Shown here: positions 1 to 35,191 of the stretch, piece by piece
Layout: the number at the start of each line of letters is the position of its first letter
Numbering within the stretch: position 1 is the stretch's first letter
NCBI GenBank assembly: GCA_021815315.1
Contig: JAKAHB010000006.1
Span: 1-35,191, forward strand
From: a bacterium
GTDB taxonomy: Bacteria; Patescibacteriota; Minisyncoccia; Portnoybacterales; JAKAHB01
Direction: 5' to 3'
Length of the DNA stretch: 35,191 nucleotides
Notes under the pieces: generated by a model
Told to the model about the DNA's origin: nothing
The model's input: the letters and a program-made list of their open reading frames with translations, nothing else
The model's database searches: none
Translations under genes and position numbers: made by a program

Positions 1-93
1 CGGGTTGCCAACTTCGCCCACAGCATCGGGGTTTTCCAGCTTGCCCATGTTGCAGGGCTTTTGAAAATGTTTAATGACTTCTTTTGAGTACAT
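1..93 (-). CDS. iscU: Fe-S cluster scaffold protein IscU/NifU N-terminus (partial, runs off window)
   Basis: Reverse complement from ATG at 93 reads MYSKEVIKHFQKPCNMGKLENPDAVGEVGNP, typical of the IscU N-terminus; directly upstream of the iscS operon partner's 3' end. Confidence 0.85.
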   Translation of the reverse strand, partial: MYSKEVIKHFQKPCNMGKLENPDAVGEVGNP

Positions 94-116
94 AGTAGCT
101 CGTTTATAGTTTGATA

Positions 117-1370
117 TCAGCAACCAAAATCCTCCGGCAATCTTTCTTCTCTCTTCCCCAATCTTTCTTGCAGCACGTTTCCACTCACCTGCCTTAGTTT
201 CTCAATCACCCGAGGAAAAACTTCTATTGCGTAATCAACTTCTTGCTCGGTTGAATACTTCCCCAGAGTCAGACGCACTGAACTGTGGGCTTGTTCCGGC
301 GGCAGTCCCAGCGCGATCAAAACATGAGACGGTTTCAAACTTTTGGAAGCGCAAGCCGAAGCCGTGGAAACGGCAATTCCCTCAAAGCTTAGAGCGTAAA
401 GCAAGGCTTCACCCTCAACATTGTCAAAACGCAGATTGGCATTGTTGGGCGAACGCGATTCTTTTGGCCCGTTTAAATAAGAGCCGGGCACATTTTTTAA
501 AATGCCTGCTATCAGTCTGTCTCTTAATTTTTTTACGAATTCTGTATTTTTTTCTTTCTCTGGCTGTATTTGTTTGATTGCCTCCCCTACGCCCACAATC
601 CCCGGGACATTCAGAGTGCCGGCGCGCAAACCAAACTCGTGACTGCCTCCGTCTTGGATTCTGGCGATGGGCGAGCCTTTTTTGATGTATAAAACGCCAA
701 CACCTTTTGGCCCGTAAATTTTGTGACCGGAAAAAGAAAGGAGATCCACGCCCAAATTTTTAACCTCGCAATCAAAATAATTAACAGCTTGAACCGCGTC
801 GGTGTGAAAAATAATCTTTTGCTCTCTCTTCTCGTTTAATTCTTTTATCAGCCGACCGATTTCTTTGATCGGTTGAACCGTGCCAATTTCGTTGTTGACA
901 TACATCACCGAAATTAAAATCGTGTTTTTTTTAACAGCAAATTTTAATTCTTCCGGCTCCACAATTCCGTTGCTATTAATTCCCAAATAGGTCGCCTCAA
1001 TCAACCCTTCTTTTTCCAAAGACTTGACCGAATCAACCACGCAGTGATGTTCAATTTTGGTGGTAATGACGTGGGGTTTCCCCGCCGGGTTTTTTTCAAG
1101 AAATTTTTTAACCACGCCCTTGATTGCCAAGTTGTTGCTTTCGGTCGCGCCACTGGTAAAAATAATTTCTTCGAACGTAGCGCCCAGATATTCAGCCACT
1201 TGTTCTCTGGATTTTTGCACCGCTTCTGCCGCTTCTTCGCCTATAAAATGGATTGAAGAGGCGTTTCCAAATTTCTCGGAAAAATAAGGTTGCATGGCCA
1301 AAAAAACCTCCTTGGAAACAGGGGTCGTCGCGCCGTAGTCAAAATAAACTTTTTGCTTCAGTTCTGCCAT
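117..1370 (-). CDS. iscS: Cysteine desulfurase (NifS/IscS family)
   Basis: ORF with VYFDYGATTPV, SGATESNNLAIKG, SFSGHKIYGPKGVG and SACASKS motifs; start set at MAELKQKVYFDYG (ATG 1370). Confidence 0.95.
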   Translation of the reverse strand: MAELKQKVYFDYGATTPVSKEVFLAMQPYFSEKFGNASSIHFIGEEAAEAVQKSREQVAEYLGATFEEIIFTSGATESNNLAIKGVVKKFLEKNPAGKPHVITTKIEHHCVVDSVKSLEKEGLIEATYLGINSNGIVEPEELKFAVKKNTILISVMYVNNEIGTVQPIKEIGRLIKELNEKREQKIIFHTDAVQAVNYFDCEVKNLGVDLLSFSGHKIYGPKGVGVLYIKKGSPIARIQDGGSHEFGLRAGTLNVPGIVGVGEAIKQIQPEKEKNTEFVKKLRDRLIAGILKNVPGSYLNGPKESRSPNNANLRFDNVEGEALLYALSFEGIAVSTASACASKSLKPSHVLIALGLPPEQAHSSVRLTLGKYSTEQEVDYAIEVFPRVIEKLRQVSGNVLQERLGKREERLPEDFGC

Positions 1371-1435
1371 ATTCCTTGGAATTTTAGCAGTTCTAGCCTC
1401 TTTAGTCAAACAGCAAGTTGTTCAAGCGCGCGCCC

Positions 1436-1485
1436 TGTAAAGGCCGGGTCTTTACTGGATAACTTGTAAAGACCCGGCCTTTACA
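1436..1485. repeat. Inverted pair of the dispersed palindrome, forming a 20-bp stem with a 10-nt loop
   Basis: TGTAAAGGCCGGGTCTTTAC (1436-1455), TGGATAACTT, GTAAAGACCCGGCCTTTACA (1466-1485). Confidence 0.85.
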
Positions 1486-1586
1486 AAACGGCTTAACACC
1501 GCGCCGCGTAGGGCGCGGATATTTATGCTTCTAACTGTTCGCCTACGGTTCAAGGCTCGCCCGTAGAACTATGCCCGAGGGAGAAA

Positions 1587-1612
1587 TAAAAAAAGCGGCC
1601 GAGCACGGCCGC
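1587..1612 (-). terminator. Intrinsic terminator of the candidate ncRNA
   Basis: Minus strand GCGGCCG-TGCT-CGGCCGC followed by TTTTTTTATTT. Confidence 0.8.
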
Positions 1613-1951
1613 GGTAAAAAGATGGGGACAATGGTTTAGCCTTGGAGGCCACGGTGAACAGCGAGTCGGAAGCTACGCCAGGTTTTACCCTGGCTTGACC
1701 TTTGGCGGAACCCTGGGGTCCCGCCTTATCCAGACGCTAGCTGTCCCAGCCCCCCACTTTCCCTCCTTTTTCAGGAGGTACTTGGGTAACTACGCTCACG
1801 AAAGAGCCTTGGCCCTCTCGGCGGTTATTTAAAACCGACCTCGCGTAATCCCCGTGACCCCCGCCCATGATAGCGCAGCGGGTTTGGGCTGCTCCCGGTG
1901 GGCGCCAAGCGCCTCGGGAATCTCTTTTTGATTTCTTCCACGCCCCTTGAT
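1587..1951 (-). ncRNA. Candidate structured non-coding RNA, unidentified class
   Basis: No convincing ORF; near-consensus promoter upstream (TTGACA 1980-1985, N16, TACAAT 1958-1963); strong terminator at 1595-1612; several hairpins between (e.g. 1678-1693, 1704-1725, 1762-1778, 1803-1818, 1822-1837). Confidence 0.5.
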
Positions 1952-1957
1952 ATTTTC

Positions 1958-1985
1958 ATTGTACTCGCCAAATTTCGGCTGTCAA
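1958..1985 (-). promoter_or_regulatory. Predicted sigma70-type promoter
   Basis: TTGACA-N16-TACAAT on minus strand. Confidence 0.55.
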
Positions 1986-2012
1986 CTAGGAGCCAAGCCT
2001 TCTGTTGATAAC

Positions 2013-2035
2013 TTGTAAAGACCCGGCCTTTACAA
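2013..2035. repeat. Dispersed palindrome TTGTAAAGACCCGGCCTTTACAA
   Basis: Exact 23-nt copy, preceded by GTTGATAAC. Confidence 0.85.
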
Positions 2036-2049
2036 AATAGTGCCAAAGC

Positions 2050-2298
2050 TTAAAACGGCATCGCCAGGCCGTTCATCTGCTCGGCCATTTTGCGTTGGAT
2101 GGTTTTTTGCGCCCGATTAAAGCAATCTTTAACATCGCTATCGCGCAAACTATTTTTGTCGCCGATTTCAACGGACAAAACCTCCATCGCCCCCGACATT
2201 TTTATCTTAACTTCTCCTACTTGTTCTTCAACGGTCATTGCGTCCAACTTCTTTTTCATCTCGCGCAATTGATTGATTTGTTTTAGTTTATCAAGCAT
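2050..2298 (-). CDS. ybaB: YbaB/EbfC family nucleoid-associated protein
   Basis: MLDKLKQINQLREMKKKLDAMTVEEQVGEVKIKMSGAMEVLSVEI...; size and pattern fit YbaB/EbfC. Start moved to internal MLDKLKQ. Confidence 0.75.
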   Translation of the reverse strand: MLDKLKQINQLREMKKKLDAMTVEEQVGEVKIKMSGAMEVLSVEIGDKNSLRDSDVKDCFNRAQKTIQRKMAEQMNGLAMPF

Positions 2299-2370
2299 CT
2301 CCAAAGAGGCGGCGAGCAGAAAACAGTTTGTGAAAATCACCTACTATCCTCCACGAACCACACGCCAAGT

Positions 2371-4803
2371 TTAAATTTCTTCTCCTTTAATCGCAAACGG
2401 TTGATTTTTTTGGATTTCCCCCGTCAATATTTTTTTGGCGATCAAGTCTTCTATTTTGTCTTGAATTACCCGACGCATCGGACGCGCGCCATATTGCGGC
2501 TCATAACCAAGCTCCGCCACTTTGGCTGTTAAATCATCGCCAAATTGAAATTGTAATTGTTGCTGTTCCAGTCTCTTGGCCAACTCTTGCAACATCAAAG
2601 AAGCAATTTTCATTAAATTTTCCTTGGAAAGCGGTTCAAAAAGAATTGCGGCATCAAAACGGTTGATGAACTCCGGCTTAAAGATGCCTTGCTGTTGAAT
2701 CGCATCCAGCACTTGGGATTTTTCATTCACCAGCGACGCCTTGCCCTGCTCAACCAAATTTCTAATCAAATCGGCTCCGGCGTTGGAAGTGGCGATGATA
2801 ATCGCTTCCCGAAAAGAAACCTTGCGACCCAGGCCATCGGTCAAAAATCCGTCTTCCAAAACTTGCATGAAAATTTCTATCACTTCTTTGCTGGCTTTTT
2901 CAATCTCGTCCAGCAGCAGGACGCAAAAAGGATGCTCGCGTATCGCCGCTGCCAATTGCCCGACTATTTGACCGTCGGCATTGCCGATCAACCTTTCCAA
3001 GGAATCCATTTCCTTGTATTCGGTCATATCCAGCCGCACCATTCTTTTTTCATCACCAAAATAGGCCAGCGCCAAAGCCTTGGCGGTTTCTGTCTTCCCT
3101 ACGCCAGTCGGCCCCAGAAAAAGAAAGCTGCCGATGGGACGCATTGTATCGCCAATCTCCAACCGACGCCGCCTCATGGCCGAAGCGATTTCTTTTATGG
3201 CTTCGTCCTGACTGATTACTCGCTGGTGCAAAACCTCTTCCAGTCGCAACAACTTGTTTTTCTCATCTTGGTTAAGCGTTCCTGTGTTCACGCCCGTTTT
3301 TTCCGAAATTGCAGCGTCAACCAAATCAACCCCTGCCAGAGCAATATTGGCTTTCTGCGCTTTACCGATAACATCCCGCAAAATATTGATGGCTCGTTGA
3401 GGCAAGGGAATGTCCTGGAAATAGCGCAAAGACAACCGGGCAATCTCTTTAACGGCGGTGTAGGCCACCATCACGCCCGTTTCTTTCTCCAGCTGATAGG
3501 AAACATCATTTAAAATAAAAAACAAGTCATCATAAGTCGGTTCTTTAAGCTCAACCTGTTCAAAATGTTTCATCAACAAGGCGTTGGGCTCAATCACCTT
3601 GTGAAAAGCCTGATGAGAGGTAGTGCCCACTATCTGGATACTTGGATAGGGCAAAAACGAATTTAAAACCGCCGACAGATCTACTCGGCCCACGCCTGCT
3701 TGCTGGGTGACGTAGCGGTCAATATCTTCAATTACTAAAATCACGTTGCCGGCCATGGCCGCCTCAAAAAAAAGCTCGCTAATTTTTTCCTGCATCGCGC
3801 TGGCATTAGGCAGTCCGGCCAAAGCCTCATCGATTTTAAATTCCAAAACTCTTTTAAAAGCCAGCTTGCTTGAGGCTTTTCCCCGAGCGATATATTTGGC
3901 GAAAGCATAAACGACAGATGTTTTGCCGCTCCCCGGATCGCCGACTAAAAGCACATTAGCTTGAGAAAATTTGGAAAGAATTTCTTCCATCTTTCTCATT
4001 TCCTCGTTATGAGCCACGATTCTATGATCATTTAGAACGTAAAGTCGGGTCAAGTCCAAAACATAGTTGTTCAAGTGGTAGGTATAGCCGTAAGCCCAAT
4101 TACGAGTTAGCGGTGGCTTAGCTAGTAAAACATCGCGTCGCCACCATTGCCCGGCTCTTTCTTGTTGCTGCTGGGAAAAAATTTCCCAACGCAAAATCAA
4201 AGCGAATTCATTTTCATTTAGATTCAATTGCCGCAATTTCGCTCGCAATTCCGGCAAACCGGACGGCGGCTGTTCCCAGCCAAGGTGTTGCCAGACTCTG
4301 GAAAACCAACCTTGTTTCATTAATTCGTCCAGAGACATTTCGTTGTAGGGTTTCCCGGTTGCTTGCTTGTAGGCAAAAAGGCCGCTGGCGGCCAAGATAA
4401 TCGCCAGCAACAAAAACAAAAAGCCAAATTCGTTACCGGCCAGCGCCAAATAAATTCCGCCCGCCAGCAACGCCGGCAAAGAGAGAATAAAAGTCAGCCA
4501 GACTAAAAAAATCGCCAGCCCGAAAATAAAGAGCAGAATTTCCAAAATTAACGCGAGCAGGATAAAAAGAGCGCGCGCAACAAAGCCTACCAACCGGCCG
4601 ACGGTGTTGAAAGCAAAAGCTTGAGCCCAGACTTTGGGGTCAAATCCTTGCCCATAACTGGTTAAATCCCTCTTCCAGACGGCAAAAAGGTTACGCAAAA
4701 GCTGCGGCACGGCCAACCAAGACCAGATAAACTCCATGAGAAGCTCCCAGAAACGCAAAAAGCCGACTATGCCTTTTTTATAATGCCAGACAAAATATTT
4801 CAT
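2371..4803 (-). CDS. Clp-type double AAA+ ATPase with N-terminal transmembrane region
   Basis: Walker A VGDPGSGKTSVV (D1) and FLFLGPTGVGKTETAKALA (D2), LLLDEIEKA, and a ClpB/C D2-small C-terminal region; N-terminal ~150 aa has hydrophobic helices instead of a Clp N-domain. Confidence 0.9.
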   Translation of the reverse strand: MKYFVWHYKKGIVGFLRFWELLMEFIWSWLAVPQLLRNLFAVWKRDLTSYGQGFDPKVWAQAFAFNTVGRLVGFVARALFILLALILEILLFIFGLAIFLVWLTFILSLPALLAGGIYLALAGNEFGFLFLLLAIILAASGLFAYKQATGKPYNEMSLDELMKQGWFSRVWQHLGWEQPPSGLPELRAKLRQLNLNENEFALILRWEIFSQQQQERAGQWWRRDVLLAKPPLTRNWAYGYTYHLNNYVLDLTRLYVLNDHRIVAHNEEMRKMEEILSKFSQANVLLVGDPGSGKTSVVYAFAKYIARGKASSKLAFKRVLEFKIDEALAGLPNASAMQEKISELFFEAAMAGNVILVIEDIDRYVTQQAGVGRVDLSAVLNSFLPYPSIQIVGTTSHQAFHKVIEPNALLMKHFEQVELKEPTYDDLFFILNDVSYQLEKETGVMVAYTAVKEIARLSLRYFQDIPLPQRAINILRDVIGKAQKANIALAGVDLVDAAISEKTGVNTGTLNQDEKNKLLRLEEVLHQRVISQDEAIKEIASAMRRRRLEIGDTMRPIGSFLFLGPTGVGKTETAKALALAYFGDEKRMVRLDMTEYKEMDSLERLIGNADGQIVGQLAAAIREHPFCVLLLDEIEKASKEVIEIFMQVLEDGFLTDGLGRKVSFREAIIIATSNAGADLIRNLVEQGKASLVNEKSQVLDAIQQQGIFKPEFINRFDAAILFEPLSKENLMKIASLMLQELAKRLEQQQLQFQFGDDLTAKVAELGYEPQYGARPMRRVIQDKIEDLIAKKILTGEIQKNQPFAIKGEEI

Positions 4804-4842
4804 CTGAATTTATTATATCACAAAAAGTAACCTCCAAAGACC

Positions 4843-7800
4843 CTAGTCCTTGACCGATCCCCTTCTTTCAAGCTTGTTCCAGCCAACTTCCCCGCCCCTA
4901 AGCGAAGACAGAAATGATTTTATCGCGACATAATACATCAGCTGACGATAATAAAAACGTTGCGGGATAATCCAAAGAAGCAATTTTTTGTCTTCCCTGG
5001 GTTCAAAAAAGAAGCCAATTGCCGCGGCCAAGAAGTCAGCCAGAATGAAAATCAAATAGGCCAGCAAATCTAGCTTGAATCTCCCAAAATTAAAAGACCC
5101 GGGATGATGATAACTGCCCAAAAGATTGTTGAGTAAGGAAAAAATAAAAGCCAGGTCAATAAACGGCGAAATAAGCGGAAAGAATATTTGATAGATAAAA
5201 ATATTAGGCAAGCTAAACCAACCAAGCCAACGATAACGCCAACGAAAAAGCGCGTCTTTATTTTTCCAGGCCGCTTGAAGCGTTCCGTACATCCAGCGAT
5301 AACGCTGCTTGACAAAGCTTCTTACCGTTTCTGGCGCTTCCGTCAAGGCAATCGCTCGCTCTTCGTAGGTAATTTTCCAACCGGCGCGCAAAATTCTGAC
5401 CGTCAAGTCGGCATCTTCAGCCAGTGTATCAACTCCAAACTCCCCGACTTCCAAAACCGCCTTTTTTCTCCACGCCCCGATTGCGCCCGGCACGACCGTA
5501 ATCCCGTTTAACATCATCAAGGCCCGGCGATCAATATTTTGGCTAGTAATATATTCCAGCGCCTGGCATTGAGTCAAAAAATTGACCCGGTTTCCCACTT
5601 TTGCGTTGCCGGCGACAGCTCCCAGGCGCGGATCGGTAAACTGGCTCGCCAAAAGTATTATCGCTTCTTTGTTAAAAATCGTATCCGCATCAAGACAGAT
5701 TAAGATTTCGGCCTTTGTTTGTTCCAGACCGTAATTTAAAGCCGCCGCCTTACCTTCGTTCTGCTGGCGAAAAATTTTTACTTTGGGATGGTTCTTGTAA
5801 TTTCTTTCCAACTCGCCCCAAGTATCATCAATTGAACCGTCATCAACGACAACAATCTCGAATTGTCGCGGTTGATCGGCCTTAAGCAACGAAGTAATAG
5901 TCCGAATAATAACTTTCTCTTCATTGTAGGCCGGGATAATGACCGCTACGGGAAGATCGGCCCGGGCGTCTTTTCTGCGACCGTCTTTGCGAGAAGCCAA
6001 ATATTGCCAGCTCGCCAATCCGACAACGAATAACAACCTGGCCAATCCCAAGACCAAACCGACAAAAGAAAGCCCGGAAACAATAACAATCAGCCAGTGC
6101 CAGGTGGTAAACCCAATTTTGTTTCCAAAAACCATCCAAGTCGGTTCATTTATCTTCGGCATCACCTGGTCTTTGGTCTGGCCGATTAAATCGGTCAGAG
6201 GAACAAATTCGTATCCGTCAGCCCGCAATTTTTTGACTAGACCCTCAAGCGCCGCGACTGTCTGGCTTCTATCGCCTCCGGAATCATGGAGCAGAATCAC
6301 TCCGCCCTGGTGAGCTTCGGCCTGACGCACTGTATCAGCGACAATTTTATCGACTCCCGGCTGGCGCCAATCATTCGGATCGATCATCATCCCGATACTT
6401 AAGTAGCCCAGCTGACTAATTTGGTCAAGAGAACGAGCTTGAACCCCGTTATCCGGCTCTGAATCCTCGGCATAAGGAGAACGGAAAAGGATGGTCAAGC
6501 GACCGGTAACAACCTCCAAAAGCCTCTCGGTCGCCAAGATCTCAAGCTTCAATCTTTCAGTTGAAATGTCGGTAATATCGGGGTGAGTGAAGGTGTGATT
6601 ACCGATTAAGTGCCCTTCGGACACTTCTTGCTTGACGATTTCCGGATATTTTTCCATCTGAGACCCGATGACAAAAAAGGTAGCCGGCGCTTTAAGTTCC
6701 CTAAGGCGCTCTAAAATCAGGGGCGTATAAACCGAGTCGGGTCCATCGTCAAAAGTCAACGCCAGTTTTTTTGGTTTATATCCTAGCCGCTGAATGACAT
6801 AAGGAGAAGGTAAATCCTGATAAGTTTCGTCCGTGATTAGTTTATCGGCGTCACTATATTCAATTAAACGTTGGCCGGTCTTGGGACGAGAAGTAATTTC
6901 TAAAATTTCTCCCTGCCCCTCATAGTCCAACTGATAACTGAAATTTATTTTGTTCAAACTCTGCGCTTGTTGTTGATCATTTTTTTCCGGCTGGCCCAAA
7001 AGATTCCAGATCGAAGGGTCTTCGCTACCCAGGCGCCATAAAGCGACTCCGGCCACGGACAGGTCTTTAAGCGAGGCCAGCTCATTAAAAATGGTCGCTG
7101 CGTCAAGCAACCAAACTTGGTGCTGTTTATTATTGTCGTCCAGATATTTAAAATAGGGATTGAGCGATTTATCATCAAAAACAATGTCGGCTTCCGATTC
7201 CCTGGCAATCAACATTGCTTCTTCAAAAGTTTTTCCATCCGCCTGTCTTGTCCCCTCCGCCCAATCATAAGCATAACTGCCCAGGGCAACAATCATTTTC
7301 TCGGATGAGATATCGGCAGTTCGCTTGCCCAGAATTTCTTCATACCAGGACAAACCCGAAATCGGCCCGACTTCGCTGGTTGACCAATGTTGATCGTAGG
7401 CCATAACAATGACATAATCGGCGACTTCGTTTATCTTCGGATAGTCAAAATTATCATTGCTGGCAGGGACGATAACGGCGAGTTTTAAATTCCACTTTAT
7501 TAATTCTTGCCGCAATTCTCCAAGGAACAAAACGAAAGTAGCTTGGCTCTCCGGCGGTAAGTTCTCAAAGTCAATCGCGACCCCGTTCAGACTGTGCGCC
7601 AAGGCGTGTTCGGATATTTTTTTTATCAAAGTTTGGCGGCTGACCGGATCGCTCAAAACTTTCACCAGCAAGTCTCCTTGCCAATCGTTATTTGAATAAT
7701 TGTTTATTAACCCCCAAATCTTCGCTTCGGGACGATTTGAACGAATATAACTGACAACCTCTTGCTCTTTAGCCGGGTCGTCCTCGATTAGACTTCCGCT

Positions 7801-8238
7801 TGAATCCTCCAGGTGCATCCACTCGCCGGCAACAACATCAAGTCGCGAAAGATTGTCTTTTAAAGAATAGAGGCTGGCATCGTCCCAATCAACAAAGAAC
7901 CCGAGCCGCAGTAAATTTGAAGATAGCAAGACTTGAGTCGGCTTTTTAATCACGGCCCTGTTGCTGGCTTCTTTGGTCAGTTTCTTTCTTGAGTCATAGA
8001 AACTCTTAAGCTCTTTTTGATTAACGACCGCCTGTTGAACCTTCCCCGCGTTTCTAAAATGGGAGAAGTGAAAAAGACGACCGCTTTTTAGCGGCGGCGC
8101 GATTGTCAGACCAGCAATAATCAATAGCAAAATGCTGGCAATAATTAAAATAACGCCAAAAAAACCTCCTCTGAATTTTTTCCAACGTTTCCGGCCCGAA
8201 TCAAAAAATACCGGCTTGGTAGATTTATCTTTCTCCAT
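4843..8238 (-). CDS. Multidomain membrane protein: GH18-like + polysaccharide deacetylase (CE4) + GT2 family glycosyltransferase
   Basis: GH18-like (GVAIDFENLPPE, VIVMAYDQHW), CE4 (KKLALTFDDGPDSVYTPLILERL, GNHTFTHPDIT), GT2 (VAVIIPAYNEEKVIIRTI, VVVDDGSIDDT, DADT, QRYRWMYG). Start at MEKDKSTKP. Confidence 0.92.
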   Translation of the reverse strand: MEKDKSTKPVFFDSGRKRWKKFRGGFFGVILIIASILLLIIAGLTIAPPLKSGRLFHFSHFRNAGKVQQAVVNQKELKSFYDSRKKLTKEASNRAVIKKPTQVLLSSNLLRLGFFVDWDDASLYSLKDNLSRLDVVAGEWMHLEDSSGSLIEDDPAKEQEVVSYIRSNRPEAKIWGLINNYSNNDWQGDLLVKVLSDPVSRQTLIKKISEHALAHSLNGVAIDFENLPPESQATFVLFLGELRQELIKWNLKLAVIVPASNDNFDYPKINEVADYVIVMAYDQHWSTSEVGPISGLSWYEEILGKRTADISSEKMIVALGSYAYDWAEGTRQADGKTFEEAMLIARESEADIVFDDKSLNPYFKYLDDNNKQHQVWLLDAATIFNELASLKDLSVAGVALWRLGSEDPSIWNLLGQPEKNDQQQAQSLNKINFSYQLDYEGQGEILEITSRPKTGQRLIEYSDADKLITDETYQDLPSPYVIQRLGYKPKKLALTFDDGPDSVYTPLILERLRELKAPATFFVIGSQMEKYPEIVKQEVSEGHLIGNHTFTHPDITDISTERLKLEILATERLLEVVTGRLTILFRSPYAEDSEPDNGVQARSLDQISQLGYLSIGMMIDPNDWRQPGVDKIVADTVRQAEAHQGGVILLHDSGGDRSQTVAALEGLVKKLRADGYEFVPLTDLIGQTKDQVMPKINEPTWMVFGNKIGFTTWHWLIVIVSGLSFVGLVLGLARLLFVVGLASWQYLASRKDGRRKDARADLPVAVIIPAYNEEKVIIRTITSLLKADQPRQFEIVVVDDGSIDDTWGELERNYKNHPKVKIFRQQNEGKAAALNYGLEQTKAEILICLDADTIFNKEAIILLASQFTDPRLGAVAGNAKVGNRVNFLTQCQALEYITSQNIDRRALMMLNGITVVPGAIGAWRKKAVLEVGEFGVDTLAEDADLTVRILRAGWKITYEERAIALTEAPETVRSFVKQRYRWMYGTLQAAWKNKDALFRWRYRWLGWFSLPNIFIYQIFFPLISPFIDLAFIFSLLNNLLGSYHHPGSFNFGRFKLDLLAYLIFILADFLAAAIGFFFEPREDKKLLLWIIPQRFYYRQLMYYVAIKSFLSSLRGGEVGWNKLERRGSVKD

Positions 8239-8318
8239 GTCTATATCTTGGCAAAACTGGGAGACAAAGTAAACCCAAATTACGGCTGGCATTCCGGGGA
8301 CCGGCTAAAAATGGGACA

Positions 8319-8347
8319 TTGACACAGACCCCGAGGAAAATTATGAT
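8319..8347 (+). promoter_or_regulatory. Predicted sigma70-type promoter
   Basis: TTGACA (8319-8324), N17, TATGAT (8342-8347). Confidence 0.65.
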
Positions 8348-8370
8348 GGGAGACAGAAAGGGAGGGAAAA

Positions 8371-8856
8371 ATGTGCCAACAAAATAATGATGACGGATTT
8401 GTTCCTCGCCTTCTGGACGCCTTGAGCGCCGAGGCAAAGCTCAAATCCGGGACAGGCAAGATTACTCCGAGCGTATTTTTGCCTCCAAGGCTGGGAAGTC
8501 CGGAACATCTTCTGGTCCTACAGGCCCTGCTGGCCACGACTTCCTGTGTCCGGTGCAATTATTCGTCCGTGGTCATCCCGGATGACATTATTGAAACCGG
8601 AACCGACCCCGCCAGTATTGCCAACTGGCTAACGCGAATTTCCTTGGAACTGGCCAACAAAAGCGGCCTTTTCCGCCGGGAAATCACCGCCGAAGATTTT
8701 GGCGCGAGGAGAGTTTGTCTTTCTATTCTCCTTGCGGTCTTGCATCTCTTCTTGAGTTTCCTCGCCAGCATTGTTCAGGCTAACGAAGACTTCCGGAGGC
8801 GCATGAAAATGCTCCAAGCCCAAATCATCAGCACCTCCATCCTTGGTCCCAACTAA
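8371..8856 (+). CDS. Hypothetical protein (isolated ORFan), one predicted hydrophobic segment
   Basis: 161-aa ORF, SD GGGAGG upstream, promoter upstream, terminator directly after the stop. Confidence 0.7.
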   Translation: MCQQNNDDGFVPRLLDALSAEAKLKSGTGKITPSVFLPPRLGSPEHLLVLQALLATTSCVRCNYSSVVIPDDIIETGTDPASIANWLTRISLELANKSGLFRREITAEDFGARRVCLSILLAVLHLFLSFLASIVQANEDFRRRMKMLQAQIISTSILGPN

Positions 8857-8859
8857 CAC

Positions 8860-8885
8860 CCCCGGCCCGCGCCGGGGCTTTTTAT
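8860..8885 (+). terminator. Intrinsic terminator
   Basis: CCCCGGC-CCGC-GCCGGGG followed by CTTTTTATT. Confidence 0.8.
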
Positions 8886-8899
8886 TCCCCGCGAGCGAC

Positions 8900-8922
8900 T
8901 TGTAAAGACCCGGCCTTTACAA
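8900..8922. repeat. Dispersed palindrome TTGTAAAGACCCGGCCTTTACAA
   Basis: Exact 23-nt copy. Confidence 0.85.
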
Positions 8923-8969
8923 CACAAAATTAAAATAAGCGCAAGCCTTAAAGCAAAGCGTGAATAGCC

Positions 8970-9002
8970 GAAAAAATAAAACCCGCCGCGCGAGACGACG
9001 GG
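8970..9002 (-). terminator. Intrinsic terminator of the 9055-9495 ORF
   Basis: Minus strand CCCGTCG-TCTCGCG-CGGCGGG then TTTTATTTTTT. Confidence 0.7.
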
Positions 9003-9054
9003 ATAATCAACAAAAGGTATAAGGTGGGCATAAGGCTAGAGCCAGGGTTCAGCC

Positions 9055-9495
9055 TCACGGCCGCGGAGGTAAACCCAGCTCATGGTTCCAAAAAAAGCGC
9101 CGGCCGGATTTGCCCCGAGTTCCGGAGCATTTTTTGCAAACCCAGTCTCCGGCTCGCTCGGCGGCCCACTGGTCTTCGTTGAGGAGGCTGTCGGAGGATT
9201 GGACCACTTTTCCCAGAAGCCCGCCGCATTCGGGGCAAAGAGGCCGCTCCAGCAACAGGCCCTCCAGGCCGCGCCGCTTGAGGGCTGACTCCAAACCCCG
9301 CGCCTTCATGCGCCGGTTGAACTCGTCGAAGGAAAAGCCTTCCCCACGGAAGAGTTCTCTGACGGTAACGACTTTGCCGTCCTCGCCAAGCTCCAACATA
9401 ACCAGCCGCATGTGCCGACCGTCGCCGGTTAAGGTTTCAGGCCGCCGGTCAAAAGGTCCCGTATATTGCTCAATGATCTCTATCATCTTCGGCAT
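9055..9495 (-). CDS. Hypothetical zinc-ribbon-like protein (isolated ORFan)
   Basis: CPECGG...CKKCSG paired CxxC motifs; SD GAGGAGGGCGAAATG. Confidence 0.7.
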   Translation of the reverse strand: MPKMIEIIEQYTGPFDRRPETLTGDGRHMRLVMLELGEDGKVVTVRELFRGEGFSFDEFNRRMKARGLESALKRRGLEGLLLERPLCPECGGLLGKVVQSSDSLLNEDQWAAERAGDWVCKKCSGTRGKSGRRFFWNHELGLPPRP

Positions 9496-9663
9496 TTCGC
9501 CCTCCTCGCCTGTAGTTTCGAACCAAAATCATGATGACTCAAACTAACACAAAAAATGACTCCTGACAAGAAGCCCAAACAAAAAACAGCCCCAAGGGCC
9601 GCTTAATTTTTTACCAAGTTAAATTTGCGCGAATTGGGCTAGCTCGCTTTTTATGAATCCATG

Positions 9664-10236
9664 CTAAGCGCCAGCAAGGTCCATAATTTCCAGCACGGAA
9701 GTAATTTCTCTGACGCCGTCGTCTTCTGTGAAGTGGCCTTTGTTTTTTTCTAAAATTATCTTGGCGCCAAATCTTTTTTTAAACAGCTCGGCGTTGTCAA
9801 GCGAAACATAGGGGTCGTTGTCTGAAAAAATAGCAACAATCTCCAGCGTGTGTTTCAGCACGTCGGTTTCCCTAATTTCCGTTTCCAGCCAGGGCCTGGC
9901 GATTTCCCACTCCTCTTTGGTCTCAAGGTTGGTTAAAGTGAACCAGGGGGCAATCAAAATAACTTTTCCAACTTTTACGCCCGGGTTGAGTTTTTCAAGA
10001 TGCCTCAAAATCGCCTGGCAACCGATTGAGTGACCGATTAAAAGAGTCTCTCGGCCGGACTCTTTGATCGTTTCGTTTAGCTTCAAAGCCCAGTCACCGA
10101 TAACAGGGGCTTGGGAATTTGGCATCTGGGGAATCGTGACTTCAAATCCCCTTTTTCCCAATTCCAACTTCAGCCACTGGTGTAACGGTTCCTCAGGCGA
10201 ACCGCCCCAACCATGGACAATAAAAGCTTTCTTCAT
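9664..10236 (-). CDS. RBBP9/YdeN-like alpha/beta hydrolase
   Basis: MKKAFIVHGWGGSPEEPLHQWLK, LIGHSIGCQAILRHL (GxSxG nucleophile elbow), APWF, DNDPYVS. Confidence 0.85.
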   Translation of the reverse strand: MKKAFIVHGWGGSPEEPLHQWLKLELGKRGFEVTIPQMPNSQAPVIGDWALKLNETIKESGRETLLIGHSIGCQAILRHLEKLNPGVKVGKVILIAPWFTLTNLETKEEWEIARPWLETEIRETDVLKHTLEIVAIFSDNDPYVSLDNAELFKKRFGAKIILEKNKGHFTEDDGVREITSVLEIMDLAGA

Positions 10237-10302
10237 ATAACTTGGCCCCGTATCATGGGTAGCCCGGAGCTTGTTTTTAGAACAATTTATACATTTTTGC
10301 TC

Positions 10303-10686
10303 CTAACTTTTGCTCATCAAAATCAGCTCTTTGAGCTTCTCGTCGGTTACCCCATTGACTTCCAAGTTGCCAGGATAGACACTATCCCTTTCAATCTCAT
10401 CACTTTGCGCCGGCAAAATATAAACATTGCCGCTTTCGGGGTTTTTCCCCAGAACCACTTTTATCCCTTCTTTTTTAAATTTTTCCACCAAGGCGTCAAT
10501 CGGGGTGGCTTGATCCGGAAATTCTTCATCAACGGCCTTTATTCTCGCGTAGGCTTCCGGGCTTATACCGGGAAAAGGGAAAGTCTCTCGGTTTTCGCTA
10601 AGTTCTAGCGCCAAGGCAATAATTTTTCTCTTCCTCTCTTCTTTTTCGCCTTTATTTTCAATTTGATCTTGGGGATGTTCTATCAT
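10303..10686 (-). CDS. Hypothetical protein
   Basis: ORF starting MIEHPQDQIENKGEKEERKRKIIALALELSE; no domain recognised. Confidence 0.6.
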   Translation of the reverse strand: MIEHPQDQIENKGEKEERKRKIIALALELSENRETFPFPGISPEAYARIKAVDEEFPDQATPIDALVEKFKKEGIKVVLGKNPESGNVYILPAQSDEIERDSVYPGNLEVNGVTDEKLKELILMSKS

Positions 10687-10758
10687 ATAAGAAGTATAGC
10701 ATGGTTTGGGCGTCTCCACTAGAAGCTGAAAACGTGCTGGGAAACGATTACAAAAGAT

Positions 10759-10832
10759 TGGCTCGGGGACTAGGATTCGAACCTAGGTTACAAGGGCCAG
10801 AACCTTGCGTCCTACCACTAGACGATCCCCGA
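10759..10832 (-). tRNA. tRNA-Gln (anticodon CTG), CCA apparently encoded
   Basis: TCGGGGATCGTCTAGTGGTAGGACGCAAGGTTCTGGCCCTTGTAACCTAGGTTCGAATCCTAGTCCCCGAGCCA; cloverleaf with anticodon loop TTCTGGC. Confidence 0.93.
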
Positions 10833-10834
10833 AT
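10812..10834 (-). repeat. 23-bp direct repeat, copy 1 (5' part of tRNA-Gln)
   Basis: Plus strand ctaccactagacgatccccgaat, identical to 11152-11174. Confidence 0.95.
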
Positions 10835-10861
10835 AATATTATTTTTTAGTAAAATAATATT
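10835..10861. repeat. AT-rich 11-bp inverted repeat between GIY-YIG stop and tRNA-Gln
   Basis: AATATTATTTT-TTAGT-AAAATAATATT. Confidence 0.7.
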
Positions 10862-11099
10862 TTAGCTTGCCTTTTAAAACTTCCCTGCCATACCCACTCT
10901 TAAAAAACTTTTCCGCGCATATCGCATCTTGTTTGTCCAAGAAGGCCTCGTAAAATATTAAGCTAAAAGGCGCATTTCTTTTCGTATAATACCCTCCTCT
11001 TCTCTGGTTATGTTCCTTAAAACGTCTTTTCAGATCGCCAGTAACTCCGACATATAATATCCCGCTCTTAAGACTTTTTAAAACATAGGCATACCACAT
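10839..11099 (-). CDS. GIY-YIG nuclease domain protein (UPF0213/YhbQ-like)
   Basis: MWYAYVLKSLKSGILYVGVTGDLKRRFKEHNQRRGGYYTKRNAPFSLIFYEAF...; start at MWYAYV rather than the extended ORF. Confidence 0.9.
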   Translation of the reverse strand: MWYAYVLKSLKSGILYVGVTGDLKRRFKEHNQRRGGYYTKRNAPFSLIFYEAFLDKQDAICAEKFFKSGYGREVLKGKLKYYFTKK

Positions 11100-11151
11100 G
11101 GAAAGAATGATTACTTGTCCCCGCCTCTTCGGCGGGTCGCCGATGAGGCGA

Positions 11152-11174
11152 CTACCACTAGACGATCCCCGAAT
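11152..11174 (-). pseudogene. tRNA-Gln 5' fragment (23-bp direct repeat, copy 2)
   Basis: Exact copy of the tRNA-Gln 5' region (ATTCGGGGATCGTCTAGTGGTAG); sequence diverges right after the D-loop GGTAG. Confidence 0.85.
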
Positions 11175-11188
11175 GTTCGCTTGGACAA

Positions 11189-11216
11189 AATAAAAGCGTC
11201 CGAAGACGCTTTTATT
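11189..11216. terminator. Intrinsic terminator downstream of ftsX
   Basis: AATAAAAGCGTC-CGAA-GACGCTTTTATT, 12-bp perfect stem. Confidence 0.75.
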
Positions 11217-11275
11217 AAAGCTTAAAATTAGTCTTTTTGCAACCGCTGGCACGATTGACGCTTGACTCTATCGCT

Positions 11276-12199
11276 CTACTTTAAATAGCGCCTGATAGCG
11301 ATAAAGCTGGAAAGAGCTCCCAACACTACCCCCACCGCTACCTGGAAAAACAGCAAGGAAAAAAAGTTTTCTTTTAAAAAACTGAAGATGTCATTGCCTG
11401 GGACAAAACTCGCCAGCTTGGGCGAAATAAGCGCCACCAGAGGAAAAACTATAATCATTGTGGCCACCGCGGCGGAAACGCCATAAAGCACGCCTTCCAC
11501 AATAAAAGGCCCGCGCACGTTCCAGTTGGTAGCCCCCACCAAACGTTTAACGGAAATTTCATCGCGCCAATTGTAGATAGTCAAACGCACGGTGTTAAAA
11601 GCCACCAAAACCGCCAAAATCGCTAAAATTAAACTAATAACCAAGCCGGTTCGTTGAGCAGTGTCGGTGATATTGGAAAGCCGATTGATAATCTCCTTGT
11701 TCTGTTTGTAATTAACTTTGTCCACCAATTGGGAAAAATCGGCGTCCTGGACAAACTGAGCTACTTTCTCGTATTCCGTCGCTGAATCGGACTTGATGTT
11801 CAAGCTGGCTTGCAGGGGATTTTGGTCTAATTCTTTCAGCCCCTCCAACAAGGCGGCATTGTCCTTGTGTTTTTCTTTAAAACTAGCTAGAGCCTGTTCG
11901 CGCGAAATATACTGAACGGCTTTAACTTCCGGCATTTTTTCCAGTTGGTCTTTAGCCGCTAGAACATCCGCCTCTTTGGCTTCCTGTTTGAAATAGACCG
12001 AAATATCCACCTTTTGCTTGAGTTCGCTGATAATCCCTTGAGCCACCACGTTAAAAAACAAAAGACCGGTAATAACGAAAATAGTCAAAACCATAACCAA
12101 AACCGTCGCGGCCGATAACCAAGAATTACGCCGAAAACTGCGCCAGCCAGCTTTAGCGATTCTCCTGATATTCACGATAAGAGTTTTATAAGTGGGCAT
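11276..12199 (-). CDS. ftsX: Cell division protein FtsX
   Basis: Four-TM FtsX layout; RSFRRNSWLSAATVLVMVLTIFVITGLLFF, DISVYFK, ISVKRLVGATNWNVRGPFIVEGVLYG. Confidence 0.93.
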   Translation of the reverse strand: MPTYKTLIVNIRRIAKAGWRSFRRNSWLSAATVLVMVLTIFVITGLLFFNVVAQGIISELKQKVDISVYFKQEAKEADVLAAKDQLEKMPEVKAVQYISREQALASFKEKHKDNAALLEGLKELDQNPLQASLNIKSDSATEYEKVAQFVQDADFSQLVDKVNYKQNKEIINRLSNITDTAQRTGLVISLILAILAVLVAFNTVRLTIYNWRDEISVKRLVGATNWNVRGPFIVEGVLYGVSAAVATMIIVFPLVALISPKLASFVPGNDIFSFLKENFFSLLFFQVAVGVVLGALSSFIAIRRYLK

Positions 12200-12226
12200 T
12201 TGGAGTTTGTTATTTATTATTAGAAG

Positions 12227-12916
12227 TTAAAGAATATATCTTCCTTTTTCTTCGTCCCTAATCACCCGCCCCTTGTCCATGGTGATCACCCGGCGGTTAA
12301 GACTGTTGATGATTTCGCGGTCATGGGTGGCCAGAATGATGGTCGTTCCCAACTCGTTAATCTTAATCAACAGACGAATAATATCCCACGCGTTTAAAAT
12401 GTCCAAATTGCCGGTTGGCTCATCGGCCAAAATAACATCCGGCCGATGGATTAAAGCGCGGGCAATCGCCACTCGCTGCTTTTCCCCGCCAGAAAGTTCT
12501 TTGGGAAAACGATTGATTTTGTCGCCCATCCCCACCAGTTCCAACACCTGTGGAACATCCCGTTGGATTTCCTCGTCTTCATAGCCGGCCACCTCCATGG
12601 CGAAAGAAATATTTTCCCGAACGTCCATATCGCTTAACAAGCGGAAATCTTGGAAAACCATGCCGATCCGACGACGAAAAAAAGGCATCTCCTTGGGTTG
12701 GATCAAGTTCACATTTTTTTTGTCAAACAAAACTTTCCCCGAGGTCGGGAGATCCTCAGCGGTTAGCATTTTGAGCAAAGAAGTTTTACCGGCACCCGAT
12801 TGCCCGGCCAGCGAAATAAATTCTTTGGGTTCTATCCCCAGGTTAATATCGTTTAAGGCGATGATTTGCCCTTCTTTGGTCTGATATATTTTAGAAACGT
12901 TTTCAAATTTAATCAC
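12227..12916 (-). CDS. ftsE: Cell division ATP-binding protein FtsE
   Basis: [69 protein letters not shown]; adjacent to ftsX. Confidence 0.95.
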
Positions 12917-12943
12917 AACGACACTTGGTTAATAATTGATAAT

Positions 12944-14051
12944 TCAACATTTATCGCTTCTTATTTCCGCTGCGATAAACTCCTCCAGGTCTCCATCTAA
13001 AACCTCGTCGGGTTGTTTTGATTCCACGCCCGTGCGCAAGTCCTTCACCATCTTATAGGGATGCAGAACATAGGAACGAATTTGCGCTCCCCAGTCGGCC
13101 GTTCCCTCGCCCTTGGTAATCACTCCTTTCAAGTCGGTAATTTCTTTCTTCTTCTTCTCCAGTTCCAGGCGATATAGCTTGGCTCGCAACATACTCAGCG
13201 CTTGTTCTTTGTTGGCCAGCTGCGACCTTTCGCTTTGGCAGGCCACCACGATATTGGTCGGCAAATGAGTCAAACGGACCGCCGTTTCCACCTTGTTGAC
13301 ATTTTGCCCCCCGGCTCCCGAAGAGCGGTAGGTGTCAACACGCAAATCTTCCGGTTTGATTTCCACCTCGGCGTCGTCTTTTATTTCCGGCAAAACTTCC
13401 ACCAAGGCAAACGATGTGTGCCGCAAGTTATTGGCATTGAAAGGCGACAACCTCACTAAACGATGCACTCCTGATTCTTTCTTCAAATAACCGTAGACAT
13501 AGGGACTGCTAATTTTCAAAGTGGCATTTTTAAGACCGGCTTCTTGTCCCCGGTGCTCATGCAATAGAATTGTTTTCCAGTTCTGGCGTTCGGCGTAGCG
13601 GCTGTACATCCGCAATAATATTTCCGCCCAGTCTTGGGCTTCGGTGCCGCCGGCTCCGGCAACAACAGATAAAATAGCGTTGCCTTTGTCGTATTTGCCG
13701 CTTAAAAAAACAGCTAATTCTTTTTTGGCAAATTTTTTGCTCAGCTGTCTGAACTTTTCCGTCAGCTCTTTTCCCAATTCCAAATCCTGCCCTTCCTCGG
13801 CTAAACCGGTCATTTCCGCCAAATCGTCAATTTCTTTTCTTAACTCTTCCCAACCGGCCAGCTCGTCTTTCAAATTGCTAACTTTTTGAGTAACTTCAGC
13901 CGCAGATTGAGGATTGTCCCAAAGCCCCGGATCTTGCGTTTTTGCTTCTTCAAGCGCCAATTCCTTTTCTTTGCCGCCCAAGTCAAAGACAGTCCAGGGT
14001 GGCCTGGAGTTTAAGCTGCAGATCTTTCACTTCTTTGTGGATTTCCAACAT
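12944..14051 (-). CDS. prfB: Peptide chain release factor 2, with programmed +1 frameshift
   Basis: GGQ region [26 protein letters not shown]. Short upstream frame [22 protein letters not shown] ends CTT TGA C; +1 shift continues [15 protein letters not shown]. Confidence 0.93.
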
Positions 14052-14114
14052 TAACTGAATTTTAACTCTTCGGCAAAATTTTGGCAACCGGCGCGTTGAG
14101 CCAACAAGCTTAGC

Positions 14115-14146
14115 TGTAAAGACCCGGCCTTTACAAGTTATCCACA
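14115..14146. repeat. Dispersed palindrome copy abutting a perfect DnaA-box-like TTATCCACA
   Basis: CTGTAAAGACCCGGCCTTTACAAG followed by TTATCCACA (14138-14146). Confidence 0.8.
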
Positions 14147-14152
14147 GAAATA

Positions 14153-14201
14153 AAAAAACCGCCCGACCCTAGCGCATGTTCACGCGCAGAGTCGGACGGG
14201 A
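14153..14201 (-). terminator. Intrinsic terminator of the 14225-14674 ORF
   Basis: Minus strand CCGTCCGACTCTGCGCGTGAACATGCGCTAGGGTCGGGCGG then TTTTTTT. Confidence 0.75.
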
Positions 14202-14224
14202 AGCTTGAGGCTTTGGTCTCGGCC

Positions 14225-14674
14225 CTAGAGAAGCGAACGACCCCCGAGGATCAGACCACCTCTGCTTGTGACGAGCACAGCGCCCGCCCGCCGCTGCCCC
14301 TCGGAGGGCCGTCTGACAATCTGCCAGCCGACCTTCAGGACCAGCGAGCTGTTCTCGCCCCAAAGACCAAGCCGGTCTTGGGCCAGCAGCCACATGAGCC
14401 CCCTGACTACATTCTTTTTGCTGATCAAAAAGTTCAGACGTACGCCCTCGGGGCAGGGGTCCGTATATTCCTCACATGCCCCGCAAGTGGCCTCCATCTC
14501 ATCGACGATCCGCCCCCAGAGAGTGAAGCAAGCCTTTTCCTGGTCGTTGAGCGCCCCCACGACGACCTCGCCCTCGAGAACCCGGTGATCGTCAGGGACC
14601 GGGGTGAACACCCCCTCTTTGAGAATGTCGGCGATCTCGGTCAACAGGTCGCTCTTTTTGTCTTTGTCAGCCAT
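14225..14674 (-). CDS. Hypothetical protein (isolated GC-rich ORFan) with Cys cluster
   Basis: MADKDKKSDLLTEIADILKEGVF...ATCGACEEYTDPCPEG...; SD GAAGGAGG before ATG. Confidence 0.7.
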   Translation of the reverse strand: MADKDKKSDLLTEIADILKEGVFTPVPDDHRVLEGEVVVGALNDQEKACFTLWGRIVDEMEATCGACEEYTDPCPEGVRLNFLISKKNVVRGLMWLLAQDRLGLWGENSSLVLKVGWQIVRRPSEGQRRAGAVLVTSRGGLILGGRSLL

Positions 14675-14720
14675 GACTCTCCGCCTCCTTCTTATTTGTT
14701 TGATTGGAACTTGATACTAG

Positions 14721-14755
14721 TTCCATATTACATTGCTATGTTCAATATTTGTCAA
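14721..14755 (-). promoter_or_regulatory. Predicted sigma70 promoter with overlapping inverted repeat
   Basis: TTGACA (14750-14755), N17, TGTAAT (14727-14732); GGAACT-TGATACT-AGTTCC (14706-14724) overlaps the expected start site. Confidence 0.6.
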
Positions 14756-14773
14756 GGCTCGCGTCCAGGAAAT

Positions 14774-14806
14774 AAATAAAAAAGCCCCGGAGCAAAGCTC
14801 CGGGGC
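14774..14806 (-). terminator. Intrinsic terminator of the 14837-15466 ORF
   Basis: Minus strand GCCCCGGAGC-TTT-GCTCCGGGGC then TTTTTT. Confidence 0.85.
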
Positions 14807-14836
14807 GGCCCACGTGGGCGAGGCCACGGGCGGGCG

Positions 14837-15466
14837 TTAGTCGTCCACCACCGTCAGGATGGGACAGAGGCCCTCCTTGCGCGCCTTCATCCAGGCCACG
14901 AAAAGGCGCACAAATTCCAACTCCCGCAACCCCTGGCGAAGGACCGAGGGAATGGCCCAGAACACGCCGATGGCCATCAGCAGGATGATGATCATGCTGT
15001 AGCCAGCCAGGCCCGCCACAACAAGCGCATTCAGGGTTGCCTCCCAGACCAAGGCCCAGCTCAGGGTCGAGGGCATAAGGGTCAAAGCCCAGCCAGCCAC
15101 GGCTTGGACCGGCGCCGCTTCCAAGTTCATCGCCAGGAAGCCCAGCAGGCCGACCAAGAGCAGCGGCCAAAGCGGCCAGACCCGGTGACCCTTTATCTGC
15201 AGCGGCCACCGCTCAAAGGGCTTGAACATGGTCTCGGAGTTTCTGTTATCATCAGGACGACGAGCAACAAGGAAGTTCGCCGGGACCAATATCCCGTAGT
15301 ACACCGCCAAGAGGATGGCGGCAAACGCGAAAAGAGGGACTCCAAGGGGTAAGCGCCAAACAAGCTTGCAGAGGCTCACCTCGCTCACCTTCTTCTCGTC
15401 GTTGCTCCAGCCATAGGCTAGCTGGAACAGCAGACCCTCCCGGCGGATCGTTCTGTTCTGGGGCAT
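14837..15466 (-). CDS. Hypothetical multi-pass membrane protein (isolated GC-rich ORFan)
   Basis: Several hydrophobic segments (LPLGVPLFAFAAILLAVYYGILV, VWPLWPLLLVGLLGFLAMNL, SMIIILLMAIGVFWAI); SD GGGAGGG. Confidence 0.72.
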   Translation of the reverse strand: MPQNRTIRREGLLFQLAYGWSNDEKKVSEVSLCKLVWRLPLGVPLFAFAAILLAVYYGILVPANFLVARRPDDNRNSETMFKPFERWPLQIKGHRVWPLWPLLLVGLLGFLAMNLEAAPVQAVAGWALTLMPSTLSWALVWEATLNALVVAGLAGYSMIIILLMAIGVFWAIPSVLRQGLRELEFVRLFVAWMKARKEGLCPILTVVDD

Positions 15467-15506
15467 TTTTTCCCTCCCTTGTTTTCAGGTTGCTCCTAAT
15501 TTTTTC

Positions 15507-15535
15507 ACTTTACCATACGAGCGCAAAAAAGTCAA
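15507..15535 (-). promoter_or_regulatory. Predicted sigma70-type promoter
   Basis: TTGACT (15530-15535), N17, TAAAGT (15507-15512). Confidence 0.5.
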
Positions 15536-15579
15536 GCGCTTCGTAAAGGTTCAATGCCTCGCCCCGCTTCTTGCCCGAT

Positions 15580-15613
15580 TTGTATTTTCCACGCCTAGGC
15601 GTGGAAAATACAA
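15580..15613. repeat. Perfect 34-bp palindrome
   Basis: TTGTATTTTCCACGCCT|AGGCGTGGAAAATACAA, zero spacer. Confidence 0.92.
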
Positions 15614-15658
15614 GTTTAATCCGGCGGCCAACCAACCGCCAAACGAGAATAAAAAATG

Positions 15659-15730
15659 AGCCGGAGGCGAGAATCGAACTCGCGACCCACCGCTTACGAA
15701 GCGGTTGCTCTGCCCCTGAGCTACTCCGGC
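15659..15730 (-). tRNA. tRNA-Thr (anticodon CGT), CCA not encoded
   Basis: GCCGGAGTAGCTCAGGGGCAGAGCAACCGCTTCGTAAGCGGTGGGTCGCGAGTTCGATTCTCGCCTCCGGCT. Confidence 0.93.
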
Positions 15731-15790
15731 CCGTTACAAATTGTGTGGAAGCGGCAAACAACTAGTGGCACCCCTCGCCGCGCCAACCCA

Positions 15791-16342
15791 CTACGCTCCG
15801 CAAACATGTCCCGCGTCATATCTTTCCTTGTCTTGCGTTAAGTCTTCCAACGTTTTCCAGTCTTCCACCCAATCGCTGACAAAGTACGAACGCAAAGTTC
15901 CGTTTTTTGAATTACCAATTACTCGCCGCAAACCGGCATTGATAATCATTTTCTTGCACAACAAACAAGGATAGGCATCAATTAAAACATCTCTATTTTC
16001 CGTTTTTCTTGAAGAATAAAGATATAAATCTCCGCCCAAAAGCGAAACACCGGCTCTGGCCGCGTTGATAATGGCATTCATTTCCGCATGCGCCGAACGA
16101 CACATTTCATAATTGGAGCCAGAAGGAACATTTTTTTGGCGCCGGATGCAAAAACCCAAATCCAGACAATCTTTAACTCCTCGCGGCGCGCCCACATAGC
16201 CGGTAGCGATTATCTGATCATTCCGCACGATAATCGCTCCGTGTTCAACCGTCCGGCAAGTGGAGCGAGTCGCCACTGTTCGAGCGATCAACCAATAATA
16301 GGTGTCTTTGTCGGGACGAATAATTTTATTGTTATTTTCCAT
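15791..16342 (-). CDS. dCMP deaminase / ComEB-like cytidine/deoxycytidylate deaminase
   Basis: Zn-binding SAHAEMNAI and PCLLCKKMIINAG motifs; start MENNNKIIRPDKDTYY with SD AAGGAG. Confidence 0.9.
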   Translation of the reverse strand: MENNNKIIRPDKDTYYWLIARTVATRSTCRTVEHGAIIVRNDQIIATGYVGAPRGVKDCLDLGFCIRRQKNVPSGSNYEMCRSAHAEMNAIINAARAGVSLLGGDLYLYSSRKTENRDVLIDAYPCLLCKKMIINAGLRRVIGNSKNGTLRSYFVSDWVEDWKTLEDLTQDKERYDAGHVCGA

Positions 16343-16388
16343 ATTTTTATAGCTCCTTCTGGTTGATTTTAATTTTTGTCCCCCAATG

Positions 16389-16459
16389 AGCGGGATACCG
16401 GAATCGGACCGGCGCCTTAACCTTGGGAAGGTCATGTACTACCACTATACTAATCCCGC
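16389..16459 (-). tRNA. tRNA-Gly (anticodon CCC), CCA not encoded
   Basis: GCGGGATTAGTATAGTGGTAGTACATGACCTTCCCAAGGTTAAGGCGCCGGTCCGATTCCGGTATCCCGCT. Confidence 0.92.
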
Positions 16460-16509
16460 CACAAGTCTAATTTCGCTTTTCGCAAATTTTACATGTTGCT
16501 CTCATCTGT

Positions 16510-16926
16510 TCATTCAAAAAAATATTCCCACCATTTCCACCACCAGGATTTTTTTGGTTGCTCCGCGGCTCCAAAAGCACCAGCCGGTGAAGCCGTTTGA
16601 CTGGCCGGAGTTTCCTTGAAACTGCCACCCGGCGGCACCACCACCACGTTCTCCCCTTCTTTTTTCAAGTTAAGCTTACTGCGCGCCTCTTTTTCCACGA
16701 AAGAGTCACTACGCAGATATTCCAGATATCCCTGCAGTTGAGAATTTTGTTTGTCCAAGTCTTGCACTTCTTGTTTGACCTTTTCCGCCTCCCTGCTTAA
16801 TAAATATTTCCGATAGCTTACTTTGACAACCGAGATAGTCACCCAGATTAAAATTACTAGAATTAAAAACAAGACCGGCTTGGAATTAAAGATAAGGCTG
16901 AATTTTGACCGAGGAGACGCGGACAT
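16510..16926 (-). CDS. Septum formation initiator family (FtsB/DivIC-like)
   Basis: One TM helix followed by coiled coil LLSREAEKVKQEVQDLDKQNSQLQGYLEYLRSDSFVEKEARSKLNLKKEGE. Confidence 0.8.
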   Translation of the reverse strand: MSASPRSKFSLIFNSKPVLFLILVILIWVTISVVKVSYRKYLLSREAEKVKQEVQDLDKQNSQLQGYLEYLRSDSFVEKEARSKLNLKKEGENVVVVPPGGSFKETPASQTASPAGAFGAAEQPKKSWWWKWWEYFFE

Positions 16927-16986
16927 AAAAAAATTAAGTCAAAATTAAAAGTGGTAGATCCGGATATTTTATATTATAATAAACGC

Positions 16987-17085
16987 ATGAAAAAGAAACC
17001 GCTTGTCCACAAATTGTTAATTGTTGCCGTCTTTTTAATCGTTCTCTCTATGATTCTCTCGCTCTTTTTGCCTTTTCTGCGCTAG
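16987..17085 (+). CDS. Putative 32-aa single-TM microprotein
   Basis: ATG..TAG: MKKKPLVHKLLIVAVFLIVLSMILSLFLPFLR; TATAAT at 16975-16980. Confidence 0.5.
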   Translation: MKKKPLVHKLLIVAVFLIVLSMILSLFLPFLR

Positions 17086-17088
17086 CAA

Positions 17089-18891
17089 TCATTTCTTAAG
17101 CGCTTTCAAAAACACGTCTTGGGGAATATTAACTTTGCCAAGCGTTTTCATTTTTTTCTTGCCTTTTTTCTGTTTTTCCAAAAGTTTTCTCTTGCGCGTC
17201 ACGTCGCCGCCGTATAAATAACCCGTAACATCTTTGCGCATGGCCGAAATGGTTTCGCGAGCGACAATCTTCCCTCCCAAAACCGCCTGCAAGGCAACGG
17301 TAAACATTTGCTTGGGAACCACTTCCTTAAGCCGCTCAACCAAAGCGCGCCCCTCGCTTTCTGCTTTCTTTTTGGGCACCACCCGAGAAAAAGCTTCTAC
17401 CATCTCCCCCGCGATCAATACGTCCAAACGCACTAAGTCGGCTTCCCGATAGCCGGTTAATTCATAACTCATGGAGGCGTAACCACTGCTAACGCTTTTT
17501 AATTTGTCGTAAAAATCAACGATAATTTCCCGAAGCGGCACTTCATATTCCAACACCACCCTCTCTTGGCTTAAAAAAGTCGTGTTCAAAAATACGCAAG
17601 AAGATCCTTCGGCCAATTTCATAACCGCGCCCATAAAACTGGCGGGGGTGATAATTTCCAGTTTCACCCAGGGTTCTTTGATGTATTCCAGCAAATGGGC
17701 GTCGGGCATTTCTTGGGCGGTTTTGATAATTTTTATTTCCGCCCCTCTAGTTTTTTCCAAAATTTCATAGGCCACGCTGGGAGTGGTGATCAAAAGCTCC
17801 AGATTATATTCGCGCTTTAATCTTTCCGAAACAATTTCCAGGTGCAGCATCCCCAAAAAGCCGCATTTAAACCCGCGCCCCAAGGCCTCCGAACTTTCCA
17901 GTTCAAAAGTCAAAGAAGAGTCGCTCAAACTTAATTTGGCCAGGGCGTCTTTTAGGAGTTCGAAATCATCGTCCTCGCCGGCCGGATAGAAACTGGCAAA
18001 GACCATTGGGTCGGGCTCTTTGTATCCGGGCAAGGCCAGCGCGCTTTCAAGCGGAGAGATAATCGTATCGCCGACTCGACAAAAAGAAATGTCTTTAAGC
18101 CCGGTGGCAATGTAACCGATTTGCCCCGCGCCCAAAGAGGGCATTTTGGTCAACGCTGGATGGAAAAGCCCGACTTCCAGAATTTCCACTTCCTTTTTGA
18201 AAGCGGCCATTTTGATTTTTTGGCCGGCTTTGGCTGCTCCCCCGAACAAGCGCACGTAAGCGATTACTCCCTTGAAAGAATCGTAGGCTGAATCAAAAAT
18301 CAAGGCTTGCAACTTTTGTTCTTTGGCTTGAGGCGGAGCAACTTTGGCAATTACCGCTTCCAGCAGTTCCGGCACTCCTTGGCCGGTCTTACCCGAAATT
18401 TTGAAAACTTCTCCGTCAAATTTTTCTCCCATTAAACTTTCCAGCGTAGTGCGCACTTCCAGCTCGGCCTCTTCAATTTGAGCCGAGGGCAAATCAATTT
18501 TATTTAAAGCCGGAATAATCGTCAATTTTTGATTTAACGCCAATTGCAAATTAGCCAGAGTTTGCGCTTGCACGCCTTTGGTGGCGTCCACCAACAAAAT
18601 CGCTCCTTCCACCGCCGCCAACGAGCGCGAAACTTCGTAAGAAAAATCCACGTGCCCGGGAGTGTCAATCAAGTTAAGCTGATAATCTTGGCCGTCCAGC
18701 TTGTAATTCATAGTCACCGGCTGGAGTTTGATTGTAATGCCCCGTTCCCGTTCCAGTTCCATTTGGTCCAGCACTTGTTCTTTCATTTTTCGTTTTTCAA
18801 TCGTTCCGGTCAATTCCAAAAACCGATCCGCCAAAGTGGATTTTCCATGGTCAATATGCGCAATTATGCAGAAATTTCGGATGTTTTGCAT
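17089..18891 (-). CDS. lepA: Elongation factor 4 (LepA)
   Basis: MQNIRNFCIIAHIDHGKSTLADRFLE, DTPGHVDFSYEVSRSLAAVEGAILLVDA, LNKIDLP and the LepA C-terminal domain. Confidence 0.97.
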   Translation of the reverse strand: MQNIRNFCIIAHIDHGKSTLADRFLELTGTIEKRKMKEQVLDQMELERERGITIKLQPVTMNYKLDGQDYQLNLIDTPGHVDFSYEVSRSLAAVEGAILLVDATKGVQAQTLANLQLALNQKLTIIPALNKIDLPSAQIEEAELEVRTTLESLMGEKFDGEVFKISGKTGQGVPELLEAVIAKVAPPQAKEQKLQALIFDSAYDSFKGVIAYVRLFGGAAKAGQKIKMAAFKKEVEILEVGLFHPALTKMPSLGAGQIGYIATGLKDISFCRVGDTIISPLESALALPGYKEPDPMVFASFYPAGEDDDFELLKDALAKLSLSDSSLTFELESSEALGRGFKCGFLGMLHLEIVSERLKREYNLELLITTPSVAYEILEKTRGAEIKIIKTAQEMPDAHLLEYIKEPWVKLEIITPASFMGAVMKLAEGSSCVFLNTTFLSQERVVLEYEVPLREIIVDFYDKLKSVSSGYASMSYELTGYREADLVRLDVLIAGEMVEAFSRVVPKKKAESEGRALVERLKEVVPKQMFTVALQAVLGGKIVARETISAMRKDVTGYLYGGDVTRKRKLLEKQKKGKKKMKTLGKVNIPQDVFLKALKK

Positions 18892-19013
18892 TAAGATAAC
18901 CGCCATCGGTAAAGAACAACTGGCCTTTTTAGATCATACCTTTATAACATAAAATTTACAAATTGAGAATACCAAACCTCCCTCGTAAGGGCCGAGCCCC
19001 TGCGACACACTTT

Positions 19014-20639
19014 CTACAAATTGGCGATGTCTTCTTCCACCACCACTTTTTTGAGAGAAAACTTGGAGAATAACGCCCGCAGCAAATCGCGCATTTCTTC
19101 CAGCTTCATCCAAGAACTGATCAAAATATAAACAAAAACGCCCGCCAGTCCCGCCAGAGTCCCTTGCAAAAAAATTCCCAGCCCAGTCTGCATATCAACC
19201 AGTCTTGCTCCCAAGCGCAACCCTAGCCAAGCGGCAATCCCCGCCCCCAGGGCGGCCAAAACCATTTTAACGCCACCGCTAAAAATACTTTCATCCTGAA
19301 AATCTTTAAGCCTTCTTTCCAGCGAAAACCACAAGGCCAGCATCTGTAAAATGGCGCCGCTAGCAAAACCAAGGGCCAGCCCCGGCACCCCCAGCTGCCG
19401 GCCAAAAAACCAGGCCAGGCCAATTCTGGCTACGCTGCCAAAAAGTCCCCAAAGAAACGGCGTTTTGGAATCTTCCAAAGAAAAAAAGGCTCGCGAAAGC
19501 AACAGGGTCAAGCCCTCCGCCAAGAGCCCCAAGGTTAAAAATTTTAAAGATTCAACGGTTAAAACCGTGTTTGACCAGGTGAATTTTCCGGTTCCCAAAA
19601 TAATTCTGACAATTTGCGCGCGCAGAATAATAAACAGAGCGCTGGCCGGAATCAAGTAAAAAAGTATCTGGCGGAAAGTGTAGATAAAACTTTGCTTGAA
19701 AGCCACCCAGTCTTGGCGTCCCGCTTCTTCGGATAATTTGGGAAAACTGGCCACCACGAAAGAAGCGGCAAAAATTCCCAAGGGAAAGCTCCAAATATTA
19801 TACGCCAAATCAAAAATAGCGATTGACCCGATCGCTAGCGACGAAGCCAAAACGGTAATCGCCAAAAAATTGAGCTGCAACAGAGCAACCGACATAATTC
19901 TGGGCGAAGTCAGATAGAGAATATCTTTTAACCCGGGCTGGCGCCAGTTAAACAAAAAGGAATAGCGATACCCCGTGCCAACCAGCGAAGGAATTTGCGT
20001 CAGGAAATGAATCAAAGACCCCAGCACCACCCCCCAGGCCAGGCCCGCCAGTCCAAAACGAGGCACCAAAACCAAAGCGCCAAAGATAATGCTCAAATTG
20101 TAAAGAATGGGCGCAAGGGCATAAGTGAAAAAGCGTTTCAAGCTTTGCAGGATGTTGCCCAAAACCGCGGAAAGCCCCAGAAGAAAGGGAGACCACGCCA
20201 TAATCCTGGTGAGCTTAACCGTTTCGGCAATTTTTTCAGCCGAAAACCCCGGGGTCAAAATTTTGATTAAAAAAGGAGCAAAAGCAAAAAGCGCCAGAGA
20301 GAATAGAATCAAAAATAAACTGGTAAAATTGGCCACGCAATTGGCCAGGGCCCAAGCTTCTTTTTTGTCCTCTCGGTGCAGAAAACGAATAAAGACCGGA
20401 ATAAATCCGGCCGAAAGCGCTCCCATGATGATCAAATTAAAAACCAGATCGGGGAAACGAAAAGCGGCGTAGTAGATATCCAGTTCGTTGCCCGCGCCAA
20501 AAGTTCCGGCTAAAATCCGATCGCGCAAAACTCCCAAAAGTCGGCTGGCCACAGAGGCCCCGCCCAAAAGCAAAGCCGCTCCGCCGATTTGTTGGAAATT
20601 GGATTGGAAAAGTTTTTGGTATATTTTTTTAATCATCAA
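19014..20639 (-). CDS. murJ: Lipid II flippase MurJ/MviN family
   Basis: GGASVASRLLGVLRDRILAGTFGAGNELDIYYAAFRFPDLVFNLIIMGALSAGFIPVF. Confidence 0.93.
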   Translation of the reverse strand: MMIKKIYQKLFQSNFQQIGGAALLLGGASVASRLLGVLRDRILAGTFGAGNELDIYYAAFRFPDLVFNLIIMGALSAGFIPVFIRFLHREDKKEAWALANCVANFTSLFLILFSLALFAFAPFLIKILTPGFSAEKIAETVKLTRIMAWSPFLLGLSAVLGNILQSLKRFFTYALAPILYNLSIIFGALVLVPRFGLAGLAWGVVLGSLIHFLTQIPSLVGTGYRYSFLFNWRQPGLKDILYLTSPRIMSVALLQLNFLAITVLASSLAIGSIAIFDLAYNIWSFPLGIFAASFVVASFPKLSEEAGRQDWVAFKQSFIYTFRQILFYLIPASALFIILRAQIVRIILGTGKFTWSNTVLTVESLKFLTLGLLAEGLTLLLSRAFFSLEDSKTPFLWGLFGSVARIGLAWFFGRQLGVPGLALGFASGAILQMLALWFSLERRLKDFQDESIFSGGVKMVLAALGAGIAAWLGLRLGARLVDMQTGLGIFLQGTLAGLAGVFVYILISSWMKLEEMRDLLRALFSKFSLKKVVVEEDIANL

Positions 20640-20779
20640 CTTTTGGACTTGTCACTTGCAGATATCTTCGCGTTGTTCTGATTTTAACATGACCAAGCAG
20701 TTCTTGCACCTAACGCAATCCCTGCTATTTTCCGGCAAAGCCGTGGTAAAGCCGTGGCTCATCTTCCAGTTTTTTCAGA

Positions 20780-20808
20780 TAGACATCCACTGGCTTTTTC
20801 TCTATAAT
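20780..20808 (+). promoter_or_regulatory. Predicted promoter of the plus-strand island
   Basis: TAGACA (20780-20785), N17, TATAAT (20803-20808). Confidence 0.5.
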
Positions 20809-20934
20809 AGAGGCATAAATGAAGTATAGTTAACATCCGCCTGGAAGACAATAATCCGCGCAGTATATGAAAATACTTCGAATGATGCCGAAACGTTAGA
20901 CGAACTGAATTTTTAATTTTATAAATGAGGGGTT

Positions 20935-21015
20935 ATGGAAAATTATTCTGACAATATCGTAAAAAAATATGATTTTTGGACAGTTAAGGTCCATCCAAAC
21001 CAAGAATATTTATGA
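20935..21015 (+). CDS. Small ORF MENYSDNIVKKYDFWTVKVHPNQEYL; possible truncated HIT-like N-terminus
   Basis: SD GAGGGG; stop overlaps next start as ATGA (21012-21015). Confidence 0.4.
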   Translation: MENYSDNIVKKYDFWTVKVHPNQEYL

Positions 21016-21713
21016 AACCAAAGTTAAAACTTGCCATAGACATAAAAGCTGACACTGAAAACGCCAAATGGTTTGTCAAAAACGGTGAGTTTATTGACTG
21101 GTTTTTGCCTCTAAATTTTCAGTATATAACCAGCAAAAAGTTTTCTCTTTCGGAGAGGAACAAGGTTATTGCCGAATACACGAAGCATATCCACAAGATA
21201 AACAAGCAGGCTATCTTAGCTGGCGTTGATGAGACTAGGAAACGATGGATGAAAATTGAAAATAGTTTTTATGATCTAGCCAACAATATTTTTAAGGGAC
21301 ACCCTTGGCCAAAAGGGAAATATATTGGGTATGCCTCTATCTATTTAATGTTTCCTAGAAATATTAGTGAAAAAACTTTTTACTTTCCATATTCCCAAGA
21401 TGAATGGAACCCACCTGGAGTAATTGCTCACGAACTTTTGCATTTTATTTTCTTTGATTACATCAAAAAGAAGTATGGGGTTACCGAAAACGACGAATTT
21501 AAAGGCAAAAACCCTAAATATGTCTGGCAAGTTTCAGAAACCTTCAACACGGTAATTGAAAACTGGAAGCCATACAGGGATATTTTCGCTACGAAAGAAA
21601 ATTACAAACCATATCCTGGTTGCGAAAAAATGTTTGCCACCATGACTAAGCAATGGGCCAGAAAACAAGATATTGAAAGTTTCTTGGACCGGTGGCTATT
21701 ATTGGAACAATAA
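21012..21713 (+). CDS. Hypothetical protein with HExxH motif (putative zinc metallopeptidase-like)
   Basis: GVIAHELLHFIFFDYIKKKYG within a 233-aa ORF. Confidence 0.65.
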   Translation: MKPKLKLAIDIKADTENAKWFVKNGEFIDWFLPLNFQYITSKKFSLSERNKVIAEYTKHIHKINKQAILAGVDETRKRWMKIENSFYDLANNIFKGHPWPKGKYIGYASIYLMFPRNISEKTFYFPYSQDEWNPPGVIAHELLHFIFFDYIKKKYGVTENDEFKGKNPKYVWQVSETFNTVIENWKPYRDIFATKENYKPYPGCEKMFATMTKQWARKQDIESFLDRWLLLEQ

Positions 21714-21835
21714 ATTTTCTACAGCGGCTAGCAACAAGCATCTGATGGCGCGCTTTAAATACTCGGAACGTTGTGAAATGCTAATAAATTTTTTTATTTT
21801 TAATCTGGGAGAGTTTTATTCTCGCGTCAAAATAG

Positions 21836-22357
21836 ATGCCGAAATCACTTAATATAAAATTTGAAAAAGCCGTACGAATCCTGTCGGAGTATATGCCACC
21901 ATCAGATGAAAATAGTAGAAAGCCTGTGATATTCCATGATATACGCGTTGGCGTATATTTGTATGAAAATGGTTATCCGGAAGATGTCGTTTTGGCTGGC
22001 GTTTTGCACGACGCGATAGAGTGGTCTGGCGCTGACGAACAATTATTGAGAGATGAGTTCGGCGATAATGTTGTCCGCTTGATTTCCGCGTGCACAAAAG
22101 ATGATGCGATTGAAGACAAGGAGGAAAGAACAAACGAACTGATTCAAAGGTGCGCGCAAAACGGGCAAGATGCTCTCATTGTAAAGACGGCTGATATTAT
22201 TGACAGCTTTAAGTGGTATGTCGGCCAAAACAACGATGACGAATTGAAAAATCATTGTGTAAAGAATGCTAACGCTATTTTCAAATTTAAGCCGAAAGAT
22301 TTTGACGATAAAATATTTGACGAGCTGAAAAGTTGGCAAGAAAGGTTTACGAGTTAA
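21836..22357 (+). CDS. HD-domain hydrolase, RelA/SpoT (Mesh1)-like
   Basis: FHDIRVGVYL, VVLAGVLHDAIEWSGADEQLLRDEFGDNVVRLISACTKD, IVKTADIIDS: H...HD...D spacing like SpoT/Mesh1 HD hydrolases. Confidence 0.75.
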   Translation: MPKSLNIKFEKAVRILSEYMPPSDENSRKPVIFHDIRVGVYLYENGYPEDVVLAGVLHDAIEWSGADEQLLRDEFGDNVVRLISACTKDDAIEDKEERTNELIQRCAQNGQDALIVKTADIIDSFKWYVGQNNDDELKNHCVKNANAIFKFKPKDFDDKIFDELKSWQERFTS

Positions 22358-22385
22358 ATAAAATAATTTTTAAAAACTAAAATCT

Positions 22386-23033
22386 ATGCGCCAAACACAA
22401 AAAACCATCGTTGCCATCGTTGTTGTAGTGATTATTATTAGTGGCGGAATATATTTTTGGCAACAAAAAAAGAACGCGGGCTCAAAGCTGCCAAGCGCGT
22501 CAAAGCCGGAACAAAACCAAAACGCCGGGCAAGATACTACTGGTGGCCAGCCGGTCACAACGCCAAAAATTAACCAACCCGTGGGACAAATTTATAAAAA
22601 TACGAAATTTTCCTACAGCTGCCCCAAAGATTGGTCGCTGAACCAAAACAAAAACTATGATGGGCAGGTTGATTTAAGCGAGTGCACAAAAATATATTCC
22701 GGAGAAATATCATTTGACGATGGGATAAGCTTAACTTTTGGTTTTGTTCCCCGGGCTGTATCCGAAAACTACAGAATAAACAACCAAAAATACGCCGACA
22801 CGATTTTTAACGAAGTGAAAAACGAGGCCAACGCGAGAACCTACGCAAACAATAATTTTTCTGGATGGATTTCTTTGAGGAACGAAAGGCATGCCCTGGC
22901 CATGATCGCGCGCTATGAGGTCGCCGATGGATATTACGAAGTAAGCGCGAACGCCATGGGCAATTCAAAGACAGATACCGAATTCAAAAAAATGACCGAC
23001 GACATCGTAGGGACGTTTCAAGTCGTGAAATAA
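22386..23033 (+). CDS. Membrane-anchored extracytoplasmic hypothetical protein
   Basis: N-terminal TM (TIVAIVVVVIIISGGIYFW), low-complexity linker, then a soluble domain. Confidence 0.7.
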   Translation: MRQTQKTIVAIVVVVIIISGGIYFWQQKKNAGSKLPSASKPEQNQNAGQDTTGGQPVTTPKINQPVGQIYKNTKFSYSCPKDWSLNQNKNYDGQVDLSECTKIYSGEISFDDGISLTFGFVPRAVSENYRINNQKYADTIFNEVKNEANARTYANNNFSGWISLRNERHALAMIARYEVADGYYEVSANAMGNSKTDTEFKKMTDDIVGTFQVVK

Positions 23034-23053
23034 AATCAGCGCAATCTCCTCGT

Positions 23054-23083
23054 CATAAAACCGCCCTCGGGGGCGGTTTTATG
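23054..23083. terminator. Bidirectional intrinsic terminator
   Basis: CATAAAACCGCCC-TCGG-GGGCGGTTTTATG between convergent genes. Confidence 0.88.
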
Positions 23084-23100
23084 AAGCTCAATTTTTCTCT

Positions 23101-25722
23101 TTACTTCACCACAAACCCGAAAGTTTTATCGGTTGTAAAGTCTCCCGAAAAATTGAATTTATGGTCGGGTAATTCTTTAAAAGTTCCGTCTTGCGCCAGC
23201 AAGACTTTTTTATTTTCCGGAAATTCAATCTCCACTTCCAGTGAAGAATTCTCCATCCCCGGCTGCTTTTGGGCGACCAAAGAAAAACTCGCCGGTTTAT
23301 CGTCGGCCAAGTCTAAAATAAACGGCAATTTATATTGCAACAGCAGGTTTACTTTTTCTTTGGGGCTTGTATAGGCCCAGCCGCCAAAAACGGTCTTGCC
23401 GCTTTCGTTAAAAACATCCAGGCCAAATTTATTGGCAGTTTTACCGGCTAGAATTTGCGCCAAGTCTTTGTCTTTTTTATAGCCGGATTTTTCATAATCA
23501 ACCGATGCTTGCACAGTTTCTTTTGTGTTGCCCGAAGCAAATAACAGTTGGCTGCCTTGGGGCGCGTAGAGCCGGAAATAGTCGGCATTCACCTTGTTCC
23601 AAAAGTCATAGGCAAGGCCCCCTCCGTTGTGTTGACGCTCAATTTTAACCGTGTCAAAAACCTGACCGTTGGAGCCGATTCTAATTATCTGTTTTATCTT
23701 TTGGCTGACAACGTGATCCGTTTTATAGCCGCAGATATTGGAGTTAACAAACAGAGAAAAGTCCTTTTCGGTTTTTTGCACTTGCCCGGCCCAGCCCTGG
23801 CCAACAACAAAGTTCTCCAATGAGTTATCTCTGAAATAGAGCAGGGCCTCTTTCCTCTCCAACGACTGCAAAAGAACTTGCAATAACGCCAAGGGGTCGT
23901 CCGTGGCCTTGGCGGACATCTTTTGGAATAACAGAGGAGCCAAGTCGGCCAAAATCTTTTTGGGCTTGTTTTCCGTTTTGTCAAAATCACCTTCTACTTT
24001 GTTTTGCACTTCGGCCACAAAGTTGTCGGCGGATATTCGCAAATTATAGGCGGGCAAATCAATCTGACCGGTAAAACGCAACAAGTTTTCAACAACCTGG
24101 GGCGTTAACGCAATCACTCCGTCAACGGTTTCTCCGCCGGTTTTTTCATAGAAACTGGCCACCTTTTGGGCTGAAGTCGGGAAATCGGCAAACCAGTTGG
24201 CATCATGCATTGACCAGTTGGCGGAAATTTTTTGGATAGGTTCGGGCGGCACGATGTATTCTTGCAATTGGCCATCCGGGTTGTAAACGTTGTCAATAAA
24301 GATTTTTTTAAAACTCCCCTTGTCCACGTCAAAAACTCCATAGGAACCGATAAAGCCGCCGGTCGCCCGCAGCTCCGAATTATTCTGGAAAATCACCAAA
24401 TATTTTTTGGCTCTTTGATGGCCCAAAAAGTTTAACAAGTTGTCCAGATAATAAGGCGCGTTATCCAGGCTTTTGACGGCCAAACCAAGACTGCCCTGCA
24501 ACTGGTCCAGATTTTGGCCGGGGATCAAGTCGGCTGGAACTTGAGCCATTCTTTTCTGGGCCTCGGTTAGATAGGAAGAGGCCAATTTAATATTTTGTTC
24601 AAGTTCAAAGAGGCGGTCAGTTAACGAACCGCCGCCGGAGTCCCGACTAAAAACTTTTTTTATTTCCGGCTCCAAAGAAGCCAGCGAGAAAGACAAATGC
24701 TCCCCCGCCAAAGAAATATTTTTAGCCGCTATTAAAACATCGTTGCTCTGGGAAACCCTGTTTAGCCCCGGTACAAAAGCCAAAAGAGCCAATAAATTGC
24801 CCGCCAAACCATCAACCTTTGTTTCGGCCAAGTTTAACTGCCCGGAAGCTTGGTAAAAACTTTCTCCGGCTAAACGAAAATTCTGGTCACCCAACGCCTT
24901 TTTTGCCAATAGGAGGTTATGATAACCGGCATAAGTGCTGGCCAAAGCCTCGTCTTTAACTTTCAGTCCTTGACCCAAAAATCCAACCAGAGGGATTAAC
25001 AGGATTAGAAACAAAGCTGTCGCCATAAAAATCGGCTTATTTTTAAACCCATTCAACGCTTGTCGCCAAAAAAATCCAGTTCCGATTTTTATTTTTCCCG
25101 ACGGAGGAGTAAAAACAGGCTGATAAAAAGTTTCGGAAATGACCTGTGGCTTATTGGTTTTCGGCCCGGAGAGAATACTTGAAAAAGCGGCCAGCTCCCG
25201 CTTCAGCTCCTCTTCGTCAAGCGCTCCTTCGTTTTCTTGGGCCTCGCTTTTTTTAGCGATTTCTCTGACCGCTACAGTTAATTCCGGACCGTCAAGAATA
25301 ATGTCCAGCCCCAGATCGCTAGCTTGCCTTGTCAGCTCAATTTTTAATAGTGCCTCTTCCGGCTTGGCTTTTGCGGCAAAAATCTCTGGCTCTGTTTCCG
25401 CTGGGAATTTGTTGGAGGGCGCAGAGACGTCGTTTTGGGGCAACAGCTGTTCGTCTCTTTGGTGAATTTTTTCCAAAATATTAAGCAACAATTCTCGCTG
25501 ATTGGTCTCTTGCCGCCTGGAAAAGTGTTTATCCAGATAGTTTAACAACCATTTTTTTTCGTCAAATTTTTTTGGATTTTTACGCCGAGACGGCATCCTG
25601 ATTTTTTGTCGGCCGGTTTTTTGAGTCAAACGCCAAAGCCGATCCTTTAAAGGATTCTCCATCTTTGTCGCTCGAATGTCGGCGACGAGTTTTGTTTTGG
25701 GGACTTTGGCGACCATAGACAA
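23101..25722 (-). CDS. DUF4012 family membrane protein
   Basis: RAKKYLVIFQNNSELRATGGFIGSYGVFDVDKGSFKKIFIDNVYNPDGQL... characteristic of DUF4012; internal TM helix. Confidence 0.85.
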   Translation of the reverse strand: MSMVAKVPKTKLVADIRATKMENPLKDRLWRLTQKTGRQKIRMPSRRKNPKKFDEKKWLLNYLDKHFSRRQETNQRELLLNILEKIHQRDEQLLPQNDVSAPSNKFPAETEPEIFAAKAKPEEALLKIELTRQASDLGLDIILDGPELTVAVREIAKKSEAQENEGALDEEELKRELAAFSSILSGPKTNKPQVISETFYQPVFTPPSGKIKIGTGFFWRQALNGFKNKPIFMATALFLILLIPLVGFLGQGLKVKDEALASTYAGYHNLLLAKKALGDQNFRLAGESFYQASGQLNLAETKVDGLAGNLLALLAFVPGLNRVSQSNDVLIAAKNISLAGEHLSFSLASLEPEIKKVFSRDSGGGSLTDRLFELEQNIKLASSYLTEAQKRMAQVPADLIPGQNLDQLQGSLGLAVKSLDNAPYYLDNLLNFLGHQRAKKYLVIFQNNSELRATGGFIGSYGVFDVDKGSFKKIFIDNVYNPDGQLQEYIVPPEPIQKISANWSMHDANWFADFPTSAQKVASFYEKTGGETVDGVIALTPQVVENLLRFTGQIDLPAYNLRISADNFVAEVQNKVEGDFDKTENKPKKILADLAPLLFQKMSAKATDDPLALLQVLLQSLERKEALLYFRDNSLENFVVGQGWAGQVQKTEKDFSLFVNSNICGYKTDHVVSQKIKQIIRIGSNGQVFDTVKIERQHNGGGLAYDFWNKVNADYFRLYAPQGSQLLFASGNTKETVQASVDYEKSGYKKDKDLAQILAGKTANKFGLDVFNESGKTVFGGWAYTSPKEKVNLLLQYKLPFILDLADDKPASFSLVAQKQPGMENSSLEVEIEFPENKKVLLAQDGTFKELPDHKFNFSGDFTTDKTFGFVVK

Positions 25723-25765
25723 ACTAGGGCTAAAGAGCCCTTAATACTTGCTGATATTATAGCAT

Positions 25766-25790
25766 AAAAAAAGGCGCCCCAAGGCGCGTC
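25766..25790 (-). terminator. Intrinsic terminator of the glycosyltransferase operon
   Basis: Minus strand GCGCC-TTGG-GGCGC then CTTTTTTTATG. Confidence 0.7.
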
Positions 25791-25817
25791 TTTTAGCAGA
25801 AAAGTTCGGAGAGGCCG

Positions 25818-26984
25818 TCAAGCCAATTCTTGGTAAATCGCCAAGGTTTGCTTGGCTGTTTTTTTCCAATCAAACCTTTTTGTCTGCTCCCGGCCCAAGC
25901 TGATTAGTCTTTGGCGTAGAAATTGGTCAGTCAGAAGCCGCAACACCTTGTCAACGAAATCGCGCTCACCTTGCGGATTGAAATATAAAGCCGCTTGCCC
26001 AAAAATTTCCGGCAGACAGCTGGCGTTGGCCGATACCACCGGTAAATCGTATGACATGGCCTCCAACCCCGGCAAACCAAATCCTTCATAGAAACTGGGG
26101 AAGACATAGGCGAAAGCATTTTGATAAAGCGCCACTAATTCTTCGTCGGGCACAAAACCGGCAAAAATAACGCTCACGCAATATTTTTTTCTTTGCTTTG
26201 GCGCCGCGTAACAAACTTGGTGAAATTTATTTTTAAGAAGCTGATAAAAATCATCGTCTCCTCCCGCTAAAACCAGCTGCAGCTTGTCGTCTTTGATTCT
26301 TTTAACCAATTTCTCAAAAGCCCCCAGCAAAAAGCTCAAGTTCTTGTGGGGATAGGCGTTGCCAACGTAAAGCAGAAACGGAGGCTTGATGCCGTATTTG
26401 GCCAAGATTTTATCTTGGCCAAGCTTTTTTCTTTTTTGGCAGTCACCCAAAGAAACCCCTTCATAGATTACTTCTATTTTTTCCGGGTTTAGCCCTAAGC
26501 TCTCAATCAAGTCTTTTTTGGTAAAGTGCGAAACGGTAATAATCTTCAAGGCTTTTTTAACCGTGGCTCGCAGACAAAAATCATAAAACCAGTCTTTAAT
26601 GTTATAACGTAATTGTTTGAAAAGCCCACTTCGCTTGGTGGGAAATTTTTTTAGAATCAAATCGTGGATGGTAACCACAAAACGTCCTCGGTACAAAAAT
26701 GGAGCGTTAAAATGAGTGAAATGCATCAAATCAATGTCCGTGCTCCTGATTTTTCGGGAGAAAAACAACTGCTCCTTTAGGGAATACGGTTTATAGTCGG
26801 CCAGAACTTTGTGGAAATTGTCAGCCGCAAATTCTGTTTTTTCAAAGTCCTCCGGGCCCAGAAAAATATAATAATGATTATCCAAATTCAAATCGGCCAG
26901 ATGTTTTATCAGCTCTTGCGTATAGCGGCCCAAACCTTTAGCTTTGGGGCCATAGAACCTGGCGTCAATTCCAATGTTTGCCAA
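25818..26984 (-). CDS. Glycosyltransferase family 4
   Basis: PFLLYVGNAYPHKNLSFLLGAFEKL, PSFYEGFGLPGLEAMSYDLPVV. Confidence 0.92.
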   Translation of the reverse strand: MANIGIDARFYGPKAKGLGRYTQELIKHLADLNLDNHYYIFLGPEDFEKTEFAADNFHKVLADYKPYSLKEQLFFSRKIRSTDIDLMHFTHFNAPFLYRGRFVVTIHDLILKKFPTKRSGLFKQLRYNIKDWFYDFCLRATVKKALKIITVSHFTKKDLIESLGLNPEKIEVIYEGVSLGDCQKRKKLGQDKILAKYGIKPPFLLYVGNAYPHKNLSFLLGAFEKLVKRIKDDKLQLVLAGGDDDFYQLLKNKFHQVCYAAPKQRKKYCVSVIFAGFVPDEELVALYQNAFAYVFPSFYEGFGLPGLEAMSYDLPVVSANASCLPEIFGQAALYFNPQGERDFVDKVLRLLTDQFLRQRLISLGREQTKRFDWKKTAKQTLAIYQELA

Positions 26985-26996
26985 AATTTTAAGTCT

Positions 26997-28139
26997 TTAT
27001 TTTAATTTTTCAACCGCCGCTAAAAATTCTTGGCCTGTTTTCTCCCAAGAAAATTCCTTCACTCTCTCTCGCCCTTTTTCAATTAAGTTTTTTCTGAATT
27101 CATCTTCTGTCAAAACAATTTTAATCGCTTCGGCCAATTCACCGGTTAGATATGGGTCTATCATCAAGGCGGCCTCCCCTACTATTTCGGGCAAAGAAGT
27201 CTTGTTGGAACAAACTACCGGCACGCCATAGGCCATCGCCTCCAACGGCGGGAAGCCAAACCCTTCAAAAAAACTGGGATAAGCAAAAACGGTTGCCAGG
27301 TGGTAAAGGCTCGCTTTGTCCTGGTAGTTGATAAAGCCGGGGAAATGGATAAAAGAAGACCAGCGCGATTTTTTGGCTTGGGCCACAATATCTTTGAAGA
27401 GCCAACCAAAAGCTCCGGCCATCACCAAATGAACATCGGCAAATTTTTTGTCTTGTTTCAAAATATCAAAAGACTCAATCAGGCCCTGCAGATTTTTTCT
27501 GGGCTCAATGGTCCCAAAAAACAAAATGAACTTTTGAGGCAAGTGATATTTTTTTCTGACCGCTTCTATTTTTTTCTGATCTGGCTGGCCGCTTGATAGT
27601 CCCCTCTCTACGCCAGAATAGATGACTTTGATTTTTTTTTCGTCAACCCCGTAAAGATTGACTAGGTCTTCTTTGGTTGATTGAGAAACGGCAATCAGCA
27701 AATCTGCTTCCCTGGCTCGAGCCTTTGGGTTCATCAGTTTGTGCCACAAATGATGTCTGGCGGAAAAAAATTCGGGATAATATTCAAAAGATAAATCGTG
27801 AAAAGTCATCACTCTAGCTGCTTGTGCCATCGAGGCCCTCAAAAAATGGGGCAGAAAGTAAGCGTCAACCCCGCCCACCAAATTATCAATCTTTGGCCGA
27901 TTTAAAATCGCAGAAGTTAAATCTAATAATTTGTTGGGATAGCCGAAACTGTATAATTTTCTTTTGGGCAAAGACAACCAAGAAAAACCAAGCTTCACCT
28001 TGGAGCGAGCATTGTAAAAAAAATGATAGGAATTTTTTTGGTCACCGGCTAGGGCCTCCATCAGTCCTATTGTATATTGTTCTACTCCGGTTCTTGCCCC
28101 TCTGGCCAAGACCCGGAGATCAACTCCGATACGCAACAC
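26997..28139 (-). CDS. Glycosyltransferase family 4
   Basis: FILFFGTIEPRKNLQGLIESF, YPSFFEGFGFPPLEAMAYGVPVVCSN. Confidence 0.92.
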   Translation of the reverse strand: MLRIGVDLRVLARGARTGVEQYTIGLMEALAGDQKNSYHFFYNARSKVKLGFSWLSLPKRKLYSFGYPNKLLDLTSAILNRPKIDNLVGGVDAYFLPHFLRASMAQAARVMTFHDLSFEYYPEFFSARHHLWHKLMNPKARAREADLLIAVSQSTKEDLVNLYGVDEKKIKVIYSGVERGLSSGQPDQKKIEAVRKKYHLPQKFILFFGTIEPRKNLQGLIESFDILKQDKKFADVHLVMAGAFGWLFKDIVAQAKKSRWSSFIHFPGFINYQDKASLYHLATVFAYPSFFEGFGFPPLEAMAYGVPVVCSNKTSLPEIVGEAALMIDPYLTGELAEAIKIVLTEDEFRKNLIEKGRERVKEFSWEKTGQEFLAAVEKLK

Positions 28140-28259
28140 GGTTGTCTACCCCCGACTCTCAACCCCGGCAACAGCTTAGCTGCTTAACCCCAAGCAGTCT
28201 TATGTTTGTTGGCGATTGATAACCGGGAGTTGACCGGTAATTATAATTTGATGGCTGGG

Positions 28260-28865
28260 TTAATCCTGCTTGGTTGTCACAAAAGCAAGGCCCAGACTGA
28301 AAACAAGCCCCAATAAAAATCCGATTGCCAGATTTGTTCCGACATTTGATTTCTGGACGTAAAAAATTATCGGCTCGTTGGCTTGGATAAAAAAGGCGGC
28401 CGAGTCTTGAGAGATGCTTCCGATTCCTCCGCTTTTTTCTTCCAAAACATTTTTTAACCCCTGGGCTAGTTTTTTGGCGTCTTGCTCATTGGTTGTCCCA
28501 AAGGACACCTCCAAATATTGGGCCGCCAGTTTTTTGGTTTTAAAGACTCCCCCCAAGTCATTCAGATTGGCCGGAGCGGGCAATCCCGCTTGACGAAAAA
28601 TTTCCGTTACCAAGCCCGGGCTTTTAAGCCAAAATTGAATGTTTTTGGAGAATTCGTCAGCCGCCATAATCGCGTAATAGCCGTCGTATTTGTAATCGGT
28701 GGCAGTTTGCGTGCCCAAACGCGCGACATCCAGGGAAACCAAGGTTTGGTACGGAGCCGTTAGGTAGTAACCGTAGAGCGCGCCCACTAAACCGCAAAAC
28801 AAAATTATGATTACCGCGTAAAACCAAATTTTTTTAAGTTGGGAAATAAAATTTTCCAGTAACAT
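28260..28865 (-). CDS. Wzz/chain-length-determinant-like membrane protein
   Basis: N- and C-terminal TM helices flanking an extracytoplasmic region; located in a polysaccharide cluster. Confidence 0.65.
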   Translation of the reverse strand: MLLENFISQLKKIWFYAVIIILFCGLVGALYGYYLTAPYQTLVSLDVARLGTQTATDYKYDGYYAIMAADEFSKNIQFWLKSPGLVTEIFRQAGLPAPANLNDLGGVFKTKKLAAQYLEVSFGTTNEQDAKKLAQGLKNVLEEKSGGIGSISQDSAAFFIQANEPIIFYVQKSNVGTNLAIGFLLGLVFSLGLAFVTTKQD

Positions 28866-28925
28866 AAATTTGAATGGTGGCGACAGACAAAAGATAATAA
28901 ATAAATATTTTTTGTCCGCGGCCGC

Positions 28926-30029
28926 TCAAGCCTTACTTTTAAATTCTTGATATTTCTCCTCCACAAACATTTTTATTTTTTCCTTGAACCTTTCTTCATC
29001 CCACCGCAAAACCTTTTCTCGAATATATTGGCCGTTGAAAATCGTCCGCTGTAATTTTTTAACCGCTCCGATTAAATCTTCAACTCCTTGCTTCTCAAAA
29101 AAGATTCCGGTTTTTCCGTCTTCAATCATTTCCAATGCTCCTCCGCCGGCATAAGCGATGACGGGACGCCCCGAGGCCATCGCTTCGGCCGCCACTATCC
29201 CAAAATCTTCTTCTTGCGGGAAGATAAGGGCTTGGCAATGGGCATAATAGTCTTTCAGGCGCTGGTCTGAAACCAGCCCGACAAATTCAATGTTGGGCCG
29301 AGCGATACTTTTTAGATATTTCTCTTGTGGCCCCCCGCCCACAATCTTTAGAGGCAAGCCCAACCGATTGAAAGCTTTTACAATCAAGTCAAACCTTTTA
29401 TAGGGGAGGAACCTGCCCACGGCCAAAAAATAATTATGGGGCTGTTCGATAATATGAAAAAGCGCTGTTTTTATCGGCGGGTGAACAACTTGAGCGTCGC
29501 GATGATAATATTTTTTAATCCGTCCGGCAACGAAGCTGGAATTGGCCAAATAGTAATCCGGCCGAGCCGAAGCCGCCTCATCCCAAAGACGGATGTAATT
29601 GATTAAAAAAGGTATAAAAAATTTTATTAGCCCCCCATAGCCAAATTCTTTTATGTATTTGTGCGAATCGTCCCAGGCGTAACGAATCGGCGTGTGGCAA
29701 TAACAAAGATGCAGGGTTTGGGGCCGCGTGATAATCCCCTTGGCGTAGCTGGCCGAATCGGAGAGCACCAGGTCGTATTTTGACAAATCAAATTGTTCGA
29801 TGGCCAGAGGCATCAACAAAGAAAAAGCGCGATGGTGCTTCTTGGCGCCGGGAAGCTTCTGCAAAAAAGAAGTAAATATCTTTTTCCCCCTAAAAGCCCG
29901 CCCCGTTCCCTGCTCGTCATAAAGCAGAGTGAAGATGGGAGCTTCCGGCCAAATTTTAGTGAAAGCTTCCAAAACCCTTTCTCCTCCTCCATATTGGTTC
30001 AGATAGTCATGGACTAAGGCTATTTTCAT
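28926..30029 (-). CDS. Glycosyltransferase family 4
   Basis: MKIALVHDYLNQYGGGERVLEAF, NYFLAVGRFLPYKRFDLIVKAFN, PQEEDFGIVAAEAMASGRPVIAY. Confidence 0.93.
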   Translation of the reverse strand: MKIALVHDYLNQYGGGERVLEAFTKIWPEAPIFTLLYDEQGTGRAFRGKKIFTSFLQKLPGAKKHHRAFSLLMPLAIEQFDLSKYDLVLSDSASYAKGIITRPQTLHLCYCHTPIRYAWDDSHKYIKEFGYGGLIKFFIPFLINYIRLWDEAASARPDYYLANSSFVAGRIKKYYHRDAQVVHPPIKTALFHIIEQPHNYFLAVGRFLPYKRFDLIVKAFNRLGLPLKIVGGGPQEKYLKSIARPNIEFVGLVSDQRLKDYYAHCQALIFPQEEDFGIVAAEAMASGRPVIAYAGGGALEMIEDGKTGIFFEKQGVEDLIGAVKKLQRTIFNGQYIREKVLRWDEERFKEKIKMFVEEKYQEFKSKA

Positions 30030-30090
30030 AAACTTAAGCTGTGGAGCGAAGAAAAAGAATTGAGAAATTGTCCCAAGTCCCTAGTCTGGC

Positions 30091-31479
30091 TTAGCAGGCC
30101 GAACGGTCAACCAATAAAATTAAAATTGTTTTCAACAGGATTTTAAAATCCAACAGTAGCGACCAATTTTCAATATAGAAGGTATCCAACCGCACTTCTT
30201 CTTCAAACTCCAAGTCTGAAGAGCCGGAAACTTGAGCCATGCCGGTGACCCCGGATTTCAGCGTCAACAATTTTTTATGATGATGCTTGTATTGCGCTAT
30301 TTCTTCCGGCAGATGAGGCCTGGGGCCAACCAGGGTCATTTCCCCCCGAAAAACATTCCAGAGTTGTGGTAATTCGTCCAGACGAAACTTGCGAATAAAT
30401 CTGCCCACTCTGGTTATCCTGGGGTCGTTTTTCATTTTAAACAGGGGCCCGCCTTTTCGTTCGTTGCTGGCCAGAAGCTCTCGTTTTTTTTCTTCCGCCT
30501 TGTCAACCATGGAGCGAAATTTTAAGAAGGTGAACTTTTTGTTTTGAGAAATTCTCCTTGATTTATAAAGAATCGGCCCCCGAGACGTCGTTTTGACTAA
30601 AATAGCTATCACTAATAAAATCGGGGACGAAACAACCAAGCCCAACGCGCTGCCGACTATATCAATGATTCTTTTGGTGATTCGGCCCCAGCCGTCAAGA
30701 GGCGTTTTTTTAAATTCAATTAAGGGAATGGCCGAAATCGTGTCGAAATCAATGTTCATGGCCAAGGATTGAAAAAGGTTGGGCACAAATTTAAAAATCA
30801 CCGGGTTTTCTTCGCAAAAAGAAACCAAATCCAACACTTTTTCTTTGTCAAAATCGGGATTGGTGAGAACTATTTCATCGGCCCCCGGGCGGCGCAGGAA
30901 AGAACGGATTTTTTCCATATCTATATTCTGCATGTAACCGGCCACCACATAACCCAAGTCCGGCCGCCGTTCAATTTCTTTTTTTAAGCGAGCTCCCAGA
31001 AGACCGTTACCCACAATTAGAATCCGGTGAGCGCCGTAATGATATCTTTTGAGAAAAAATTTTTCTATCACTCTGATAATAAATCTGCCCAAGCTGACAA
31101 AGACGATACTCAAAAACCAGGCCGAAAAAATAATGAAGCGGGATTCAAAAACCTGGTGCAACATAAACAAGTAAAAAACGATGCCGACCAAGCCCGCGGC
31201 CGTGGCTGAAATAATCAAAAAAAACTCTTCCAGCAAATGGAAGTTTTTCTTAATCTTATAGAGACCGGCCAAAGCAAAAATTATCAACCAGAATAAGGCC
31301 GCCAGCAGAACAATGCGCAAATAGCCAGTCGGAGTTAAGGTCATTTCAAACAAAACCGGTCGCAAGCTGGTCACGGTTTCGCTGGTACGCACCCAATAGG
31401 CGGCTATTCCGGCCAGGACCAGCATTAGATAGTCCAGCGGCACTAAAATTGCATTAAAAAAAAGCTCCGCTCTCTTCAT
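30091..31479 (-). CDS. Polyprenyl-phosphate sugar phosphotransferase (exopolysaccharide initiating transferase)
   Basis: KRIIDIVGSALGLVVSSPILLVIAILVKTTSRGPILYKSRRISQNKKFTFLKFRSM, FRLDELPQLWNVFRGEMTLVGPRPHLPEE, SGVTGMAQVSG; N-terminal TM bundle. Confidence 0.93.
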   Translation of the reverse strand: MKRAELFFNAILVPLDYLMLVLAGIAAYWVRTSETVTSLRPVLFEMTLTPTGYLRIVLLAALFWLIIFALAGLYKIKKNFHLLEEFFLIISATAAGLVGIVFYLFMLHQVFESRFIIFSAWFLSIVFVSLGRFIIRVIEKFFLKRYHYGAHRILIVGNGLLGARLKKEIERRPDLGYVVAGYMQNIDMEKIRSFLRRPGADEIVLTNPDFDKEKVLDLVSFCEENPVIFKFVPNLFQSLAMNIDFDTISAIPLIEFKKTPLDGWGRITKRIIDIVGSALGLVVSSPILLVIAILVKTTSRGPILYKSRRISQNKKFTFLKFRSMVDKAEEKKRELLASNERKGGPLFKMKNDPRITRVGRFIRKFRLDELPQLWNVFRGEMTLVGPRPHLPEEIAQYKHHHKKLLTLKSGVTGMAQVSGSSDLEFEEEVRLDTFYIENWSLLLDFKILLKTILILLVDRSAC

Positions 31480-31555
31480 GTTTGTTTGGGAATATCGTTA
31501 AAAATCAGGGAACGACTAAGTCAAATATACTTTAAACAAGGGCTTTTTTCAAGAC

Positions 31556-31585
31556 TTGACAACCTTCAATTTATATTGTTAAAAT
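31556..31585 (+). promoter_or_regulatory. Predicted promoter of rnpB
   Basis: TTGACA (31556-31561), N18, TAAAAT (31580-31585). Confidence 0.55.
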
Positions 31586-31593
31586 GCAGAAGC

Positions 31594-32018
31594 TTAAGTA
31601 AGTCGGGTGATTGCTTCTCGCTTTTCAATTTTTTTGGGGAGCAAGGAGAGGAAAGTCCGAACACCCCTTGATGCTTAATCAAGGACCAGGGTGGTTGCTA
31701 ACGGCAACCGGGAGCAAGTTAGAGGTATTTTGTTCTTAAGACAAAATATTTTTAACCCAAATCTAGGGAAAGTGCCACAGAGACCATACCACCATTCCGA
31801 AGCTTTTGGCCCGGGATGGCAAAAGTGAAAAGTAAGCGCCTTGGGCGCTTTCTCGCCGCGGTGACGCGAGCGAGTGGTAAACCCCACCCGGTGCAAGGCC
31901 GTGCCCCGATATTGAATCGGGGAGTGCCGCTAGAGGCAATCGGCGACGATTGTCCCAGATAAATAATCATCTCAATGTTTTAAACATTCAGACAGAATTC
32001 GGCTTACAGACTTGCTTG
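31594..32018 (+). ncRNA. rnpB: RNase P RNA (bacterial type A-like)
   Basis: GAGGAAAGTCCGAACACC, GGTAAACCCCACCCGGTGCAAGGCC, GACAGAATTCGGCTTAC; termini AAGTAAGTC / GACTTGCTT pair. Confidence 0.92.
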
Positions 32019-32058
32019 AGCGCTAAAAATCCGCCTTATTGGCGGATTTTTAGCGCTT
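32019..32058 (+). terminator. Hairpin/terminator after rnpB
   Basis: AGCGCTAAAAATCCGCC-TTATT-GGCGGATTTTTAGCGCT, 17-bp perfect stem. Confidence 0.7.
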
Positions 32059-32060
32059 AT

Positions 32061-32090
32061 AAAAAAAGCTCCGGCGCGCGACCGGAGCCT
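32061..32090 (-). terminator. Intrinsic terminator of the 32111-32335 ORF
   Basis: Minus strand GGCTCCGGTCGCGCGCCGGAGCTTTTTTT. Confidence 0.8.
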
Positions 32091-32110
32091 ATCAGCAATG
32101 CACTAGGCCT

Positions 32111-32335
32111 CTATGTTCTTCTTTGGAAATGACTGCAGCCTCCCTCGTTCAGTCTCGGGCCGGTCATCTTGATATTAACCAGCCCCGGGAGAGCGTATGG
32201 GTCGCAGGGATCGTCTCTTTCGGGAAGAGATTCAACCGCCAAGCATCCCTCTCCGGGGCTAAGGGCGCACTTTCTGCAAATAGGAAGGCTCCCCCATTCC
32301 GGTTCGGTTCCGCCATGATAAAAGACCCCCATCAT
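32111..32335 (-). CDS. Small Cys-rich hypothetical protein (isolated ORFan)
   Basis: MMGVFYHGGTEPEWGSLPICRKCALSPGEGCLAVESLPERDDPCDPYALPGLVNIKMTGPRLNEGGCSHFQRRT; SD AAAGGAGGAGGG. Confidence 0.65.
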   Translation of the reverse strand: MMGVFYHGGTEPEWGSLPICRKCALSPGEGCLAVESLPERDDPCDPYALPGLVNIKMTGPRLNEGGCSHFQRRT

Positions 32336-32411
32336 ACCCTCCTCCTTTGGTGTCCCTTGTTGGCAACAAATTACCACAAAAAACCTGATAAATCAAGACT
32401 GAAACGTTCGT

Positions 32412-32846
32412 TTAGAATAAAGTCTCCTCTTTTTTGTCCAGTGCTTGGTTTACCAAGACATCGGCTTCTTTGTTTTGTTCGCGAGGAATATGGGAAAAGG
32501 AAAGTTCCCCAAAATCAAGCATTAAATTCCAAATAACAAAGAACAATGCCTGCAGATTTTCTTCCTGGATCTTATATTGGTGATTTAACTGTCTAACTAC
32601 TAATTCCGAGTCCAGTTTAAAATCAAATTCAATTCTTTTTACTTTTTCCTTGCCAAAAATTTGTTTGGCCTTTTTTAAAGCCAAAATTACCGCCGTGTAT
32701 TCGGCTACGTTATTGGTCGTTTCGCCAATCGTCTCGCCGAATTTTTTTATCGTCGCCCCGTTTTTATTCTTATAAACCACGCCAACGGCCGCCGGTCCCG
32801 GATTACCCCGAGCGCCGCCGTCGCAAAACACTGTTATTTTATCCAT
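32412..32846 (-). CDS. rnhA: Ribonuclease HI family
   Basis: ITVFCDGGARGNPGPAAVGVV, NNVAEYTAVILAL, LDSELVVRQLNHQYK, IPREQNKEADVLVNQAL. Confidence 0.93.
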   Translation of the reverse strand: MDKITVFCDGGARGNPGPAAVGVVYKNKNGATIKKFGETIGETTNNVAEYTAVILALKKAKQIFGKEKVKRIEFDFKLDSELVVRQLNHQYKIQEENLQALFFVIWNLMLDFGELSFSHIPREQNKEADVLVNQALDKKEETLF

Positions 32847-32850
32847 ATTT

Positions 32851-34593
32851 TTATTTATTATTTGTTGCTTCTTTAAAATCCACTAATTTTAAATTTAATC
32901 TCTTTACTCCGTTCCATTCATCAACCAAAATTTTAAACACCACGTCAATCTTTTGTCCGATTTTGAGCTCATCAATCCTCGAGCCCAAGCTAAAACCGAT
33001 TGCTTGAAAAATATCTTTTTCGTTTGACCCGGTCAGCTCCATTTTCAGATGGCTGCTCCCATTGCCTACCACTTTCATATTAACAATTTTCAAATCTTTG
33101 CTCAAAAAAATTGGCTCTCGGTTATCAACGCCGAAAGGTTCAAATTGTCTCAAGTGCGTCCAGAGCTGGTTAAGCTCGCTGTTAGTGGTCAATTCCAGCT
33201 CGTCGTCAATTTCCAAAACCAGCGGCGGCAGTTTTTTGCTTTGTTCCTGGACCGCTTGAGCGAACCGCCGGCGAAATTCTTCCAGGTGTTCTTTTTTTAG
33301 GGCAAAGCCGGCAGCCGCCGGATGGCCGCCGAATTCAACAAACAAGTCTTCCGCTTTTTTAAAAAGTTCGATGATATTATAACCGCCATATTCTCGCACC
33401 GACCCCTTAACCAATTCCCCATCTTCTCCGTAGATTAGGGCTGGTTTAAGATGTCTTTCGGCCAATTTGCCGGCAACCAGCCCCACCAAACCGGGAGAAA
33501 AATCCGGCCCGCCTTCAAAAATAAATTTCTCTTTTTTTTCACGAATCATTGCCTCCGTTTTTCTGGTCAGTTTGTCAGTTTCTGTTTGTCTTTCTTTATT
33601 TTTGTCGTCCAATCGTTCGGCCAGCCACTTGGCTTCGTTGGCGGATTCGGTCATCACCAATTCATAGGCGGCATTGGCGTGGTCCATCCGCCCGGCGGCA
33701 TTGATGCGCGGCGCTAAGAGATAGCCCAGAGCAAAGGTGTCTAAATTGCAGGTCATTTCCGCGGGATTACAAACCGGCTGTAACCCGCAAACCTTCAATA
33801 ATTCCCGCAGTCCCAACTTTCTTGTTTGCGCTAAAACCACCAGTCCGTATTTCACCAACATTCTGTTCTCCTCGGTTAAAGAAACGCAGTCTCCGACCGT
33901 TGCCAGAGCGACCAAATCAAGTTGCCACTTTAACCAGTTTATGAAATTGGGGACATTCGCGGTTTGCAGCAAAGCGTGCGCCAGCTTAAAGGCCACTCCC
34001 GCCCCGGCCAATTCCTTGAAGGGGTACTTATCCTCCGCTTGATGGGGGTTAACAATCGCCACGGCCTTGGGCACCTTGGGCCAAACGTGGTGATGATCGC
34101 AAATAATTACCTCCAGGCCTAGTTGATTGGCCGCGTCAACTTCTTCAACGTCGGTAATCCCGCAATCAACGGTGATTATCAATTTGGAACCTTCCTGCGC
34201 AATTTGTTGGAGAGCTTCCCTGTTTAGTCCATAGCCCTCCTTGTGTCTGTCCGGCAGATAGACGCTTTTTACATTGGCTCCGATTTTTCTTAAAGTCATT
34301 TCCAAAAGAGCCGTCCCGGAAACACCATCCGCGTCGTAATCTCCAAAGATAGTTATCGGCTCTTGACCTTCTTTGGCCTTGATGATTCTGGCTACTGCCT
34401 CTTTCATCCCCAGCATCAAAAATGGATTAAGAAGATCGCGATTAAAGTCCGGCCGCAAAAATCTTTCCAGCTGTTCTGGCGTGAAAATTCCACGATCAAA
34501 AAGCAGCCGGCCGATAACAACCGGAAAGCCATCAAAAATTTGAGGGAGATTGCTCTCCCTCGTTTTTAAACGCCATTCTCTTTGCGTTGACAT
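32851..34593 (-). CDS. recJ: Single-stranded-DNA-specific exonuclease RecJ
   Basis: ITIFGDYDADGVSGTALL, IITVDCGITD, VIICDHHH, GRMDHANAAYELV, FGGHPAAAGFAL. Confidence 0.96.
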   Translation of the reverse strand: MSTQREWRLKTRESNLPQIFDGFPVVIGRLLFDRGIFTPEQLERFLRPDFNRDLLNPFLMLGMKEAVARIIKAKEGQEPITIFGDYDADGVSGTALLEMTLRKIGANVKSVYLPDRHKEGYGLNREALQQIAQEGSKLIITVDCGITDVEEVDAANQLGLEVIICDHHHVWPKVPKAVAIVNPHQAEDKYPFKELAGAGVAFKLAHALLQTANVPNFINWLKWQLDLVALATVGDCVSLTEENRMLVKYGLVVLAQTRKLGLRELLKVCGLQPVCNPAEMTCNLDTFALGYLLAPRINAAGRMDHANAAYELVMTESANEAKWLAERLDDKNKERQTETDKLTRKTEAMIREKKEKFIFEGGPDFSPGLVGLVAGKLAERHLKPALIYGEDGELVKGSVREYGGYNIIELFKKAEDLFVEFGGHPAAAGFALKKEHLEEFRRRFAQAVQEQSKKLPPLVLEIDDELELTTNSELNQLWTHLRQFEPFGVDNREPIFLSKDLKIVNMKVVGNGSSHLKMELTGSNEKDIFQAIGFSLGSRIDELKIGQKIDVVFKILVDEWNGVKRLNLKLVDFKEATNNK

Positions 34594-34595
34594 TT

Positions 34596-35191
34596 TTAAA
34601 ACGAATTAATTTTATCTTCCAGGGATTTTTTGTCACGACCATCCGGCAACAAATCGGCCGCCCGACGATATTCAGCTTTGGCTTGCTCAAACCGTTGCGT
34701 CTTTTCATACAACACTCCCAGTAAATAATGAGCGTCGGCATATTTGTCATAGTTGGCAATTACGTCCGTTAGAATCTTTTGGGCCATTTCCAAATCTTTG
34801 TTTAGTTGCACATATTGGGGTTTTTGGTTTGTCTGTCGCAGGCTCAAATTGTTCTGATCCGGTTGGTTAGTCAAAACCTGCGCTGGCTCGCTTTGAATAA
34901 CCGCTCCATTCTTAACGCCCCGATTGAAATAGACTCTGGCCAGCTCAACCCTATACCCCAAATCATTCGGAGAAGTTTTGACCGCTTCTAACATATTGGC
35001 AATGGCTTTGTCGTAATTGTCCATCGCTTCGTAACAAAGAGCGATGCCCGAATAGGGGCTGGCTAAGCTAGATTTTAGATCCAAAGCTTTTTGATAATAG
35101 ACGATGGCTTCCGCTAAGATTCTTTCTTTGTCTTCTTTGGGCGTTTCTTTGGTAACACCGCTAAATCTCAGATAGCCCAAACGAATATAGG
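34596..35191 (-). CDS. TPR repeat protein (partial, runs off window)
   Basis: YYQKALDLKSSLASPYSGIALCYEAMDNYDKAIANMLEAVKTSPN, AHYLLGVLYEKTQRFEQAKAEYRRAADLLP; frame open to the window end. Confidence 0.85.
   Translation of the reverse strand, partial: YIRLGYLRFSGVTKETPKEDKERILAEAIVYYQKALDLKSSLASPYSGIALCYEAMDNYDKAIANMLEAVKTSPNDLGYRVELARVYFNRGVKNGAVIQSEPAQVLTNQPDQNNLSLRQTNQKPQYVQLNKDLEMAQKILTDVIANYDKYADAHYLLGVLYEKTQRFEQAKAEYRRAADLLPDGRDKKSLEDKINSF

Follow-up and report, generated by a model that had tools for sequence, protein, structure and literature searches.

A GIY-YIG gene beside a duplicated tRNA-Gln end in a Patescibacteria genome: probable copy of a mobile family in structured-RNA genes

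Elements moved by integrases commonly use the ends of tRNA genes and restore them, and fungal mitochondria harbor double-hairpin elements, in which two adjacent GC hairpins are located in the loops of RNA genes. We know of no link between tRNA genes and the UPF0213 proteins. SegB, a free-standing GIY-YIG homing endonuclease of the T-even phages, cuts inside tRNA genes (PMC2988022, PMC13096335), and an RNA hairpin is located near the start of segB (PMC2988022). In CPR bacteria, insertion sequences in rRNA genes carry GIY-YIG ORFs outside any group I or II intron; the study concerned deals with rRNA only, tRNA goes unmentioned in its text, and it judges these GIY-YIG proteins to lie outside homing (PMC11270868).

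The locus described here is present in a window (the whole stretch of DNA that was analysed) of 35,191 nucleotides from a Patescibacteria-type genome of 669 kb that is 99% complete (G000). Its parts, with the basis of each assignment, are as follows.

11276..12199, minus strand: ftsX, the upstream neighbour, which fixes the empty site in relatives (ORF list and gene order of the relatives)
11152..11174, minus strand: duplicate of the 5' part of tRNA-Gln lying upstream of the ORF, with 2 nt of leader and tRNA positions 1-21 (exact repeat)
11120..11151 (32 nt), minus strand: pair of neighbouring GC hairpins (TCGCCTCATCGGCGA, CCCGCCGAAGAGGCGGG) in the D-loop position of the fragment (comparison with relatives)
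11117..11119, minus strand: GAC, tRNA sequence resuming after the hairpins, short and weak alone (comparison with L131, L132 and L135)
10839..11099, minus strand: GIY-YIG ORF P0001, 86 aa, or 87 codons including the stop (Pfam GIY-YIG, E 3e-15)
10812..10834, minus strand: 23-bp repeat again, here forming the 5' part of the intact tRNA (exact repeat)
10759..10832, minus strand: intact tRNA-Gln(CTG), the sole one found in the genome (ARAGORN)

The first-pass annotation had reported the 23-bp repeat, with its two copies 340 bp apart, and an 87-codon GIY-YIG ORF whose stop codon lies 6 nt before the intact tRNA. Both descriptions are accurate: the repeat has exactly two copies on the minus strand and none is expected in shuffled sequences, which rejects a chance repeat, and P0001 is the only gene between them, with no integrase gene in that interval. 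The fragment had also been said to diverge right after GGTAG. The break is indeed there, but the hairpin pair intervenes and the tRNA sequence then resumes; in relatives, this resumed stretch (GGACGCATGGCT) is longer than in the window and reaches the anticodon loop. A group I or II intron was rejected, there being no Rfam intron match at L005 and the tRNA being intact.

The order ftsX to tRNA-Gln(CTG) is conserved in relatives. In nine of them (G003, G010, G016, G018, G019, G024, G032, G048 and G054) the gap between the two genes is 9-98 nt long and free of ORFs, versus gaps containing a GIY-YIG ORF of 446 nt in the window, 286 nt in G013, 305 nt in G020 and 970 nt in G029. Judged against these empty sites, the unit is an insertion, as had been proposed from the window alone; the ORF-free sites also mean that the presence of both copies is not constant among relatives, and at the window locus no second full-length tRNA in a decayed state was found. 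In G018, an ORF is present further downstream of tRNA-Gln, and G030 has a tRNA fragment and a hairpin with no ORF detected, which looks like a scar. The ORFs that occupy the ftsX/tRNA-Gln site belong to different parts of the protein tree, and the site was therefore probably invaded more than once. The same contrast is seen at other tRNA genes: a tRNA-Glu site is occupied in G012 and empty in G014 of the same genus, with matching flanks on both sides, and an ORF separates two tRNA-Ser genes in G008 that are 10 nt apart in G016 of the same genus.

The window's genome contains seven small GIY-YIG ORFs besides uvrC, which are scattered over the protein tree and have the catalytic domain of homing nucleases with its active-site positions conserved, the residues Y5, Y16, G18, R26, H30 and E63 being invariant among the seven. 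Five lie directly upstream of a tRNA gene (Gln, Leu-CAA, Leu-TAA, Asn and Ser-GGA), four of them with a copy of the tRNA 5' part ahead of the ORF. The sixth follows tRNA-Ser(TGA) and is itself followed by an 18-bp repeat of that tRNA's 3' end, and the seventh lies within the 16S rRNA gene (L007). There are 44 tRNA matches in this genome, and among the 37 whose anticodon was read each is single except CAT.

Far from being a single case, the arrangement recurs at many tRNA genes across Patescibacteria, as a search for the same ORF beside other tRNAs revealed. Small GIY-YIG ORFs are present in 22 of 23 genomes of the same order, with up to 14 per genome, and all surveys together yielded 171 distinct ORFs from 87 genomes. 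A tRNA gene is located within 150 nt of 89 of these 171 ORFs (downstream in 64 cases and upstream in 25), fractions that are not prevalence estimates because the ORFs are mostly best matches. The targets comprise 18 tRNA isotypes, the ORF is on the strand of the tRNA in 89 of 89 cases, and none of 24 control Y1 transposases from the same order lies within 150 nt of a tRNA. Six further ORFs are at other RNA genes, namely tmRNA (3), RNase P RNA, 23S and 16S rRNA. The tmRNA cases (L047, L071 and L073) come from three genomes, form one clade and have the ORF directly downstream, and at L050 the ORF is 10 nt upstream of the RNase P RNA. ORFs flank a single tRNA on both sides at L076, L080, L132, L133, L140, L143 and L201, and are stacked at L082 and L202.

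Taken together, the explanation that we consider best, and on balance probable, is that the 5' fragment, the double hairpin and the GIY-YIG gene of the window constitute one copy of a large mobile family that lodges in structured-RNA genes, chiefly tRNA genes. It is best read as a minimal homing-like element that moves horizontally and, on insertion, duplicates one end of the tRNA it targets, so that the tRNA stays whole. The remaining 76 of the 171 ORFs (~44%), at which no recognised RNA gene was found, count against this explanation. Many of the ORFs away from RNA genes are located inside inverted repeats (L041, L045, L048, L049, L053, L066, L091, L106, L109 and L112 included; for example CCAGGTAGTAGAAATTCGAC and TGTCATTCCCGCGAAAGCGGGAATCCAG), apparently in the loop of a REP-like palindrome, and this placement could be a second architecture of the GIY-YIG family.

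Such placements are what would be expected if the protein recognised hairpins or cruciforms, its preference for tRNA being one for hairpin-rich RNA genes (tRNA, rRNA, tmRNA, RNase P), with no sequence-specific homing. The insertions do end in tRNA loops, and the structure-specific nuclease SLX1 is the next solved relative of the protein after UPF0213. We nevertheless regard this alternative as unlikely, since pure structure recognition does not predict that close relatives in different genomes are found at the same tRNA isotype. The clades of the protein tree, which has 88 columns and many unresolved forks, tend to group by target rather than by genome (Cys, in three genomes, Glu, Ala, Met and tmRNA). 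The ten closest relatives of P0001 (59-66% identity), four of which come from a second genome set, are at tRNA-Gln in seven cases and at tRNA-Pro in three. Among cross-genome pairs, the same target is shared by 8% at 35-45% identity, 31% at 55-70% and 69% above 70% (13 pairs). At 50% identity or more, the target is common to 66 of 354 pairs; 2000 shuffles gave a mean of 31 and a maximum of 67, in a test whose pairs are not independent. A target preference of the family is thus evident from the loci compared. Sharing is weak below 55% identity, which counts against the mobile-family explanation, and the prediction that the closest relatives have the same target holds only in part for the Leu(TAA) protein: its phylum relative L193 (70%) is at tRNA-Leu(TAA), and three class relatives (54-61%) are at a tRNA-like 3' end, an inverted repeat and tRNA-Gln.

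Horizontal transfer between genera into the cognate site is documented by one clear pair, L131 and L132, whose hosts are of different genera within one family. Both are at tRNA-Gln and have in common a block that starts with the tRNA fragment and runs as far as the stop of the ORF, the ORF dS being 0.06; the upstream flanks are 66% identical, and the downstream tRNAs differ. Since the ORFs are nearly identical while the tRNAs beside them differ, we dropped the notion that the ORF is always accompanied by the intact tRNA when it moves.

The nearest solved sequences are the UPF0213 single-domain GIY-YIG proteins (1ywl, 1zg2; profile E 1e-14 to 1ywl), and the similarity to UPF0213-like proteins spans the single domain. 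P0001 consists of the catalytic domain alone and lacks a distinct DNA-binding region, which counts against the mobile-family explanation. A scan of named genomes returned only three relatives, all distant; the assignment to Patescibacteria is based on the organisms of these three and on genome size. There was also a weak match to one phage record. From the substitution pattern, the ORF protein is under purifying selection: dN/dS is low for every pair tested, including P0001 and its relatives, the ratios of the deeper pairs being rough since dS is saturated. Purifying selection, the sense orientation throughout and the 26 of 64 upstream-type cases in which the ORF stop codon lies inside the tRNA would all suit a resident host gene for tRNA maturation or repair that is co-transcribed with tRNAs, the repeats being by-products. 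However, the same site is occupied or empty among near relatives, the tRNAs involved differ between genomes, there are up to 14 copies per genome and some copies are broken, and transfer between genera has taken place, all of which make a resident gene improbable.

For the duplicated tRNA ends, non-cognate tRNAs aligned to the same flanks served as the null. A cognate 5' remnant exceeds the 99th percentile of this null at 26 of 55 upstream-type loci. Exact duplications are present at 29 upstream-type loci; their starts are mostly no more than six nt away from tRNA position 1, and most end in the D-arm (10-26) or the anticodon loop (33-36), while two end at 52-57. In a smaller class, a copy of the tRNA 3' end follows the ORF; this is clear in four downstream-type loci, where the copy starts at positions 52-71. 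The first-pass annotation had the tRNA restored by the element's own 5' copy. A duplicated end does leave the tRNA intact, but the existence of the 3' class means that this is not tied to the 5' end, and whether the 5' part is carried or duplicated from the recipient differs between loci. At the recent cases L004, L097 and L193 the fragment is identical to the tRNA of the same genome, in keeping with duplication during insertion. In G013 its closest resemblance is to tRNA-Gln from G048, a distant genus, as would be expected of a fragment that was carried in; both routes may occur.

Movement in trans by an integrase or other enzyme, with the GIY-YIG gene as a passenger, would accord with the habit of integrase elements of using and restoring tRNA ends, which is established knowledge. 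The GIY-YIG ORF is, however, the only gene common to the loci, and the ends of the duplications vary by locus, unlike a fixed crossover site, so that we give this alternative very little credence. Tandem tRNA duplication followed by decay, to which the direct repeat of a partial tRNA might point, can be dismissed practically with certainty, as can chance, given the same gene family and order at 89 tRNA sites, the control transposases (0/24), the empty ftsX/tRNA-Gln sites and the lack of a full decayed tRNA at the window locus.

Some loci have more complex structures. Cognate 3' remnants are present beyond the tRNA at 14 loci. In L132 and L135 the outer tRNA halves pair mutually rather than with the inner tRNA, as though the original tRNA had been displaced by another. 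In L131 and L132 the inner tRNA-Gln has its acceptor stem extended by a flanking inverted repeat (in L132, 15 bp without mismatch), outside which there are 3' tRNA remnants. At L189 (G006:C24), which has no ORF, a tRNA is located inside a tRNA: two outer tRNA-Glu halves enclose a different complete tRNA-Glu, flanked by the inverted repeat CACCCCGCCATTTTTTAT / ATAAAATGGCGGGGC. L193 (G492:C28) has, near the contig end, a 119-bp exact direct repeat of the ORF 3' end and the tRNA-Leu 5' half, which may reflect a recent insertion stacked on another, a unit in tandem or an artefact of assembly.

An adjacent hairpin pair is often present between the tRNA fragment and the ORF, in the D-loop or anticodon loop of the fragment, and the pair of the window recurs in L131, L132, L135, L245, L247 and L248. 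Its core has one exact copy in the window's genome, which rejects a dispersed repeat. In four Cys elements, both sides have changed in 6 of 12 pairs and 48 of 48 cells pair; as the structure was read off the same sequences, the percentage paired is biased and the evidence lies in the compensatory changes. In two Leu elements, both sides have changed in 5 of 20 pairs, which 27 of 500 shuffles reach. The leaders of upstream-type ORFs are more strongly folded than their shuffled counterparts, with a median z of -2.5 compared with -1.2 for ORFs with no RNA gene nearby. The hairpins could possibly act in translational control, as for segB (PMC2988022), or in blocking of the target.

Returning to the mobile-family explanation, the most likely course starts with a cut or nick made by the GIY-YIG protein in a loop of the target tRNA gene, which would be the D-loop at the window locus and the anticodon loop or T-loop elsewhere. 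Repair would then copy the hairpin-ORF unit into the cut gene and duplicate one tRNA end, so that the unit would be flanked by a fragment and an intact tRNA, and selection would retain the insertions after which a whole tRNA remains. The promoter of the tRNA probably also serves the nuclease gene, and the two would be co-transcribed. It counts against this explanation that the target sequence should persist in the restored tRNA, whose protection is explained by nothing that we have seen. More tentatively, and at somewhat less than even chances, these loci may represent a new class of minimal mobile element (~340 bp, one gene of 80-95 aa) that targets a loop in most of the tRNA isotypes of Patescibacteria and lets its host survive by means of a complete rescue tRNA, left or recruited, a natural counterpart of engineered home-and-rescue drives.

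If this is true, these elements would be among the smallest selfish elements aimed at tRNA genes and would explain the abundance of small GIY-YIG genes in Patescibacteria (up to 14 per genome in the surveyed order). It becomes testable how a nuclease exploits a single-copy tRNA gene without host death, and how the target is protected later. It would also follow that tRNA fragments and odd tRNA copies in Patescibacteria genomes can be scars of GIY-YIG elements. The loci point to a large family of minimal mobile genes in tRNA genes that is apparently undescribed: we found no account of GIY-YIG tRNA elements in the open-access literature searched.

SegB is the nearest analogue, being likewise encoded by a stand-alone GIY-YIG gene that is located in a tRNA region and promotes its own spread. 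However, SegB is located between tRNAs in a phage cluster, whereas the genes described here are cellular and encode putative nucleases of ~80-95 aa, and the present units have a duplicated tRNA end and a double hairpin. The ORFs of the CPR rRNA insertions share the host group and the protein family, and L007 (16S) and L117 (23S) are of that sort. As in tRNA-using integrative elements, a duplicated end keeps the tRNA whole, but the present units have no integrase, are ~340 bp long, involve 5' as well as 3' ends and have variable breakpoints. The UPF0213 entries 1ywl and 1zg2 are nearest in sequence, but are hypothetical proteins of other bacteria. Finally, unlike in the double-hairpin elements of fungal mitochondria, the hairpin pair here has a single genomic copy and is tied to an ORF.
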